DNA of 64,000 nt, taken from positions 1,798,001 through 1,862,000 of the forward strand of contig NZ_CP007035.1 of the NCBI RefSeq assembly GCF_000243115.2. The letters are read 5' to 3'. Within the stretch, counting starts at the first letter, position 1. Every line of letters begins with the position of its first letter. Under the pieces are notes generated by a model. The model was not told where the DNA came from and did no database searches. It saw nothing but the letters and a program-made list of their open reading frames with translations. Shown piece by piece: positions 1-64,000 of the stretch. Origin of the DNA: Niabella soli DSM 19437. GTDB lineage: Bacteria; Bacteroidota; Bacteroidia; Chitinophagales; Chitinophagaceae. A program made the position numbers and the translations under genes.

Positions 1-1046
1 TTTCACCTTCGCGGGGTTTACTACCAGGTCGGATTCGGTTTTATAAACCTGGTCTTTGCCCGATGCATCTTTGCCCGCCTTCAATGCCGTACCCGCCGCT
101 ACATCATAGGCCGCAATATCTTTCGCCAATTCAAATACAATATGCACTTTGTCTGGTATAGCGGGCTTGGTGGTGAGCTGCAATACCTCTTTATAATAAA
201 AATCGAGCATCCGCCCGGTAAGGCCATTCATTTGCTGCTGTGCCAGTTGAAAAAGCTTCAGAAAGGAAATAAAAAGCGCCATATGCGGCTGGTGTGCCGG
301 GTATTGCTCCAACGCCACCTCCATGTACCCTGTGGAATTGTATTGAAGCTGTTTCAAAAAATTATAAAAATTATTAAACACATCGTCTATGTACAATGCT
401 GCGTTTCGTATTTTGTCTTCCGCTGTGGTGCCCTGGTAAATAGAAATATCGGCATTGACCACATCGTTCAATCCCCAGACCTCTTTATTTTTTATTAAGG
501 AAAAATCCGGCACAAATGGATTTTGCGCATCCACATAGCTGAATCCTTTGGCGTATGCCAACAACTGCTGTGCCTGTAGTTTCAGATTGGATTGGATCGC
601 AAGCCGGAGATCATTGTATAACGGATTTTCAGGAATCGCCAAACTATACCATCCGTCGATTTTAATAACAAGGGTGCAGATCGGATCGAAAAGCGCTTTA
701 TACTTATCAGCAACCGGCTGTGCATCGAGGTCTGCGCGCAAGCCATCGTATTGGTCCTTAACCGATGCATTATCGGTAAGCGCTACGGAAGCCGCAACAA
801 CGGCCATATCGCCCTGGAAGAATGCTTCCCAACTTATTTTAGACGGATCGGATGTATTGTCCGGATTACTTCCGGGAACATCATAAAAGCGTATTTGTTT
901 TGCATAGCCTCTTATAAAGACCAGCAACTCTTCGATACTTCTGTCATCGACCGGTGCGTAGGACGGATCGAGCGCTTTTAAATACCGGCTTAACTGGCCC
1001 GAGCCATCCCGGATTATCTCGCTATTACAACTGCAGCAGCCTCCCA
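1..1046 (-). CDS. eCIS baseplate protein, N-terminal part (Afp11/baseplate J-like), cut by window edge
   Basis: An open minus-strand frame starts at the ATG at 1046 and runs off the left edge, giving 348 residues with no stop. The start reads MGGCCSCNSEII. The visible part is mostly helical and ends in a segment with the pattern KVHIVFELAKDIAAYDVAAGT followed by AGKDASGK and LVVNPAKVK. This resembles the neck of the large baseplate proteins of Bacteroidota contractile injection systems. It lies directly after gp25, the usual place of the Afp11/Pvc11-type baseplate component that joins spike and sheath. The diagnostic baseplate J domain would lie outside the window, so the family call rests on position and this segment. 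Confidence 0.7.
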
Positions 1047-1081
1047 TGAGAACTATTTTTTAATATTAGGTTAAAATGTCA

Positions 1082-1171
1082 GATACTTGATACTCGATAC
1101 CCGATACCCGATGCTTGATACTCAATGCCCGGTATCCTAACGTGCCTTTAACTATTCACCATTCACTATTC
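1082..1171. repeat. Degenerate heptamer array between baseplate gene and gp25
   Basis: Eight consecutive 7-nt words run from 1082 to 1137 on the pattern GATACYY (for example GATACTT, GATACTC, GATACCC), the last two diverged. A second short set (AACTATT, CACCATT, CACTATT) follows at 1150-1170. The first family recurs at 58070. Confidence 0.85.
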
Positions 1172-1178
1172 TTCTTCA

Positions 1179-1604
1179 TCATTTCGTTTCAATATTCGTC
1201 GCCTCTGCCATATAAAAAGGAAACACATAATTGTAGCGCGTATTAGTCGTTATAATTGTGTATTCGATATTGATCTGAAGCAGCCCCTGTTCCACATCAG
1301 GTGTCGAGGATACATTTTCAACAATGATACGCGGCTCATGATACACCAACGCATCGTGCGCGATTTTCTCGATCATTGTGATGGACGGAACATTCATCGG
1401 TTCAAAAATATAGGCCTGCAGGTTGCAGCCAAACGAGGGAAGCATTACCCGTTCTCCGGTTATTGTTTCCAGGATGATCTGCATACTGCTTTCCACATCT
1501 TCTTTGCCGGTCAGCATTTCAAGGCCATACCATTCCCTGCGGAAGGTTGGCGGGAAGCTCCATCCCGTTCCCAAAAACGATTGATCCATATTTTCTGTAG
1601 CCAT
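1179..1604 (-). CDS. GPW/gp25-family baseplate wedge protein
   Basis: This 141-aa protein has the gp25/Afp9 fold signature: an N-terminal GTGWSFPP segment, a central E-T-ITGERVMLPSFGCNL motif (about residues 46-62) and a C-terminal IEYTIITTNTRYNYVFPF strand. gp25 proteins of T4-like tails, R-pyocins and eCIS form part of the inner baseplate around the spike and nucleate sheath assembly. It sits 20 nt after PAAR and before the large baseplate gene, the normal eCIS order. The family call is firm; the assembly role is from homologues. Confidence 0.93.
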   Translation of the reverse strand: MATENMDQSFLGTGWSFPPTFRREWYGLEMLTGKEDVESSMQIILETITGERVMLPSFGCNLQAYIFEPMNVPSITMIEKIAHDALVYHEPRIIVENVSSTPDVEQGLLQINIEYTIITTNTRYNYVFPFYMAEATNIETK

Positions 1605-1624
1605 TGTTGTTATAGTTTATATTA

Positions 1625-1918
1625 TTAATCGCCGATCATAACGGTCGCACATCCTGAAGTTATCGCACCGCCATGCGCCGTTTGATCCCCTACCCGCGCC
1701 GCCGGTTTGCCGTCGATGAACACTGATGCCGAGCCCTTGCTGATCGTATCCGGTGGGCCGGCGCAGACGCATGAATCTCCTTGCTTCGCCGCTGCCATTC
1801 CTCCAATAAACACCGTCGCTTTCCCCGAGGGCAATATGGGCCCTCCGGTGTGCGGGCTGCCATTCGGGTTGGTCATCGGGCAGGTATGATTATCGGTTAT
1901 CCTTGCTGCAAGTGCCAT
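1625..1918 (-). CDS. PAAR-domain spike tip protein
   Basis: This 97-aa protein is a single PAAR domain rich in Gly, Ala and Pro, with the motifs MALAARITDNHTCPM, ILPSGKATVFIGG, AARVGDQTAHGG and GCATVMIGD. PAAR proteins form a metal-binding cone that sharpens the VgrG-like spike of type VI secretion and eCIS particles. His and Cys residues fit zinc coordination (H11, C13, H80, C88). There is no C-terminal extension, so it carries no fused toxin. It lies between the spike gene and gp25. Confidence 0.95.
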   Translation of the reverse strand: MALAARITDNHTCPMTNPNGSPHTGGPILPSGKATVFIGGMAAAKQGDSCVCAGPPDTISKGSASVFIDGKPAARVGDQTAHGGAITSGCATVMIGD

Positions 1919-1985
1919 CTTATGAATATTTAAATGTTAAGGTCTTCGTGTTACCCTATTTGCAAAGTGGCCGTTGTACCGGTAT

Positions 1986-2049
1986 CGGAAAACGCGAGAC
2001 GATAAACGCAAACCCTTCACGTTTCACCTTTGACATTTCACGATTAACA
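1986..2049. repeat. Heptamer inverted repeat between VgrG-like gene and PAAR
   Basis: The left arm is four 7-nt words of the form CGnnAAA (CGGAAAA, CGCGAGA, CGATAAA, CGCAAAC). The right arm is words of the reverse complement type (TTTCACC, TTTGACA, TTTCACG). The last 18 nt recur almost unchanged at 20672-20689. Confidence 0.8.
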
Positions 2050-2076
2050 TAAACCAGTTAAGGAGTAGTAACAACA

Positions 2077-3723
2077 TCAACTGTTAATAAGCACCTGCGC
2101 CCCTTTTATTACCACCCTGCCTCCGGATTGGATGGTAATACCCGTAGTATCCATCTTAATATGATTGTCGTACTCATCTTTTAATTCAAAGGAGCCGTTA
2201 TCATTCATTATTATTGATTTTTCACCTGAGTTGGTTGTTGCCACGATCGTTATTTTCTTGTCGCTGTCGTCAAAAATCAATTTCATCTTTTCTTTGGTAA
2301 TAATGCCGTACTGTTCTTTACCTGGGTCTGCCGGAAGCGGGGATTTTTTCTGATCATTACTATGCAGGCACCCCAGGAGGATCGCTTCGTTGGGGTCATC
2401 ATTCAGAAACCCCACTACTACTTCATCGCCCACCTGAGGTCTGAAATAGATGCCTCTGTCGGCTCCGGCATCCAATGTTGCCACGCGGGCCCATATCCCT
2501 TCGTCGCCGGAAGTAATGACCGGCACATGCACTTTAACCCGGTACTGGTAGTCACTGCTTTGGTCGTCCTCTATCTCTTTTACCAGGCCGATCTGCAACC
2601 CGTTGATGCCCGGCAAGAGGCCGGATGCCGGCTTATTCATTACATCTTCTTTTTTGTAAAACCAATCTTCGCGCCAGCCAAATTGAATATCGGTTTGCCA
2701 GGCGCCCTCATAATATTGCAATACTCCGGTTACAAAAACATCGCCGTTGAAGCGGTCACCTACGCCCGCCAGCGTTATAAGATCTCCTGGTTTTACGGAA
2801 GCCTGGCCCTGTACCCGCACCCGGCCGGCAATTTTCAGCAGATGATTGCGTAAGGCATAAGCATCGGACCAGGCCTGCAACGCTGTTTCAGGAAGATTTC
2901 CTGTATGGCTCAACTCAACCGCAGCGTCCAATACCATTCCAAGGTCATCCGAAGAAATATTCCCGTTTTCTGAAAAAGCGGCACTTCCCGGATCGGAGGT
3001 TATCACTTCCTGTTTGGCAAAATCCCATGAATGGCTGGTAACCTGCTGCAACTGTTTACGCACATCCATTTCTGCATCAAAATCCCAGATATTATCGCCG
3101 TAAGTGGCCTTTAACACCGGCATTCCGATTGTGGTGGGCTTCTTAACCACCAGCTTGCCATTGTCAGTAAACACAAACATACCGTTGGCTTCGGCTCTTG
3201 TGAGCATAAAATCCCAGTCGGTGGCATCAAACTGCACCAGTTGATCATAGGAAACGGTCGTCGCATCCACTTCATTTTCATAATCCGCCGCCAGGTCGCT
3301 AATGATATCGCTATCTGTTTTATTAAGGTGGTAAGCGCTCTTCCGCGCCATTGTTAATTTTACGGCTTTATCTTTTGCCTCGATCAGCAGTGCCGAGGAA
3401 GCATGCTGCCGCACCCGGACTCCCTGTTTTATTATAATGCCTTCAAAAACGGTATCTGCTTCTCCATGATATCCTAGTTGGATCTTAATTGTATTACCCG
3501 GCTTAAACTGATCATCATCGCTGAGCGAAAAATCCCGCTCCGATGCAGCACCGTCCAGGAAAACCATTTTTGCGGTGCTGATCTTATTGAATGTTTTTGT
3601 AACGGTTATCTGCGTCAGCAATACTTCATTGCTCAACGGTATGCCATTGATAAAAACCTTACGGGTCACCACATCAGTGGAAGGCTGCGTTCCGGGCGGT
3701 ATGGAAGCTAATACATCAGGCAT
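2077..3723 (-). CDS. VgrG-like spike protein of contractile injection system (Afp8/Pvc8-type)
   Basis: This 548-aa protein has a gp27-like N-terminal half, with a phage late control D-like fold and the motif DATDWDFMLTRAEANGMFV near residues 166-184. A gp5-like OB domain with RVKVHVPVITSGDEGIWARV and the hallmark RPQVGDEVVVGFLNDDPNEAILLG follows at about residues 400-460. A beta-helix C-terminus has repeating K/T/I strands and ends GRVVIKGAQVLINS. VgrG trimers form the membrane-puncturing spike. No effector domain is fused at the C-terminus. It starts 9 nt after the LysM protein and is followed by PAAR, as in other eCIS clusters. Confidence 0.93.
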   Translation of the reverse strand: MPDVLASIPPGTQPSTDVVTRKVFINGIPLSNEVLLTQITVTKTFNKISTAKMVFLDGAASERDFSLSDDDQFKPGNTIKIQLGYHGEADTVFEGIIIKQGVRVRQHASSALLIEAKDKAVKLTMARKSAYHLNKTDSDIISDLAADYENEVDATTVSYDQLVQFDATDWDFMLTRAEANGMFVFTDNGKLVVKKPTTIGMPVLKATYGDNIWDFDAEMDVRKQLQQVTSHSWDFAKQEVITSDPGSAAFSENGNISSDDLGMVLDAAVELSHTGNLPETALQAWSDAYALRNHLLKIAGRVRVQGQASVKPGDLITLAGVGDRFNGDVFVTGVLQYYEGAWQTDIQFGWREDWFYKKEDVMNKPASGLLPGINGLQIGLVKEIEDDQSSDYQYRVKVHVPVITSGDEGIWARVATLDAGADRGIYFRPQVGDEVVVGFLNDDPNEAILLGCLHSNDQKKSPLPADPGKEQYGIITKEKMKLIFDDSDKKITIVATTNSGEKSIIMNDNGSFELKDEYDNHIKMDTTGITIQSGGRVVIKGAQVLINS

Positions 3724-3732
3724 ATGCTGTTT

Positions 3733-4413
3733 TTAATGATCCGCAATCCTGGGGAACACCAGGGATGTTCCGGGTTGCAGTTTTCTGAAATTTTTTAACC
3801 GGTTCACTTTTGCCACCTGCAAATAATATTGTTGGTTCTGGTACACTTTATAGGTGAGTAAGGGCAGGATATCTCCCTTTTGCACTTCAACAATATGTGT
3901 CAGATCGGGAGAGGAAAGCATGCTCAGTAGCGCTCCCAGAGCGCCCGGGGTGCGTTCGTCAAAACTCGCCGTTACCTTGGCTCTTATAGGCAGACCCGTC
4001 ATGTCGAACATCGTATAGCTAACATCCGATGAACTGAGATTGCAGGAACTGACGAACGAACCATATTGTACAATAAGATAGGGTGGCCGGTGCAGGGTGC
4101 CAACTGTTTTAGTGGTAGCCTCCCTGAAAAGCAATACCTGTGCGGTTACCGGGATCTTGACCCCATTGGTGTTAACACCCGTTCCATCTAAAATAAATTC
4201 CAGTGTAAAGGAACGCGCCCGGGTGGCCTTATAAACGGGGTTGGCGCCTGCTGTACCGGGTACACTGCGGTTCTCCCAGTCGACATACTCCTTTACGGAA
4301 AACGACTCAGGATTAAACTGGGCAAGAAAAGGAACCCCTGCCGGTATTCCCTGTTCCGTTACCGGGATAATTTTCAGATTGAAGGGCAACTTGGCCGCGC
4401 TGGTAGCATCCAT
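3733..4413 (-). CDS. LysM-containing spike/tube adaptor (Afp7-like)
   Basis: This 226-aa protein has an N-terminal region with PVLAQFNPES-type features (PFLAQFNPESFSVKEYVDWENRS, residues about 26-48). It ends in a LysM-like segment (LTYKVYQNQQYYLQVAKVNRL, then LQPGTSLVFP). Proteins of this layout are the Afp7/gp53-like adaptors between tube and spike in eCIS. Its ATG overlaps the stop of the DUF5908 gene (TAATG), indicating translational coupling. The structural role comes from homologous positions, not from this sequence alone. Confidence 0.88.
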   Translation of the reverse strand: MDATSAAKLPFNLKIIPVTEQGIPAGVPFLAQFNPESFSVKEYVDWENRSVPGTAGANPVYKATRARSFTLEFILDGTGVNTNGVKIPVTAQVLLFREATTKTVGTLHRPPYLIVQYGSFVSSCNLSSSDVSYTMFDMTGLPIRAKVTASFDERTPGALGALLSMLSSPDLTHIVEVQKGDILPLLTYKVYQNQQYYLQVAKVNRLKNFRKLQPGTSLVFPRIADH

Positions 4414-4580
4414 TATCTTTCTTGTTTTTCTTTTAAAACGGTCATTATTTTTTCCATCAGTTCCCCGGGGATGTCGCCTTCCTGCTGCGGAGGGTGACCG
4501 GAGGCATCCGATACATTTCCCGGCCGGGGATTCGGATCCACAACCGCCCTGATAATAACTTCATTAATTTGTACCGGCAT
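4413..4580 (-). CDS. DUF5908 small eCIS protein
   Basis: A 55-aa reading frame begins MPVQINEVIIRAVV, the typical start of DUF5908 proteins, which occur between tube and LysM genes in Bacteroidota injection clusters. The middle is Pro/Gly-rich and the end is helical and basic (LMEKIMTVLKEKQER). Its stop overlaps the next start by 1 nt, and it begins 3 nt after the second tube gene's stop, so it is embedded in the operon. Function is unknown. Confidence 0.85.
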   Translation of the reverse strand: MPVQINEVIIRAVVDPNPRPGNVSDASGHPPQQEGDIPGELMEKIMTVLKEKQER

Positions 4581-4583
4581 TGC

Positions 4584-5057
4584 TTATAATTTTCTTTCAA
4601 AATACTGATAGCCTAATTCAATGGTTTCCACCATTACCGCATTATCAGCAGCTCTCAAATCCGACACCGACCATTTTAACGGGTAGGCCTGAAACACATT
4701 CCACACGGCTACGGGCTGATCACTTTCATCCAGAAGGGTAATTAAAATATCCGAGGGCTTAAAATCGAAAGAAGGGTCAACAGCCAGGAAATACGCGCTG
4801 GTGGCGGCTTTGAACCATTTAAGCAAAACGGTATTGGTAAGCATCCCTCTTTTTAATACCAGGTTAGGATATTTTGCACGCTTGGGAAGTTTATACTCAA
4901 ACCGGTTCTCCCCTCCTTCCCGGATCACTTCTGTTTCAATCTCAACCGACAACCCGCTTACTTCCTGGAAGCGCTGCTCTGCATCCGCGCTGCTTCCATC
5001 CACACCGGTAAATTCTACTTTAAAGTGAAAGGCAGCAGGCGGGTAATACGTAGGCAT
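4584..5057 (-). CDS. Tail tube protein 2 (gp19-like, Afp5-type)
   Basis: This 157-aa member of the T4 gp19-like tail tube family starts YPPAAFHFKVEF and has the shared core FQEVSGLSVEIETEVIREGGEN, then YPNLVLKRGM and a C-terminal TIELGYQYFERKL. eCIS particles use one abundant tube protein and one or two variants at the baseplate end. This longer paralogue, next to the adaptor, is the likelier baseplate-proximal one (inference). It starts 2 nt after the stop of tube 1. Confidence 0.93.
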   Translation of the reverse strand: MPTYYPPAAFHFKVEFTGVDGSSADAEQRFQEVSGLSVEIETEVIREGGENRFEYKLPKRAKYPNLVLKRGMLTNTVLLKWFKAATSAYFLAVDPSFDFKPSDILITLLDESDQPVAVWNVFQAYPLKWSVSDLRAADNAVMVETIELGYQYFERKL

Positions 5058-5059
5058 AC

Positions 5060-5494
5060 TTATGCGGTTTTTGTTGAGATCCCTTCATGAACCAATTCAA
5101 TAGATTCAATGGCGATGTCGTTCCCGCTCGCTTTCAGCCCCGGGCCTTCACATTTTACGGGAAATGCCTGCAACACGGACCAGATCATAACCGGCTCGCC
5201 TTCGTCGTTCAAAAGTGTAATGGTAATATCACGCCGTTCTACATTAGGCGCGCCATTATTATTAAACCAGTTGAACAAGTCGTTATTCTTTTCAACAATG
5301 CCTCTTTTCAAACTGATATTGGTAACCTTGCGCAATCCCGGGCGTTTCAATGACGGAGTGGATCCCGGCATTAGCCCGTCGCGGTATTCAATTGCCTGGA
5401 TCTCCTGCGTTAGTCCTGAAACATCTGAAAAACCGATGTCCTGATTATTCCATGAAACTTTGTAGTGAAAGACGGTTAAGGGATAGTTTGCCAT
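5060..5494 (-). CDS. Tail tube protein 1 (gp19-like, Afp1-type)
   Basis: This 144-aa gp19-family tube protein starts MANYPLTVFHYKVSW and has FSDVSGLTQEIQAIEYRDG, then VTNISLKRGIVEKNNDLFNWF and IAIESIELVHEGI. It aligns along its length with the next gene, so the pair arose by duplication. It lies 32 nt after the sheath gene and is probably the main inner tube protomer. Confidence 0.94.
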   Translation of the reverse strand: MANYPLTVFHYKVSWNNQDIGFSDVSGLTQEIQAIEYRDGLMPGSTPSLKRPGLRKVTNISLKRGIVEKNNDLFNWFNNNGAPNVERRDITITLLNDEGEPVMIWSVLQAFPVKCEGPGLKASGNDIAIESIELVHEGISTKTA

Positions 5495-5526
5495 TTTATT
5501 TGATTTAAGTTTTTCAATTTAATAGA

Positions 5527-6990
5527 TCAGGATTGCTGCACCATTTGAGTAAATTGTAATACAATGAACTCTGCAGGCCGCACAACCGCCATTCCGATCT
5601 CAACATTCATACGCCCTTCCAGCACATCAGTAGCGTTCATAGTGGAACCTAATCCTACGTGTACATAATAGGCCTGGTCGGGCTTGGCGCCTGCCAGTGC
5701 CCCCTCCCGCCATTTTGTGTACAAATAGTTTTCAATCATGGCGCTCACTTTCACCCAGGTACTGATGGCATTTGGCTCAAACACGGCCCACTGGATCGAC
5801 TTTTTGATAGATTCTTCCACCATGATAAAAAACCGGCGCACACTGATATACCGCCATTCATTGTCGTTTCCGTTTAGTGTTCTGGCGCCCCATACCAGGG
5901 TACCAAAACCAGGAAACGAGCGAATGACATTGACCGATTTCCCACTCACAGGATCTACGTTTAAATCTTCCTGTTGCCGGCTGGATAAATTAATAACGGG
6001 GCTCACTACCGACAGCACGGCTTCATTCGCCGGGGCCTTCCACACGCCTTTTGTAGTATCCACTCTTGTATATACGCCCGCTACCGCGCCGGAAGGAGGC
6101 AGCACCACCCATTCGTTATTTAGCGCGTCCTTTACTTTGTTGTAAAAAACAGAACCCGAAAACTTGCTCATCTTATCTCCCGCTGCAATTGTCAGCGAAG
6201 CGGTAGCCCCGGTGGCAAGACTATACGAATCGATCGTTAAATTATCAAAGTCATACCTATGTGCATAAGCGCTCACAACAGAGGGATAATAGGCCGCAGC
6301 ATAGCGATCAGATTCGGGACCCACCGTTGCATCCCTTATAAACTGGATATCGGTATCGAGGTCTCCATCGGTATACGTTTTGCTCAATGGGGTTACCTGG
6401 TAGGGGTCAATGATCGCAAAACGGTCCCGCAGGTCCGGGTCAGCCGCCTGGCTGATCATCGCCTGCACCACCTTTTTGTAATTGGCCGCCGATCCGGTTG
6501 CCGCCATTTCCGGAATAACCAGCAGTGTTATTTCGTCAACATCTTTTGCTTTTGTCAGCCCCGCGGTCAGATCATCTGAGCTGATGGTAACAGGTCCATC
6601 GGTAGTAGCGTAATTACCCGCCGCAACAATAAAACAGGTACCGCCCCCATTATCAAAAAAGCTTTGTAAGGAATAATACAACCTGAACGGGGAACGCTTG
6701 GTATCATCGTAATCAAACTTTATACTATACTGGCTGCCCCCTGCATCGGTAACGCCAATTTTAATACTATCGGCCGTTTCAGTGGGAGGTCCCCCGTATA
6801 ATGTAATAAATTCCGCCATGCCACTGATCTTTGTGGGCACCAGGAGCAGATCTCCGGAAGCAATTTTATCTGCCTTTTCTGTATAGCCCACAAACGCGGG
6901 TATCGCGGTTGCCACTTCAGCAACAGAAGGCGGAAGGGAAGGTATTTCCTGTACATAAACGCCAGGTGTGGAAAGTTTTACTACTGCCAT
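5527..6990 (-). CDS. Contractile tail sheath protein
   Basis: This 487-aa protein shows the phage tail sheath family start MAVVKLSTPGVYVQEIPSLPPSVAEVATAIPAFVGYTEKA. Its conserved C-terminal half has GVWKAPANEAV (about 310-320), YISVRRFFIMVEESIKKSIQWAVFEPN and a terminal strand MAVVRPAEFIVLQFTQMVQQS. The C-terminal strand is the part exchanged between neighbouring protomers to build the sheath. Length fits single-sheath eCIS of Bacteroidota. It is the mechanical core of the injector in this operon. Confidence 0.96.
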   Translation of the reverse strand: MAVVKLSTPGVYVQEIPSLPPSVAEVATAIPAFVGYTEKADKIASGDLLLVPTKISGMAEFITLYGGPPTETADSIKIGVTDAGGSQYSIKFDYDDTKRSPFRLYYSLQSFFDNGGGTCFIVAAGNYATTDGPVTISSDDLTAGLTKAKDVDEITLLVIPEMAATGSAANYKKVVQAMISQAADPDLRDRFAIIDPYQVTPLSKTYTDGDLDTDIQFIRDATVGPESDRYAAAYYPSVVSAYAHRYDFDNLTIDSYSLATGATASLTIAAGDKMSKFSGSVFYNKVKDALNNEWVVLPPSGAVAGVYTRVDTTKGVWKAPANEAVLSVVSPVINLSSRQQEDLNVDPVSGKSVNVIRSFPGFGTLVWGARTLNGNDNEWRYISVRRFFIMVEESIKKSIQWAVFEPNAISTWVKVSAMIENYLYTKWREGALAGAKPDQAYYVHVGLGSTMNATDVLEGRMNVEIGMAVVRPAEFIVLQFTQMVQQS

Positions 6991-7000
6991 TTTATATGTT

Positions 7001-8182
7001 TTAAAGTATCATAAATACATCAGAATAAATTTTTGGAGGAGCTGTAGCATCCAGGTTACCGGTGGAAGGAAAAGGTAAATTGTCTTTTACCACTTTTGCA
7101 GGTGTGGATACATCGTTTACATTCTTTTTTAAAGAAAGTTGCAAAGGCACATTGGAAGCACCTGTATATTTTTCCTGTAGCGCCAGTTTATTTACCGATT
7201 CAAACACCCACTCGGTATCGGATGCCGTCGTCATATTGAACGTTATCATTGATGTGTCATTACTGACAATATTTACCTTGCTTATAAAGTCCGAGCGTTG
7301 AGCGGAAGTCATTGCCGCCATTTCCAGGTATACCGGGCTTGTTTGCTGTAGCAGGATCGTATAGCGCCAGAAGGTCTCCCTGTTTTTAAAGCGAAGCTGA
7401 TAAAAAGGCCGGTCTGCAGTAAGGGAACGATCGGCTTCCACCGCGCGGTAATTGGTTGCCAGAGCGGAGTCCAGGGAAATTTCAACGATACCGAACACCC
7501 GCTGTCCGGCGGCAGCACCCAGGTAATAAAAGGTATCGACCGGGGTACCGCTTATCAGCAATGTATAGGTCCCCATTGGTGAACCACTCAGATCAAATAC
7601 CAGGTCGCACTGACCACCGGCATTTATTACCGCCGATGGCTGGATCACTTGCCCGGTACGGCTTTCCTTTACCACTGCCGCTCCTGCCGTAACCGTTGTA
7701 CTATGATGAAAACGATAATTGACATCCGATACTTTTATCGTATCATTTAACCCATCAACCCCTTCTGGCGCCTTTGAAAGATGAAGATCATCTCTTGGCG
7801 CAGCCGGGTCGCTCACATTATTCGTAAAATAAAGTGTGTTCTCCTGCTGCGTTTGCAGAGGCAGCTCATCAAAATTAGCCAGCTCCGGGTTGTTCAACAG
7901 CATCAGGAAGGTGAGCACCGTACCCGGTGTGGGCAGGAAACGTAAAAGCGCATCACCCGCAGCATTTGTTCCGGCAGCTCGCGCCAGCACTATTATTCCG
8001 CTATTTGCAGGATCATTCCTTACGAGAAGGTTTAGCCGGCGCAGCAGATCGACGGTATCCGGTGCCGTAAGCAGTTGTACATCCGGTTCCGTTCCGTTGC
8101 TCCGGTAAAACCCGTTGCGGTAAAACGGTTGTGCTATCGCCAATCGGAACAACTCTTTATATGTAATCTGAATGCGATTCAT
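7001..8182 (-). CDS. Uncharacterised eCIS-associated protein (393 aa)
   Basis: This 393-aa protein has no family I recognise. The first 110 residues are helical (MNRIQITYKELFRLAIAQPFYRNGFYRS, then FLPTPGTVLTFLMLLNNPELANFDELP). The rest is beta-rich and Thr/Val/Asn-rich, which suggests one or more immunoglobulin-like folds. There is no signal peptide or membrane segment. It starts 7 nt after the DUF4255 stop and ends 10 nt before the sheath start, so it is an integral member of the operon and could be a cap, terminator or surface decoration protein (inference). Confidence 0.75.
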   Translation of the reverse strand: MNRIQITYKELFRLAIAQPFYRNGFYRSNGTEPDVQLLTAPDTVDLLRRLNLLVRNDPANSGIIVLARAAGTNAAGDALLRFLPTPGTVLTFLMLLNNPELANFDELPLQTQQENTLYFTNNVSDPAAPRDDLHLSKAPEGVDGLNDTIKVSDVNYRFHHSTTVTAGAAVVKESRTGQVIQPSAVINAGGQCDLVFDLSGSPMGTYTLLISGTPVDTFYYLGAAAGQRVFGIVEISLDSALATNYRAVEADRSLTADRPFYQLRFKNRETFWRYTILLQQTSPVYLEMAAMTSAQRSDFISKVNIVSNDTSMITFNMTTASDTEWVFESVNKLALQEKYTGASNVPLQLSLKKNVNDVSTPAKVVKDNLPFPSTGNLDATAPPKIYSDVFMIL

Positions 8183-8189
8183 ATTTTAC

Positions 8190-8807
8190 TCATTTATCCA
8201 ACACCCCCAGTTCAACAATTGCCGGCGTTGCCTCCCTGCTCCTGGTATCTAATACAGTAAGCAGCGACATTTTATAAATAACACTGGGAACATACTTGCT
8301 GCCAAACATTCCCCATAAATTATTCTGCTGTTCAAATGAAAGATTGTGCAGCCGGAAGCTTAACCGTTCGATCAGTTGCCAGGGCTTTTCATCAGGCGAT
8401 AAAACGGTCGCATTCAGGTTCGGGAAATGTTGTTCATCAAAAACAGTATTTGCCTGAAAAAAGGCAGCTACATCCGAAAGATCGCGCAGTGCGGTACTGT
8501 AATCTGCACTATGCGCTATGAAAAGCAATAGCAGATTCAACTCAACAGGTGGGTTCAGTTTTAGCAATTTACGATCATTGGTGGCCACCATATACGGTCG
8601 CTTCCCTTCCCGCCGTTCTTCTTCCACACCAATAAGGGTTATGGTTATATGTTTCGTACTGTCGAAGCTGGTGTTGTTATTAAAAGGAGAAACCACGGAA
8701 CCCACCTCTACAATACTTCCGGGCGAATAGTTTGCAGGATCATTTTCCCTATCCGAGATGTAAGCGTCCAGTTCCCCTTTTATAAATTCAAATGCGGTCC
8801 GAATCAT
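8190..8807 (-). CDS. DUF4255 protein (Afp16/Pvc16-like tail terminator)
   Basis: This 205-aa protein from the ATG at 8807 starts MIRTAFEFIKGELDAYISDREN, typical of DUF4255. The longer frame to 8855 adds 16 residues unlike the family and is not used here. Central motifs are ITLIGVEEERREGKRPY and a helix-strand block with PVELNLLLLFIAHSADYSTALRDL. In AFP and PVC particles the DUF4255 protein caps the sheath and tube end. It is the first gene of the injection cluster as seen here. Confidence 0.9.
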   Translation of the reverse strand: MIRTAFEFIKGELDAYISDRENDPANYSPGSIVEVGSVVSPFNNNTSFDSTKHITITLIGVEEERREGKRPYMVATNDRKLLKLNPPVELNLLLLFIAHSADYSTALRDLSDVAAFFQANTVFDEQHFPNLNATVLSPDEKPWQLIERLSFRLHNLSFEQQNNLWGMFGSKYVPSVIYKMSLLTVLDTRSREATPAIVELGVLDK

Positions 8808-9277
8808 CTTGATCGAGTTAGTCGTAAAAAAATTTCGTTTATCTATGCGATGCATTGCAGAATCATAAGCACAACTGTTTTTGCCCGGTCAACGGGTTGA
8901 TGGAAATTTTCCATAACTCAAAATGTTCAATACGTCAGCAGATCGGGTTTGCGGTTATTTTTTATTCAATGCATCAAACTTTTTTTTGCAGAATGATTTA
9001 AAGGTATCTTTTTGCAAGCTCAAGATAAGTTCACAATGCAGGGTGTTCCAAATTATTCAACGCCCTTTTTCCAAAAGTAGCCTATATTGGTGATGGAGGG
9101 GTACAAGCCACGGGACCCGGAAGAGCGCAGTAAAAACAACGACACCGGCAGCAGGAAGTTAAGACATCAATAAGAAATGGAACGTCGGCTCCCCGGCGTA
9201 TTTTTATAAAAAAAACCGCTTACATATGTAAGCGGTTTACATTATATATTCAGCATTCTATATCCCTTGTTGCTATA
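8808..9277. other. Intergenic region upstream of the eCIS operon
   Basis: There is no convincing protein gene in these 470 nt. It must hold the eCIS operon promoter on the minus strand, but I find no clean TAnnTTTG element near 8807. The right end holds two back-to-back terminator-like hairpins (9182-9205 plus strand, 9213-9238 minus strand). Confidence 0.6.
9213..9238 (-). terminator. Intrinsic terminator of the PL8 lyase gene
   Basis: A perfect 26-nt palindrome (AAACCGCT, then TACATATGTA, then AGCGGTTT) is followed on the minus strand by a run of eight T. It lies 39 nt after the lyase stop. Confidence 0.85.
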
Positions 9278-11380
9278 TTATTCAACAACCAGCCGAACGC
9301 CTTTACCCGCATCCAGCCCCTCAGGTAGTGCAATCAAAAAAGAAGTTTCATTTTTATTGGGATCAAAAACGCCTTTTTGCGTATTGCTTTTCCGGTTACC
9401 GGGTAATATTACACGTGCCGTTTTTTGCTGATGAGTGGGGTCAGCTATTGACAGATCAATTTGACTGCCTTTTTTTGAGAGCAGTAATACCGCGGGAATA
9501 TCGACACTCAGTTTGCCAAAAGTTTCAGAGGTAACGGCACCTTCTTTTACAAAAACAAATCCGCTGATCAAATGCTCCACATCTTCTGCCACCTGAATAT
9601 TTTGATTATTCTGGATCTTAATGACGCGGGCACGGGAATCAATATGTTGCGGATCAGCCGCGGGAAACACATAATAGGCATAAGTAGCGTCCTGCGGGTT
9701 TTTCCCGTGATCAATCCACAAAGTGAAAACATCCTTTTTCACTTCCTTTGACCGCTGGCTGCGCATTAGCCGGTTCCAGTCGCCTGTTTGTGTTTGCGCG
9801 CTGAGCATAACATTATTCTGATCTGGGAAATAATAGCCCCAGTTGTCATGAACCACCCAGGAAACATGCTGTAAATTTTGCTTTCCTTTTCCTGCCTCGC
9901 TTATTTTATCGCCTTCCCTCACCATCACCTTTCCGTTGAGCAAAGACTGGTTAACAGCGGTGGTTACCGTACGCTCCGCTGAAGCATGAATACCGGCACC
10001 TAAACATACAATCGTGTTATTCAAAAAGAACCAGGATTTTTGAGCGAATACCCCGTCCCTGATATAATCCATTGTTGCCACGCCGTTCGTATTATCATCA
10101 ACGCCACCCACAAAATTGCTTTTTATCGTATAACCGCTACAGGGCAAAACAGGCAGCGGCGCCTCATCATGATAGGTGGTGGTGCCGGGTATCAGCTTCC
10201 AGTCCCAGAGAGGAAAAATGTTGGTATACTCTTTCCCCGACTGGTAAAAATAAGTGGCCCCATCGCCCAGGTGGTAGCCCAATACATTTTCTTCATTACA
10301 GGATTCGCCGCCGCCCACACGTGCCGAGCACATTTTTACGGAAACATAAAAATCCTTCCGGTGGTGGATTGTCATATCCGACTTCCAGAAATGTTTATTT
10401 CCGTTAAAATCATTCATCGCAGCTAAGTATTCCTCTTTATATGCCGGGTCGATCTCCGGCATCCGGTCGAGGATACCCTTCACCATTGTGGCTTTTCTTA
10501 CGGGAGCATTTTCTGTTATTTGTCGGCCGCAGGCGCTGATGTCCATACTTCCTTTCCATAATACCCAACGCATTCCCTTCAGCAGGTAATTGCGAAGTAT
10601 CGCTATTTTTTTATCATCCATTTTAAAGGGCGTCCCCTGGAAGATGCCGGCCCACATTTCCATATCGTTCGCAAAGGACAAGCCATAATTCCCAAATTGC
10701 TGCTGCGGCCCATGCTGGTGAAAAGAATAATCCGGTTGCACGCCCTCATTTTCAGAAACAACGATCTCGCTTTCAATGGCCGACACCGCTGTCCTGATCG
10801 GTGCAATGTCACCTGTAAGCAAACTCTTATAAATAACATTTCCGGAAAGCCATACTTTGTTTTGTCCGGTCATCCCGATTTTTGCGCGGTCCAGTATCCG
10901 AACACCCTTTTCCTTCTGGGTTTTAGTCAGCTCCGGTTCCAGTAAAAGCATTAACTGTCCCAACAAACGGGGAACTCCTATCTGTGGATACCACCAGTTG
11001 GGGCATATAAAATCATGGTCCAGCCAAAAATCAAGTCCCTTTGAAAGCCCGGCTTTCAACGCCGTTCTTTCCTTCAATCCGGGGTTGGCTACATAAATCA
11101 TCGCCATATTCAATAAACGCCCCAAGTGATCGGTCACCGGCCACCCACCTCTTATTTTACTGGAATAATCGATATCGGCCCAGGAACCATCTTTTTGCTG
11201 GTCCGATGCAAAAGAAAGCGCAGTTGCGGCATCCGGCTTGCCCGAAAGTATATTTTGAAGCACATGCTTCTTTAACACGCGCAATGAATCCGTTCCAGTG
11301 CGGGCGGAAGCCGTGAAACCTGCAAGCAAACAAAAAGGGAGCAGTAATACTGTAATGATAAAGCCAATTTTTTTTCTCAT
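9278..11380 (-). CDS. Polysaccharide lyase family 8 (chondroitin AC lyase-like)
   Basis: This 700-aa secreted enzyme has a signal peptide (residues 1-26), an alpha/alpha toroid and C-terminal beta domains. PL8 enzymes cleave uronic acid polysaccharides (chondroitin, hyaluronan, xanthan) by beta-elimination. The catalytic set is visible: N174 in TGQNKVW, H223 and Y232 in HQHGPQQQFGNYG, and R286 in SACGRQ. Spacing matches Asn175, His225, Tyr234 and Arg288 of the Pedobacter (Flavobacterium) heparinus chondroitin AC lyase, also 700 aa. Aromatic cleft residues NWWYPQIGVPR follow at 128-138. No SusC/SusD pair is near, so it is not in a visible utilisation locus. The exact substrate is uncertain. 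Confidence 0.93.
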   Translation of the reverse strand: MRKKIGFIITVLLLPFCLLAGFTASARTGTDSLRVLKKHVLQNILSGKPDAATALSFASDQQKDGSWADIDYSSKIRGGWPVTDHLGRLLNMAMIYVANPGLKERTALKAGLSKGLDFWLDHDFICPNWWYPQIGVPRLLGQLMLLLEPELTKTQKEKGVRILDRAKIGMTGQNKVWLSGNVIYKSLLTGDIAPIRTAVSAIESEIVVSENEGVQPDYSFHQHGPQQQFGNYGLSFANDMEMWAGIFQGTPFKMDDKKIAILRNYLLKGMRWVLWKGSMDISACGRQITENAPVRKATMVKGILDRMPEIDPAYKEEYLAAMNDFNGNKHFWKSDMTIHHRKDFYVSVKMCSARVGGGESCNEENVLGYHLGDGATYFYQSGKEYTNIFPLWDWKLIPGTTTYHDEAPLPVLPCSGYTIKSNFVGGVDDNTNGVATMDYIRDGVFAQKSWFFLNNTIVCLGAGIHASAERTVTTAVNQSLLNGKVMVREGDKISEAGKGKQNLQHVSWVVHDNWGYYFPDQNNVMLSAQTQTGDWNRLMRSQRSKEVKKDVFTLWIDHGKNPQDATYAYYVFPAADPQHIDSRARVIKIQNNQNIQVAEDVEHLISGFVFVKEGAVTSETFGKLSVDIPAVLLLSKKGSQIDLSIADPTHQQKTARVILPGNRKSNTQKGVFDPNKNETSFLIALPEGLDAGKGVRLVVE

Positions 11381-11446
11381 GAACTTGTTTATATTTTTTA
11401 AAATTAGTCATAACCCAGCCGTCTCCGGCGCAACAGGCAAAAAGTT

Positions 11447-12106
11447 TTATTGATCAGTTATATGAACCAAACAGCTTTCATGCACCTGCGGGCGGTAGCC
11501 TGCTTTAAATGCCTTGACGATCGAGCGGGGTGTCAACACGGTAACACGTTCCTGGCCGGGTATAAAGTCCGACTCTTTATATCCATAAGGCGACCATTCG
11601 AAGACGCTTCCGTCAGTTACCAAAAAGGGTTGTTCCCGAACTAAGATAAATGCCCCGTCTGGCAAATTTTTAAATTGTTCCTTATAAGTTTGTTTGACCC
11701 CATCCTTTGTGATGCGTTCTTCGTGCAGCACCTTATCGATCTCTTTTATCGAGGTTCTTTCATCAAACCCCTTGTCCGTATTGCCTTTCAGCCAAAACAG
11801 TTTAAACCGTTCGTAATCGTTCCTCCGGCATTCAAAACAGGGACGATGGCCCGCTGCAAAGGCCGTTGCCTCGTCAAGAAAAAACAATTCCGTGTACCGG
11901 TTGGGTGCCATCACTGCTCTCCGCCGTCCTTTGAATGCAAGCAAACAGGTGATCCAGGCCTTCAACCTGAAGGAACGAACGATCTCTTTTTTCTCATCAT
12001 GGATCCGGCCGCGGTTGCCCATCCAGTGCCCTCTGGCGGGTGTAACGATCAATGTGCCACGGGGATCAACGCGATTCTGAAGCATTTTTTCTTCTAAATT
12101 AGTCAT
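11447..12106 (-). CDS. Conserved hypothetical protein with Cys pair (HRPCFECRR)
   Basis: This 219-aa soluble protein has no domain name I can give. Notable segments are RGTLIVTPARGHWMGNRGRIHD near the start, FKGRRRAVMAPNRYTELFFLDEATAFAAGHRPCFECRRNDYERF (about 60-105), with a CxxC pair that could bind metal, and a C-terminal strand ending HESCLVHITDQ. It precedes the lyase with a 66-nt gap on the same strand, and could also start at the Met at 12085. Function is unknown. Confidence 0.75.
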   Translation of the reverse strand: MTNLEEKMLQNRVDPRGTLIVTPARGHWMGNRGRIHDEKKEIVRSFRLKAWITCLLAFKGRRRAVMAPNRYTELFFLDEATAFAAGHRPCFECRRNDYERFKLFWLKGNTDKGFDERTSIKEIDKVLHEERITKDGVKQTYKEQFKNLPDGAFILVREQPFLVTDGSVFEWSPYGYKESDFIPGQERVTVLTPRSIVKAFKAGYRPQVHESCLVHITDQ

Positions 12107-12287
12107 TAGACTGCATTTTGCCAGCTAAGTTGTCCGGACTTTTAAAATAAACTATTAGTTCCCTCCCGGGGGTGATAACAGGATAGTTTTTTGCATCGAT
12201 CGAAAAATAAAAAGTTTTTTTAGAGTAAAACAGACCGCACCCCGTCTTCATTAGTAAGAACCTTTTTAAACATATAAAACAAAAAAA

Positions 12288-12584
12288 ATGAAACAGAAAT
12301 TTTTATTTATGCTCCCGCGGCTGGCGGTACTGGCGGCGTTGGTCGGATTAGCGTCCTTTGTACTTTTCCTTGTTTTCCGGCTATTGATACTCGTAATAGC
12401 GATAGGTGTTATCGTTTTTATCGCCGGTAAAATCATCTCAAAAGCCCGGACAAAATGGATGATGAATAATGGAATGCCATTAGACCAGCCGGCTTATTAT
12501 CACTCATTGGATGGTGCTACAGCCCTGCAACCCGTGTTCGGCAAAGAGCAGCGCTCCGGCATAGCCATCATCCCAATCAATTAA
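12288..12584 (+). CDS. Small membrane protein upstream of Hsp20 gene
   Basis: This 98-aa protein has a long hydrophobic stretch (residues about 8-46) that can form one or two transmembrane helices, then a basic patch ISKARTKW and a hydrophilic tail. It lies 32 nt before the Hsp20 gene in the same direction, so the two are probably cotranscribed as a stress unit (inference). I do not recognise a family. Confidence 0.75.
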   Translation: MKQKFLFMLPRLAVLAALVGLASFVLFLVFRLLILVIAIGVIVFIAGKIISKARTKWMMNNGMPLDQPAYYHSLDGATALQPVFGKEQRSGIAIIPIN

Positions 12585-12616
12585 TACTATTTATTTCACA
12601 CTAAAAACAAAGAATC

Positions 12617-13072
12617 ATGTATACAAATCAACCGATCAACGAGTCAGCACAATCTCCATTCGGCAAACACTTCAAACAATGCGGCGGATTCTGGGGAAGA
12701 AAATTCAGCGAAGGCAATCCCTGGGGGCATAAACTGCATCAATTCATGAACAACCGGAAAGCGGTTAATATTGAAGAAACGGATGCTGCCTACATCGTAG
12801 CGTTATATGCCGCGGGATTGAAAAAAGAGCATTTTAAAATTTCAATCCATGACGAAGTACTTACCATCAGGTACGCGCTCAATGAGCCGGGTAATGATGC
12901 AAGGTATATTTACCAGGAACATCAGGCCGGTCCTTTTGAACGATCTTTTAAACTGAACAACAAAGTGCTTACCGATAATGTGAACGCCGTTTATGAAGAG
13001 GGCGTGCTAAAAGTAACACTTACTAAAAATCCGGAAACAACAAAGCCGGCACAGGAAGTAAACATTCTATAA
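12617..13072 (+). CDS. Small heat-shock protein, Hsp20/alpha-crystallin family
   Basis: This 151-aa chaperone has an alpha-crystallin domain at about residues 48-142: VNIEETDAAYIVALYAAGLKKEHFKISIHDEVLTIRY, the loop with FERSFKLNNKVLTDNVNAVYEEGVLKVTLTKN. The conserved G-V-L motif is present as EEGVLKVTL. The N-terminal 45 residues are Gly/Phe-rich and the C-terminal tail is short. Such proteins hold unfolded clients for ATP-dependent refolding. It is followed by an intrinsic terminator. Confidence 0.95.
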   Translation: MYTNQPINESAQSPFGKHFKQCGGFWGRKFSEGNPWGHKLHQFMNNRKAVNIEETDAAYIVALYAAGLKKEHFKISIHDEVLTIRYALNEPGNDARYIYQEHQAGPFERSFKLNNKVLTDNVNAVYEEGVLKVTLTKNPETTKPAQEVNIL

Positions 13073-13090
13073 AACACATCTGATCGATGA

Positions 13091-13121
13091 ACGCCCGGGA
13101 TTCCTCATTCCGGGTGTTTTT
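13091..13121 (+). terminator. Terminator after Hsp20 gene
   Basis: The stem ACGCCCGG/CCGGGTGT (one G-T wobble) with a 12-nt loop is followed by five T, 18 nt after the stop. Confidence 0.8.
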
Positions 13122-13130
13122 ATTGCACAT

Positions 13131-13157
13131 AAAAAAACCGCCCCGTACTGGAGCGGC
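13131..13157 (-). terminator. Terminator of ssb
   Basis: On the minus strand, GCCGCTCC and GGGGCGGT pair with two wobbles around a 5-nt loop, then seven T follow. It lies 26 nt beyond the ssb stop and faces the Hsp20 terminator. Confidence 0.8.
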
Positions 13158-13182
13158 ATAGGTTAGCAACGACCTTTCCGGT

Positions 13183-13536
13183 TTAATCCATAGCATTCTT
13201 TTGCCCGCCCGAAAGCAATAGCAGTTCCTGAACCTGAACTTCGGTAATGTACTGTTTCTGACCATTCTTGTCTTCGTACTGGCGGTGGATCAATTTTCCT
13301 TCAATAGCCACTTCACGGCCTTTTTCAAGATATTTACCAACAATATCCGCAACCTTTCCCCAGGCAACCAGGTTATGCCATTGTGTTTCTGTTACCCGCT
13401 CCCCATTGGCGTTCTTATAGGTTTCACTGGTAGCGATAGAAAAACGGGCCATTTTTTTACCATTTACGGTGGCTTTAACTTCCGGGTTGTTTCCCAGGTT
13501 CCCGATCAACTGAACTTTGTTTTTTAATGCGTACAT
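13183..13536 (-). CDS. ssb: Single-stranded DNA-binding protein (short)
   Basis: This 117-aa OB-fold protein has MYALKNKVQLIGNLGNNPEVKATVNGKKMARFSIATSETYKN, then TQWHNLVAWGKVADIVGKYLEKGREVAIEGKL and YEDKNGQKQYITEVQVQELLLL. These are the standard SSB core motifs, including the aromatic W residues that stack on DNA. It lacks the long disordered tail and acidic DDDIPF-type tip of the main replicative SSB, ending GGQKNAMD, so it is probably an accessory paralogue that cannot recruit partners in the usual way (inference). Confidence 0.95.
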   Translation of the reverse strand: MYALKNKVQLIGNLGNNPEVKATVNGKKMARFSIATSETYKNANGERVTETQWHNLVAWGKVADIVGKYLEKGREVAIEGKLIHRQYEDKNGQKQYITEVQVQELLLLSGGQKNAMD

Positions 13537-13695
13537 AACTTAGGTTTTGTGCCCACCCCGCCAAATCCGGTCATTCGGCAGGAATCTTTCAGACTGACGT
13601 GGCGGACGGCTAAAAAATTTGTTTATCCCAACTGAATCGTCCCTCCGATTCAACAATTCAAAATTGGGGTCGCAAAAAGGCCTTAGTCGGTTTTT

Positions 13696-13756
13696 AAACG
13701 TTTACTTACGGATGTAAGCGTTTGTAAACGTTTGTTGTCGGATAATTCGTATCTTG
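13696..13756 (+). promoter_or_regulatory. Operator-like repeats and promoter of the zinc-finger gene
   Basis: Three copies of a 10-nt half-site lie here: GTAAGCGTTT (13714) and GTAAACGTTT (13724) in tandem and an inverted AAACGTTTAC (13696). A smaller dyad CTTAC/GTAAG is nested between. The last copy abuts a TTTG/TTG -33-like element (13731-13737) and a -7-like TATCTTG (13750). A repressor or activator bound here would control the downstream gene. Confidence 0.55.
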
Positions 13757-13777
13757 TATGCAGAAAACCAATTGAAT

Positions 13778-14146
13778 ATGCCAACACCTCCCTCATCCCC
13801 CAAAAAATGTCTTTTTTGTCATAAGCCGGTTAAGGGCCGGTCTGATAAGAAATTCTGTGATGATTATTGCCGCAACAATTATAACAATGCGCAGAAAGGA
13901 AATGCAACAAACCTCATCCGCAACGTCAACAATGCCCTGCGTAAAAACAGGCAGCTCCTTTCGGGGCATTTAAAGGAGGGCGATAAGAATATCAAAATAC
14001 AGCGCAGTAAATTACAATCGGCAGGGTTCCAGTTTAAGTACAGCACCAATCAATACCGGACTAAGGACGGCCGGACCTATTTTTTTTGTTATGATTTTGG
14101 TTACCTGCTTTTAGAAAACGAGTGGGTATTGGTGGTAAGGAAATAA
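13778..14146 (+). CDS. Zinc-ribbon/treble-clef-like small protein, function unknown
   Basis: This 122-aa protein from the ATG at 13778 was preferred over 13754 because the -7-like element at 13750 would overlap the earlier start. Near the N-terminus is a CxxC...CxxxC metal site (KKCLFCHKPVKGRSDKKFCDDYCRNNYNN). The middle is basic and Asn/Lys-rich. The C-terminus has KSTNQYRTKDGR-like polar strands and ends LLENEWVLVVRK. Similar Cys-containing small proteins are common in Bacteroidota, but I know of no assigned role. Nucleic acid binding is possible. Confidence 0.75.
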   Translation: MPTPPSSPKKCLFCHKPVKGRSDKKFCDDYCRNNYNNAQKGNATNLIRNVNNALRKNRQLLSGHLKEGDKNIKIQRSKLQSAGFQFKYSTNQYRTKDGRTYFFCYDFGYLLLENEWVLVVRK

Positions 14147-14233
14147 CCACCGTAAGAAACCAAAAGTATTTTCGGACCGGAAAAGCGGGAAGACGGAAAA
14201 TCAGTAGGAAGAAAAACGAGACTATCTTCTCAT

Positions 14234-14530
14234 TCAGTTCTTCCCGGTATCATGAAAGTTGGGGAATTTAATTTCACCTTTGCCTGAATCATTTGAAATA
14301 ATATTTATTTCTTGTTTTTCATCGTAATGCTTAATCATTTCAACAGGGATCTTTAATATTTCGGCAATCCGTTTCAATAAAGGCTCTTCAATAATTTCCT
14401 TTTGTTCAAGCAAAGATATTTCCGTGGGGGCCCATCCCGTACCGAGTTGATAAGCAAACGCTTCGGCCTTGAGGTTCAGCATTTCTCTGAACCTCGCTAC
14501 GTTTTTCCCCTGGTGAATGGGCTTCTTCAT
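14234..14530 (-). CDS. Helix-turn-helix (XRE-like) regulator
   Basis: This 98-aa protein has an N-terminal HTH of the lambda Cro/C1 class (GKNVARFREMLNLKAEAFAYQLGTGW, then ISLLEQKEIIEEPLLKRIAEILKIPVEMIKHYDE). The turn region carries a small insertion compared with the classic fold, as in other Bacteroidota members. The C-terminal 25 residues are polar. It is a likely DNA-binding regulator with unknown target, oriented away from its neighbours. Confidence 0.8.
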   Translation of the reverse strand: MKKPIHQGKNVARFREMLNLKAEAFAYQLGTGWAPTEISLLEQKEIIEEPLLKRIAEILKIPVEMIKHYDEKQEINIISNDSGKGEIKFPNFHDTGKN

Positions 14531-14637
14531 ATAATTTGATTGTTTACAAATGTATGCATGACACCCGATCTCAAAACTAACTTTTTCGCCTTTCTTTCGC
14601 CTTTGCCAATGTTGAGCGTAGCAGTGCGCACGGGAGA

Positions 14638-14668
14638 AACACCGACAGCACCATTTGTCGGTGTTTTT
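14638..14668 (+). terminator. Hairpin with T-run, terminator-like
   Basis: AACACCGACA and TGTCGGTGTT form a perfect 10-bp stem around an 8-nt loop, followed by T residues on the plus strand. No plus-strand gene ends close by, so it may instead end the hlyD transcript from the other side. Confidence 0.5.
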
Positions 14669-14725
14669 GCCGGGCTTCTAACCTACACGCAACACCAACA
14701 AGGGCTAAACCGTTTGTGCTGCCAC

Positions 14726-16105
14726 CTACTTTACCTTAAACAACTCATCCTTTGGCACCACCCTCACCTTTGCATCATCTTTTAAGGTTTGGCTCACGGC
14801 GCTGTAGGGTCCGGTAACCACTTCATCTCCGGCTTTCAGCCCATCGGTAATTTCAATATAGTTAATATCCTGTATCCCGGTTTTTACAATCCGTTTCTTT
14901 ACCACGCCATCTTTCATTACCAGGTACACCACTTCCTCCATATCCCCGGTTTTATTGTTTTCATCTGGTGCATTGGTATTTTTTCCTTGCTGCTCCTGCG
15001 CTTCTTTTTTTGAATCCGTTAAACTTTTATCGCTGCCTTTTACGCGGGCATTTACCGCAGCAATAGGCACGCTTACTACATTATCTTTTCGCTTGGTTTT
15101 TATATCTGCGCTGGCATTCATTCCCGGGCGAAACGGGAAGCGCCGCGGGTGAGCCGGATCAAGCAGATCCTGGTACGATTCTTTATCAATCCGGATACGC
15201 ACTTCATAATTCGTTACATCATTGGTAGTACTGGTCGATGCCCCGGTGCCGCTGGCGGACTTCACACTGCTGGCGATCTTGGTGACCACTCCGGCAAATT
15301 TCCTTCCGGTATAAGCATCAACCTCTATATCGGCGTTATCGCCAATGCTCACTTTAACAATATCATTTTCGCCAACATTTACCCGAACCTCCATGGTGTT
15401 CATATCCGCCACCGTCATCATCTCCGTTCCGGCCATCTGCGCCGTGCCCACCACCCGTTCGCCTTTCTCTACTTTTAAGGAAGATATGGTGCCACTGATG
15501 GGCGAAACAATGGTAGCTCTTCCCAATACTTTATTGGCAGCAACCAAACCCGTTTGGGACGACCGCATCCCAGCCTGCAGGCTGCGTATGTTTTGCAGGC
15601 TCGCATTGTAATTCGCTTTGGCGGCTATATAATCAGATTCATATTGTTCAAATTCCGCTTTTGATATCACTCTGTCATCAAATAGTCTTTTATTGCGATC
15701 GAAGGCCTGCTGGGCTTTATCCAGCGCCGCTTTTTGCACCCCCAACGCCGCCTTACTGTTCTCCACATTTGCCTGCGACTGGCCCAAACGGGCAGACGCT
15801 TCATCGCGGTCCAGCGCGTAATTGTCTGCATACACCCTTGCCAACACCTGCCCTTTACGCACGCTATCGCCTTCCTGTACATTCAGATCGGTGATCTCAC
15901 CGCTTACATCCGGACTAATCTTCACTGCATACTCAGGGTATACCTGTCCGCTGGCAGTAACGGTTTCCGTAATAGAACGCACGGCCGCTTTTTCTGCAGA
16001 TACCTTTATAACACCGGCGTCTTTATTAGACAGCAAGGAAAACGCGATCAGCAGGCCTGCAACGCATCCCGCTATGATCAGTATCCTTTTCCATTTCTTA
16101 CTCAT
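14726..16105 (-). CDS. HlyD/MacA-family periplasmic efflux adaptor
   Basis: This 459-aa membrane fusion protein has an N-terminal transmembrane anchor (about 7-26) and a first lipoyl half VKISPDVSGEITDLNVQEGDSVRKGQVLARV. A coiled-coil hairpin (about 95-190) is followed by the second lipoyl half VSPISGTISSLKVEKGERV, a beta-barrel domain and a membrane-proximal domain interrupted by a Lys/Ser/Asn-rich linker (about 355-395). It would connect an inner membrane transporter to the TolC-like protein encoded just upstream. No partner permease is present in the window. It has its own -7 element only 4 nt before the ATG. Confidence 0.93.
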   Translation of the reverse strand: MSKKWKRILIIAGCVAGLLIAFSLLSNKDAGVIKVSAEKAAVRSITETVTASGQVYPEYAVKISPDVSGEITDLNVQEGDSVRKGQVLARVYADNYALDRDEASARLGQSQANVENSKAALGVQKAALDKAQQAFDRNKRLFDDRVISKAEFEQYESDYIAAKANYNASLQNIRSLQAGMRSSQTGLVAANKVLGRATIVSPISGTISSLKVEKGERVVGTAQMAGTEMMTVADMNTMEVRVNVGENDIVKVSIGDNADIEVDAYTGRKFAGVVTKIASSVKSASGTGASTSTTNDVTNYEVRIRIDKESYQDLLDPAHPRRFPFRPGMNASADIKTKRKDNVVSVPIAAVNARVKGSDKSLTDSKKEAQEQQGKNTNAPDENNKTGDMEEVVYLVMKDGVVKKRIVKTGIQDINYIEITDGLKAGDEVVTGPYSAVSQTLKDDAKVRVVPKDELFKVK

Positions 16106-16109
16106 AATG

Positions 16110-16117
16110 CAAATTTA
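16110..16117 (-). promoter_or_regulatory. Promoter -7 element of hlyD-type gene, predicts leaderless mRNA
   Basis: TAAATTTG on the minus strand fits TAnnTTTG and is separated from the ATG by CATT only. Confidence 0.6.
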
Positions 16118-16130
16118 AAGCTCCGGGCGG

Positions 16131-17567
16131 TTAATTATGGAGCTGAATGCCCATTCCTTTATAAAACTCCAGCAGCTTCATTTTAAAAACATAATCATAT
16201 TGCGCAGCAAGGAGATTGATCTTGGTTTTAAACAGGTTGTTCTGATTGGTGATTAAATCAATAGGTTTCAACAAGCCCACCTCAAAACGCTTGCGGGCAA
16301 AATCATAAGCTTGCTGCGCGGACGCCAACGCAATTTTAGATGCGTTAAATTTTTCAATGGCCGCAACAGCATTGGTATGCGCCTGGTAAATATCCTGTTT
16401 CAGCGATTGAGCATCCTGCTCTTTTTGCAGCTCCTGCAAGGTTACATTCAGTTTTGATTTTTTCCAGTTGATCCGCGCCTGCCCCCCGTTAAAAATGGGA
16501 ATATTTAATGCCAGTCCCAGGTTTTGACTAAAATTATTACTTAACTGGCGGAAATAGGTGTTTTTATTAAAGCCGGTGGGAATGTTTTCCTGGGTATTTA
16601 CAACATAGTTCGTTCCATTAACGTTCACAAACCCTATGGGCACTGCGGCCGGCTGGAAGTTCGCCGGCAACAACTTTTGAGCATTCGAATACCTTGTATC
16701 CAGGCCGCCGAAAAAGCTCAGCGATGGGTATAAGACCGCTTTAGCCGCCAGCACATTTCGCTGCGCGGCTTTTACATTCAGCTCATTGATCCGTTGCTGG
16801 GGAAGATTCTGTAATGCTGAATTATAAACGACATCGGGTTCCAGCTCACTCAAAGGCAATACCGGAACGCTCTCCACCGGAGGCGCCGCAATAGTAAAGG
16901 GCACGGCCGCGTCCAGGTTTAACAGGGCCTGCAGTTGTAATAATTTTAGTTTAAAATCAGCCTTTGCGCCAATCAGCGTGGAACTGTCGTTTGCCAGTTG
17001 AGTTTCCATCTCGGCCAGGTTTAACTCGGGCAAAGCCCCGGCATCTACCTGCTTTTTGACATTGTCCCGCTGCTCGCGGGATTGCTGTACCTGCACCTCC
17101 GCCACATGAATTTGTTCGCCGGACAGCAGTGCCGCCAGGTAGCCATTGGCCACATTGAGGGAAATATCATTGCGGGCCTTTTCAAAGCGCGCCGCACTGG
17201 CCTGGTAGGTATAATCATTAGCGGCAACCGTGTTTTTTTTGCGGAACCAGTTGAACAGGTCGGCATTCAGGTTTAACGAATGATTCGCAAACAGGATCTC
17301 ATTGGTGGTAAACTGGTTAGAAGTAGGATCGATGGAACGTCCGAACTGGTAGCCTCCGCTGTGCTGGGAATTGGCAGTGGGATATAACGCCAGCTTGCTT
17401 TGCTCCAGGGTTAGCCGGTCTATACGGGCCTGTATATCAGCCTGTTTTACAGATACATTATTTTTAATAGCATAGGTAACGCATTGTTCCAGGCTCCATT
17501 TTTCCTGGGCGAGACCTTGTATCGCCATCATAAACAGCAGCATGCCGGATGTTATCCATTTTTTCAT
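16131..17567 (-). CDS. TolC-family outer membrane efflux protein
   Basis: This 478-aa protein has a signal peptide (MKKWITSGMLLFMMAIQGLAQ) and two outer membrane efflux (OEP) repeats rich in heptad helices (for example QARIDRLTLEQSKLALYP and ASAQQAYDFARKRFEVGLLKPIDLITNQNNLF). It forms the outer membrane channel and periplasmic tunnel of a tripartite exporter, with the adaptor gene 25 nt downstream. The C-terminus YDYVFKMKLLEFYKGMGIQL is typical of Bacteroidota TolC homologues. Confidence 0.95.
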   Translation of the reverse strand: MKKWITSGMLLFMMAIQGLAQEKWSLEQCVTYAIKNNVSVKQADIQARIDRLTLEQSKLALYPTANSQHSGGYQFGRSIDPTSNQFTTNEILFANHSLNLNADLFNWFRKKNTVAANDYTYQASAARFEKARNDISLNVANGYLAALLSGEQIHVAEVQVQQSREQRDNVKKQVDAGALPELNLAEMETQLANDSSTLIGAKADFKLKLLQLQALLNLDAAVPFTIAAPPVESVPVLPLSELEPDVVYNSALQNLPQQRINELNVKAAQRNVLAAKAVLYPSLSFFGGLDTRYSNAQKLLPANFQPAAVPIGFVNVNGTNYVVNTQENIPTGFNKNTYFRQLSNNFSQNLGLALNIPIFNGGQARINWKKSKLNVTLQELQKEQDAQSLKQDIYQAHTNAVAAIEKFNASKIALASAQQAYDFARKRFEVGLLKPIDLITNQNNLFKTKINLLAAQYDYVFKMKLLEFYKGMGIQLHN

Positions 17568-17572
17568 ATTTG

Positions 17573-17580
17573 CAAATGTA
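17573..17580 (-). promoter_or_regulatory. Promoter -7 element of tolC-type gene, predicts leaderless mRNA
   Basis: TACATTTG is followed by CAAAT and the ATG at 17567. The usual start-point distance puts the transcript start at or next to the A of ATG. Confidence 0.65.
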
Positions 17581-17668
17581 CGGGTGATTGGAAATAAAAG
17601 CGATTAGTTAAAACGAAGCTGATCTTTTTCAAATTCCCCGGAGGTCGTATACAACAACCAATAGCAGT

Positions 17669-18154
17669 TTATTTTAAAACTATTGACAATAATACAGCCA
17701 AAACATTCCACCCTGCATGTAAGAGACAAGTTCCTGTAAACGGGTGATTGTTCTTCTTAGATAAGATTGTATAAAAAAAGCCTAATACAAGCCCAACAAA
17801 AAAAGCTCTAAACATACGGGTAAAGGAGTCATAATGCAGTAAGCCAAAGAAAACAGAGGAAATGAAGATGGCGTTTATATTATTTTTTTTAAAGTAGCTT
17901 TTTATTGAATGAATAATTAACTTTTGAAAAAGAAACGTTTCAATAATTGGAGCAAGAATTACAGCTAATACCCCCTGGAAAATGAGCGACTCATTTCGTT
18001 TGTTACCGGACGGCTGTACATAGCCGTTTTGTATCGCCCCTGCCTCGATAATTGCAAAAATTATATTAATAAAAAGGATTCCAATTAACAACAAAACACC
18101 CAGGTATAGCGGATTGATCTTAAGAGCAAATCTGTATACTTTTCTTATCATCAA
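17669..18154 (-). CDS. CPBP-family intramembrane protein with divergent motif 1
   Basis: This 161-aa protein has four or so membrane helices. CPBP (Abi) glutamic proteases carry EExxxR, FxxxH and HxxxB motifs. Here the second and third are intact (FFGLLHY and HAGWN), but motif 1 reads ETFLFQ, so the second Glu and the Arg are replaced. This may be a divergent or inactive subgroup. Its neighbours give no functional hint. It is more A/T-rich than the flanking efflux genes. Confidence 0.85.
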   Translation of the reverse strand: MMIRKVYRFALKINPLYLGVLLLIGILFINIIFAIIEAGAIQNGYVQPSGNKRNESLIFQGVLAVILAPIIETFLFQKLIIHSIKSYFKKNNINAIFISSVFFGLLHYDSFTRMFRAFFVGLVLGFFYTILSKKNNHPFTGTCLLHAGWNVLAVLLSIVLK

Positions 18155-18222
18155 AATTTTTTAGCTTCTTATTTAAAGTAAAAGGCAATAACAAAACAAT
18201 TCTATTATCTCCGGGCTACCGG

Positions 18223-18315
18223 TTATTCATCTTCCTCAAACCCATCCAAAAAATCACGTGGATCAAAATCCTCCTCATCTTCTTTTAAAAAATCGTTTTC
18301 CATAATATTTTTCAT
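18223..18315 (-). CDS. Putative 30-aa acidic small protein
   Basis: A short frame starts MKNIMENDFLKEDEED and ends in a run of Asp/Glu/Phe with the last residues GFEEDE, followed by TAA. The composition (about half Asp plus Glu) resembles the tail of the acidic protein at 32475. There is no known family, and only composition and a clean ATG-to-stop frame support it. Confidence 0.35.
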   Translation of the reverse strand: MKNIMENDFLKEDEEDFDPRDFLDGFEEDE

Positions 18316-18396
18316 CCATTATTACCGGGTGCTAACAATGCCTAAAAGATACATTCATTAATCCAGAAAACACCTTCATAACTAAAATATTCATGC

Positions 18397-18423
18397 TTGA
18401 GTCCATCACCTTCCCTACATTTG
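18397..18423 (+). promoter_or_regulatory. Bacteroidota promoter of the B12 riboswitch-btuB transcript
   Basis: TTG at 18397-18399 and TACATTTG at 18416-18423 lie 16 nt apart, a good fit to the -33/-7 pattern. The predicted start is near 18430, at the 5' edge of the riboswitch. Confidence 0.75.
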
Positions 18424-18429
18424 CAGCGA

Positions 18430-18595
18430 ATTTGGTTTCCCGCCACTGGCGGGATGAAAAGGGAAGCCGGTGCAAGTCCGGCGCTATCCCCGTAGCTGTA
18501 ACGTCCATAGAAATGTTTTGTTAGTGCACCACTCCGGCGCTTTTGTTGGGGGAAGGTAAACAAAACGGACGAAGCCAGAAGACCTGCCGGTTCAG
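18430..18595 (+). ncRNA. Cobalamin (B12) riboswitch
   Basis: Conserved blocks appear in the right order: GGGAAGCCGGTGCAAGTCCG (18461-18480), CCCCGTAGCTGTAA (18488-18501) and the B12 box GAAGCCAGAAGACCTGCC (18571-18588). It lies about 120 nt upstream of btuB in the same direction. Adenosylcobalamin binding normally represses such genes. A purine-rich GGAGG near 18688 is a possible sequestered ribosome site. Confidence 0.95.
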
Positions 18596-18713
18596 TTAAA
18601 ACAATATTCAGCTTTCGGGAGAAAAAGCAGTGTTCTTTAGGCGGCGCAATCCTTGCAGCGTTTAAAAAATCTTCTAGTATTCCACCGGAGGCAGTCACTT
18701 AAAATCATTTAAA

Positions 18714-20585
18714 ATGAAAAAGATTTTGATCGTGGCTGCTGTTTTGTACAGTAGCCTGTTGCACGCCCAGGACGATTCCACTTTATTAAACAACGTAACG
18801 GTAACGGCCACCCGGTTTCCCAAAAAAATAAGCGAAACCGGAAAGGTCGTCACTATCATTTCAAAGGAAGACTTAGAAAAACAAGGCAGCAAAGATCTGG
18901 CGCAGATCTTAAATGAGCAGGCGGCTATTGTTGTTAACGGGGCCGGCAGCAATATGGGAAAAGATAAAAGCATTTATATACGCGGCGCTGCAAACGGGTA
19001 TACGGTTATCCTGCTGAATGGTATCCCGGTAAATGATCCCACCGGCGTTTCCGGAGCCTTCGACCTTCGCATGCTGCCGGTTGAAAACATCGAGCGTATT
19101 GAAATTTTAAAAGGTGCTCAAAGTACGTTGTACGGATCCGACGCCATTGCCGGAGTGATCAACATCATCACCAAAAAAGGAAACGGCAAACCCGCAAATT
19201 TGTATGGCGGCCTGTCCTACGGTTCGCGGCATACGCTAAAAACCAATGCAGGACTGTATGGGAGCTTCGGCGCTTCTTCTTACAATGTTTCTTTTGTGCA
19301 CAATGAAACCCGCGGAATAGCTGAAGCAAAAGACACTTTAGGTACCAAAAATTTCCCCAACAATGGGATGCTTTTAAATGCCATTAGTATGGATGTTGAT
19401 GGGGCGGTTACCGATCAATTGCACATAAAACCCTTTTTCCGTTATTCCTACTTTAGTGGCAGCTTTGCCGGCGGCGCTTTTGTTCCGGCCACAAATAACT
19501 TCACCTCGGGACTGCTATCTGCCGGAACCCAGGGGGTGTATAACCTTACGCATGGAAGCATCACCGGCTTATTTTCTTATGATGAAGTAAACAGGAATTA
19601 TGCGGGAAGTTTCGCTTCCGGTTACAAGGGCACTAAAAAAACAGCGGAATTGTTTGCACACCTGGACCTGCAACAATATGTTCAAACCTTGTTTGGCGTA
19701 CGTTATGACGAATTTGAAATGAAAAACCCCAATCCTAACACTGCAGATACCTCCATCAGGGTGATCAGCCCCTATGTGATGGTTTTTCTGCGCAACCTGG
19801 GCGGTTTTAATTTTGAAGCCGGAGGCCGCTTGAACCATCACTCAAAGTACGGGAATACGGTTACCTATACATTAAACCCTTCCTACCTGATCAATAACCA
19901 GTTCAAAATATTCGCAAACTGGGGTACGGCATTCAGAGCGCCCTACCTTTCTGAATTGTATGGCGCTTATGGCGCGAATCCCGGGCTGAAACCCGAACAA
20001 TCACAAACACTGGAAGGAGGCCTCCAATATACCAGCGCTGATAAAAAAGCCGATGCCCGGATCGTTGGCTTTTTAAGGAATACTAAAAACATTATTACCT
20101 ATGATCAAAACTATGTGTATACGAATTATAACCGGCAAAAAGACCATGGCATTGAAGTAGAAGCAACCTTAAAACCCGTCGACCCCCTTACATTGAAATT
20201 ATTCTACGCCTTTGTAGAAGGTAAAGTAACCACTGATAACGGCCAGGGAAAGGATACTACCTTTAATAATTTATTCAAACGCGCAAAAAACAGCTTTGGC
20301 GCTAATATAGGCTATCAGGTCACTCCACGCTTCAGCGTCAACACCAATCTGAATTTTTATGGTAAACGTAAAGACCTGTATTATAATTCAGCAACATTCG
20401 CCTCCGAAAACGTGGACCTTAAATCCTATGTTTTGTGGGACCTGTATGCAGAATACAAGTTGGCAAAGGATCATATAAAAGTATTTGCGCAAACAACTAA
20501 TCTTTTAAATGCCCGATATTATGAAACCTACGGCTACGCTGTTTGGGGACGCGCATTTAATGCGGGCTTCCGGTTTCAGTTATAA
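18714..20585 (+). CDS. btuB: TonB-dependent vitamin B12 receptor
   Basis: This 623-aa outer membrane receptor has a signal peptide (1-18), a TonB box near residues 26-33 (NNVTVTAT) and a plug domain with VTIISKEDLEKQGSKDLAQIL, DKSIYIRGAANGYTVILLNG and VENIERIEILKGAQSTLYGSDAIAGVINIITKKG. A 22-strand barrel ends AGFRFQL. BtuB imports cobalamin across the outer membrane with energy from TonB. The upstream cobalamin riboswitch makes the substrate assignment strong. BtuF, BtuC and BtuD are not in the window. Confidence 0.96.
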   Translation: MKKILIVAAVLYSSLLHAQDDSTLLNNVTVTATRFPKKISETGKVVTIISKEDLEKQGSKDLAQILNEQAAIVVNGAGSNMGKDKSIYIRGAANGYTVILLNGIPVNDPTGVSGAFDLRMLPVENIERIEILKGAQSTLYGSDAIAGVINIITKKGNGKPANLYGGLSYGSRHTLKTNAGLYGSFGASSYNVSFVHNETRGIAEAKDTLGTKNFPNNGMLLNAISMDVDGAVTDQLHIKPFFRYSYFSGSFAGGAFVPATNNFTSGLLSAGTQGVYNLTHGSITGLFSYDEVNRNYAGSFASGYKGTKKTAELFAHLDLQQYVQTLFGVRYDEFEMKNPNPNTADTSIRVISPYVMVFLRNLGGFNFEAGGRLNHHSKYGNTVTYTLNPSYLINNQFKIFANWGTAFRAPYLSELYGAYGANPGLKPEQSQTLEGGLQYTSADKKADARIVGFLRNTKNIITYDQNYVYTNYNRQKDHGIEVEATLKPVDPLTLKLFYAFVEGKVTTDNGQGKDTTFNNLFKRAKNSFGANIGYQVTPRFSVNTNLNFYGKRKDLYYNSATFASENVDLKSYVLWDLYAEYKLAKDHIKVFAQTTNLLNARYYETYGYAVWGRAFNAGFRFQL

Positions 20586-20640
20586 TTAAAGCTATCAGGA
20601 CTTTTAGTTGTAAAATAGCATATGGTATCGGCAGAAGAGA

Positions 20641-20692
20641 AACGACAGACGTGAGATGCTCACGTCTGTCGTTTGACATTTCACGATTAGGA
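20641..20692 (+). repeat. Perfect 15-bp hairpin plus heptamer words after btuB
   Basis: A 15-bp perfect inverted repeat (20641-20655 with 20659-20673) has a 3-nt loop and begins 55 nt after btuB. It is followed by the words TTTGACA and TTTCACG, shared with the repeat at 2030-2044. It could act as a terminator, though the T-run is only three long. Confidence 0.75.
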
Positions 20693-20718
20693 CAGCACCA
20701 GTCATTTCTTAACTTCTA

Positions 20719-21438
20719 ATGATTAAAACAATGGTCCTGCAAAAGGAAAAGATCCCCATACTGTTAAGCTGGAGCGGCGGCAAAGATGCTGCCTGCACCC
20801 TGCACCGGCTACGGCAGGGCGATATATATGAAGTACGCTACCTGCTGACCACTTTCAACAAAGACCACCGGTCGGCGATGCACGAAACGCCGGAGCACCT
20901 GATCGAAGCTCAATCTGAGGCAACGGGTATCCCGCTGTTGAAAATTTTTGTTCCCGAAAATGATACAAACGGTTACGAAAAAGAATTGTCAAAAGTATTG
21001 CTCCAGATGCGTCAGAAAGGAATTGAAACGGTAGCTTTTGGCGATATTCATCTCCAGGATTTAAGGGCATACCGGGAACAACAATTGGCGCAGATCGGAT
21101 TTAAAGCATTGTTCCCTATTTGGGATATTGACAGCTATACCTATCTGATCGATTTTTTCAGAAGCGGTTTCCGGTCGGTCATCTGCTGCGTCAATGAATC
21201 CATGCTGCCTGCGGGTTTTTGCGGCCAGCAGCTTACCCCCGCCCTTATTGCTTCCTTTCCTGCTACTGCAGACCCCTGCGGCGAAAACGGCGAGTACCAC
21301 AGTTTTTGCTTTGAAGGGCCTGTTTTCCGGCACCCCATTCCTTATAAAGCAACCGGTTTTTTTGAAAAATTCTTTCCTTCACCGGTAGCCCGCCGTACAC
21401 AGGTTCGCTTTCATCATTTAGATTTGGACCGTTGTTAG
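20719..21438 (+). CDS. Dph6-like PP-loop ATPase (ATP_bind_4 family)
   Basis: This 239-aa protein has the PP-loop SWSGGKDA at residues 17-24 and the family motif ENGEYHSF near 190, which follows GFCGQQL. Eukaryotic Dph6 amidates diphthine on EF2. Bacteria lack diphthamide, so the bacterial substrate is different and unknown. It lies 133 nt after btuB in the same direction, which may mean a role in cobalamin metabolism (inference), though a strong hairpin separates the two. An in-frame Met at 20734 is an alternative start. Confidence 0.88.
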   Translation: MIKTMVLQKEKIPILLSWSGGKDAACTLHRLRQGDIYEVRYLLTTFNKDHRSAMHETPEHLIEAQSEATGIPLLKIFVPENDTNGYEKELSKVLLQMRQKGIETVAFGDIHLQDLRAYREQQLAQIGFKALFPIWDIDSYTYLIDFFRSGFRSVICCVNESMLPAGFCGQQLTPALIASFPATADPCGENGEYHSFCFEGPVFRHPIPYKATGFFEKFFPSPVARRTQVRFHHLDLDRC

Positions 21439-21458
21439 CTGTTTTCTACGGCAACAAT

Positions 21459-21466
21459 TAACTTTG
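21459..21466 (+). promoter_or_regulatory. Promoter -7 element of marC
   Basis: TAACTTTG lies 12 nt before the ATG, with TTG at 21432 as a possible -33. The TTG inside this element is not the start codon. Confidence 0.6.
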
Positions 21467-21478
21467 CTCCAAAAAAAA

Positions 21479-22069
21479 ATGGAACCACTCAATTACAAAG
21501 CGATCGTAACGGTGTCCTTCACCCTGTTTGCTATTATTGATGTTGTGGGCTCTATTCCTATTTTAATATCGATCAAAGACAAAGTGGGCGGCATCCGCGA
21601 AGGGAGGGTCACCCTGATTGCCGGCGCTTTGATGATCCTGTTTCTTTTTCTGGGGGAGCCCATTTTAAATATTTTGGGACTGGACGTAAAATCATTCGCC
21701 GTTGCGGGCTCCATCGTGATCTTTATTCTGGGACTGGAAATGGTGCTGGGCGTGGAATTTTTTAAATCGGACGATGATGTAAAAGCCGCCACCCTGGTGC
21801 CGCTGGCATTCCCCCTGATCGCCGGGTCCGGAACCCTCACCACTATTATGTCCTTAAAAGCGAATTATAAAGAAGCCACGATCCTGATCGCCATCCTCCT
21901 CAACCTCCTGGTGATCTACCTTGTATTAAAATCGCTTGCACAATTATCAAAAATGTTGGGCAAAAGCGGCCTGATCGCCATACGGAAATTTTTTGGCGTC
22001 ATATTGTTGGCCATCGCCATAAAAATATTTGCTTCCAATGCTGCCGGGCTTTTCCAGCATATACAATAG
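21479..22069 (+). CDS. MarC-family integral membrane protein
   Basis: This 196-aa protein has six predicted membrane helices. Typical MarC features are LFAIIDVVGSIPILISIKDK near the start, AVAGSIVIFILGLEMVLG in the middle and PLAFPLIAGSGTLTTIM (about 113-129). Its function in bacteria is not established, since the old link to multidrug resistance was not confirmed. I start at ATG 21479. An upstream TTG at 21464 would extend the frame but is part of the promoter. Confidence 0.93.
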   Translation: MEPLNYKAIVTVSFTLFAIIDVVGSIPILISIKDKVGGIREGRVTLIAGALMILFLFLGEPILNILGLDVKSFAVAGSIVIFILGLEMVLGVEFFKSDDDVKAATLVPLAFPLIAGSGTLTTIMSLKANYKEATILIAILLNLLVIYLVLKSLAQLSKMLGKSGLIAIRKFFGVILLAIAIKIFASNAAGLFQHIQ

Positions 22070-22118
22070 TTTGTGTTTTATGATTGAAAACAGTTATCTT
22101 CGCGCTCCGGTTTTTTTG

Positions 22119-22178
22119 AGATAATTTGAAAATCAGGATGCATTAGCACATTTTCAAATTTCCACATTATCACATTAA
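22119..22178. repeat. Octamer words upstream of tRNA-Arg
   Basis: An AT-rich stretch of 8-nt words (TTTGAAAA on the left, CATTTTCA, CATTATCA and CATTAAAT on the right) forms an imperfect inverted repeat just 5' of the tRNA. Confidence 0.65.
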
Positions 22179-22181
22179 ATT

Positions 22182-22253
22182 GGCCTCGTAGTACAATGGA
22201 TAGTATAAGAGTTTCCGAAGCTCCAGATACAGGTTCGATTCCTGTCGAGGCTA
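22182..22253 (+). tRNA. tRNA-Arg (anticodon CCG)
   Basis: A 72-nt cloverleaf has acceptor GGCCTCG/CGAGGCT (first pair G-U), D stem GTAC/GTAT, loop TTCCGAA giving anticodon CCG, and T arm ACAGG-TTCGATT-CCTGT. The discriminator is A and CCA is not encoded. Confidence 0.92.
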
Positions 22254-22367
22254 CTAACTTCCCGATAAGCATACCACAAGCGTTCTTACTGCCTTCAAAA
22301 AGAGCTATTGCTTTTAGCCCGTGATTGACATTATTTTAAAACTTATCATTTTTTCCTCCCGCTTTTG

Positions 22368-22428
22368 TATCTTCGCCGCTATGCCCGTCCGCAGGACTGT
22401 TAATCACCTGCAGGGCACTGAAGCTTAA
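22368..22428 (+). promoter_or_regulatory. rny promoter and 5' leader hairpin
   Basis: TATCTTCG at 22368 resembles the -7 element. The predicted transcript would start near 22381 with a hairpin (GCCC with GGGC, GCAGG with CCTGC; 22383-22416), leaving about 55 nt to the rny ATG. A 15-codon frame (22381-22428) overlaps it. The role is inferred. Confidence 0.45.
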
Positions 22429-22471
22429 TGAATTGTAGAATCTTTTCTGAAAAGAAAGCAAAAAAAATTAA

Positions 22472-24031
22472 ATGGATCCATTAATAATTGTTTACATCGT
22501 GGTGGCCCTGGTTGCGGGCCTTATAGCGGGCAAACTGGTTTTTGCCAAAAATACACAACAAAAGATCGATGAGGCGGAAGGGAACGCAAAAAATATCCTT
22601 AAAGAGGCTGAACTGAAGGCGGAAACGATCCGCAAAGAGAAAGAGCTGGAAGCAAAAGAACGCTTTGTTTCTTTAAAAGCGGCGCATGAAAAAGAAGTGA
22701 ACGAGCGCAATCGCAAAATATCAGATTCCGAAAACCGTATCAAGCAAAAGGAACAATCGCTAAGCCAGAAAGAGGCAAACGCCGATAAGCAGGTTAAAGA
22801 AAATGATGCCATTAAAGAGAACCTGAACCGGCAGATCGAGTTGGTAAATAAAAAGCGTACTGAGCTGGAAAAGCACCAGGAAGAGCATATCCGCCGGCTG
22901 GAAAAAATAGCGGGACTATCCGCTGAGGAAGCGAAGACACAACTGGTGGAAAGCCTGAAAAATGAGGCACAAACCCAGGCCATCGGGATCCAGCAGGAAA
23001 TTATTGACGAAGCGAAGCAAAAAGCCAATAAAGAAGCGCGTAAAATCATCATTCAAACCATCCAGCGGACCGCCGCGGAACAAGCTATTGAAAACTCCAT
23101 CACCGTTTTCAACCTGGAAAGCGATGAAGTAAAAGGCCAGATCATTGGTCGCGAGGGCCGTAATATCCGTGCTTTGGAAGCCGCAACCGGTGTGGATCTG
23201 ATCGTTGATGATACGCCTGAGGCCATCCTCCTCTCCTGCTTTGACCCGCTGCGCCGGGAAATTGCCCGGTTAAGTTTGCAGCGACTGGTTACCGATGGCC
23301 GTATTCACCCTGCGCGTATTGAAGAAGTGGTGGAAAAAACCCGTAAGCAGATTGAAGAGCAGGTAATGGAAATTGGCGAGCGTACCGTTATTGACCTGGG
23401 TATTCACGGGCTGCATAAAGAACTGGTAAGAATGGTGGGCCGTATGCGCTACCGTTCTTCTTACGGACAGAACCTGCTGATGCACAGCCGGGAAACGGCA
23501 AACCTTTGTGCCATCATGGCGGCTGAATTGGGGCTGAATCCCAAACTGGCGAAACGTGCCGGCCTGCTGCACGATATTGGTAAAGTGCCCGATGAAGAAT
23601 CAGAATTAAGCCACGCCTTACTGGGAGCTAAGCTGGCGGAAAAATATGGTGAAAATCCTGCCGTGGTTAACGCAATAGCAGCGCACCATGATGAGACAGA
23701 AATGCAGTACGTTATTTCCCCGATCGTTCAGGCCTGCGATGCCATCAGTGGTGCCAGGCCGGGTGCCCGCAGGGAGATCATGCAACAATATCTCCAGCGT
23801 ATTAAGGACCTGGAAAACCTTGCTACCAGCTACCCCGGAGTGGAGAAGGCTTATGCCATCCAGGCGGGGCGCGAGTTGCGCGTAATTGTAGAATCTGATA
23901 AAGTGAGCGACCAGGATAGCGATAAACTGTCGTTTGAGATCGCCCAGAAAATACAAACAGAAATGACCTTCCCCGGCCAGATCAAAGTGACCGTGATCCG
24001 TGAAAAACGAGCGGTGAACGTAGCGAGATAG
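22472..24031 (+). CDS. rny: Ribonuclease Y
   Basis: This 519-aa endoribonuclease starts mRNA decay in bacteria lacking RNase E. An N-terminal membrane helix (about 5-24) is followed by a long charged coiled coil (about 28-170). The KH domain has [20 protein letters not shown] (about 215-235). The HD domain has LLHDIGK with H367 and D368, the metal site, then AAHHDE. The length and order match Bacillus RNase Y (520 aa). A hairpin-bearing leader precedes it. Confidence 0.97.
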
Positions 24032-24098
24032 TTTATAGTTCGTAGTTCATGGTTCATAGATTTCCTGGCTATGAACCACGAACCATAAACTATGAACC
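24031..24098. repeat. Heptamer inverted repeat after rny
   Basis: The left arm is GTTTATA, GTTCGTA, GTTCATG, GTTCATA. The right arm is CTATGAA, CCACGAA, CCATAAA, CTATGAA, with about 10 nt between them. It begins at the rny stop and can fold into a hairpin. The family recurs at 51571 and 58606. Confidence 0.9.
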
Positions 24099-24117
24099 AA
24101 TTGCCTTCTGAACTCCG

Positions 24118-24125
24118 TACCTTTG
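24118..24125 (+). promoter_or_regulatory. Promoter -7 element of MFS gene
   Basis: TACCTTTG fits TAnnTTTG and lies 10 nt before the ATG. Confidence 0.55.
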
Positions 24126-24135
24126 CGCCTTCTTT

Positions 24136-25365
24136 ATGAGAAAACAAAGGTTTATTCATTTATTGATATTGGGACTGCTTTCAGCAATTGGCCCTTTTTC
24201 TATTGATATGTATCTGCCGGGGTTCCCGGATATTGCAAAAGACCTCCACACCAATGTAAGCCGGGTTGCCTTAACCTTATCCGGGTTTTTTATAGGCATT
24301 GCCATCGGGCAACTCTTATACGGTCCGCTTTTAGATAAATACGGAAGAAAAAAACCGATGTACATAGGCATGGTGCTATATGTCCTCGCCTCTTTTAGCG
24401 CTCCTTTTGTTAAAACGGTGGAAATGCTGATCGCCCTGCGCTTTCTTCAGGCCATCGGAGGCTGCGTCGGAATGGTGGCTTCCAGGGCCATGGTCCGCGA
24501 CCTGTTTGATGTAACCGAAAGCGCCAAGGTTTTTTCATTATTAATGCTGGTGGTAGGCGTTTCTCCGATTATTGCCCCTACGGTAGGCGGCTATCTTGCG
24601 GCTGCTTTTGGCTGGCCTTCCATTTTTATGGTATTGGGAAGCATCGGAGCAGTGATCCTCGTAATGGTGATCATATGGTTGCCCGAATCAAAAAAGCCAG
24701 ACCCGCATTATTCCCTTTACCCCAAAGCGATCCTGGGCAAGTTCGGTGCTGTAATGAAGAACAGCACTTTTTTGGTGTACACTTTCACCGGCGCGTTTAC
24801 CGCCGCCGGTTTGTATGCATATATTTCAGGATCTCCCCATGTGTTTATGGAAATATTTGGCGTAAGCGAAAGGGTATACGGCTGGATCTTTGCCATCATT
24901 GCCGCAGGCCTTATTATTGCCACCCAGATCAATGCACAGATCCTGAAAAGGGTTTCCAGTAACGATATCATCCCCAGGGCCGTGAGCTTTCAGGTACTGA
25001 CCGGCATATTATTATTTGCCGGATTCGCCTTAAACTGGCTGGGTCTTTATGGCGGTATCGTTCTTTGCTGCTTATTCCTGGCCTGCCAGGGCTTTACCTT
25101 TCCTAATGCCTCGGCGCTGGCCATTGCACCCTTTAGAAATGATGCCGGCAGCGCTTCTGCCTTGCTGGGCTTTATTCAAATGGCGGTAGGTGCATCTGTA
25201 ACGGCGGTGATGAGCCTGTTTCATTCTACCAGCGCTGTTCCCATGGCCGGCGTAATGGCCCTCTGTGCCATTACCGCTATAATTATTTTGCTGTTCGGTG
25301 GCAAGACCCTGAAGAAGCAATCTTTAGCAATTAATAATCAGCAGGTTGGCGACCCGGGCATTTAA
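24136..25365 (+). CDS. MFS drug exporter, Bcr/CflA family
   Basis: This 409-aa protein has 12 membrane helices. The start LLSAIGPFSIDMYLPGFPDIAKDLHT is characteristic of Bcr/CflA (DHA1) transporters. Motif A follows as GPLLDKYGRKKP (about 64-75), then RFLQAIGGCVG and ASRAMVRDLF. This family exports drugs such as bicyclomycin or small peptides by proton antiport. The substrate cannot be told from sequence. Confidence 0.93.
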   Translation: MRKQRFIHLLILGLLSAIGPFSIDMYLPGFPDIAKDLHTNVSRVALTLSGFFIGIAIGQLLYGPLLDKYGRKKPMYIGMVLYVLASFSAPFVKTVEMLIALRFLQAIGGCVGMVASRAMVRDLFDVTESAKVFSLLMLVVGVSPIIAPTVGGYLAAAFGWPSIFMVLGSIGAVILVMVIIWLPESKKPDPHYSLYPKAILGKFGAVMKNSTFLVYTFTGAFTAAGLYAYISGSPHVFMEIFGVSERVYGWIFAIIAAGLIIATQINAQILKRVSSNDIIPRAVSFQVLTGILLFAGFALNWLGLYGGIVLCCLFLACQGFTFPNASALAIAPFRNDAGSASALLGFIQMAVGASVTAVMSLFHSTSAVPMAGVMALCAITAIIILLFGGKTLKKQSLAINNQQVGDPGI

Positions 25366-25398
25366 CAATCACCGGCCGGAAAGATAATAGCTCTTTTT

Positions 25399-25430
25399 TT
25401 TGGAAAATAGTTGGTTCCGCATTACCTTTG
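25399..25430 (+). promoter_or_regulatory. rplS promoter
   Basis: TTTG at 25399 and TACCTTTG at 25423 are 20 nt apart. The predicted start lies about 14 nt before the rplS ATG, so the leader is short. Confidence 0.65.
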
Positions 25431-25450
25431 CATTCCTAAAATTTTGAGTT

Positions 25451-25837
25451 ATGAGCAGCGCTATAGATTTTGTACATGAACAACTGACTCCGAAAAAGTC
25501 GTTCCCTGCCTTTAAAGCTGGCGATAATATTACCGTTAATTATAAAATTATCGAAGGTAATAAAGAAAGGATCCAGTCTTTTAAAGGAGATGTAATTAAA
25601 AAACAAGGAAACGGCAGCACTGCTACTTTCACTGTTCGTAAAATTTCTGACGGTATTGGTGTGGAAAGATTATTCCCCTTTACTTCTCCCAATATCGATT
25701 CTATTGTATTAAATAAAGTGGGACAAGTACGCCGCGCGAAACTGTTCTATCAGAGAGAGCGTTTTGGCAAAAGCGCCCGCATCCGTGAAAAACGCATGGC
25801 GGTTGCTACAGCAGCTTCTGCAAAAGAAAAAGCATAA
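25451..25837 (+). CDS. rplS: 50S ribosomal protein L19
   Basis: This 128-aa protein has [65 protein letters not shown], the complete L19 core, then [10 protein letters not shown]. It sits at the 30S-50S interface. A short Ala/Lys tail follows residue 115. It is monocistronic here, with its own promoter and terminator, not linked to trmD. Confidence 0.98.
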
Positions 25838-25864
25838 TTTTTATTAGAAGATTTTTATACCTGG

Positions 25865-25896
25865 TCCCGCCCCGCAATTACGGAGCGGGATTTTTT
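25865..25896 (+). terminator. rplS terminator
   Basis: TCCCGC-CCCG and CGG-A-GCGGGA pair around a short AT loop, with six T after. Confidence 0.88.
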
Positions 25897-26090
25897 ATTG
25901 CTATTGTCTTTCAATTGCTTTTGCCTTACCGCCCTACCGGCTTCCCGGCCGGGTAGTATTCCGGGAAAACCGCTGCATTTCAGACGCCTTAGGAAAAATG
26001 AAAAAAACCTGAAAAAAACAACACGTTTTAAAACAAAAACTCTTTTTAGCTGTATTATTTTTAGGAATTCTTTAATCTTTTATTTAACTG

Positions 26091-26119
26091 TTGTGATTGC
26101 TATACAATCACTATATTTG
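26091..26119 (+). promoter_or_regulatory. tatA promoter
   Basis: TTG at 26091 and TATATTTG at 26112 are 18 nt apart. The rest of the 25897-26139 spacer shows no gene. Confidence 0.65.
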
Positions 26120-26139
26120 AACATTAATTTTTAATTATC

Positions 26140-26373
26140 ATGGCAAATTTTCAACTGTTGGGTGCTTTGGGTACTAATGAGATCATTATCATTATGGTTA
26201 TCGTGTTGTTGTTATTCGGAGGTAAAAAAATTCCTGAGCTGATGAAAGGTTTAGGAAAGGGAGTGCGCGAATTCAACGATGCAAAGGATAATGTAAAAAG
26301 AGAGATCGAAGAGAGCGCCAATCAGGTTACTTCTGAACCTAAAAGCGCGGCAACTTCTTCTTCTCACGAATAA
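26140..26373 (+). CDS. tatA: Twin-arginine translocase subunit TatA
   Basis: This 77-aa protein has one membrane helix (about 13-30), the hinge [20 protein letters not shown] and a charged amphipathic helix followed by a Ser/Thr/Ala tail. TatA oligomers form the path for folded Tat substrates. TatC is not in the window. gatA follows 47 nt downstream. Confidence 0.96.
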
Positions 26374-26419
26374 GACCCATTGTTAAATATCACTATCTGA
26401 CTACAAAAGCTTTTTTCTT

Positions 26420-27841
26420 TTGCAGGATTTCATTTCTATTTCCGAGTATCACGAACGGTTAAAAAAGGGCACGACCACCTGTAAGGCAACGGTGGAAGCC
26501 TGTTTGAAAAAAATTGAGGCCACCAAACACCTCAATGCTTTTATAGAAATTTACGAAGAAGAAGCTTTAAAAAGGGCGGAGGAATTAGATCTTCTTTCTG
26601 CTCCTGCTGGCAAATTGCACGGCGTGATACTTTCCGTAAAAGACGTCATCAGCCACAAAGGGCACGGGTTAACAGCCGCTTCAAAAATACTTTCCGGTTT
26701 CACGGCTATTTTTTCTGCAACGGTTGTGGAGCGGTTGCTCGCTGAAGGCGCAATTATCATTGGCCGCGTCAATTGCGATGAATTTGCCATGGGATCTTCC
26801 AACGAAAATTCCGTTTATGGTGCAGTACTGAATGCTGCAGATCCTTCCCGTATTCCGGGCGGATCATCCGGCGGATCGGCCGTTTCGGTACAGGCAGGCT
26901 TATGCATGGCTTCCCTGGGCAGTGATACCGGCGGCTCTGTACGGCAACCGGCAGATTTTTGTGGTATAGTGGGCCTGAAGCCTACTTATGGCAGGGTGTC
27001 CCGCTACGGATTGATCGCCTATGCTTCTTCTTTCGACCAGATCGGCATTTTTGCCACTACTATTCCTGACACAGCGTTAATCCTGGAAGTTATCTCCGGG
27101 GCCGATGCATTTGACAGCACCGTTTCGCAAGAACCGGTGCCCGCTTATGCCACACAACTAATATCCGGGAAAAAATATAAAATAGCTTATTTCCCGGAAG
27201 CCCTGGAACATGAAAGTCTGGACCCCGAAATAAGCGCCGCTATCCAACAGCAACTGGCTGACTGGACTGCCGAAGGGCACCAGGTTCAGCCGGTACAGTT
27301 TGATCTGTTGGATTATATTGTACCTACCTATTATGTTTTGACCACGGCTGAAGCCTCGTCGAATCTTTCCCGCTACGATGGCGTTAAATTCGGCTACCGA
27401 TCCCCGGCTACCGGCCTGGAACTGGATGATTTTTATAAAAAGAACCGTTCCGAAGGCTTTGGAAAAGAGGTAAAACGCCGTATTCTCCTGGGAAACTTTG
27501 TGCTCAGTTCGGGTTATTATGACGCATATTTTACCCAGGCACAAAAGGTCCGGATGATTTTAACAAATCGTTTACACTTGATTTTCAAGGACTTTGATTT
27601 TATCTGCCTACCTACTGCCCCCTCCGTTGCCTTCAAAATAGGGGAAAAAACTACCGATCCTATAGCCATGTATATAGCTGATATATATACAGTTATGGCA
27701 AATCTGGCCGGCATTCCCGCTATTTCAATCCCTAAATTTGTCCACTCTGTTCAAAAGATGCCCTTTGGCGTTCAGCTAATGGCGGCTCCTTTTAATGAAT
27801 TATCTTTGCTGTCTTTCTGTAACAATAATCTGGATAAATAA
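26420..27841 (+). CDS. gatA: Aspartyl/glutamyl-tRNA amidotransferase subunit A
   Basis: This 473-aa amidase is the glutaminase subunit of GatCAB, which converts misacylated Glu-tRNA(Gln). The Ser-cisSer-Lys triad is visible as K74 (SVKDVI), S149 (PGGSSGGSAV) and S173 (SDTGGSVRQPADFCG), each shifted by exactly five from the Staphylococcus numbering 79/154/178. No in-frame ATG lies near the 5' end, so the start is probably the TTG at 26420 (MQDFISISEY). GatB and GatC are not adjacent. Confidence 0.95.
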   Translation: MQDFISISEYHERLKKGTTTCKATVEACLKKIEATKHLNAFIEIYEEEALKRAEELDLLSAPAGKLHGVILSVKDVISHKGHGLTAASKILSGFTAIFSATVVERLLAEGAIIIGRVNCDEFAMGSSNENSVYGAVLNAADPSRIPGGSSGGSAVSVQAGLCMASLGSDTGGSVRQPADFCGIVGLKPTYGRVSRYGLIAYASSFDQIGIFATTIPDTALILEVISGADAFDSTVSQEPVPAYATQLISGKKYKIAYFPEALEHESLDPEISAAIQQQLADWTAEGHQVQPVQFDLLDYIVPTYYVLTTAEASSNLSRYDGVKFGYRSPATGLELDDFYKKNRSEGFGKEVKRRILLGNFVLSSGYYDAYFTQAQKVRMILTNRLHLIFKDFDFICLPTAPSVAFKIGEKTTDPIAMYIADIYTVMANLAGIPAISIPKFVHSVQKMPFGVQLMAAPFNELSLLSFCNNNLDK

Positions 27842-27918
27842 TCGTTTTATTTAATCCATTGATCAGACTGCGTTTTTTACTGGAACCAGGTTTTGTTATC
27901 TAAAACACAACGGGAATA

Positions 27919-28968
27919 ATGACAAAAAACAAGTTGACGTTATTTTTAAAAGGAGCGCTGGTTCTTGTGGTAACTCATGCGTGTGCAGGAGCGCAGGCGC
28001 AACTGAGCCCGATTACGGAAACCGCCGCCGCACCTGCTGCCACCGCTACCCCGGAATTGGTAAAAGCCGATCCTAAGGCAGGATTCAAAGACCTTTTTGA
28101 CAATACCGATGCAAAGAGCGCTACTTTTAAAGGCATCAAAACAGAACATTTAAATCCCAGGGCCGTAAGCTTTGTGAAGGAATATGTTGAAAAAAATGCA
28201 CGGGAGCTCAATAACCTGAAATCCTGGGGGCGGCCTTATTTTGATATGATGGACGATGTCCTTTCGCAGAATGGCATCCCCAAAGAACTGAAATACCTGG
28301 CGGTGATAGAATCGCATTTAAGAGCCAACCTGGTTTCCTGGGCAGGTGCCGTAGGCCCCTGGCAATTTATGCCCGAAACTGCCCGCACACTGGGCTTAAC
28401 CGTTACCCGCGGACGCGACGAAAGAACCGATTACCTGAAAAGCACAAAAGCTGCAAGTAAATATCTCAACTACCTGTATAATATCTATAAGGATTGGCTA
28501 CTGGTGGTAGCTGCTTATAACTGCGGACCCGGACGCGTTAATTCAGCAATTAACAAAGCAGGCAGCAATGATTTCTGGAACCTTCAGTATTATTTACCCG
28601 CAGAAAGCAGGAACCATGTAAAAAAATTCATTGCCACTCATTATATAATGGAGGGCCAGGGTGGCGTAACTACGGTTTCGCGGGATCAGGCCCTGGCAAT
28701 GATGAAAACCGTTAAAGACGATGCTACACAACTCAATGTAAAAGTACAAACGATCAGCGGTCGTTATAATTCAAGAGCTATTGCCAAATACCTTGCAATG
28801 GACATTGAGGCGTTTAGCAAGCTCAATCCCAGTCTGGATAAGGTTCTGGCCTCCAACAGCACCTACCAGTTAAAATTGCCCGAAGATAAAATGCAGGAGT
28901 TCCTTTCCAAAAAGAATGAGATGCTGAATGAGTCCATTCAAATGCTCATCAACCCCGAATACCGGTAA
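27919..28968 (+). CDS. Lytic transglycosylase (SLT) with C-terminal LysM-like region
   Basis: This 349-aa secreted protein has a signal peptide (about 1-27) and an Ala/Thr/Pro linker. The SLT domain has catalytic E131 in LKYLAVIESHLRANLVS, then GAVGPWQFMPETARTLGL and VVAAYNCGPGRVNSAI. A region with IAKYLAMDIEAFSKLNPSL (about 270-325) resembles LysM. It resembles MltD and would cleave the glycan strand of peptidoglycan in the periplasm. Confidence 0.93.
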   Translation: MTKNKLTLFLKGALVLVVTHACAGAQAQLSPITETAAAPAATATPELVKADPKAGFKDLFDNTDAKSATFKGIKTEHLNPRAVSFVKEYVEKNARELNNLKSWGRPYFDMMDDVLSQNGIPKELKYLAVIESHLRANLVSWAGAVGPWQFMPETARTLGLTVTRGRDERTDYLKSTKAASKYLNYLYNIYKDWLLVVAAYNCGPGRVNSAINKAGSNDFWNLQYYLPAESRNHVKKFIATHYIMEGQGGVTTVSRDQALAMMKTVKDDATQLNVKVQTISGRYNSRAIAKYLAMDIEAFSKLNPSLDKVLASNSTYQLKLPEDKMQEFLSKKNEMLNESIQMLINPEYR

Positions 28969-28990
28969 TTAAGAAAAACGATTCATATAC

Positions 28991-29014
28991 ACCCCGCTGC
29001 AAAGTGGGGTTTTT
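28991..29014 (+). terminator. Terminator of the transglycosylase gene
   Basis: ACCCC and GGGGT pair around a 10-nt loop, followed by four T, 22 nt after the stop. Confidence 0.75.
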
Positions 29015-29090
29015 GTTTTATTACCCTCCCAAAACATTAACAAAATATAGCAGCAGAATTTTATATTTTACAGCCCCTTAATAACACTGC

Positions 29091-29711
29091 ATGATTGCAA
29101 TTTCGGGTCTGATAAAGAAGTATAACCAGCAGTTGATACTGGATATTCCTTCCTGCAATTTAGAAAAAGGCATCTATTGGATAAAAGGCGCAAATGGCTC
29201 TGGCAAAACTACTTTTTTAAAAATACTTGCTGGCATGATCCCTTTTGAGGGCGCCATTACGATAAATGCTATCCCTCAAAAACAAGACCCGGTCACCTAT
29301 CGAAAACAATTAAGCTGGGCAGCCGCAGAGCCTCTATATCCTGATTTTTTAACAGGTACTGATCTCATCCGGTTATATCAACGGATCAAAGAGGTTGGCA
29401 ATGACGCAACAGCTTCGTTGGTGCACCTTTTTAACAGCGCCGCATATATAAGCAATAAGACCGCAACCTATTCCGCCGGGATGCTGAAAAAACTATCACT
29501 TATATTAGCTTTTTCCGGCGCAACAAAAGTAATTTTACTGGATGAGCCTTTTATTACCCTGGACGCCGCAACCTGCAAGTTATTAGGGGCTTATATCAAT
29601 GACCGCCACAGGAGCGCCGGAACCTCTTTTCTCCTGAGCTCCCACCAGGACCCGCACGAATTCCTGACGGGCTGTACAGAACTTTTAATTCAAGACCAAA
29701 CTATACAGTGA
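29091..29711 (+). CDS. ABC transporter ATP-binding protein
   Basis: This 206-aa ATPase has Walker A GANGSGKTT (33-41), a signature region YSAGMLKKLSL in place of the usual LSGGQ, Walker B VILLDEPF, and the switch His in LLSSHQDP. It overlaps the membrane gene by 4 nt if that gene starts at GTG, so the two form one exporter. The substrate is unknown. Confidence 0.93.
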   Translation: MIAISGLIKKYNQQLILDIPSCNLEKGIYWIKGANGSGKTTFLKILAGMIPFEGAITINAIPQKQDPVTYRKQLSWAAAEPLYPDFLTGTDLIRLYQRIKEVGNDATASLVHLFNSAAYISNKTATYSAGMLKKLSLILAFSGATKVILLDEPFITLDAATCKLLGAYINDRHRSAGTSFLLSSHQDPHEFLTGCTELLIQDQTIQ

Positions 29712-30829
29712 ACATGATTGCCCGGGTCCTTTATAAATCCTTTATCAAACCTTTTTATAAAGAAAATGCCGGCACCTTTGTATTTGTATTTACTATGTTC
29801 TTCTTTATTGTGGGCACTGTTGACGGCGCCGATCTTTTCCGGTATCATTATGGCTTAATTAAAGCAATATTGAGCATTCATCCATTTCTGTATGCGGCTC
29901 TTTTATTGTGGATCTTCTATTCAAGAAAATGCGCCGTATTTATCGTACAGCTATTGCGCCAACCCTCCTATGAATTTATTGCGATATTGAAAAGCCTTCC
30001 ATCCCGCAAACAATACCGGCTTTTCTTTATCGTTGATTTTATACTATTGCTACCTATAACATTTTATATTACGCTCGTTATTGCAGAAGGTATTTACCTG
30101 CATGCCATCCTTTCTACAAGCATCGTCTTTATTTTTCAACTAGCCGCGCTCTTAATACTTCCCGCCCGGCATGTGTGGCTTTTAAATCACCCCGGACGGC
30201 AACAAGCCTGGCTGACAAATGGCTTTTTCCGGAAAGTGCGGCCTGCCTCGTTTTATCCATTTATGCTCGCAAGGGCCGTTTTCACAACACAGAAAATTGC
30301 CTGGGCAGGTATTAAAGTATATACCTGTGTTTTTTTATATTTCATAACGGTAAACAATAGTCTAACCCCCGACAGCCTGCACCTCACCTTTTTATTTTTC
30401 AGTTTTGGAGTACTGGCAAATGGGGTGTTCATAAACCGCATACGCAGTTATGAAGAACAGTATCTTTCTTTCTACAGAACATTACCTGTATCAATTGCCA
30501 GGCGGCTCATCCAGTATGCCTGTTTCAGCCTGGTTCTCATAGTTCCTGAAGTACTGCTACTCTGTATCCTGGCGCTTAAAGGGTTGGGGTATTTTAATGC
30601 GTTATCACTGGGGCTTTATGCCTTTACAACATTAGTATTGCTGACCTCGCTCAGCTTTTTAAAATTGATGCCGCTGAAACATTTTGTAAAAACGTTGCTG
30701 GTCCTTTTTTTCGCCGGGTACTTTATCATGATGCTCAGCAATATTATTTTTATCAGTCTCCTATTTCTGCTGGCGAGCTGCACTTTGTTCAAACTTGTCT
30801 ATTATAAGTTTGAGGCAAACAATGCGTAA
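29708..30829 (+). CDS. ABC transporter membrane subunit
   Basis: This 373-aa protein has about nine hydrophobic helices and no soluble domain. It begins at GTG 29708 within the ATPase stop, or at ATG 29714. It resembles ABC-2-type exporter membrane proteins by layout, but I recognise no specific family. It forms a translationally coupled pair with the ATPase. Confidence 0.82.
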   Translation: MNMIARVLYKSFIKPFYKENAGTFVFVFTMFFFIVGTVDGADLFRYHYGLIKAILSIHPFLYAALLLWIFYSRKCAVFIVQLLRQPSYEFIAILKSLPSRKQYRLFFIVDFILLLPITFYITLVIAEGIYLHAILSTSIVFIFQLAALLILPARHVWLLNHPGRQQAWLTNGFFRKVRPASFYPFMLARAVFTTQKIAWAGIKVYTCVFLYFITVNNSLTPDSLHLTFLFFSFGVLANGVFINRIRSYEEQYLSFYRTLPVSIARRLIQYACFSLVLIVPEVLLLCILALKGLGYFNALSLGLYAFTTLVLLTSLSFLKLMPLKHFVKTLLVLFFAGYFIMMLSNIIFISLLFLLASCTLFKLVYYKFEANNA

Positions 30830-30899
30830 CCGATTTTTATATTCCTTATTTCCTATTCATCTACCGCTATTTCACTCTATCCTGATAGCCATCGACGCG

Positions 30900-31042
30900 T
30901 TTCACGCAACGACGCAAAGAAGCAGCGGCGCGGCCAAAGATTCTTTAGCATCACGGGGTTTATTATCTGTGAAAATCTGCGGGATCTGTGAGAACAAAAC
31001 TCCCGCAAAGTTTCACGCAACGACGCAAAGGAGCAGTGGCGC
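30900..31042. repeat. 32-nt direct repeat pair and CTGTG words
   Basis: 30900-30931 and 31011-31042 match at 30 of 32 positions (core CACGCAACGACGCAAAG). Between them ATCTGTG, ATCTGCG, ATCTGTG occur at 30965, 30975 and 30984, the same 10+9 spacing as at 60300. Confidence 0.85.
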
Positions 31043-31128
31043 AAGGAATGTCATTGCTTCAAAGAGCCTGTGGGCATACATTTGCCCTCTCATTAAAAAA
31101 CTGCTAGTAGTGCTGAAGCCGAAGGGAG

Positions 31129-31146
31129 TCCCGACAGCTATCGGAG
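31129..31146. repeat. Near-palindrome CCCGACAGCTATCGGA
   Basis: This is an imperfect copy of the palindrome found perfectly at 53597-53614. Confidence 0.6.
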
Positions 31147-31198
31147 CAAGGAAGCCGATAGAAGTACTGAAGCTGACAACATAACAGAAAAACTATCG

Positions 31199-31231
31199 AC
31201 TTTTACATTTAATATTTCACATTCCTTATTT
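31199..31231. repeat. Heptamer words before pabB stop
   Basis: Words such as TACATTT, AATATTT, CACATTC, CTTATTT run up to the pabB stop codon. Confidence 0.6.
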
Positions 31232-32494
31232 TCACCCCTTCAGCACTTCTTCAATCGCTTTAGCTTTTAACAGGCATTCTTCCCATTCTTTTGCCGCTTC
31301 GCTGTAAATCGTAATACCAGACCCTACCTTACAGGATAGATACTTTGTGGAGTGATTATACATCAGGCTCCGGATCACCACATTCAGGTCAAAATCCCCG
31401 TCAGGGCTTATATACCCGATCGACCCGGAAAAGATGCCGCGTTTGGCTTGTTCATGCTGATCGATCAGTTTCATTACGCTAACCTTAGGCGCTCCGGTCA
31501 TCGAACCCATTGGGAAGGTTGCTTTCAACATATCCGGAAAAGCATAATTATCAGGAAGCACACCCGAAACAGTGGAGACCATCTGGTGCACCTGCGCAAA
31601 ACTATAAATTCCAAAAAGTTCGTCAACACGCACCGATCCCTCCCGGCAGATCCTTGAAAGATCATTACGCACCAGGTCCACTACCATCACATTTTCTGCC
31701 CGGTCCTTTTGGCTGTTCAATAAATTCTCCCGCTCTCCGGCCAAAAGCACTCCATCCTGCGCATGGCGCGGCAGCGTTCCTTTAATGGGTTGACTAATAA
31801 TATTGCTCCCCGTTTTTTTCAGAAACCGTTCAGGGCTGGCACAGACCAGCCATTTATCCTGTAACCGGTACAGGCCGGCAAACGGCGCCGGGGTTTTTTT
31901 TGTAAGTTGGCGGTAAATTGTAAACGGATCAATCACCGTGTCTTCGGCAAAAAACTCGATGCAATAGTTAATCTCATAACAGTCGCCGCGGTGAATATGC
32001 TTTTGCAGTGCTTCAATTGCCTGCAGATAGGCCGCTTTCTTTACCCTCGGTTGCAACACCACCGGGCTGCCAACTGCAGTTGTATCTGCTGGTATATTCA
32101 GGATGGCATCATATACCGCAGCAGGATCCGCTGCATCAATTTCCAATATACCCTCCTTTAACTGCAGCACTATTTCAGGTTCAAAAAAGCATATATCAGG
32201 GAATAAAAGCTGGTCTGTTTTATTAGAAAGGGCCTCCGGTCCGCTGGTATTTAGCTCATACCCTAAATGACCCAGCAGCCATTTCCCCTGTCTTTTTTTC
32301 TGGTATTCACCAAAAGCTTCTAATGCATCATTTTGCGAAGCCTCAAAAGCAGACACTGCGCCCGCCCCGGCAATGAAATCAAGGCTTTGCCCCGGAAGCG
32401 CGCAGGAGTCCAAAAAGCAAAAGGTGCTAAACCGATGTAACCAGTTTAGCACCTTCTCTTTAATTAAAGCAGGATCAGAAATCGTCCTCGTCAT
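31232..32494 (-). CDS. pabB: Aminodeoxychorismate synthase component I
   Basis: This 420-aa chorismate-binding enzyme makes 4-amino-4-deoxychorismate for folate. The PabB motif PIKGT with its Lys is present (SQPIKGTLPR), which separates it from TrpE (PIAGT). Other motifs are GDCYEINYC, CASPERFL, AENVMVVDLVRNDLSRIC and FPMGSMTGAPK. The frame stays open further upstream, but that part lies in the acidic gene's other frame and looks non-protein. The ATG at 32494 (MTRTISDP) overlaps the acidic gene by 20 nt. Component II is not in the window. Confidence 0.94.
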   Translation of the reverse strand: MTRTISDPALIKEKVLNWLHRFSTFCFLDSCALPGQSLDFIAGAGAVSAFEASQNDALEAFGEYQKKRQGKWLLGHLGYELNTSGPEALSNKTDQLLFPDICFFEPEIVLQLKEGILEIDAADPAAVYDAILNIPADTTAVGSPVVLQPRVKKAAYLQAIEALQKHIHRGDCYEINYCIEFFAEDTVIDPFTIYRQLTKKTPAPFAGLYRLQDKWLVCASPERFLKKTGSNIISQPIKGTLPRHAQDGVLLAGERENLLNSQKDRAENVMVVDLVRNDLSRICREGSVRVDELFGIYSFAQVHQMVSTVSGVLPDNYAFPDMLKATFPMGSMTGAPKVSVMKLIDQHEQAKRGIFSGSIGYISPDGDFDLNVVIRSLMYNHSTKYLSCKVGSGITIYSEAAKEWEECLLKAKAIEEVLKG

Positions 32495-32876
32495 CAAAAT
32501 CATCCTTTTCGTTGCCAAACAGGTCATCAAACTCTTCATCAGGCTTAAAATCATCCTCATCTTCATAAGAAGATTTCTTTCCTTTTCCGCCCGACTTCGA
32601 TTTTGATTTGGGGATATCAAATTCATCAAAATCTTTATCCCAGTCTTCTCCTTCCTCTACCTTGTCCCAATCGTCTACGTCATCGTCAAGATCCTCCTCC
32701 TCCTCATCGTCATCTGTTATCGTTTTGCCTTTTTTGCCTGGCTTGGGGGCATCCGCATCTTCATAAAGATCGTCATCTTCCTCATCCATTTCTTCGTCAT
32801 GTTTTTTCGACTTCGGCGACGCCTTTTCTGCGTTTGTCTTCTTATCTGTTCCGGTTGATTTATTTGATTTTGCCAT
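32475..32876 (-). CDS. Highly acidic low-complexity protein upstream of pabB
   Basis: This 133-aa protein begins with a Lys/Ser/Thr-rich basic segment (residues 1-26). The rest alternates Asp/Glu blocks with Lys/Gly/Ser linkers and aromatic W, F and Y (DDWDKVEEGEDWDKDFDEFD), ending FDDEDDF. It has no signal peptide, membrane segment or fold I recognise and is probably disordered. It overlaps pabB by 20 nt, so the two are translationally coupled. Possible roles include binding basic partners or metal (speculation). Confidence 0.8.
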   Translation of the reverse strand: MAKSNKSTGTDKKTNAEKASPKSKKHDEEMDEEDDDLYEDADAPKPGKKGKTITDDDEEEEDLDDDVDDWDKVEEGEDWDKDFDEFDIPKSKSKSGGKGKKSSYEDEDDFKPDEEFDDLFGNEKDDFDDEDDF

Positions 32877-32959
32877 ACCTAATAAAATCTAATAATTGAA
32901 AGTGTAAATTTTAATCGAAGTTTTTAATTCTCCAAATTTTTAAACTGATTTTTTGTGAA

Positions 32960-34222
32960 TCAAATTTTAATTAGCTGGTCTCTCTCGGGCCCGTTGGATA
33001 TATACCTCACTCCTACCCCCAGATATTCGTTAATAAAATCAATATAGATCTTCATCTTTTCCGGCAGTTCCGCATAGGATTTTGTTTGAGTGATATCGGC
33101 GTGCCAGCCATCAAACGCTTTAAACTCAGGCTTGTAATCAGCCAGGTCCAAACGCAGCGGGATTTCGGTAATTGATTTTCCGTCCAGGGAATAAGCGGTG
33201 CACACTTCCAGTTTTTCAAAATGATCCAACACATCTGCCTTGGTCATAACCAGTTGGGTAACCCCGTTGATCATGCAGGCAAAGTTCAACGCCACCAGGT
33301 CGATCCATCCGCAACGTCGCGGGCGACCGGTAACGGCTCCGTATTCCCGCCCAATATCGCGCAAACGCTGACCATCTTCATTCTCCAGTTCTGACGGAAA
33401 GGGACCGCTGCCCACACGGGTGCAATAAGCTTTTGTAATACCAATAACTTCTTTAATGTATTGTGGCGCCACACCCAATCCGTTACATACACCTGCCGAA
33501 ATGGTGTTGGAGGATGTTACAAACGGGAAGGTGCCAAAATCAACGTCCAGCATACTTCCCTGGGCGCCTTCTGCCAATACTTTTTTGCCTTCCTTCAACA
33601 ATTTATTAATAAAGTATTCGCCGTTAACAATATTCAATGTTTTAAGGAATTCGATGGATTTAAAGAACTCCTGTTCGTCCTGGCTGATATCTTCATCAAA
33701 ACCATAAGTATTCAGGATTACATAATGTTTTTCTTTTAATGCCTCGTACATGTTTTTGAAATCAGGATTCAGGATATCGCCCACCCGCAAAGCATTGCGG
33801 CCGGTTTTGTCCATATACGCAGGGCTGATCCCTTTTAGCGTTGAGCCTATTTTCCCTTTCCCCTTAGCTTGTTCAGAAGCTTTGTCCAGCGCCCGGTGCG
33901 TGGGGATGATCAGGTTGGTCCGTTCAGATACATACAGGTTCTTTTTCAGATCCCCCTCAAATTTGGTCAACTGCTGGCATTCCTGTTCTAAAGACACAGG
34001 GTCCAGCACGACGCCGTTCCCGATAAGATTAATTTTTCCTTGGTTGAAAATACCGGAAGGTATCTGGCGCAGCACCAGTTTTTCCCCGTTGCGGTACAGG
34101 GTGTGCCCGGCATTTGGTCCGCCCTGGAAACGGGCTACCACATCATAATCTTTTGCAAAGAAGTCCACAATTTTTCCTTTTCCTTCATCACCCCATTGCA
34201 GACCCAGAATTACATCTATCAT
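32960..34222 (-). CDS. purA: Adenylosuccinate synthetase
   Basis: This 420-aa enzyme joins IMP and aspartate with GTP in AMP synthesis. It opens MIDVILGLQWGDEGKGKIVDFFAKDYD with the family's GDEGKGK loop, then GGPNAGHT (His catalytic), IGSTLKGISPAYMDKTGR, EGAQGSMLDVDFGTFPFVTSSN and GRPRRCGWIDLV. It is complete and of normal length. Confidence 0.98.
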   Translation of the reverse strand: MIDVILGLQWGDEGKGKIVDFFAKDYDVVARFQGGPNAGHTLYRNGEKLVLRQIPSGIFNQGKINLIGNGVVLDPVSLEQECQQLTKFEGDLKKNLYVSERTNLIIPTHRALDKASEQAKGKGKIGSTLKGISPAYMDKTGRNALRVGDILNPDFKNMYEALKEKHYVILNTYGFDEDISQDEQEFFKSIEFLKTLNIVNGEYFINKLLKEGKKVLAEGAQGSMLDVDFGTFPFVTSSNTISAGVCNGLGVAPQYIKEVIGITKAYCTRVGSGPFPSELENEDGQRLRDIGREYGAVTGRPRRCGWIDLVALNFACMINGVTQLVMTKADVLDHFEKLEVCTAYSLDGKSITEIPLRLDLADYKPEFKAFDGWHADITQTKSYAELPEKMKIYIDFINEYLGVGVRYISNGPERDQLIKI

Positions 34223-34290
34223 TATTAAATTTTTATTACCTGATATGAATTAAGGGTACAAAAATAGAGGTTTGGCGGGAAAAGATTACA

Positions 34291-34395
34291 AGTTGCAGGT
34301 TTCTGGATGCTGGTTTCTGGTTTCTGGTTGCGGGATGCCCAATGCGGAATGCCGAACGCTAAATGCTGAACGCTGAATGCTGCATAAGAAACGCT
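34291..34395. repeat. Array of 15 degenerate heptamers between purA and rel
   Basis: In register over 105 nt: GGTTTCT (three times), GGATGCT, GGATGCC, GAATGCC, GAACGCT (twice), GAATGCT and variants. The word drifts from GGTTTCT to GAATGCT along the array. Unlike other sites it has little inverted partner. Confidence 0.9.
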
Positions 34396-34493
34396 GATCC
34401 GTAGCTAACAACGATACAAGCGTTAAGCGTTATGCCTTACGCGTTAAGCAGCAGTACTGACCGCAAAACGCTCAATGCTTTACGGATCTCCGA

Positions 34494-34514
34494 TTGACCA
34501 TTCACTATTCACTT
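34494..34514. repeat. Short heptamer set CATTCAC/TATTCAC
   Basis: The words GATTGAC, CATTCAC and TATTCAC run in register just before the rel stop region. They resemble those at 1150-1170. Confidence 0.6.
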
Positions 34515-34525
34515 CTATCTATTGC

Positions 34526-36793
34526 CTACTTCCCCGGAATATCTTCCGTATCATAGCGTTCCACGGATTCGATCCCATCCAGGTTTTTCAGGCGGTTGGC
34601 CAGTTCGTCCAGTTCTTCTTTATCGTGTACAAATACCTTTATATTTCCTTCAAAAAGCCCGTCAGAGGCTTCAATAGTCAGTGCGGCAATATTTATTTTT
34701 AGTTCTGCCGAGATCAGATTGGTAATTTTACTTACAACGCCCACATCATCCATCCCAATGATCTTAACCCCCGTAAGGAAAGAAATCTCCTTATTCTTCG
34801 CCCATTTCGTTTTTACGATGCGGTGCCCGTAATTGGCCAGCAGCTTGGGTGCGTTGGGGCAATTGGTGCGATGGATGGCCAGCCCCTTGCCGGTAGTAAT
34901 AAACCCAAATACATCATCCCCCGGGATAGGCTTACAACAGTTAGCCAGGTGGTACATAATTTTGTCGCTGCTTTCCCCGAAAATGATCAGCTCCGTATCG
35001 GCCTTATTGCCTGACGAGGGCGAGGGCGTATGACTTTCGATCCGGTTTTCCTGAACGATCTTAACGGGTTTGGGATATTCAATACGATCACCGATCACTT
35101 TAAATTCTTTCAGCTCTTTCAGATCGATATTCTTTATCGCTACCTGGTAAAATAATTCAAGATTTGAATTCAATTTATAAAAATGGACCAGTTCATCGAT
35201 ATTTCCCTGGTGCATGGTTACACCCATCCCCTCCAGCTTCCGCTGAACGGTATACCGCCCCTCGTCCGCCACTTTCTTTTTTTCTTCCTTAAGCGCTTCC
35301 TTTACCTTGTTTTTGGCTTTAGCTGTAACAACAAATGAAAGCCAGTCTTCAGAGGGCGTTTGCTTATTACTGGTGATGATCTCGATCTGATCCCCGCTTT
35401 TTAATTTATAGCTGATGGGCACCAGCTTATGATTCACTTTTGCGCCGATGGTTTTTGACCCGATGGCCGTGTGAATAGAAAAAGCAAAGTCCAGCGCCGT
35501 ACTGCCTACCGGCAGCATTTTTATATCACCTTTAGGCGTATAGATATAAATTTCTTCCGTGAGGAAGCTCATTTTGAAATCCTGCAGGAAATCCACACTA
35601 TCCGCATCCGGGTTGGTCAGCGCTTCGCGGATCTGCTGAAACCATTTATCAAAGCGGTTTTCATCCCGGTGGCTATCGGGAGCGCCTTCCTTATATTTCC
35701 AATGCGCGGCCAATCCTTTTTCAGCGATCTCGTTCATGCGCCTGGTGCGGATCTGCACTTCCACCCATTTGCCCCGGGGGCCCATCACTGTTGTGTGCAA
35801 CGCTTCATACCCGTTGGATTTAGGGTTGCTTACCCAATCCCGCAAGCGCTCGATGGAAGGTGTATATTCGTCAGTGATCAATGAATACACTTTCCAGCAA
35901 TCTTCTTTTTCCCGATCGGGCGGCGAGTTTAAAATGATCCGGATGGCAAAAAGATCATACACTTCTTCAAACGTCACCCCCTTCTTTTTCATTTTATTCC
36001 AGATGGAATGGATGTTCTTAGGGCGACCATATATTTCGAAATCAAATTTATTTTTCTCCAGGTTCTCCTTAATGGGTTTGATAAATTCATTGATGTACCG
36101 GGTACGATCGCGCCTGGTTTCTGATAATTTTCTAGCGATCTCTTTGTAAGTATCCGGCTCCAGGTACTTCATCGCCAGGTCTTCCAGTTCCGTTTTTATG
36201 CTGTACAGCCCCATGCGGTGGGCCAGGGGCGCAAAAACATAAACGGTTTCAGAAGCGATCTTCAATTGCTTTTCCCGCTTCATGCTGTCCAGTGTACGCA
36301 TGTTATTCAGCCGGTCTGCCAGTTTGATCAGGATCACCCTTGGGTCATCGGTAAGCGTAAGCAGGATCTTTTTAAAATTCTCTGCCTGTTGTGAAGCGGT
36401 GGCATCTATTACATTGGATATTTTGGTAAGCCCGTCTACAATGCGTGCGATCTCGGAACCAAACTCGCGTTCGATATCCTGCAATGTAATATCAGTATCT
36501 TCCACAGTATCATGTAACAGGGCACAAACAGTAGAGCGAACGCCCAGGCCGATCTCTTCCACGCAGATCCTGGCAACGGCTATCGGGTGCAGGATATAAG
36601 GTTCCCCGCTTTTACGCCGCATGCTGCTATGCGCCTCCGCCGCCATTTCAAAAGCATGCCGGATAATATCTTTGTCGCCCGGCTTTATTTTATCCTTTAA
36701 GGCCCGCAACAGCGACCGGTATTCTCTTAAAATGAGTTTTTTCTCCTGCTCTTCGTTAAGACTGTATTTAGGTTTTTGTTCTACCGTTTTCAT
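34526..36793 (-). CDS. rel: Bifunctional (p)ppGpp synthetase/hydrolase
   Basis: This 755-aa protein is read from ATG 36793 (MKTVEQKPKYSLNEEQEKK). The longer frame to 36865 adds non-conserved residues. The HD hydrolase domain is intact (H46, then H94-D95 in ALLHDTVEDT), followed by the synthetase domain (YDLFAIRIIL, SNPKSNGYEALHTTVMGP), TGS (IYIYTPKGDIKMLPVGSTALDFAFSIHTAIGSKTIGAKVNHKLVPI) and ACT (about 675-750). With an intact hydrolase it should both make and destroy the stringent alarmone. Confidence 0.96.
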   Translation of the reverse strand: MKTVEQKPKYSLNEEQEKKLILREYRSLLRALKDKIKPGDKDIIRHAFEMAAEAHSSMRRKSGEPYILHPIAVARICVEEIGLGVRSTVCALLHDTVEDTDITLQDIEREFGSEIARIVDGLTKISNVIDATASQQAENFKKILLTLTDDPRVILIKLADRLNNMRTLDSMKREKQLKIASETVYVFAPLAHRMGLYSIKTELEDLAMKYLEPDTYKEIARKLSETRRDRTRYINEFIKPIKENLEKNKFDFEIYGRPKNIHSIWNKMKKKGVTFEEVYDLFAIRIILNSPPDREKEDCWKVYSLITDEYTPSIERLRDWVSNPKSNGYEALHTTVMGPRGKWVEVQIRTRRMNEIAEKGLAAHWKYKEGAPDSHRDENRFDKWFQQIREALTNPDADSVDFLQDFKMSFLTEEIYIYTPKGDIKMLPVGSTALDFAFSIHTAIGSKTIGAKVNHKLVPISYKLKSGDQIEIITSNKQTPSEDWLSFVVTAKAKNKVKEALKEEKKKVADEGRYTVQRKLEGMGVTMHQGNIDELVHFYKLNSNLELFYQVAIKNIDLKELKEFKVIGDRIEYPKPVKIVQENRIESHTPSPSSGNKADTELIIFGESSDKIMYHLANCCKPIPGDDVFGFITTGKGLAIHRTNCPNAPKLLANYGHRIVKTKWAKNKEISFLTGVKIIGMDDVGVVSKITNLISAELKINIAALTIEASDGLFEGNIKVFVHDKEELDELANRLKNLDGIESVERYDTEDIPGK

Positions 36794-37008
36794 GAAATTA
36801 TGCTCCTGCGCTCTTTTTCTGTTTATACCCCAATGCCTGCCGGCATTCGTGTTAAAATTACACAATTTATGACTGCTACCAGCATCTGCTTTAGAATCAA
36901 TGATTAAGAACTAACCCCTTAATAAAATGGGATTCAGCCGGCTCATTATACAGACGCTAAAAAATATTCGAATGTTGTCAAAAAACCCATTTTTTACTCA
37001 AAATATCC

Positions 37009-37016
37009 TACATTTG
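37009..37016 (+). promoter_or_regulatory. Promoter -7 element of tRNA-Leu
   Basis: TACATTTG fits TAnnTTTG, 38 nt before the tRNA. The -33 element is not clear. Confidence 0.55.
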
Positions 37017-37023
37017 CAGCCCT

Positions 37024-37041
37024 CCCGAAAGCATATCGGGG
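37024..37041. repeat. Imperfect CCCGA/TCGGG palindrome
   Basis: CCCGA and TCGGG flank AAGCATA, a variant of the 53597 palindrome. It lies 13 nt before tRNA-Leu and may be in its 5' leader. Confidence 0.55.
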
Positions 37042-37053
37042 TTATGTTCTTTT

Positions 37054-37135
37054 CCGGATGTGGTGGAATTGGTAGACACGTCAGACTTAGGATCTGATGC
37101 CGCAAGGTGTGGGGGTTCGAGTCCCTTCATCCGGA
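37054..37135 (+). tRNA. tRNA-Leu (anticodon TAG)
   Basis: An 82-nt class II tRNA has acceptor CCGGATG/CATCCGG, anticodon loop CTTAGGA, a long variable arm (TGCCGCAAGGTG) and T loop TTCGAGT. The discriminator is A. Confidence 0.95.
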
Positions 37136-37143
37136 CGATTTTC

Positions 37144-37206
37144 AATTTATGGTTTGTGGTTTATGGTTTATAAACAATAAACTATAAATTAATAAACTAT
37201 AAATTT
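37144..37206. repeat. Heptamer inverted repeat before tig
   Basis: GGTTTGT and GGTTTAT words on the left, then ATAAACT-type words on the right, end 3 nt before the tig ATG. They would form a hairpin in the tig leader. Confidence 0.8.
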
Positions 37207-37209
37207 ATT

Positions 37210-38616
37210 ATGGCTACAGTAACACAAGAAAAAATTGGCCCGCTCCACGAAAAGATCAGTGTAACGCTTGATAAAGCAGACTACTTACCTGGTTTTGAAA
37301 AATCATTAAAAGAATATAGTAAAAAAGCCAATATTCCCGGCTTCCGCCCCGGGAAAGTTCCTTCCGGATTAATAAAGAAAATGTACGGTCCTTCTCTTTT
37401 TGTGGATGAAGTGCTCCGCTCTATTGATAAGGAAGTGGTACAGTACCTGGATACCAACAAGATCAACATTTTCGCCCAGCCCCTGCCGCTGGAGAATGAT
37501 CTGACCAAACTGGATGTAAGCAATCCGCAGGCTTATGATTTTCATTTTGAAATTGGTCTGAAACCCGATTTTAAATTGCCTGACCTTGCCAAGGCCGCCC
37601 TTACCGGTTACAATATTGATATTACTGATGAGATGGTAAACGAAGAGCTCGAAAGGCTGCAGAACCGTTATGGCAACATGACCGATAAAGAAGCAGTGGA
37701 AGGCGATGATAACGTTTTAAACGTAACGTTTGAAGAAACAGGAGCCGACGGCGCTGTGATTGAAGACGGTATAAAAAAAGAAAATTCACTGCTGGCAAAA
37801 TACTTCGCTCCTAAAACCCGGAAAGAATTAATGGGTAAAAAAGCCGGCGACACCATCACAATAAAACTGGGTGACGCTTTTGAAGAAAAGGAGCTTGATT
37901 TTATTGCACCGGACCTTGGCCTGAACAAAGACGAAGCGGCAACAAAAGATAAGACATTTAACCTGGTGATCACTAAAGTGGGGCTTTTGGAAAAGCGGGA
38001 ATTGAATGAAGAATTCTTTACCCAGTTGTACCCTGGTAGCGATGTAAAAACAGCAGACGATCTGAAAGCAAAAATAAAAGAAGAAATTTTCAACTACTGG
38101 GCGGCTCAAAGCCGTAACCAGGTGCAGGATCAAATCTTCCATTACCTGGTGGACGACACAAAAATTGAGTTTCCTGAAGCTTTTTTGAAAAACTGGCTTA
38201 TTACACAGAACAGCCAGCAGCAGGAGGGTGAAAATCCGCAGCCTGCAAAAACCGCCGAGCAGATCGAAGCGGAAATTCCTACCTTCCTTAACCAACTGAA
38301 GTGGACGCTTATCACCGAAAAAATTGTGGCTGAAAACGAGATCCAGGTGACTCCGGATGAGATCAGGGATTTTGCAAAACAGCAACTGTTTCAATATATG
38401 GGCAACAACATGGGCCCTGTTGAAGACCAGCCCTGGATTGTGGACTATATCAATAAAATGATGAAGGACCGCAAGTATGTTGAAGATGCTTATGGCCGCT
38501 TACAATCGCAAAAAATATTTGAATGGGCTGAAACAAAAGTACGCCCCAAGGGAAAATCGATCAATGCCGATGATTTTGCCAAATTAGTGAGTGAGCACCA
38601 GCATCACCACCATTAA
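37210..38616 (+). CDS. tig: Trigger factor with C-terminal His-rich tail
   Basis: This 468-aa ribosome-bound chaperone has the docking signature GFRPGK at residues 44-49. A diverged FKBP-like PPIase region (about 150-250) with a Lys/Asp-rich sequence and a helical C-terminal arm domain follow. The last residues are EHQHHHH, a natural metal-binding-like tail. It binds nascent chains at the tunnel exit. No clpP/clpX genes follow, unlike the common order. Confidence 0.93.
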   Translation: MATVTQEKIGPLHEKISVTLDKADYLPGFEKSLKEYSKKANIPGFRPGKVPSGLIKKMYGPSLFVDEVLRSIDKEVVQYLDTNKINIFAQPLPLENDLTKLDVSNPQAYDFHFEIGLKPDFKLPDLAKAALTGYNIDITDEMVNEELERLQNRYGNMTDKEAVEGDDNVLNVTFEETGADGAVIEDGIKKENSLLAKYFAPKTRKELMGKKAGDTITIKLGDAFEEKELDFIAPDLGLNKDEAATKDKTFNLVITKVGLLEKRELNEEFFTQLYPGSDVKTADDLKAKIKEEIFNYWAAQSRNQVQDQIFHYLVDDTKIEFPEAFLKNWLITQNSQQQEGENPQPAKTAEQIEAEIPTFLNQLKWTLITEKIVAENEIQVTPDEIRDFAKQQLFQYMGNNMGPVEDQPWIVDYINKMMKDRKYVEDAYGRLQSQKIFEWAETKVRPKGKSINADDFAKLVSEHQHHHH

Positions 38617-38634
38617 TTCAGTATAAACGAATTA

Positions 38635-38666
38635 AAACCGTCTCCAATTGAGGCGGTTTTTTTATT
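38635..38666 (+). terminator. tig terminator
   Basis: AAACCGTCTC and GAGGCGGTTT (one T-G wobble) form a 10-bp stem with a 5-nt loop and a T-run. Confidence 0.88.
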
Positions 38667-38677
38667 TTTAACATAAG

Positions 38678-39598
38678 ATGATTGCTTTAACCAGTAAAGT
38701 GCAATATAAAAATTACGAACCGGGAGAGTTTGCCGAAATCCAACAACGCACTTATGAAGCAACCCTTCAGCTAATTAAAAATTATCCGTGGGAAAAGGAG
38801 CACGATCATCTTGTAGTAGATATGACTACCCCTTCGGTTACCCTGCAGGACGATAACGGAAGTTATTTAAAGCTGGGACTCTATTATAACCATAAGTTTG
38901 TGCTATACTATTATGACGCGGGCAATGATGATTTATACCTGAAAAGTGTTGTAACCCTGGAAGAAAGTTTTCCGTATGTAAGAGAATATTTTAATAACCC
39001 GGAACAGGTCCCGGACGGATTTAAATTTGAAAACACCTGGTTTAAGGAAAAGGCGCGGCATTTTGCCACCAATGATTTCTGCTATACCGTTGATGAAAGG
39101 AGGTTGCGGGCATTTTGCTTTTCCTTTTCTAATATCGTATACTTTGGATTTGGGTTGGTCCTGCTATTTTCTTTGGCAACGCATCCAATAAAAGGCCTGC
39201 ATCCGCTTTTGGCAGTATTGCTATTGATCCTTCTCCTATCAGTGATGGGAGGCGGCATCCAGATTTTGCTGCTGATCAAATATTACGCTATCGACAAAAA
39301 CAAAGTACTTATCTTTTCCAAAGGCAAAAAAACGTTTTACTACGGAACGGAAAACGAGCAAAAAGAATATCTGAAACAAGACATTGATGCCATCGAAATA
39401 AAGCAATCATCAAACAGTGGCAAAAATCCTATTTATGACTTTGCTGCTTATAAGATTTATATGAAAGATGGAACCCTTTTGACGTTTACAAGTCTTCTAA
39501 TGCCTTATCTGGACTTTGAGCAGAAAGTTTCGGGCCTGCCGGTCAAAGAAAAAAAGCGTTTTCCCTGGCCGGCAGCCGGTACTATACCTGCAACGTAG
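38678..39598 (+). CDS. Uncharacterised membrane protein with two TM helices
   Basis: This 306-aa protein has a soluble N-terminal 145 residues with several strand-like stretches. Two membrane helices follow (about 149-166 and 172-197), then a basic cytoplasmic-type segment and a C-terminal domain with IYDFAAYKIYMKDGTLLTFTSLLMP, which looks like a PH-like or YcxB-like fold. It overlaps the converging gene by 17 nt at their 3' ends. Function is unknown. Confidence 0.75.
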   Translation: MIALTSKVQYKNYEPGEFAEIQQRTYEATLQLIKNYPWEKEHDHLVVDMTTPSVTLQDDNGSYLKLGLYYNHKFVLYYYDAGNDDLYLKSVVTLEESFPYVREYFNNPEQVPDGFKFENTWFKEKARHFATNDFCYTVDERRLRAFCFSFSNIVYFGFGLVLLFSLATHPIKGLHPLLAVLLLILLLSVMGGGIQILLLIKYYAIDKNKVLIFSKGKKTFYYGTENEQKEYLKQDIDAIEIKQSSNSGKNPIYDFAAYKIYMKDGTLLTFTSLLMPYLDFEQKVSGLPVKEKKRFPWPAAGTIPAT

Positions 39599-40403
39599 CA
39601 CTATTTATTTTTACATCCGGGTTCATAATATAGGTAAGCACATCGTTATTATCCAGCAATTCCACTATACGGAATCCTTTATAATCCGTTCCCCAGTTGC
39701 CGCCTACATGCGCATCAAAAATAAAGGGAATTCCATCACGCTTTAAAATACCGTCCTGATCATGATCGTGACCATTAAGGATAGCGCGTACATTCTTATG
39801 CTGTTTTACCAGCTCCAGGAACTCGGGGCAATCAACAGCATTAGCAGTGAGTTTGGCTGGGTTTATATGAATGATTATAAAGATGTTTTTCGCGTGCTGA
39901 TGCTGCTCCAGTTGCTGCCGCATCCAGCCCAGGTTCGGGCAGATATATTTTCCTTTCTCGTCGGAAGTGGTTGCGGCCAGGAAAACCGTTTCCCTTGCCG
40001 TAAAGGTATAATTCACCGGGCTGTTCCATATCTGCATCCATTGTTCCGCCGTTACCTGATCATGATTCCCGGGCGTTACATACCATTTCATTTTCAATTG
40101 TTCGATCAGTGCTTTTGCAGCCGGGTAGTGTTTGGGATCATTATGCACAATATCACCGTTTAACATACAAAAATCAAAAGGTTGTACGACATGGGCTGCA
40201 TTGATCTTGGTTATGACCGTTTTCAAAAAATTGTCATAGTCTGTTTTTTCCTGCCCGTAATGCAGGTCGGAAGCAATGGCAAACCGAAGGCGCTTCTTTT
40301 TCCCCAGGAAGGACTGTAGCTCGTTACCGGCTTTAACAATGTTTCCATTGGCCAGCAACAGGAATAAAGGGGAAGCCGCCTTTAAAAAATCTTTGCGTTT
40401 CAT
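39582..40403 (-). CDS. Calcineurin-like metallophosphoesterase, probably exported
   Basis: This 273-aa protein has a hydrophobic N-terminus (MKRKDFLKAASPLFLLLANG) that may be a signal. All metal motifs are present: SDLHYG (D46, H48), NGDIVHND, PGNHD, IHINPA and NGHDHD. The family covers phosphodiesterases and purple acid phosphatase-like enzymes; the substrate is open. The 3' end overlaps the neighbour by 17 nt, tail to tail. Confidence 0.9.
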   Translation of the reverse strand: MKRKDFLKAASPLFLLLANGNIVKAGNELQSFLGKKKRLRFAIASDLHYGQEKTDYDNFLKTVITKINAAHVVQPFDFCMLNGDIVHNDPKHYPAAKALIEQLKMKWYVTPGNHDQVTAEQWMQIWNSPVNYTFTARETVFLAATTSDEKGKYICPNLGWMRQQLEQHQHAKNIFIIIHINPAKLTANAVDCPEFLELVKQHKNVRAILNGHDHDQDGILKRDGIPFIFDAHVGGNWGTDYKGFRIVELLDNNDVLTYIMNPDVKINSATLQV

Positions 40404-40578
40404 AACAATTCGTTTAGCTAAAGATATTCAATCCGGAGCAATTGGCGAGGGTATCAATGTAAAGAAATGATGAATACTTTATCGGAGATTCTTTGGGCCG
40501 GTAAAACGGGAAGGCCGATAAGTTATGCGCGGTACGCCACACGCCCTCAGCGGATCTGTGCTTCAATGGCTTTTTAAT

Positions 40579-40634
40579 AACCATTAAGAAATTAAGGCCA
40601 TTAAGAAAACGACTTAATGATTCTTAACTTCTAA
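40579..40634. repeat. Heptamer inverted repeat beyond map
   Basis: AAGAAAT, ATTAAGA (left) and TTAATGA, TTCTTAA, CTTCTAA (right) run in register. TTCTTAACTTCTAA recurs at 20706. It lies in the 279-nt spacer 40404-40682, which shows no gene. Confidence 0.8.
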
Positions 40635-40682
40635 ATGCCCGACCGACCGGAACGGGCAGGGTTTATATTAATTGCGTAGCGT

Positions 40683-41492
40683 TCAGGATGCCAGCTCGCA
40701 AACAAATAATTCCGGGTTGTTTTTTTCAGCTTCTTCAATCGTTGCATAATTGGAAAGCACATCTGCTTTTCCCGGGCGCACGCAAACGTCATGTTCAAAA
40801 TGAACAGAGGGCTTGCCGTCTTTGGTGCGTACCGTCCAGCCATCGCTTTCCGTGTACACATCTTTGGTACCCAGATTGATCATGGGCTCAATAGCCAATA
40901 CCATTCCGCTGGCAAGCTTCATACCATTACCCCTTCTGCCATAATTGGGCACCTGTGGATCTTCGTGCATTTTTTGTCCGAGACCATGCCCCACCAATTC
41001 GCGTACCACGCCATAGCCCCGTTGTTTTTCAGTATAGTCCTGGATAGCAAAGCCTATATCCCCGATGCGATTGTTTGCTGTTGCTTTTTCAATGCCCTTG
41101 AACAGGGAGGCCTTGGTTACGGCAACCAATTGAGCCGCTTCCGGCGTTGGTTCGCCAATAACAAAAGTATAAGCATGATCGCCATGCCATTTCTCCAAAA
41201 TAACGCCTACATCAATGGAGACAATATCCCCATTTTTCAGTTCTCTTTTATTAGGGAACCCGTGCACCACAACATCGTTTACCGATATACAGGAGTTAAA
41301 CGGATAGCCGTTATAGTTTAAAAACGAAGGCACTGCATTATGATCTTTTATGAACTCGCCTATTTTTTTATCCAGACTTATCGAAGTAACTCCGGGTTTC
41401 AAAATTTTAGCGATCTCTGTTAGTGTTTTACTTACCAGCAATGCACTTTTACGCATGAGCTCCACCTGCTCTTCTGTTTTTATTTTAACCAT
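40683..41492 (-). CDS. map: Methionine aminopeptidase type I
   Basis: This 269-aa enzyme removes the initiator Met. I start at ATG 41492 (MVKIKTEEQVELMRKS); the longer frame covers a terminator. Metal ligands are visible in order: SIDVGV and HGDHAY (two Asp), VGHGLGQKMHEDP (His), LAIEPMI and VHFEHDV (two Glu). It closes the ribosomal cluster after secY but is separated by a terminator hairpin. Confidence 0.97.
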   Translation of the reverse strand: MVKIKTEEQVELMRKSALLVSKTLTEIAKILKPGVTSISLDKKIGEFIKDHNAVPSFLNYNGYPFNSCISVNDVVVHGFPNKRELKNGDIVSIDVGVILEKWHGDHAYTFVIGEPTPEAAQLVAVTKASLFKGIEKATANNRIGDIGFAIQDYTEKQRGYGVVRELVGHGLGQKMHEDPQVPNYGRRGNGMKLASGMVLAIEPMINLGTKDVYTESDGWTVRTKDGKPSVHFEHDVCVRPGKADVLSNYATIEEAEKNNPELFVCELAS

Positions 41493-41500
41493 ACCATTTA

Positions 41501-41535
41501 TTAAAAAAGTCCCGCAACGGCTGCTGCGGGACTGC
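41501..41535 (-). terminator. Terminator or attenuator between secY and map
   Basis: AGTCCCGCA and TGCGGGACT form a 9-bp stem, followed on the minus strand by six T that end about 8 nt before the map ATG. Confidence 0.8.
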
Positions 41536-41562
41536 AAATTTATTGAAAATTCTTAAGATTAC

Positions 41563-42900
41563 TTAAATCTGAATTGCAGAGGAACTCTGACGTCCCTGTA
41601 TGCGACCACTTTTCATTAAGCCATCATACTGGCGCATCATCAATTGTGTTTCTACCTGCTGTAAGGTATCCAGGATAACCCCTACCATGATCAGCAGTGA
41701 AGTACCTCCAAAGAACATTGCAAATCCCTGCGTCATACCGAATAACTTTTGAATAATACCGGGAAGAATACCCACCAGCGCCAGCAATACAGCGCCCGGG
41801 AAGGTGATCCGGTCCATGATCGTTCCGATATAATCAGTAGTAGGCTGTCCTGGTTTTACACCGGGGATAAACCCATTATTCTGCTTCAGGTTATCTGATA
41901 TTTGTTTGGGGTTAAAAATCAACGCTGTATAGAGGAAGGTAAATCCGATAACTACTGCAGCATATACCAGCATGTACCAGCCATTTGTATGATCGGTAAA
42001 CATCCGGCCCAGTGTGGCGTTTTTGCTACCCATGGTAAACAAGGTGGGTACAAAGATGATCGCCTGCGCAAAGATGATCGGCATTACACCAGCTGCGTTT
42101 ACTTTCAATGGCAGAAACTGGCGGGCTCCGCCAAACTGCCGGTTGCCCACGATTTGCTTCGCATAATTTACCGGTACTTTCCGGGTTCCCTGTACCAGGA
42201 TAATACAACCCATATTAATGGCAATGTATAACGCTATTTCGATAATGAAGATCAGGATATCACCGGTACGCACCGAACGAACGGCAAGTTCCTGTGTGAA
42301 TGCCTGCGGCAGACGCGCCAGGATTCCCACCATGATGATCAATGAAGTACCATTTCCCAATCCTTTATCTGTGATCTTCTCACCCAGCCACATTACAAAA
42401 AGCGTTCCTGCGGTAAGCACCACTACGGTCGTTAATGTAAAGTTGAATGAGCCATATCCGGGCATAATAGCCGGGCCGGCTGTTTGGTGCAGGTAAGCGA
42501 TATAGGCAAAAGCCTGTACCAGCGTTACCGCTACGGTAAGGTAACGGGTGATCTGGTTGATCTTATTGCGGCCGCTTTCTCCTTCCTTTTGCATTTTCTG
42601 GAAAGAAGGCACCAATACCGTCATCAACTGTATAAAGATGGACGCTGTAATATAAGGCATGATCCCCAATGCAAAGATGGAAGCCTGGTTAAAGGCCCCT
42701 CCCGCAAAAGTATTGATCAAATCCAGGATACCGCTTTGGTTGGCTTTGCTATACTGTTCCAGCGCAACAGGATTAATTCCCGGAAGCACTATATGCGCTC
42801 CTACACGATAAACAGCGGTAAGCACTAACGTAAAAAGGATCTTACTCCTAAGCTCATCAATGCTCCAAATATTTTTTAATGTTTTGATTAAATTTTTCAC
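41563..42900 (-). CDS. secY: Protein translocase subunit SecY
   Basis: This 445-aa channel protein has ten membrane helices. It shows IVLPGINP near residue 37, GGAFNQASIFALGIMPYITASIFIQLM (helix 2), GLGNGTSLIIMVGI, RQFGGARQFLPLKVNAAGVMPIIFAQAI and the C-terminal YDGLMKSGRIQGR. It is the pore of the Sec translocon and is the last gene of the spc block before map. Confidence 0.98.
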   Translation of the reverse strand: MKNLIKTLKNIWSIDELRSKILFTLVLTAVYRVGAHIVLPGINPVALEQYSKANQSGILDLINTFAGGAFNQASIFALGIMPYITASIFIQLMTVLVPSFQKMQKEGESGRNKINQITRYLTVAVTLVQAFAYIAYLHQTAGPAIMPGYGSFNFTLTTVVVLTAGTLFVMWLGEKITDKGLGNGTSLIIMVGILARLPQAFTQELAVRSVRTGDILIFIIEIALYIAINMGCIILVQGTRKVPVNYAKQIVGNRQFGGARQFLPLKVNAAGVMPIIFAQAIIFVPTLFTMGSKNATLGRMFTDHTNGWYMLVYAAVVIGFTFLYTALIFNPKQISDNLKQNNGFIPGVKPGQPTTDYIGTIMDRITFPGAVLLALVGILPGIIQKLFGMTQGFAMFFGGTSLLIMVGVILDTLQQVETQLMMRQYDGLMKSGRIQGRQSSSAIQI

Positions 42901-42976
42901 CTGATTCTTCTTAGTTTGTCAATGCTCCAAAATTAAAAGACGCACTGAGTGCGTCCAAATTTATTTCCGGAAAATT

Positions 42977-43426
42977 TTACTTCAAAATTTCAACCGTTCC
43001 GCCAGCAGCTTCAATAGCCGTTTTAGCTTTTTCGCTTATTGCGTGAACTTTGAAATTGAATTTTCCTTTAATCTCTCCATTGCCCAGGATCTTCACTTTA
43101 TCTGTTTTCCCAATAAAGCCCATGGTATACAAATTCTCGGCGGAAAAATCAGTAATATTATGTGTTTCAGCCCATTGATCTACCTGGCCGATATTAATCA
43201 CCTTGTAAACGATTTTATCGGGGTTCTTGAAGCCTCTTTTAGGGGTACGACGCTGAATAGGCATCTGACCACCTTCATGGCCCATTTTCCTTTTGTAGCC
43301 CGCACGGCTTTGTCCACCTTTATTACCTTTTGTAGAAGTACCACCGAAGCCGCTACCTTCACCGCGACCAATTCTTTTCTCTTTGTGTACCGCGCCTTTT
43401 GCAGGCTTTAATTCATGTAATTTCAT
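42977..43426 (-). CDS. rplO: 50S ribosomal protein L15
   Basis: This 149-aa protein starts MKLHELKPAKGAVHKEKRIGRGEGSGFGGTSTKGNKGGQSRAG, the Gly/Arg-rich rRNA-binding extension of L15. The globular domain ends TAIEAAGGTVEILK. Its position between rpmD and secY is conserved. Confidence 0.98.
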   Translation of the reverse strand: MKLHELKPAKGAVHKEKRIGRGEGSGFGGTSTKGNKGGQSRAGYKRKMGHEGGQMPIQRRTPKRGFKNPDKIVYKVINIGQVDQWAETHNITDFSAENLYTMGFIGKTDKVKILGNGEIKGKFNFKVHAISEKAKTAIEAAGGTVEILK

Positions 43427-43509
43427 TGTTTTTAAATTTTTACTTCCGGGGTTTATTCCCCTCGCTTGTTTAATTAATTGGTTATTCAGAAACTGTTAAT
43501 CGCTAATAA

Positions 43510-43695
43510 CTAAGCGTTAACTTCCTCCACGGTAACCATGTGCTCTACTTTGCGGATCATTCCAAGGATCTGTGGAGTAGCTTCTACTTCTTTGCTGCTG
43601 TTGGTTTTATTTAAACCCAGCGCCTTCAATGTAAGCTTTTGACGCTCCGGACGATCGATAGGACTTTTTACTAAAGTAACTTTTAATTTTTTCAT
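43510..43695 (-). CDS. rpmD: 50S ribosomal protein L30
   Basis: This 61-aa protein has [31 protein letters not shown], the L30 core, ending [16 protein letters not shown]. It is the usual neighbour of rpsE and rplO. Confidence 0.97.
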
Positions 43696-43706
43696 TGCCT
43701 TAATTA

Positions 43707-43786
43707 TGTTTAAGGTTCAAGGTTTAAGGTTCAAGGTTCAAGGTCTTTATCAACTTTAAACTTTAAACTTTAAACCTTAAACTTTT
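43707..43786. repeat. Heptamer inverted repeat in rpsE-rpmD spacer
   Basis: GGTTCAA, GGTTTAA, GGTTCAA, GGTTCAA on the left and CTTTAAA (three times), CCTTAAA on the right, in register. The right arm abuts the rpsE stop. Confidence 0.92.
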
Positions 43787-44305
43787 TTATCCGTTAAATA
43801 CTTTCTTTAAACCTACGGTTCTTGTTTTAGCTACATGTACCGGCTCTCTCATCATTGCTAAAGCTTTAAAAGTAGCCTTAACCACGTTATGAGGATTTGC
43901 TGAACCTAAGTTTTTTGCCAATACATCGGTGATACCAGCAGCTTCCAGCACGGCGCGCATAGAGCCTCCGGCGATTACACCGGTACCGGCAGATGCAGGC
44001 TTTACCATTACTTTCGCCGCCCCTTCTTTAGCCCATTGATCATGAGGGATAGTGCCCTTCATGATGGGAACTTTAATAAGGTTTTTCTTTGCGTCTTCTA
44101 TTCCTTTGGTAATAGCTTCCTGAACCTCTTTCGCCTTTCCCAAACCATGTCCTACAACACCGTTACCATCACCTACCACAACTAATGCAGAAAAGCTGAA
44201 TGCACGACCACCTTTAGTTGTTTTTACCACACGATTGATCGCTACAACCTTATCTTTTAATTCAAGGTCGCCGGCTTTAACATTGTTCAAATTAACTGTT
44301 GACAT
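43787..44305 (-). CDS. rpsE: 30S ribosomal protein S5
   Basis: This 172-aa protein has [49 protein letters not shown], the double-stranded RNA-binding S5 core. The C-terminal domain has [17 protein letters not shown]5 supports decoding accuracy and mRNA unwinding. Confidence 0.98.
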
Positions 44306-44332
44306 TATTTCGTTTTAGAATTGAATAACTTT

Positions 44333-44689
44333 TTAAAATTGCAAACCACCTTCTCTTGCGCCTTCCGCCACTGCTTTCACCCGACCGTGGTACAGGTAAC
44401 CTCCTCTGTCGAAAACTACATTTTTCACATTCAGATCAACAGCTTTGCGTGCAATAGCAGCACCTACTAATTTGCTCTTATCAGATTTAGTACCCGCCTG
44501 AGCTGCGATTTCTTTATCTTTTGTAGACGCCGCTGCAATAGTAACACCAGTAGTGTCATCAATCAACTGTGCGTAAATATCAGTGTTGCTGCGGAACACC
44601 GCCAATCTTGGTTTTTGTCCGGTTCCGCTGATCTTTACACGGATGCTGCGGCGAATGCTGGTTCTTCTTTTGACTTTTGCGTTTGACAT
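44333..44689 (-). CDS. rplR: 50S ribosomal protein L18
   Basis: This 118-aa 5S rRNA-binding protein has [38 protein letters not shown] and ends [26 protein letters not shown], the standard L18 C-terminus. Confidence 0.98.
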
Positions 44690-44725
44690 TGTCTTTTCTA
44701 TTTATTTTCCTGATACTGCCAGGAA

Positions 44726-44811
44726 GAATTTGAAAATTTGATGATTTGAGAATTTGAAAATGTTTAATGAATCAATTTTCAAATTAATCCATTTTCAAAT
44801 CTTCAAATTAA
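44726..44811. repeat. Octamer inverted repeat in rplF-rplR spacer
   Basis: TTTGAAAA, TTTGATGA, TTTGAGAA, TTTGAAAA lie on the left. TTTTCAAA, TTAATCCA, TTTTCAAA, TCTTCAAA lie on the right, ending at the rplF stop. Confidence 0.9.
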
Positions 44812-45366
44812 TTACTTACCTGCAGACTTACCTGCTTTTTTACGTACGATCTCACCAACGAAGCGAACCCCTTTTCCTTTATAAGGCTCAGGCTTACGCA
44901 GGCTGCGGATCTTAGCGCATACGGCGCCCACCAGTTGTTTGTCGCTTCCGCTGATGGTAATGGTAGGGTTCTGTCCTTTTACTGTTTCAGTAGCTACAGT
45001 AAGTTCTTTCGGAATATCAAAAACAATATTGTGAGAATATCCTAAAGCAAGATCCAGTACATTACCCTGGTTCGTAGCCTTAAAACCTACCCCAACCAAT
45101 TCCATTTTCTTTTCGAATCCGTTAGTTACCCCTTCAACCAGGTTGGCAACCAATGCACGGGTTAAGCCATGCAGCGCGCGGTGGTGAATTTGATCAGAAG
45201 GACGGGTGATCGCGACCTCACCATCTTTTACTTCTACTTTAATATCCGCGTTAACGGGTTGTTTCAATTCGCCTTTTTTACCTTTAACGGTTACCACGTT
45301 GCTATTATCGACGGTAACAGTTACGCCGGCGGGAATTGTAATGAGTTGTTTACCTATACGAGACAT
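44812..45366 (-). CDS. rplF: 50S ribosomal protein L6
   Basis: This 184-aa protein has two L6 domains: MSRIGKQLITIPAGVTVTVDNSNVVTVKGKKGEL at the start and TISGSDKQLVGAVCAKIRSLRKPEPYKGKGVRFVGEIVRKKAGKSAGK at the end. Confidence 0.98.
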   Translation of the reverse strand: MSRIGKQLITIPAGVTVTVDNSNVVTVKGKKGELKQPVNADIKVEVKDGEVAITRPSDQIHHRALHGLTRALVANLVEGVTNGFEKKMELVGVGFKATNQGNVLDLALGYSHNIVFDIPKELTVATETVKGQNPTITISGSDKQLVGAVCAKIRSLRKPEPYKGKGVRFVGEIVRKKAGKSAGK

Positions 45367-45512
45367 AATTTTAATTTGAAAATTTGAGAATTTATATAAT
45401 TTGAAAATGTAGGTCCAAATGGTTTCAGTTACCGTATAAAAAACTTAAATTCACATTGAGCCCTATTATTATTTGAAAACCATTTTCAAATTTTCAAATT
45501 TCCTAATTATCA
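45367..45512. repeat. Octamer inverted repeat in rpsH-rplF spacer
   Basis: TTTGAAAA and TTTGAGAA words lie next to rplF, and TTTTCAAA words lie next to rpsH, with about 60 nt of unrelated DNA between. The 150-nt gap is long for a ribosomal operon. Confidence 0.85.
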
Positions 45513-45516
45513 CATT

Positions 45517-45915
45517 CTAGTAGATGTGACAAAGAACTTCTCCACCAACGTTCTGAGCTTTTGCATCTTTATCGGTCATTACTCCTTTTGAAGTAGACAG
45601 GATAGCAATACCCAAACCGTTTTTAACCCGACGGATCTCAGCAGGTTTTGCATACTGACGCAAACCCGGGCGGCTAACTCTTTCCAGGCTTTGAATAGCC
45701 GGCTGTTTAGAGTTTGCATCGTATTTCAAAGCTATTTTAATAAGTCCTTGCTTATTATCTTCTTCAAATTTATACTTCAGGATATATCCCTGGTTGTATA
45801 AAATTTCAGTCAGGCGCTTTTTAAGGTTTGATGCAGGGATCTCCACGATACGGTGTCCCGCCATTTGAGCGTTACGTATTCTAGTTAAAAAATCTGCAAT
45901 TGGATCTGTTACCAT
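45517..45915 (-). CDS. rpsH: 30S ribosomal protein S8
   Basis: This 132-aa protein starts MVTDPIADFLTRIRNAQMAGH and ends STSKGVMTDKDAKAQNVGGEVLCHIY, both signatures of S8, a primary 16S rRNA binder and in some bacteria the spc operon repressor. Confidence 0.98.
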   Translation of the reverse strand: MVTDPIADFLTRIRNAQMAGHRIVEIPASNLKKRLTEILYNQGYILKYKFEEDNKQGLIKIALKYDANSKQPAIQSLERVSRPGLRQYAKPAEIRRVKNGLGIAILSTSKGVMTDKDAKAQNVGGEVLCHIY

Positions 45916-46021
45916 TGTTATATGAATTATTTCAGTTCTAAATTGAGTGGGTGGTTTATTTTAAAAGCCCATACCCTGTCTTACGGCTTTGTTAGGCTCC
46001 TCATCAGAGCTATGAAAAGAT

Positions 46022-46291
46022 TTACCAGCTTGCTTTTTTCAATCCGGGAATTTTTCCGTTCAGGGCCATATCTCTTAAAGCAACCCTGGAAATTCCGAAA
46101 TAGCGAACATATCCTTTTGGACGGCCAGAAAGCTGACAACGGTTTTTCAAACGCACTTTAGAAGAGTTTTTAGGCAGCTTGTCCAAAGCGGCGTAATCAC
46201 CGGCTTTCTTCAGCTCTTCTCTTTTTGCGGCGTATTGCTCCACCATTTTCTCTCTTTTTTTCTGACGGGCTATAATTGAAGTTTTTGCCAT
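46022..46291 (-). CDS. rpsN: 30S ribosomal protein S14, zinc-independent form
   Basis: This 89-aa protein has [31 protein letters not shown] and [39 protein letters not shown]. The CxxC...CxxC zinc ribbon of the short form is absent, so this is the C-minus type. Confidence 0.98.
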
Positions 46292-46317
46292 TTTATATCA
46301 ATTTCAATTTAATATTA

Positions 46318-46893
46318 TTATTCAGCAGATTTCTTTGCGTTCTTAAAAGGCATTCCCAGTTCTTTCAACAGTTCATATGCTTCTGCATCTGTTGCTGCTG
46401 TAGTAACGAAGGTGATATCCATACCGGTAATTTTATTTACTTTATCGATATCAATTTCAGGGAAAATGATCTGCTCGGTAACACCCATGGTGTAGTTACC
46501 GCGACCATCGAAAGATTTTTCATTGATCCCTTTAAAGTCACGTACGCGGGGCAATGCCACTGCGATCAAACGATCCAGGAATTCGTACATTTTCTCACCA
46601 CGCAGGGTAACACGCGCACCGATAGGCATGCTTTTACGCAGTTTGAAGTTTGAAATATCTTTCTTCGAGTTGGTAACCACTGCTTTCTGACCTGTAATGG
46701 TTGTCAGTTCCTCCACGGCAACGTCTACCAGCTTTTTATCGGTCACAGCGCCGTTTACACCGCGATTGATACAAATCTTTTCAAGCTTTGGAGCCTGCAT
46801 TACTGATTTGTAAGAAAATTTCTTAACCAATGCAGGAACCACTTCATTTTTATATTTTGTGGCCAGCCTGGGGATATATGTTTTAGTACTCAT
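46318..46893 (-). CDS. rplE: 50S ribosomal protein L5
   Basis: This 191-aa 5S rRNA-binding protein has [62 protein letters not shown] and [12 protein letters not shown]-type sequence ([18 protein letters not shown]). Confidence 0.98.
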
Positions 46894-46926
46894 GGTCTAT
46901 TACTTTATTATGCGATACACAAAAGA

Positions 46927-47286
46927 TTAGATTTTTTCTCCGGATTTTTTGAAGATGCGCAGCGTTTTACCTTCTTCGCGTACCCGCTTAATTTTAGAAG
47001 GAGCTTTAGCCTTTGCATCCCACAGCATAACGTTGCTGATATGGATCGGTGCTTCTGTTTTAACGATACCCCCCTTCGTATTCTGAGCCGAAGGTTTGGT
47101 ATGTTTGGTTTTGATATTGATCCCTTCCACCAGCACTTTTCCATCTTCCACCAATACCTCTTTCACCAACCGGGGTTTGTATTCGTATTTACCGCTATCA
47201 TCTTTCCGGGGTTTGCCGGCGCCGCTGATAACAATAACCAGATCACCTTTTTTAATATTGTACTTGGGTTTAAATCTTTTGCTCAT
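46927..47286 (-). CDS. rplX: 50S ribosomal protein L24
   Basis: This 119-aa protein has the KOW motif FKPKYNIKKGDLVIVISGAGK (residues about 4-24), VEGINIKTKHTKPSAQNTKGGIVKTEAPIHISNVM and a basic C-terminus. It is an assembly initiator of the 50S subunit. Confidence 0.97.
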   Translation of the reverse strand: MSKRFKPKYNIKKGDLVIVISGAGKPRKDDSGKYEYKPRLVKEVLVEDGKVLVEGINIKTKHTKPSAQNTKGGIVKTEAPIHISNVMLWDAKAKAPSKIKRVREEGKTLRIFKKSGEKI

Positions 47287-47290
47287 TTTT

Positions 47291-47387
47291 TTATGCTTTC
47301 TTTATGCTTAATGCGCGAGGCGCGAGGCTTAACGCTATTTTTTATGGATAGAATGCCTGCCGCATTTTGCATTAGGCATTTAGCTTC
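47291..47387. repeat. Heptamer words in rplN-rplX spacer
   Basis: CTTTATG, CTTAATG, CGCGAGG (twice) and CTTAACG on one side, and CATTTTG, CATTAGG, CATTTAG on the other, lie in register. Confidence 0.75.
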
Positions 47388-47756
47388 TTACAGAACTTCA
47401 GGGGCCAATGAAACAATCCTCATATACCCTTTATCACGCAGCTCACGGGCCACGGGTCCGAAGATACGGGTACCTCTGGGCTCATCTGCTGCGTTTAAGA
47501 TCACCACCGCGTTATCGTCAAAACGGATATAAGAACCATCTTTACGACGTAATTTGTTGGTGGTGCGAACAATAACGGCTTTAGCCACCGTACCCTTTTT
47601 AATACCACCTGCCGGTGTAGCGTCTTTAACCGTAACAACGATCTTATCACCGATTCTTGCATAACGCTGCCCACTGTTACCCAGCACACGGATGCAAAGA
47701 ACTTCTTTAGCGCCACTGTTATCGGCAACGTTTAATCGGCTTTCTTGCTGTATCAT
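47388..47756 (-). CDS. rplN: 50S ribosomal protein L14
   Basis: This 122-aa protein has [26 protein letters not shown], then [34 protein letters not shown] and [10 protein letters not shown], the full L14 sequence pattern. Confidence 0.98.
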
Positions 47757-47761
47757 TTTAA

Positions 47762-47844
47762 TTTGTTTTTTAGTATTTAGTATTTAGTACTTAGTACTTA
47801 GATACAAAAATTATTGCTACATACTGAATACTCAGTACTAATAT
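47762..47844. repeat. Heptamer inverted repeat in rpsQ-rplN spacer
   Basis: AGTATTT, AGTATTT, AGTACTT, AGTACTT lie on the left, and GAATACT, CAGTACT, AATATCT on the right. Confidence 0.88.
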
Positions 47845-48102
47845 CTATTTAACTTTCTCAATTACCTCAACCAGTCTCCAGCGTTTCAGCTTGCTCAAAG
47901 GACGGGTTTCCATAATTTTAACGGTGTCCCCAATGCTGCACTCATTCTTTTCATCATGAGCGTGAAAGCTGGTAGTTTTTTTAAGGAACTTACCGTAAAT
48001 AGGGTGTTTTACTTTTCTTTCAACCGCAACAGTAATGGTCTTTGTCATTTTGTTGCTGGTAACCACTCCTATTCTTGTTTTTCTTAAATTTCTTTCAGAC
48101 AT
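47845..48102 (-). CDS. rpsQ: 30S ribosomal protein S17
   Basis: This 85-aa OB-fold protein has [45 protein letters not shown] and a C-terminal [18 protein letters not shown]. Confidence 0.98.
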
Positions 48103-48135
48103 TTTATTTACCTTTTAGCTTGTACTAAATTGCTG

Positions 48136-48351
48136 TTAAGCTTTTACAGCTGCGCTGTTCTGTTTTAAAAACGTTTCAATTCTGGCGATATCTTTACGAA
48201 GCGCCCGGATAGACATCGGGTTTTCAAGCGGAGAAATAGCGTGAGCAAATTCCAGCTTTTTTAACCGCTGTTTGGATTGCTCCAGCTGTATCTTCAGGTC
48301 TTCAACGCTTACCCCTTTAATGCTGTCTACAAATTCTTTTTTCTTTGACAT
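48136..48351 (-). CDS. rpmC: 50S ribosomal protein L29
   Basis: This 71-aa helical protein has LKIQLEQSKQRLKKLEFAHAISPLENPMSIRALRKDIARIETFL, the L29 pattern near the tunnel exit. Confidence 0.96.
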   Translation of the reverse strand: MSKKKEFVDSIKGVSVEDLKIQLEQSKQRLKKLEFAHAISPLENPMSIRALRKDIARIETFLKQNSAAVKA

Positions 48352-48356
48352 CTTTA

Positions 48357-48470
48357 TTAATTTGAAAATGTGAGAATGTGTTAAATGTGAAAATTACTTG
48401 TTGCTATGCGACCGGACAATGTTTTAGGTTACTTCCCCCTACATTATCACATTTCCACATTACCACATTA
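48357..48470. repeat. Octamer inverted repeat in rplP-rpmC spacer
   Basis: TGAAAATG and TGAGAATG words on the rpmC side and CATTATCA, CATTTCCA, CATTACCA words on the rplP side flank about 45 nt of unique DNA. Confidence 0.9.
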
Positions 48471-48893
48471 TTAATTCGTAACTAAATCCCTCCGCATGGT
48501 GAACTTTGTCTTGATCGGCAGTTTACCGGATGCCAGGGACAATGCCTGACGGGCCACTTCTTCACTAACGCCATCCACTTCAAATATGATACGGCCCGGC
48601 TGTACTACTGCTGCCCAGTATTCCAGGTTACCTTTACCTTTACCCATACGTACCTCTGCAGGCTTTTTGGTAATCGGCTTATCAGGGAAAATCCGGATCC
48701 AAACATTACCTTCCCGTTTCATGCTGCGGGTCAGCGCCTGACGGGCTGCTTCAATCTGACGGTCAGTAATCCAGTGAGAATCCAGGGCCTTTAAGGCGTA
48801 AGAACCAAAAGAAATGGTCGTTCCTCTTTTAGCATCGCCTTTCATGCGACCCTTCTGCATTTTCCTGTGCTTTGTTCTCTTCGGTTGTAACAT
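48471..48893 (-). CDS. rplP: 50S ribosomal protein L16
   Basis: This 140-aa protein has [52 protein letters not shown] and [24 protein letters not shown], the L16 signatures near the A-site tRNA. Confidence 0.98.
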
Positions 48894-48895
48894 CT

Positions 48896-49024
48896 TACTT
48901 AATTTGAAAATTTGAGAATGTGAGAATGTGAAAATGAACCCTCACAACCAAATAACTATTTTATTCGATGGATACCAGGAAACACAAATTTTCACATTCC
49001 CTGATTTCCACATCTCCACATTAA
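48896..49024. repeat. Octamer inverted repeat in rpsC-rplP spacer
   Basis: TTTGAAAA, TTTGAGAA, TGTGAGAA, TGTGAAAA face TTTTCACA, TTTCCACA, TCTCCACA. The word drifts from TTTG to TGTG along the left arm. Confidence 0.9.
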
Positions 49025-49789
49025 TTAGTTTCTTTTATCTCTTCCTCCACCGCGACGATCCCGATCGCCTCTGCGGTCATCCCGGCGATGCTCTCTTCTT
49101 TCTCCGCCGCCTACATTTTTATCATTGCCGGAAATAAAGTTGGGGTTCAGATCGCGCTTAGCTAATACTTCACCTTTACAGATCCATACCTTGATACCGA
49201 TCTTTCCGTAAACAGTCTGGGCAAATACGTTTGCATAATCAATATCCATACGGAACGTATGCAACGGTACCCGGCCTTGTTTGAACTCTTCGCTACGGGC
49301 AATTTCAGCACCACCCAAACGACCGCTCAGTTTTACTTTGATCCCTTCCGCACCCATACGCAGGGCAGAAGCAATCGCCATTTTAGTAGCCCGTTTAAAG
49401 TTGATGCGGTTCTCGATCTGACGGGCAATAGTGTCGCCTACGATCATCGCATCTGTTTCAGGACGACGGATCTCCAGGATATTGATCTGTACATCGTCGT
49501 TCTGCGTTAATTTTTTCAGCTCTTCTTTAATACGGTCTACTTCACCACCGCCTTTACCGATAATGATACCAGGCTTGGATGTATGAATCGTAATAATTAA
49601 TTTACCTAAAGTTCTTTCGATAACAATTTTAGAGATCCCTCCTTTGTTGATACGCGCATTCAGGTAGGTTCTGATCTTATTGTCTTCGATTAACTTAGAA
49701 GCAAAGTCTTTTTTGCTTCCATACCAGTTAGATTCCCATCCGCGGATGATACCTAAACGGTTACCAATTGGATTTGCTTTTTGACCCAT
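49025..49789 (-). CDS. rpsC: 30S ribosomal protein S3 with Arg/Gly/Asp tail
   Basis: This 254-aa protein has [24 protein letters not shown], the KH domain [20 protein letters not shown], and [27 protein letters not shown]. After residue 222 it adds a low-complexity tail of Arg, Asp and Gly ending GGGRDKRN, longer than in Escherichia coli. S3 lines the mRNA entry channel. Confidence 0.98.
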
Positions 49790-49798
49790 ATTTATTGG

Positions 49799-50248
49799 TT
49801 ATGCTTTTTTAGATTCTTTAGTTGACTTTTTCGCAGCAGCTTTCTTAGCCGGGGCTTCCTTCACTTCTTCTGCAGGAACCGCTTTAGCTTTCTTAGTTGC
49901 TTTTTTGCTTTCGCCGGCAACGTCCACAATAAGTGTAACGTGGTTGCTGCGTTTGCGAACACGGTACCCACGACCTTGGGGTGCGGGGCGCATACGCTTT
50001 AAGGTTCTGCCGCCATCTACAAAAATGGTCTTCACCACTAATCCGGCCTCATCGGCCCCTTCATTAGCCTGCTTCCAGTTTGTAATAGCGCTCAACACCA
50101 GCTTACGCAAAGGTACTGCAGGGTGTTTGGGATTGTGCTCTAATTCGGCCAATACCAAATCCACTCGCTGGCCGCGGATTAAATCAGCCAACAACCTCAT
50201 TTTACGAGGGGATGTTGGATAATTTCTAAGTTTTGCTACTGCTTCCAT
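49799..50248 (-). CDS. rplV: 50S ribosomal protein L22 with Lys/Ala-rich tail
   Basis: The 149-aa core has [32 protein letters not shown] and the tunnel hairpin [28 protein letters not shown]. The last 36 residues are a Lys/Ala/Glu-rich extension ([16 protein letters not shown] onward), absent from short L22 proteins. Confidence 0.97.
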
Positions 50249-50254
50249 TATTTT

Positions 50255-50296
50255 AGTTTCAAGTTTCCGGTTTCCGGTTCAATGTTTAGTACATTC
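50255..50296. repeat. Heptamer words in rpsS-rplV spacer
   Basis: AGTTTCA, AGTTTCC, GGTTTCC, GGTTCAA, TGTTTAG run in register on one strand, immediately before the rplV ATG. Confidence 0.8.
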
Positions 50297-50350
50297 CCCC
50301 TTCGCCATCAAACGATCTTTTTTTATAAAAAATTCTTTTTACTAATACGA

Positions 50351-50620
50351 TTACTTCTTATCGCCCGCATGTCCTTTGAAGTTGCGGGTCGGTGCAAATT
50401 CACCCAGTTTATGTCCAACCATAAACTCTGTAACATATACAGGAATGAACTTATTTCCGTTATGTACTGCAAAAGTGTGGCCTACAAAATCAGGTGTAAT
50501 TGTAGAGCGGCGGCTCCAGGTTTTAATTACAGCCTTTTTCCCTTTTCCTTCATTAATAGCCAGCACTTTGTTCTCTAAGTGAGTTGCTACATAAGGACCT
50601 TTTTTTATCGAACGAGCCAT
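50351..50620 (-). CDS. rpsS: 30S ribosomal protein S19
   Basis: This 89-aa protein has [75 protein letters not shown], the full S19 pattern. Confidence 0.98.
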
Positions 50621-50628
50621 ATTTGTTT

Positions 50629-50663
50629 ATTTCTGATTTCTGAATTCTGATTAGTGATTACTA
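50629..50663. repeat. Heptamer words running into the rplB stop
   Basis: ATTTCTG, ATTTCTG, AATTCTG, ATTAGTG, ATTACTA run in register. The last word contains the rplB stop codon (CTA on the plus strand). Confidence 0.8.
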
Positions 50664-51500
50664 TTTAGCCAGTTTACTTCCGTTTTTACGCTGGATAATT
50701 AACTTATCGCTTGACTTACCCACTGTTCTTGTTTTCTCTCCTTTAGCGTATTTACCAGTACGGCTGCGTGGATGACCACCGGAAGCTCTACCTTCACCAC
50801 CACCCATCGGGTGATCTACAGGGTTCATCGCCACACCACGGTTTCTGGGGCGGATACCTTTCCAGCGGTTTCTACCGGCTTTACCCATGCTTTGCAGGCT
50901 GTGGTCGCTATTGCTTACCACCCCTACTGTAGCAAAACAGTTGATCAGTACTTTTCTCAACTCACCAGAAGGCATTTTCAATACAGCGTATTTTTCTTCC
51001 TTGTTGGTTAACTGAGCAGAAGCACCGGCGCTTCTGGAAATTTTACCACCCTGACCCGGATTCAGTTCAATATTGTGAACGTTAGTACCCAGTGGCATAT
51101 TCTTCAATTGCAACGCATTACCAATTTCAGGAGCTACGGCATTACCGCTGATCACTTCAGTGCCGATCTTCAGCCCCTGAGGCGCCAGGATATAACGCTT
51201 TTCACCATCTGCATATTCCAACAATGCTATAAATGCAGTACGGTTCGGATCGTATTCGATGCTTACCACTTTCGCAATTACATCATGCTTATCTCTTTTG
51301 AAATCTACGATACGGTATTTCTTCTTATGTCCACCACCTCTGTAACGCATGGTTAAGTGACCAGAAGAGTTACGCCCACCTGTGCTTTTCTTAGTTTCAA
51401 CTAAGCTTTTTTCAGGTTGGTTGGTAGTGATTTCGGAAAACGAATTTCCGATTCTCCAACGGGTTCCGGCTGTTACCGGTTTAAATTTCTTTACTGACAT
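50661..51500 (-). CDS. rplB: 50S ribosomal protein L2
   Basis: This 279-aa protein has [34 protein letters not shown], then [41 protein letters not shown]. The second His of the common HPHGGGEG motif is Met here, as is usual in this phylum as I recall it. It is essential for subunit association and peptidyl transfer. Confidence 0.98.
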
Positions 51501-51570
51501 TGTATTTATTTCAGATTCTTATCTATTCAACACTTCGCGGCGGTTGATTGCCTTTCTGTTTTTGTTAATG

Positions 51571-51628
51571 GTTCATAGATCATAGTTCATGGTCTCTTTC
51601 TATGAACTATATGCCATATGCTATGAAC
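51571..51628. repeat. Heptamer inverted repeat in rplW-rplB spacer
   Basis: GTTCATA, GATCATA, GTTCATG face CTATGAA, CTATATG, CCATATG, CTATGAA. It is the same word family as at 24031 and ends at the rplW stop. Confidence 0.88.
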
Positions 51629-51928
51629 TTAAATATTTGCGTACAGATCGATCTCCTCTCCGGCCGCTACAGTAACATAAGCTTTTTTATACCCTGCTTT
51701 ACGTCCCTGGATAAAACCGGCCTTTGTATAACGGGTTTTATTTTTTGCAGGGGCTACAACTGTATTTACGCTGGTTACGGTAACACCATAAAAAGTTTCA
51801 ATAGCTTTTTTGATTTCCAGCTTGTTCGATTTTTTTGCCACTTTGAAAGCATAGCGATGCAGCTTTTCCTGCTGAGCGTTTGCTTTTTCGGTTAAAATCG
51901 GCTTTATTAATATTTCAGAAGGTTTCAT
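51629..51928 (-). CDS. rplW: 50S ribosomal protein L23
   Basis: This 99-aa protein has MKPSEILIKPILTEKANAQQEKLHRYAFKVAKKSNKLEIKKAIETFYGVTVTSVNT, the L23 pattern, with the trigger factor-binding surface at the tunnel exit. Confidence 0.98.
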   Translation of the reverse strand: MKPSEILIKPILTEKANAQQEKLHRYAFKVAKKSNKLEIKKAIETFYGVTVTSVNTVVAPAKNKTRYTKAGFIQGRKAGYKKAYVTVAAGEEIDLYANI

Positions 51929-51931
51929 CTT

Positions 51932-52037
51932 TTACTAATTTGAAAGTTTGAAAATGTGGTAATGTGAAAATTTTAATCTCTATATTTTGTGCTGATCGCA
52001 TTTCCACATTTCCACATCAGCACATTTACACATTTGT
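51932..52037. repeat. Octamer inverted repeat in rplD-rplW spacer
   Basis: TTTGAAAG, TTTGAAAA, TGTGGTAA, TGTGAAAA on the rplW side face CATTTCCA (twice), CATCAGCA, CATTTACA on the rplD side. Confidence 0.9.
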
Positions 52038-52682
52038 TTAAGCTTCTGCAGTTTCTAAATCTTCAGAAAATATTTTAGCAGCGCCTTCAGAAAGTACCAG
52101 TACTTCAGAGTTTACGATATCATAAGTATTAATATCGCTCAAGGGCAGTGCCAGTACGCTGGGTACATTGCGCAATGACAATTCAACATTATCATTCGGT
52201 TCTGCAGTGATGAACATTAACTTCTTATCGCCTACATTCCATTTGCTTAAAGCAGTGGTTAAAGTTTTTGTTTTAGGAACTTCCAGGTTGATGTCCTCAA
52301 CAACAACGATAGCATTTGCTTTTGCTTTATAAGACAGCGCTGAAATCTTAGCCAGGTCTTTTACTTTCTTGTTCAGCTTAAAGCTGTAATCGCGGGGCTT
52401 GGGTCCGAAGATGGTACCACCACCTTTGTACAGCGGATTCCGGATATTACCTTTACGGCTGCCACCGGTTCCTTTTTGTTTGTGCAGCTTGCGGCTGGCA
52501 CCCTGTACTTCCGCACGGGTCTTTACTTTATGGGTTCCCTGGCGCTGTGCAGCTAAATATTGCTTAACAGCCAGGTAGATCACGTGGTCATTGGGTTCTG
52601 CACCAAAGATATCATCAGGCAACTCTACGGAGCGGCCAGTGCTTTTACCTTCTATATTTAAAACTTCAATTTGCATTTTCAA
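52038..52682 (-). CDS. rplD: 50S ribosomal protein L4
   Basis: This 214-aa protein has the tunnel loop RQGTHKVKTRAEVQGASRKLHKQKGTGGSRKGNIRNPLYKGGGTIFGPKPRDY and a C-terminal Rossmann-like part. L4 autoregulates the S10 operon in some bacteria. Confidence 0.98.
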   Translation of the reverse strand: MKMQIEVLNIEGKSTGRSVELPDDIFGAEPNDHVIYLAVKQYLAAQRQGTHKVKTRAEVQGASRKLHKQKGTGGSRKGNIRNPLYKGGGTIFGPKPRDYSFKLNKKVKDLAKISALSYKAKANAIVVVEDINLEVPKTKTLTTALSKWNVGDKKLMFITAEPNDNVELSLRNVPSVLALPLSDINTYDIVNSEVLVLSEGAAKIFSEDLETAEA

Positions 52683-52711
52683 AAATTTTATGTGTTACAG
52701 GATACCGGATC

Positions 52712-53329
52712 TTACTTTTGGATATAAACGATAGAACCGATATGGCCCGGTACGGAACCACTAACCAGAATGTAATTTTTTTCAGCGAAGATCTTCACCA
52801 CTTTCAAACCTTTCAGTTTTACGCGGTCGCCACCCATACGGCCGGCCATACGCATACCTTTCATTACACGGCTGGCGTCGGAAGAGTTACCTAATGAACC
52901 CGGAGCACGCTGACGATCATGCTGACCGTGCGACTGCTCACCTACCCCGTGGAAACCATGACGTTTTACAACACCCTGGAAACCTTTACCTTTTGTAGTA
53001 CCTACAACATCAACTTTATCACCTTCTTCGAAGATGTCTACAGTAATGGTATCACCAATATTTTTTTCGAGGGAATAATCTCTGAATTCTTTTGAGAATT
53101 TTTTAGCGGAGGTGTTAGCTTTAGCGAAGTGGTTTTTCTCTGGTTGTGTGATGCGACTTTCTTTTTTATCGCCGAAAGAGATCTGCAGTGCGTTGTAACC
53201 GTCTGAATCTGTTGTTTTTACCTGCGTTACGACACAAGGACCGGCTTCAATGATCGTACAGGCTGTTTGTTTACCTGAAGGATCATAGATACTGGTCATT
53301 CCCAATTTTTTCCCAATAATACCTTTCAT
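52712..53329 (-). CDS. rplC: 50S ribosomal protein L3
   Basis: This 205-aa protein has [39 protein letters not shown], then [64 protein letters not shown], the L3 core. It starts 285 nt after rpsJ, an unusually long gap. Confidence 0.98.
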
Positions 53330-53614
53330 TGTTATGTTGTTTTATGCCGAACAGGTTTATTGGGACTTTCACGCTGGTGGCGCGACTCGATCCCCGTTTG
53401 CTAGCGACCTTTTCCGTTGTTTCCTGCCTGATGCAGAATTAGGAAGTACCGATAGTAAACAAACCCTGAATGGCTTGTTTTTATGTTTTTACTTCGTTTG
53501 CTTAAGAAGCTGATTTTCAGAGCTCTTTTCTTCCCGCAGGGCGGAACTTGAGAGATGAAAGTATTTTAAAAAGAACTAGTTGCCACAGGCAGCGCCTCCC
53601 GATAGCTATCGGGA
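53330..53614 (-). other. Long untranslated spacer between rpsJ and rplC
   Basis: The 285 nt have no protein gene. They start, on the minus strand, with a perfect palindrome 1 nt after the rpsJ stop and hold several GC-rich and T-rich segments. It is a candidate structured leader of rplC. Confidence 0.6.
53597..53614. repeat. Palindrome TCCCGATAGCTATCGGGA
   Basis: An 18-nt perfect palindrome lies directly behind the rpsJ stop codon. Diverged copies occur at 31129 and 37024. Confidence 0.85.
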
Positions 53615-53920
53615 TTAGGCTTTGATCTCCACTTCCACACCGCTGGGCAAATCCAGCTTAGACAAAGCGTCTACTGTGCGGGAAGAAGAAGTATAGATAT
53701 CCAATAATCTTTTGTGTGTAGCCAGTTGAAACTGCTCGCGGCTCTTTTTGTTTACGTGCGGAGAACGCAAAACGGTAAAAATTTTACGATGCGTGGGCAA
53801 AGGAATAGGCCCTGTAACAACTGCACCAGTGCTGCGCACTGTTTTTACGATTTTTTCTGCTGATTTATCAACCAGGTTGTGATCGTAAGACTGTAATTTA
53901 ATTCTGATTCTCTGTGACAT
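53615..53920 (-). CDS. rpsJ: 30S ribosomal protein S10
   Basis: This 101-aa protein has [75 protein letters not shown], the complete S10 pattern (also NusE). It is first in the cluster with its own promoter. fusA, rpsG and rpsL do not precede it. Confidence 0.98.
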
Positions 53921-53948
53921 TGGATAAACCCAATTTTATTTGGGAGTG

Positions 53949-53956
53949 CAAATGTA
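53949..53956 (-). promoter_or_regulatory. S10 operon promoter -7 element
   Basis: TACATTTG on the minus strand, 28 nt before the rpsJ ATG, predicts a start near 53942. Confidence 0.6.
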
Positions 53957-54117
53957 CAGTCTCCTTTTGAAATAAACTAATTTTTATCCATTAATTTTAA
54001 AACATTGCACTTTATGTAACGCAGGAACCGCTTTGCAGATATCAATTTTTATCAATAAATTAGATGCGACGACCCTTGCAGTAAAAAAATAACCAATCAG
54101 TGGGCAACAACTGCTTT

Positions 54118-55835
54118 ATGAAAAAAGACATCCTTTTATTATTAATTATTTGTTTTTCAATTAATTGCGAAGCTCAAAATTTAATTCCGGCAAAACGCAA
54201 TACTATAGTTTACACCAGTATAGATTCCGCCGTCAAATACAAGGACTCGGTTCTCTATCTTGAATTAAAACATGATGCCATCCTCAAAACAGATCTGAGC
54301 CTTATAGCACAACTGCCCAACCTGACCCAACTTTCGCTTTATGGCGGAGGGCTCACGCAGATACCCGAAAGCATTTACAAACTCGGCAACCTGCGCCAGC
54401 TTACCATCAGTTATAACAAAATAAGCAGTATCCCGAAAAGCATATTAAAGCTGAAAAAGCTGGAATATCTGGCGTTAAATAATACCAGGGTAACAGAAAT
54501 CCCCGGCTGGATAAAAAACATGTCGTCTCTAAAATCACTTGTTCTTGAACGCAATAATATTACCACCCTTAAAAACAGCCCCGGGCTTAATAGAACACTT
54601 AACTATTTGAGTATCAGCAATAATCAGCTAAAAGAACTACCTGCTTCGTTTAAAGCCTTCTCTAATTTAAAGAAGATATCTCCCATAATAAGTTTACCCA
54701 TTTACCCGGCATTCTGTTATCGCTAACATCGCTTGAAGCACTAGATGTATCCGGTAATAATCTGCAAATGCTTCCCAGGGAAATTGCTGCCTTACAGGAA
54801 CTGAAACAACTTAAATTGGATAGCAATCCCTTTACACAACTGCCTCCATTAGACAGTTTAAAAGCATTGGAAATGCTTTCTATAAGTAATGATACGGTAC
54901 TGTCTGAAATACCGTCATTGCCCCCATCACTTAAACATTTGTATGCCTATAACGCCAATAATCTCAGGAGCATTCCTAAAGCGCTCCGGAACTGCGAACA
55001 GTTGAAAACATTGATTGTCACCAATGCACACATTGACTTTGCGCCGTCCTGGATATTTGAGTTAAAAAAATTGAATTGGCTGACACTCGATGGAAATCGC
55101 ATCACTAGTATTCCCCCGGTTATAAATATACCGGAATTAGAGTATCTGAATTTAGATAATAATAAAATAGATTCAATCCCCTTTTCCCTTTTTACACTCC
55201 CTAAATTAAAGACCCTGTCTATAAACAATAACCCGGTAAAACATATCCCAAAAGCGATTTTACAAGCAGGGGCGCTAAAATATTTTAATATTGAAAAAAC
55301 ACGGATAGCCAGTGAAGAATACACCGGGATCAGGATAGAAACGGCAAACAAGTCCATTATAATAACTGCGGACGATAAACTAAAATTATTAGCCTACGAC
55401 AGAAACAGGCCCTGCTATTCAGACGATGACAGCCTTTTGTTCAATTACGAAATATTTACAAAAACGGAAGTGCCCCCAAGATTTAACGAAAACACAAATG
55501 ATAAAATTGATTTTTTTAACCGATCACTCCTTTTCCCGTACATTGATTCAACAGGATACAAAGACCAACCGTTCTCAGATACGGTAATTGTAAAGTTTGT
55601 TGTGCTACCCTACGGCGGCATCACCAAAGTAACTACTTTGGTTGCCAAACTGAAGCAAACCAAACAGGAGGCGCTGCGATTGTTAAAGCTCTCCTGCACC
55701 GGCTGGAAACCGGCTGTTACAGGCAGCAGAAGCGTGAAAGCATGGTGTTATACACGGTTTATATTTACCCAATTTTACAGTGGTGGTATTATTCAAAAGA
55801 AATTATCCGTGCAGGTTATTCCGCAGTACCCATAG
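54118..55835 (+). pseudogene. Frameshifted LRR protein with C-terminal TonB-like domain
   Basis: Reading one starts MKKDILLLLIICFSINCEAQN (signal peptide) and carries leucine-rich repeats (LRQLTISYNKISSIPKSILKLKKL). Near 54682 the LRR pattern shifts to another frame, reading HNKFTHLPGILLSLTSLEAL up to and beyond 54768, and continues to 55835. The C-terminal 100 residues (VIVKFVVLPYGG, then GWKPAVTGSRSVKAW) match a TonB C-terminal fold. A 4-nt deletion of ATAT between two ATATC copies would restore the 11-residue LRR core exactly (inference). It could still be a sequencing error. Confidence 0.8.
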
Positions 55836-55842
55836 GAGGTAT

Positions 55843-56607
55843 TTATTGGTGCACGAATTCCGTCAGCTCCGCGATCTTATCAGTATTAATATACCCAACC
55901 CCTAATGCTTCAAAGGTTTTCCAGGCATTGGGCGTGTCCGGAGCCCCCCAGAAACGGACTGTTTTGCCGGCCCGGCGCGCTTTGGCGATCTCCCGCTCCA
56001 ACACCAGTTTGGAAGCCGCATCTAAAGTACCGGTACCATCCCATTTGGAATAGTCCCTGAAATTAGCACTGAAAAGCGCAACCCTGGCAAGATTCTTCTT
56101 GGTATAGTTATAGGTAAGATCCCCATCAAACCAGATAAAAGAGGGATACGTAAACAAAGAGTCCTTGGAGGGCTGATTACCGGTTATTACGATCCGCACC
56201 CGCTTATTATTAATGATATCCGGGTACGCTTTCAGCTCCCTGATAATTTCAGCTACGGTGGCAACGCCGTCAATTTTGCAATCGATCAGGAGCACCAACT
56301 GTCTTTTGGGGTCGGGATATACGGCTCCTTTATTCTTAAGGATCATTGATTTCAAAGGATCCAGGTAAAGACTCCTCAGCGTCCGGTCTGGCCGGATCTC
56401 TTTTTCGTTATGCGCCACCAACAGCTCGTTGGGTCGCAAAAACACATCCGCTTCTATTGAACCGAACCGATGTTCATAAGCCAGCCAGAAAGGCCTTTTC
56501 TGTTCATAGTCATTGTGGGAATGTGCATTTTGAACGGTGTAGATCTTTGGTTGCGCAAAAGCATTAGCAGCAATACAAAGACAAAAAGCAAGCAACAGTT
56601 TTCTCAT
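55843..56607 (-). CDS. PI-PLC-like/glycerophosphodiesterase-like secreted phosphodiesterase
   Basis: This 254-aa protein has a signal peptide (1-18). Motifs HSHNDYEQKRPFWLAYEHRFGSIEADVFL and LLVAHNEKE carry His, Glu and Asp positions typical of TIM-barrel phosphodiesterases with a metal site. The C-terminus has RFWGAPDTPNAWKTFEALGVGYINTD, typical of the AIM6/GDPD-like group. It probably hydrolyses phosphodiesters of lipids or glycerol outside the cytoplasm; the substrate is unknown. Confidence 0.85.
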   Translation of the reverse strand: MRKLLLAFCLCIAANAFAQPKIYTVQNAHSHNDYEQKRPFWLAYEHRFGSIEADVFLRPNELLVAHNEKEIRPDRTLRSLYLDPLKSMILKNKGAVYPDPKRQLVLLIDCKIDGVATVAEIIRELKAYPDIINNKRVRIVITGNQPSKDSLFTYPSFIWFDGDLTYNYTKKNLARVALFSANFRDYSKWDGTGTLDAASKLVLEREIAKARRAGKTVRFWGAPDTPNAWKTFEALGVGYINTDKIAELTEFVHQ

Positions 56608-56643
56608 GTTAAAAGAATTTGTCGTTTTAGAAAATTATAATAA

Positions 56644-56717
56644 TTCCCGCAGAATGCGCAGATTATCGCAGGCTAAATAATCATATATCAGCGTAAATCT
56701 GCGAAGTCAGCGGGAAA
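56644..56717. repeat. Nonamer inverted repeat
   Basis: Left arm TTCCCGCAGAATGCGCAG and right arm CAGCGTAAATCTGCG, GTCAGCGGGAA pair at about 21 of 28 positions. CTGCG recurs every 9 nt. It lies between the phosphodiesterase and def. Confidence 0.8.
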
Positions 56718-56752
56718 TACTATTACATACAATAATGTCCCCGGACACGTCC

Positions 56753-57328
56753 TTAACTGAAAGACATTTTATAATCCACCCGTATCTTCCCGTTGGCAAT
56801 ATCGTTCAGCTTACTTTTTATCAGTTTCTTTTTTAAAGGCGGCAGGTAATCAATAAATAATTTCCCTTCGATATGATCATATTCATGGAGAATGACCCGC
56901 GCCGTAATACCACTAAAGGTTTGGGTATACTCCTGAAAATCTTCATCCTGGTAGGTTATTGTTACGGTTTCATTGCGGCGTACATCTTCCCGTATTTTAG
57001 GAATGCTCAGGCATCCCTCATTGTAACTCCAGAGCGCCCCCTCCATTTCTTCTACATAAGCATTAATAAACACCTGGCGGATACCTTCATCACCAGGATA
57101 GAGGTCCTTTTCATCATCCTCAAGATTTTCGATGATCTGCCGGCTATCCACTACAAAAAGACGGATGGACCGGTTAATTTGCGGGGCAGCAAGGCCTACG
57201 CCGTTGCTGGCGTACATGGTTTCCCACATCGATTCAATAAGTGATTGCAACTCAGGATAGCCAGCGTCAATATCTTCCGCCACTTTTCTTAAAACAGGAT
57301 TGCCGTAGGCAACAATGGGTAAAATCAT
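56753..57328 (-). CDS. def: Peptide deformylase
   Basis: This 191-aa metalloprotease removes the formyl group of new proteins. Start ATG 57328 (MILPIVAYGNPVLRKVAE). Motif 1 is GVGLAAPQ (43-50), motif 2 EGCLS with C106, and motif 3 HEYDH with H148, E149 and H152. The longer frame from 57355 overlaps the promoter and is not used. It is separate from fmt. Confidence 0.96.
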   Translation of the reverse strand: MILPIVAYGNPVLRKVAEDIDAGYPELQSLIESMWETMYASNGVGLAAPQINRSIRLFVVDSRQIIENLEDDEKDLYPGDEGIRQVFINAYVEEMEGALWSYNEGCLSIPKIREDVRRNETVTITYQDEDFQEYTQTFSGITARVILHEYDHIEGKLFIDYLPPLKKKLIKSKLNDIANGKIRVDYKMSFS

Positions 57329-57333
57329 AGATG

Positions 57334-57341
57334 CAAAGGTA
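57334..57341 (-). promoter_or_regulatory. def promoter -7 element, predicts leaderless mRNA
   Basis: TACCTTTG is followed by CATCT and then ATG. The start point should fall on the A of ATG. Confidence 0.65.
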
Positions 57342-57360
57342 GTAAGAATTGGCATATCGG

Positions 57361-57451
57361 TTGCAGGTTGCAGGTTTCTGGTTTGTCGTTTGACGTCTGA
57401 CGTTTTTGCATTTGCATTGCGCGTTTAGCATTCCGCATTAAGCGTTCAACT
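57361..57451. repeat. Heptamer array of 13 words
   Basis: TTGCAGG (twice), TTTCTGG, TTTGTCG, TTTGACG, TCTGACG, then ATTTGCA, TTTAGCA, TTCCGCA, TTAAGCG run in register over 91 nt. The word changes family midway, so it looks like fused arrays. Confidence 0.85.
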
Positions 57452-57479
57452 ACTCCCCAGAAAATGTACACAAATCTTG

Positions 57480-57487
57480 TATTTTCG
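57480..57487 (+). promoter_or_regulatory. -7-like element of the lipoprotein gene
   Basis: TATTTTCG is close to TAnnTTTG, 13 nt before the ATG. Confidence 0.4.
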
Positions 57488-57500
57488 TAAAAAAACTGCT

Positions 57501-58052
57501 ATGAGAAAAAACTTGCTTGCATTGTCCGTTCTGCTTTCGGTTATTTGTCTGTCCTGCCAAAAGGGAAACGACACCTTTGACACTTCAGGTTGGTATTTCA
57601 AAGTTAAAATAGATAATCAGTGGGAAACCCTTCCAGACGACCTGGGAGCCTATTTGCAAACGGAATGGTCGGGCAGTAATATGCCCTTTTTAGCGCTTAG
57701 CGCCAAAAACAACGCAACCGGGGAGTACCTGCTTTTAAATTTCAATGTGACCGTCGTCAAGTATAATGCAGACAGCACTGTTAAGAACCCGCCCAGCATG
57801 AAATATGACTTTCGCTATCTTGGCTACTCGGTAAATGATGAATGGGTTATGGAAACCAGGCAATCTATGGGCAGTCCTAACCCTGATTTGGGAAAGATCA
57901 ACTTACAGGAGTTTAAAGTGATTGATACTGCCGGGAAAATGGCAGGGCTCTTTACAGGAAACTTATCCTATGTGAATAAGGCGGGCAAAACGGTAACCAT
58001 TACAGAGGGCCGGTTTAATTTGCCCAGGAATGATCAGAAAAGGTTGAATTAA
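57501..58052 (+). CDS. Lipoprotein of unknown function
   Basis: This 183-aa protein starts MRKNLLALSVLLSVICLSCQKGN, a lipoprotein signal with Cys at about 19. The remainder is beta-rich (WETLPDDLGAYLQTEWSG, LLLNFNVTVVKYN, KTVTITEGRFNLPR) and has no recognised family. The frame stays open upstream to 57477 but through the promoter, so I start at 57501. Confidence 0.75.
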   Translation: MRKNLLALSVLLSVICLSCQKGNDTFDTSGWYFKVKIDNQWETLPDDLGAYLQTEWSGSNMPFLALSAKNNATGEYLLLNFNVTVVKYNADSTVKNPPSMKYDFRYLGYSVNDEWVMETRQSMGSPNPDLGKINLQEFKVIDTAGKMAGLFTGNLSYVNKAGKTVTITEGRFNLPRNDQKRLN

Positions 58053-58069
58053 GGGTTTGCAGATTACTG

Positions 58070-58190
58070 GATACTTGATACTCGATGCTTGATACTCAAT
58101 ACTGGAATCGAGCATTAAGGATCCGGTATCAAGCATTGGCATTCCGCATTAAGCATCCTGCATTGAGCGTTCCGCATCAAGCATTCCGCC
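58070..58190. repeat. Heptamer array with strand switch (17 words)
   Basis: It begins GATACTT, GATACTC, GATGCTT and, after a break near 58108, continues with reverse-complement-type words (GTATCAA, GCATTAA, CATTAAG, CATTGAG, CATTCCG). It is the family of 1082-1137 with both strand types. It runs up to the ruvX stop. Confidence 0.9.
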
Positions 58191-58590
58191 CCAGGTATTC
58201 CTGCAATATAATCGTAGCCGCAATTTCATCCACCAGCGCCTTATTCCTTCGCTGCATTTTCTTCAATCCCATTTCCAGCATGGCGTCCTTAGCCATTTTG
58301 GAGGTATAACGTTCATCCACCAATTCCAGGGGCATTGCAGGAAAATGTTTTTTTATCTCTTTAACTGCTTTTCTTACCAAAGGAGTGCCATGCGTATCAG
58401 AATCATCCCAGTTCTTGGGCTCGCCCATGATAATTTTTTCAACGGGCTCCTCCCCGGTATATTTTTTCAGAAAAGGGATCAGCTCTTTAGAATCGATCGT
58501 TGTGAGCCCTGTTGCTATAATTTGCAACGGATCGGTAACTGCGATGCCGGTGCGTTTTAAACCATAGTCGATTGCGAGAATTCTAGCCAA
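58177..58590 (-). CDS. ruvX: Holliday junction resolvase-like YqgF (RuvX)
   Basis: This 137-aa protein from the TTG at 58590 reads MARILAIDYGLKRTGIAVTDPLQIIA, the family's standard start with catalytic D8. VDERYTSKMAKDAML and LVDEIAATIILQEYL carry the other acidic residues. An upstream ATG at 58629 would add 13 residues that come from the repeat array, so it is unlikely. Related proteins process pre-16S rRNA 5' ends. Confidence 0.93.
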   Translation of the reverse strand: MARILAIDYGLKRTGIAVTDPLQIIATGLTTIDSKELIPFLKKYTGEEPVEKIIMGEPKNWDDSDTHGTPLVRKAVKEIKKHFPAMPLELVDERYTSKMAKDAMLEMGLKKMQRRNKALVDEIAATIILQEYLGRNA

Positions 58591-58605
58591 GATGAAATAA
58601 TAAAT

Positions 58606-58652
58606 AAGAAATGTAAAACTATGGGCCATGAACTATAAACCATGAACCAGAA
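58606..58652. repeat. Heptamer array spanning ruvX leader and UbiA gene 3' end
   Basis: CTATGGG, CCATGAA, CTATAAA, CCATGAA, CCAGAAA run in register. The UbiA stop codon (58633) and its last codons (FLVHGL) lie inside. Confidence 0.8.
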
Positions 58653-59568
58653 ACATGTCCGCGATGACCAATACCGCAAAAACTACCGAAGCAATGCCAT
58701 TGGCCGTCATAAACGCCAGGTTCACCTTCCGGAGGTCGTTGGGTTTTACAATACTGTGCTGATAAATAAGCATGCCGATAAATACAGCCACCCCGCACCA
58801 ATAGACCCAGCCAAAATGCCCGCTGATACCGGCAAAAACTACTGCAGCGGCACTAAGCAAATGCAAAACGGTTGAAACCTGCAGGGCTTTTTTACCGCCC
58901 AGTTTTGAGGGAATGGAATATAACTCATTTGTACGGTCAAAGGCTTCGTCCTGCAGGGCGTAAATAATATCAAAACCACTCACCCAAAACAACACAGCAA
59001 AAGAAAACAAGACCGGTAGCAGGGCAAATGTTCCGGTAACAGCCAAATAAGCGCCAATAGGCGCTAATGACAACCCCAGCCCCAGCACCAGGTGACATAA
59101 AGCGGTAAAACGCTTGGTGTAGCTATACCCCAGCACCACCAATAATGCTACAGGTGATAAAAAGAAACAAATAGTATTAATAAAATAGGTGGCCATAATA
59201 AACAATAAACTGTTTACAACCGTAAATCCCAATACTCTTTTGGCGGGCAAAACACCTGCGGGAATCTCGCGCACCGCGGTACGGGGATTTAAGGCATCAA
59301 ACCGGCGATCCAGGTAACGGTTAAACGACATGGCCGCGTTTCGCGCCAGCACCATACATAATAGAACCAGCAAAAACAACCAGCCTTTTTCCCTGAAAAA
59401 ATAAATGGATTTATTCCACATGGTGGGCATGATCCCCGTGGCATTGGGCGACTCATCACTTATATCCAGACTGCGAACCCCCAGGAAAAAACCTATAAAC
59501 GCAAAAGGCATCGCAAAAATAGTATGCGAGAATTTTACCAGGCTCAGATAATTTTTTGCAACTGACAT
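58633..59568 (-). CDS. UbiA-family prenyltransferase, probable MqnP-type (futalosine menaquinone pathway)
   Basis: This 311-aa protein has about eight membrane helices. The diphosphate-binding motif is present as FNRYLDRRFDALNPRTAVREIPAG and the second as DIIYALQDEAFD. The sequence resembles the TIGR01475 group linked to menaquinone by the futalosine route, as this phylum lacks ubiquinone. The last residues (FLVHGL) are coded by the repeat. Confidence 0.9.
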   Translation of the reverse strand: MSVAKNYLSLVKFSHTIFAMPFAFIGFFLGVRSLDISDESPNATGIMPTMWNKSIYFFREKGWLFLLVLLCMVLARNAAMSFNRYLDRRFDALNPRTAVREIPAGVLPAKRVLGFTVVNSLLFIMATYFINTICFFLSPVALLVVLGYSYTKRFTALCHLVLGLGLSLAPIGAYLAVTGTFALLPVLFSFAVLFWVSGFDIIYALQDEAFDRTNELYSIPSKLGGKKALQVSTVLHLLSAAAVVFAGISGHFGWVYWCGVAVFIGMLIYQHSIVKPNDLRKVNLAFMTANGIASVVFAVLVIADMFLVHGL

Positions 59569-59572
59569 TGGG

Positions 59573-59580
59573 CAAAATTA
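59573..59580 (-). promoter_or_regulatory. Promoter -7 element of UbiA gene, predicts leaderless mRNA
   Basis: TAATTTTG is followed by CCCA and the ATG at 59568. Confidence 0.6.
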
Positions 59581-59596
59581 ACAGAGTTCATTCAAT

Positions 59597-59660
59597 CGGC
59601 AAGCGGAAGGCGGAAGGCGGAAGGCGGAACGCGACGGCAGTTGACTATTGACTATTGGCC
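59597..59660. repeat. Heptamer array running into a stop codon
   Basis: CGGAAGG (three times) with variants, then AGTTGAC, TATTGAC, TATTGGC. The last words hold the end of the SpoU-type gene, coding ANSQ and the stop. Confidence 0.85.
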
Positions 59661-60187
59661 CCGATATACCCCCGCACCAATTCCCACAGCACCACTCCCG
59701 CTGCCGTGGCAATGTTCAAAGAATGTTTCATTCCCAATTGCGGAATTTCAATGCAATTATCGCATAAAGCGATAGTAGATTGCTCTACCCCGGTAACTTC
59801 ATTGCCGAATACCAGGGCAATTTTGGATCGGCCATCCCAGTTCAGTTCGTTTAGTTTTTTGCTGTTGGCAACCTGTTCAATAGCGAATACTGCATATTCC
59901 AACTGGCGTAATTCATCAATGGCTTCTTTTGCACTGGGAAAGTGTTTCCAGGTTACGGACTCTTCCGCTCCCAGCGCTGTTTTTTTTATTTCCTTATGCG
60001 GCGGCTTTGCCGAATACCCGGTAACATAGATTCCTTCCACCAGGAACGCATCACTGGTACGAAAAACACTGCCCACATTATAAGCGCTGCGAATATTTTC
60101 CAGCACCACCACGATCGGCATTTTCTCTGACTCCCTGAATTCCGCTACCGATTTGCGCCCCAGCTCTTCCATACTTAATTTTCGCAT
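59645..60187 (-). CDS. SpoU/TrmH-family RNA methyltransferase
   Basis: This 180-aa protein starts at ATG 60187 (MRKLSMEELGR). SPOUT motifs are ENIRSAYNVGSVFRTSD (motif 1), ALVFGNEVTGV (motif 2) and IPQLGMKHSLNIATAAGVVLWE (motif 3, part of the knot that binds SAM). There is no extra N-terminal RNA-binding domain, so it is short for TrmH. It likely 2'-O-methylates a tRNA or rRNA. Confidence 0.94.
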   Translation of the reverse strand: MRKLSMEELGRKSVAEFRESEKMPIVVVLENIRSAYNVGSVFRTSDAFLVEGIYVTGYSAKPPHKEIKKTALGAEESVTWKHFPSAKEAIDELRQLEYAVFAIEQVANSKKLNELNWDGRSKIALVFGNEVTGVEQSTIALCDNCIEIPQLGMKHSLNIATAAGVVLWELVRGYIGANSQ

Positions 60188-60191
60188 GGCG

Positions 60192-60199
60192 CAAAAATA
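60192..60199 (-). promoter_or_regulatory. Promoter -7 element of SpoU gene, predicts leaderless mRNA
   Basis: TATTTTTG is followed by CGCC and the ATG at 60187. Confidence 0.6.
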
Positions 60200-60269
60200 A
60201 CATTTTTTGGTTCCCAATATATTTAACCGCGATAACACAAAGAACAACCTATAAGGCATTGCTCACGGA

Positions 60270-60330
60270 TTCCGTAGATTATCACAGAAGGATTTCAAAA
60301 TCTGTGTACATCTGTGCCATCTGTGAGAAA
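60270..60330. repeat. Nonamer words (CTGTG type)
   Basis: ATCTGTG repeats at 60300, 60310 and 60319, the same 10+9 spacing as at 30965. Upstream TATCACAGA is their reverse complement. Confidence 0.8.
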
Positions 60331-60430
60331 AAAAGGAGATAAAAACCTGGCGTCCTTGCGCCCTGGCGGTTAAAAAAACTGTATCATTGTGCATAAATGT
60401 AAATACGTAGTATTTCACTAATACCCTTAT

Positions 60431-61258
60431 ATGAATTTTACCGCGCATAATATCAAACTCAAAGACGGCTCCACCACTATGAACAACGGCACTCCCATTT
60501 TAGCCGAAAGCGCTATGTGGACCTCAATTGCCCAAACCGTTGATTTATTCTTTCCTCAAACCCATGCAGAGCGGGCCACCGTTAAAGTAGCCGACCTCGG
60601 ATGCCTGGAAGGTGGCTATACTGCTGCATTTGCCCGGATGGGATTTGATGCGCTGGGTATTGAAGCCCGCGAAGACAATGTGAAGAACTGTAACCTGGTT
60701 AAAGAAAACCTGGGACTGCCCCACCTGAATTTTGTTAAGGATGATGTGCGCAATATGGCAAAATACGGTCCTTTTGATATTTCTCTTTGCTACGGTTTGC
60801 TGTATCATTTAAATGACCCCGTTAGTTTTTTACAAACACTTTCCGACAGTACAAAAAAACTATTGCTGCTGAATACCCATTTCGCACCGGAACACGACTT
60901 CCGGTATAGCCTCGGGCCTATAAACAATTACCTGCTGGCGCCCATTCAAAAAAGAACTCATTTTTTAGAACGGCAAAAAAACTACCGCCTTTCCCCCATC
61001 ACCACTAACGAAGGATATAGAGGCCGGTGGTATAAAGAATGGAACCAGCGCACTGCAAAATCAGGCATTGAAAAAATGCTATGGGCTTCTTATAACAACG
61101 ACCGGTCTTTTTGGCTGTGTAAGAAAGAACTGACACAGGTATTGCACAGCGTAGGGTTTACCCACGTATTTGAACAGTTTAACTTTACGGGCGACCTGGT
61201 GCCGGATCACTACACCAGTTCTTTTAACCGTACCATGTTTGTGGCGTTAAAAAGTTAA
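60431..61258 (+). CDS. SAM-dependent methyltransferase (class I)
   Basis: This 275-aa protein has a SAM-binding motif KVADLGCLEGGYTAAFARMG (about residues 52-71), with Leu-Glu where the family usually has Gly. GIEAREDNVKNC follows, then DISLCYGLLYHLNDPVSFL. The C-terminal 100 residues are Trp/Tyr-rich and probably give substrate choice. The substrate is unknown. Alternative start Met at 60479. Confidence 0.87.
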   Translation: MNFTAHNIKLKDGSTTMNNGTPILAESAMWTSIAQTVDLFFPQTHAERATVKVADLGCLEGGYTAAFARMGFDALGIEAREDNVKNCNLVKENLGLPHLNFVKDDVRNMAKYGPFDISLCYGLLYHLNDPVSFLQTLSDSTKKLLLLNTHFAPEHDFRYSLGPINNYLLAPIQKRTHFLERQKNYRLSPITTNEGYRGRWYKEWNQRTAKSGIEKMLWASYNNDRSFWLCKKELTQVLHSVGFTHVFEQFNFTGDLVPDHYTSSFNRTMFVALKS

Positions 61259-61290
61259 AGCCGCCCTTACGGAGCGGCTTAACCTTTTTG
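61255..61290 (+). terminator. Bidirectional terminator
   Basis: AGCCGC and GCGGCT form a stem with AACC and five T after on the plus strand. It separates the methyltransferase from the convergent barrel gene. Confidence 0.75.
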
Positions 61291-61302
61291 CTATAATCAA
61301 AA

Positions 61303-61875
61303 TTACTTTTTCATATCGTCACGAATCGCTTTTAACTTAGACGATGGCAGGAAAATTTGAAATCCCAAACTCAATTCGGGAGCAAATGCCACACCATTAT
61401 TACCGGCGCCTGTAATAATATTCGCCTTAGCAAGCGCTTCTAATGCAATATTCTGATTCACGAAAAATGCAACCCCCGGCCCAATTCCGGCACCAAATCC
61501 GTTTGTGGATTTACCGCCACCATTAGCACCACTAACCCCCGCATTAGCTTCTGCAAAAGCACGGGTCTGTTTAGGGGTATTAACTTCGTCATGCCCGAAA
61601 TAATAACGCGCCAGCGGGCCTACAAAATAATTAAAACTGGGGCTCTGGGCTCTCCCGGCTTTTAAGCCCAAACTTACTTCACCACCTAGGGCCAGGTTAT
61701 CCTGTATAAACCAGGCGGCTTTCGGAGTAATATTCATGCTAAAACTCCTTTCATTTGTATTTCCGCCAATGGTTGCCAAACTACCTCCTATTAAGTAATA
61801 GCCTTTCTGAGTTTGTGCCTGCGCACCTAACGCCATCGTAGTAAGCACTACGGCAAAGATCAATAGCTTTTTCAT
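61303..61875 (-). CDS. Outer membrane beta-barrel protein
   Basis: This 190-aa protein has a signal peptide (MKKLLIFAVVLTTMALGAQAQ). The mature part alternates short hydrophobic strands and Gly/Asn loops (FSMNITPKAAWFIQDNLALGGEVSLGL, FNYFVGPLARYYFG, GIGPGVAFFVNQNIALEAL), as in the eight-strand porin-like family. The end LSLGFQIFLPSSKL lacks a typical terminal Phe. Function is unknown. Confidence 0.85.
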   Translation of the reverse strand: MKKLLIFAVVLTTMALGAQAQTQKGYYLIGGSLATIGGNTNERSFSMNITPKAAWFIQDNLALGGEVSLGLKAGRAQSPSFNYFVGPLARYYFGHDEVNTPKQTRAFAEANAGVSGANGGGKSTNGFGAGIGPGVAFFVNQNIALEALAKANIITGAGNNGVAFAPELSLGFQIFLPSSKLKAIRDDMKK

Positions 61876-62020
61876 AAATTGAATATTTTATATAGGTACA
61901 AACCAACAATTATGCCATTCGAGCCAAAATAGTTAAAAATCAAGCCTTTTATTGACAAAAAAGCAACCGGCGTGTGTAAAATGATATGCTCTTCCCGCCT
62001 GCAAAAATGCGCTTTTGCCC

Positions 62021-62028
62021 TATTTTTG
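62021..62028 (+). promoter_or_regulatory. mutS promoter -7 element, predicts leaderless mRNA
   Basis: TATTTTTG is followed by CCCTCC and the ATG at 62035. Confidence 0.65.
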
Positions 62029-62034
62029 CCCTCC

Positions 62035-64000
62035 ATGGCCAAAGTAAAAAATAACCCCCAGGATACCCCGCTGATGCAGCAGCATAAGGCGATTAAGCAG
62101 AAATACCCGGATGCAATACTCCTGTTTCGTGTGGGTGACTTCTATGAAACCTTTGGCCAGGACGCCGTCATAGCGTCCCAGGTGCTGGGCATTACGCTAA
62201 CCAAACGCAATAACGGGGCCGCCGCCTCGCTGGACCTTGCCGGTTTTCCGCACCATTCGCTGGATACTTATTTACACAAACTGGTGAAAGCGGGCTACCG
62301 GGTGGCGATCTGCGATCAGTTGGAAGATCCTAAACAAGCCAAGGGCATCGTAAAACGGGGTGTTACCGAAATGCTTACACCGGGCACGGCAGTGAACGAC
62401 AAACTGCTGGAGCATAAAAACAATAATTTTCTTGCAGGGATTCATTTTACCGATAACGATCAGTTCGGTCTTGCCTTTTTAGATCTTTCTACCGGCGCGT
62501 TTTTTATCGCCGAAGGCGACAAAGAATACGCGGATAAATTGCTGCAAAGCTTTAACCCGTCAGAAACAATCTTTCAACGGCATCAACAAAAAAGATATAA
62601 AGAATACTTTGGCGGTAAAACTTATATTTATACGTTAGACGAATGGATCTTTGACGTAACGTATGCACAGGATACCTTGCTAAAACATTTCCAGACACAT
62701 TCATTAAAAGGCTTTGGGATTGAAGGGCTGGAACTGGGCATTACTGCCGCAGGCGCATTGATCCACTACCTGAGAGATACCGAGCATCCGAATCTTCAGC
62801 ACATAACCGCCATTGAAAGCATCCGCAAAAATGATTTTCTGTGGATGGATAAGTTCACCATCCGTAATCTCGAACTGATGGGCGGCGGCCCTGATCAGCA
62901 TACCCTCATCAGTGTTTTGGATAACACCACCTCCCCCATGGGAGCGCGCTTATTAAAACGATGGATGATCTTTCCACTGATCGACATTCAAAAAATAAAC
63001 GAGCGGCTGGATGTTGTGGAACTGCTGATCAAAGAAACAGATCTTCGTCAATCTTTAATACAGGCGATCAAACAATGTGGAGATATAGAACGACTGGTAG
63101 CAAAGATCCCCACAAAAAAGATCAATCCCAGGGAAATATTACAACTCGCCAGGGGACTGCAACAGGTGGCTATTATCAAACAACTTTGCGAAGCCGAACA
63201 ACAAGGCTATTTGCAACAGGTGGGTGCTGCATTGGATCCCTGTCCTATAATTGCGGCGAAAATAAGTGCACAGATTATTGAAAACCCTCCGGCCTCAATA
63301 GCCAAAGGAGGAATGATCCAAACCGGCGTGCTGCCCGGGCTGGATGAATTAAGAACGATCTCTCAAAACGGGAAAGCCTACCTGGCCCAATTGCAGACCA
63401 AAGAGGCAGAACAGACGGGCATCAGCTCGCTTAAGATCGGGTTCAACAATGTATTTGGTTATTATCTTGAAGTAACCAATATTCATAAGGCAAAGGTTCC
63501 CGACAGTTGGATTCGCAAGCAGACCCTTACCAATGCGGAGCGCTACATCACCCCTGAATTAAAAGAATACGAAGAGAAAATTACCGGCGCCGAAGAAAAA
63601 ATACTGACGCTGGAACAACAGCTTTACGAGCAGTTGCTAAATGAATTGTTTACCTGGCTGGTCCCCATTCAAACGAACGGCAATCTTATCGCCGTGCTGG
63701 ATTGCCTTTGCTGCTTCGCACATAATGCGCTGCAGTATCAATATAAACGGCCCGTTGTTCATGAAGGCGCAGATTGGAGTGTAAAAGAAGCAAGACATCC
63801 CGTGATTGAGCGCAATCTGCCGGTGGGTGAGGCCTACATCAGCAATGACCTGGAACTGAATAAAACCGATCAGCAGATCATCATTCTTACCGGTCCGAAC
63901 ATGAGCGGTAAATCAGCACTGTTAAGACAAACAGCGCTGATCACCCTGATGGCGCATATGGGAAGTTTTGTTCCGGCAACTGAAGCCCATATTGCATTGA
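62035..64000 (+). CDS. mutS: DNA mismatch repair protein MutS, 5' part (runs off window)
   Basis: 655 residues are visible without a stop. Mismatch-recognition residues appear in FRVGDFYETF (F36, Y37, E38). Connector, lever and clamp domains follow (SLLKIGFNNVFGYYLEVTN-type segment near 470). The Walker A site TGPNMSGKSALLRQTALITLMAHMGSFVPA begins at about residue 619. The Walker B and dimer parts are outside. MutL is not in the window. Confidence 0.96.
   Translation, partial: MAKVKNNPQDTPLMQQHKAIKQKYPDAILLFRVGDFYETFGQDAVIASQVLGITLTKRNNGAAASLDLAGFPHHSLDTYLHKLVKAGYRVAICDQLEDPKQAKGIVKRGVTEMLTPGTAVNDKLLEHKNNNFLAGIHFTDNDQFGLAFLDLSTGAFFIAEGDKEYADKLLQSFNPSETIFQRHQQKRYKEYFGGKTYIYTLDEWIFDVTYAQDTLLKHFQTHSLKGFGIEGLELGITAAGALIHYLRDTEHPNLQHITAIESIRKNDFLWMDKFTIRNLELMGGGPDQHTLISVLDNTTSPMGARLLKRWMIFPLIDIQKINERLDVVELLIKETDLRQSLIQAIKQCGDIERLVAKIPTKKINPREILQLARGLQQVAIIKQLCEAEQQGYLQQVGAALDPCPIIAAKISAQIIENPPASIAKGGMIQTGVLPGLDELRTISQNGKAYLAQLQTKEAEQTGISSLKIGFNNVFGYYLEVTNIHKAKVPDSWIRKQTLTNAERYITPELKEYEEKITGAEEKILTLEQQLYEQLLNELFTWLVPIQTNGNLIAVLDCLCCFAHNALQYQYKRPVVHEGADWSVKEARHPVIERNLPVGEAYISNDLELNKTDQQIIILTGPNMSGKSALLRQTALITLMAHMGSFVPATEAHIAL

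Follow-up and report, generated by a model that had tools for sequence, protein, structure and literature searches.

Positions 54,118 to 55,835 of the stretch analysed here (the window: 64,000 nucleotides of contig NZ_CP007035.1, forward strand, from Niabella soli DSM 19437) carry two overlapping reading frames on the + strand, both coding for leucine-rich repeats (LRRs). The question raised by this locus is whether the frames are two genes, one working gene read through a frame change, one whole gene with an error in its sequence, or one gene that has been broken. The features of the locus and its two neighbours, in window coordinates, are as follows:

53615..53920, - strand: divergent neighbour, rpsJ, which we take from its sequence to encode ribosomal protein S10; also the neighbour in N. 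ginsengisoli
54118..54726, + strand: N-terminal frame, 202 amino acids; signal-peptide-like start, then LRRs; homology over about 186 residues, then out of frame
54666..54723, + strand: stretch open in both frames; homology switches frame at about 54678, and a TTTAAAG heptamer of the N-terminal frame starts at 54666
54681..55280, + strand: C-terminal frame, rest of the LRRs
55281..55835, + strand: C-terminal frame; last of the LRRs, then a linker and a TonB C-terminal-like domain at about residues 56-165 of 184
55843..56607, - strand: convergent neighbour, presumably phosphodiesterase-like; 7 other congener loci have a homologue near rpsJ

Two reading frames and their homologues

The downstream frame is open from 54666 to 55835 and overlaps the upstream frame (54118-54726), with LRR homology in both; it has an ATG of its own at 54768. 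The Pfam family LRR_4 was matched far over the cut-off in each half (8.8e-17 in the N half, 2.7e-21 in the C half), LRR_8 and LRR_14 likewise pass their cut-offs in each half, and the sequence shows tandem LxxLxLxxN repeats. Read by eye, the N-terminal frame opens with a hydrophobic, export-signal-like stretch, and the downstream piece begins with LRRs, without an export signal.

Homologues were searched in 17 Niabella genomes, 16 of them besides N. soli. Intact full-length homologues were found in 4 of the 16 congeners (Niabella ginsengisoli, N. pedocola, N. aurantiaca and one Niabella metagenome-assembled genome, MAG), each as a single frame of 578-591 amino acids from stop to stop with no internal stop. 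A contig scan with the C half alone as query returned no relative, a contig scan with an alignment of the intact homologues as query returned four, and a plasmid search with the gene gave no match.

The N. ginsengisoli homologue stands at the matching place, head to head with rpsJ, and the copies of N. pedocola, N. aurantiaca and the Niabella MAG sit elsewhere, away from rpsJ. rpsJ was matched in 14 congeners, and of these (flanks of about 1.5 kb inspected on each side) N. ginsengisoli is the only one with an LRR-TonB_C gene beside it. The rpsJ flank is occupied instead by what we take to be a phosphodiesterase-like gene in seven loci and an alkaline-phosphatase-like gene in three. The LRR-TonB_C gene is an accessory gene in the genus Niabella.

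Three further observations concern these surroundings. The N. ginsengisoli LRR gene adjoins a frame (L032 6522-7748) that we assume to be alkaline-phosphatase-like and that has homologues near rpsJ in three other congeners. In one congener genome (83% complete) the rpsJ match comes in two overlapping pieces at G012:C1:3028106-3028407, perhaps through a sequencing error there. Elsewhere in the window, positions 2077-8888 on the - strand hold a contractile injection system cluster with two gp19-like tube proteins and the sheath, CIS_tube, baseplate/hub and Pvc16_N families; the two gp19 matches, met among the window ORFs scanned for split families, are each a full-length copy and not a split gene.

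Repeat spacing at the break

In the N-terminal frame a conserved LRR residue recurs at 54346, 54415, 54484, 54553 and 54622, giving four intervals of 69 nt. The next such residue is at 54687 in the other frame, 65 nt on by arithmetic from a repeat read by hand, and in the N. ginsengisoli homologue the aligned interval across the break spans 23 residues (69 nt). The spacing was taken from the N-half intervals and this first C-frame repeat, which the repeat pattern had missed; matches of the pattern to non-repeat positions in the C half, with irregular spacings, were set aside. The alignment with the N. ginsengisoli DNA has too many gaps around the break to place the deletion and was not used for that purpose. 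Four intervals of 69 nt followed by one of 65 nt, where the N. ginsengisoli homologue keeps 69 nt, are most simply read as a net loss of four bases inside one LRR repeat.

A first-pass annotation of this DNA had described one LRR-TonB_C gene, broken by a 4-nt loss, with the LRR pattern running across the frame change. The crossing is borne out by the two overlapping LRR frames together with the full-length single-frame homologues, the repeat spacing and the homologues found whole in 4 of the 16 congeners agree with a single gene that is now broken, and the change from 69 to 65 nt with the 23-residue interval in N. ginsengisoli supports the size of the loss. The comparison with relatives that it had proposed was run; all 4 full-length homologues are intact, and a division into two genes in all relatives was not seen.

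Its account of how the bases were lost fared less well. It had invoked slippage between two ATATC copies, with possible switching by length change, but the + strand has a single copy at 54676-54680, and the reverse-complement match overlaps this copy as a palindrome. With neither a repeat tract nor a second ATATC at the site, the slippage mechanism is left without support, as is switching by length change. No tandem repeat with a score of at least 30 was found in 54000-55900, and none was seen by eye near the site in the N. ginsengisoli DNA. ATATC as such is frequent in the window (179 occurrences on both strands against 122 expected, a count reached by 0 of 100 shuffles), and many of its pairs overlap as GATATC palindromes.

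The C-terminal domain

The Pfam family TonB_C (PF03544) scored 14.8 bits against the C half and 16.3 bits against the C part alone, short of the cut-off of 24.6; three of the four homologues were likewise under the cut-off, and the syntenic N. ginsengisoli protein was not listed. A profile built from five C-terminal parts (A5) was then searched against 294 genomes of the family with E ≤ 1e-8 and matched proteins in 238 of them. Its best match outside LRR proteins was TonB-like (E 3.3e-23), and the TonB_C cut-off was passed by 4 of the 4 A5 relatives scanned (the best match and three others).

The predicted structure of the C part had a mean pLDDT of 63, with block means of 76-84 over residues 101-180. 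Foldseek with this model returned nothing at E ≤ 0.001, with kinesins mixed into the top rows. When the Foldseek candidates were aligned by VIA-align, ranks 1-10 were TonB-type (Z 5.8-7.1, rmsd 2.2-3.1, 77-90 aligned residues), Z values that are middling by themselves. Because the profile link to TonB-like proteins and the VIA-align result stand together, we accept the C-terminal part as a TonB C-terminal domain by homology and predicted fold; the first-pass annotation had named this fold, and it is upheld on these grounds although Pfam alone stays under its cut-off. In the predicted structure of the intact N. ginsengisoli protein, a helix at the N terminus and an LRR solenoid with block pLDDT values of about 70-95 are followed by a C part of low prediction quality.

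Condition of the two halves

Identity to the N. ginsengisoli protein is about equal in the N half (83/186) and the C half (177/381). Against the three distant homologues, the C half of N. soli shares 38.4-39.5% and that of the intact N. ginsengisoli protein 38.1-39.9%; for the N half the values are 29.9-33.2% in N. soli and 35.3-38.0% in N. ginsengisoli. The 368 codons past the stop of the N-terminal frame are free of stops, which puts neutral divergence since the break at no more than about 0.06 per site (indels ignored), and third-position GC is 0.43 and 0.41 in the two halves. With the C half undecayed by identity, stop count and third-position GC, a recent break, continued use of the frame and an error in the sequence at this point each fit, and on these data alone they cannot be told apart.

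Origin of the break

We consider the locus to be probably a pseudogene, recently inactivated but not decayed in other respects, that once encoded an accessory LRR-TonB_C protein of Niabella; it looks like ordinary gene decay and not a switch. The ancestral gene would have encoded a single exported protein, about 560-580 residues long, in which a signal for export was followed by a solenoid of LRRs, 23 residues each, and by a TonB C-terminal-like domain in the periplasm. In N. soli a small deletion, of net four bases by the spacing, would shift the frame within one repeat; translation would therefore stop about 15 residues on, yielding a shortened LRR fragment that lacks the TonB_C domain and leaving the downstream part without an export signal of its own. 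We infer that the mutation is real and recent, and infer likewise the role of the protein. Two findings count against a pseudogene: the undecayed C half would also fit a sequencing error or a used frame, and the N half is somewhat farther from the distant homologues than that of N. ginsengisoli, a difference not expected from a break that silences what lies downstream of it.

An error of assembly or base calling, with the gene whole in the organism, would account for a downstream frame that has not decayed. Errors in 454 data are expected at homopolymers or tandem repeats, and the site is neither; moreover, one family split over two frames was seen in 0 of 10 other window ORFs scanned. The genome is a single contig of 4,697,343 bases, the length also published for the Niabella soli JS13-8T chromosome, which was finished from 113x Illumina and 23.6x 454 coverage (136.6x in total), with 34 pseudogenes reported (PMC3569382). 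The presence of 454 reads among the data favours an error, and the correction by Illumina and a stated error rate of less than 1 in 100,000 speak against one (PMC3569382). An assembly error at the break is unlikely because of this published coverage. Division into two separate genes, each working alone, could draw on the ATG of the downstream frame at 54768, but is hardly credible given that the family is a single frame in 4 of 4 full-length homologues, that the break falls inside one repeat, and that the downstream piece opens with LRRs and lacks an export signal. A phase-variable switch through changes of repeat length has in its favour the suggestion made in the first-pass annotation alone, and with a single ATATC, no tandem repeat scoring at least 30 and none visible near the site in N. 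ginsengisoli, its probability is close to negligible.

That the two halves still form a functional gene, translated through a -1 ribosomal frameshift at TTTAAAG in the overlap, would fit in direction and in the undecayed downstream frame, and the heptamer is of the in-frame X XXY YYZ form and lies at 54666, exactly where the second frame opens. In E. coli, Lys-tRNA decoding AAG has been described as prone to slip (PMC4066793). Such a heptamer, however, occurs in 1249 of 9599 19-codon stretches (13%; 23 coding stretches of the window), and the folds predicted for three stretches around and after the site do not stand out against shuffled sequence (z 1.08, -0.33 and -0.45). The joined product would lack one residue of a conserved LRR segment and would place an acidic residue at a position otherwise filled by Leu or Ile; the frame change is absent from the homologues and the site is not conserved. 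We therefore regard frameshifting in a working gene as very unlikely. That a chance deletion has been kept as a two-product gene, giving a short secreted LRR protein and the full LRR-TonB_C protein, is highly improbable; it would come about because ribosomes slip back at the overlap heptamer and make both proteins. Were the frame read through, the locus would exemplify recoding that has recently rescued a deletion.

With the recent pseudogene as the preferred reading, the locus is mainly a matter of annotation, two adjoining open frames being a single broken gene. For the intact protein the most likely role, at about even odds, is binding in the periplasm or envelope, with the LRRs recognising a ligand or protein and the TonB_C domain making a second contact. 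A binding protein is preferred to an energy transducer because a transmembrane anchor with a proline-rich spacer is not seen: by reading of the sequence, the membrane anchor and proline-rich periplasmic spacer of energy-transducing TonB are absent, and a short signal-like start is followed by LRRs. The intact LRR-TonB_C family could merit testing as an envelope binding protein.

Comparison with known proteins

Fusions of TonB_C in long frames were picked from the matches listed (17), and 10 were scanned, of which 8 carried an M56 peptidase, 2 MORN repeats and 0 LRRs. Judging by this sample of the matches listed, other modules that end in TonB_C are common in the family, and LRR-TonB_C was met only in Niabella among those matches. 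In the open-access literature we found no paper on an architecture of LRRs with a TonB C-terminal domain in Bacteroidetes, and nothing on the TonB C-terminal domain with BlaR1 in that group.

The four Niabella homologues resemble the N. soli locus in having an export signal, 23-residue LRRs, a linker with a PCY motif and TonB_C in the same order, and share 38-47% identity with N. soli over the C half; they differ in that their frame is uninterrupted, and those of N. pedocola, N. aurantiaca and the MAG have one additional repeat in the alignment. The N. soli C part is like the TonB C-terminal domain of PF03544 by the profile link and predicted fold. The TonB-like proteins compared have a transmembrane helix and a proline-rich spacer, whereas the N. 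soli LRR protein is without these. The M56 (BlaR1-type) and MORN proteins of Chitinophagaceae are like LRR-TonB_C in that TonB_C ends an unrelated N-terminal module, and unlike it in the partner: there TonB_C is joined to a membrane peptidase or to MORN repeats, in Niabella to LRRs.
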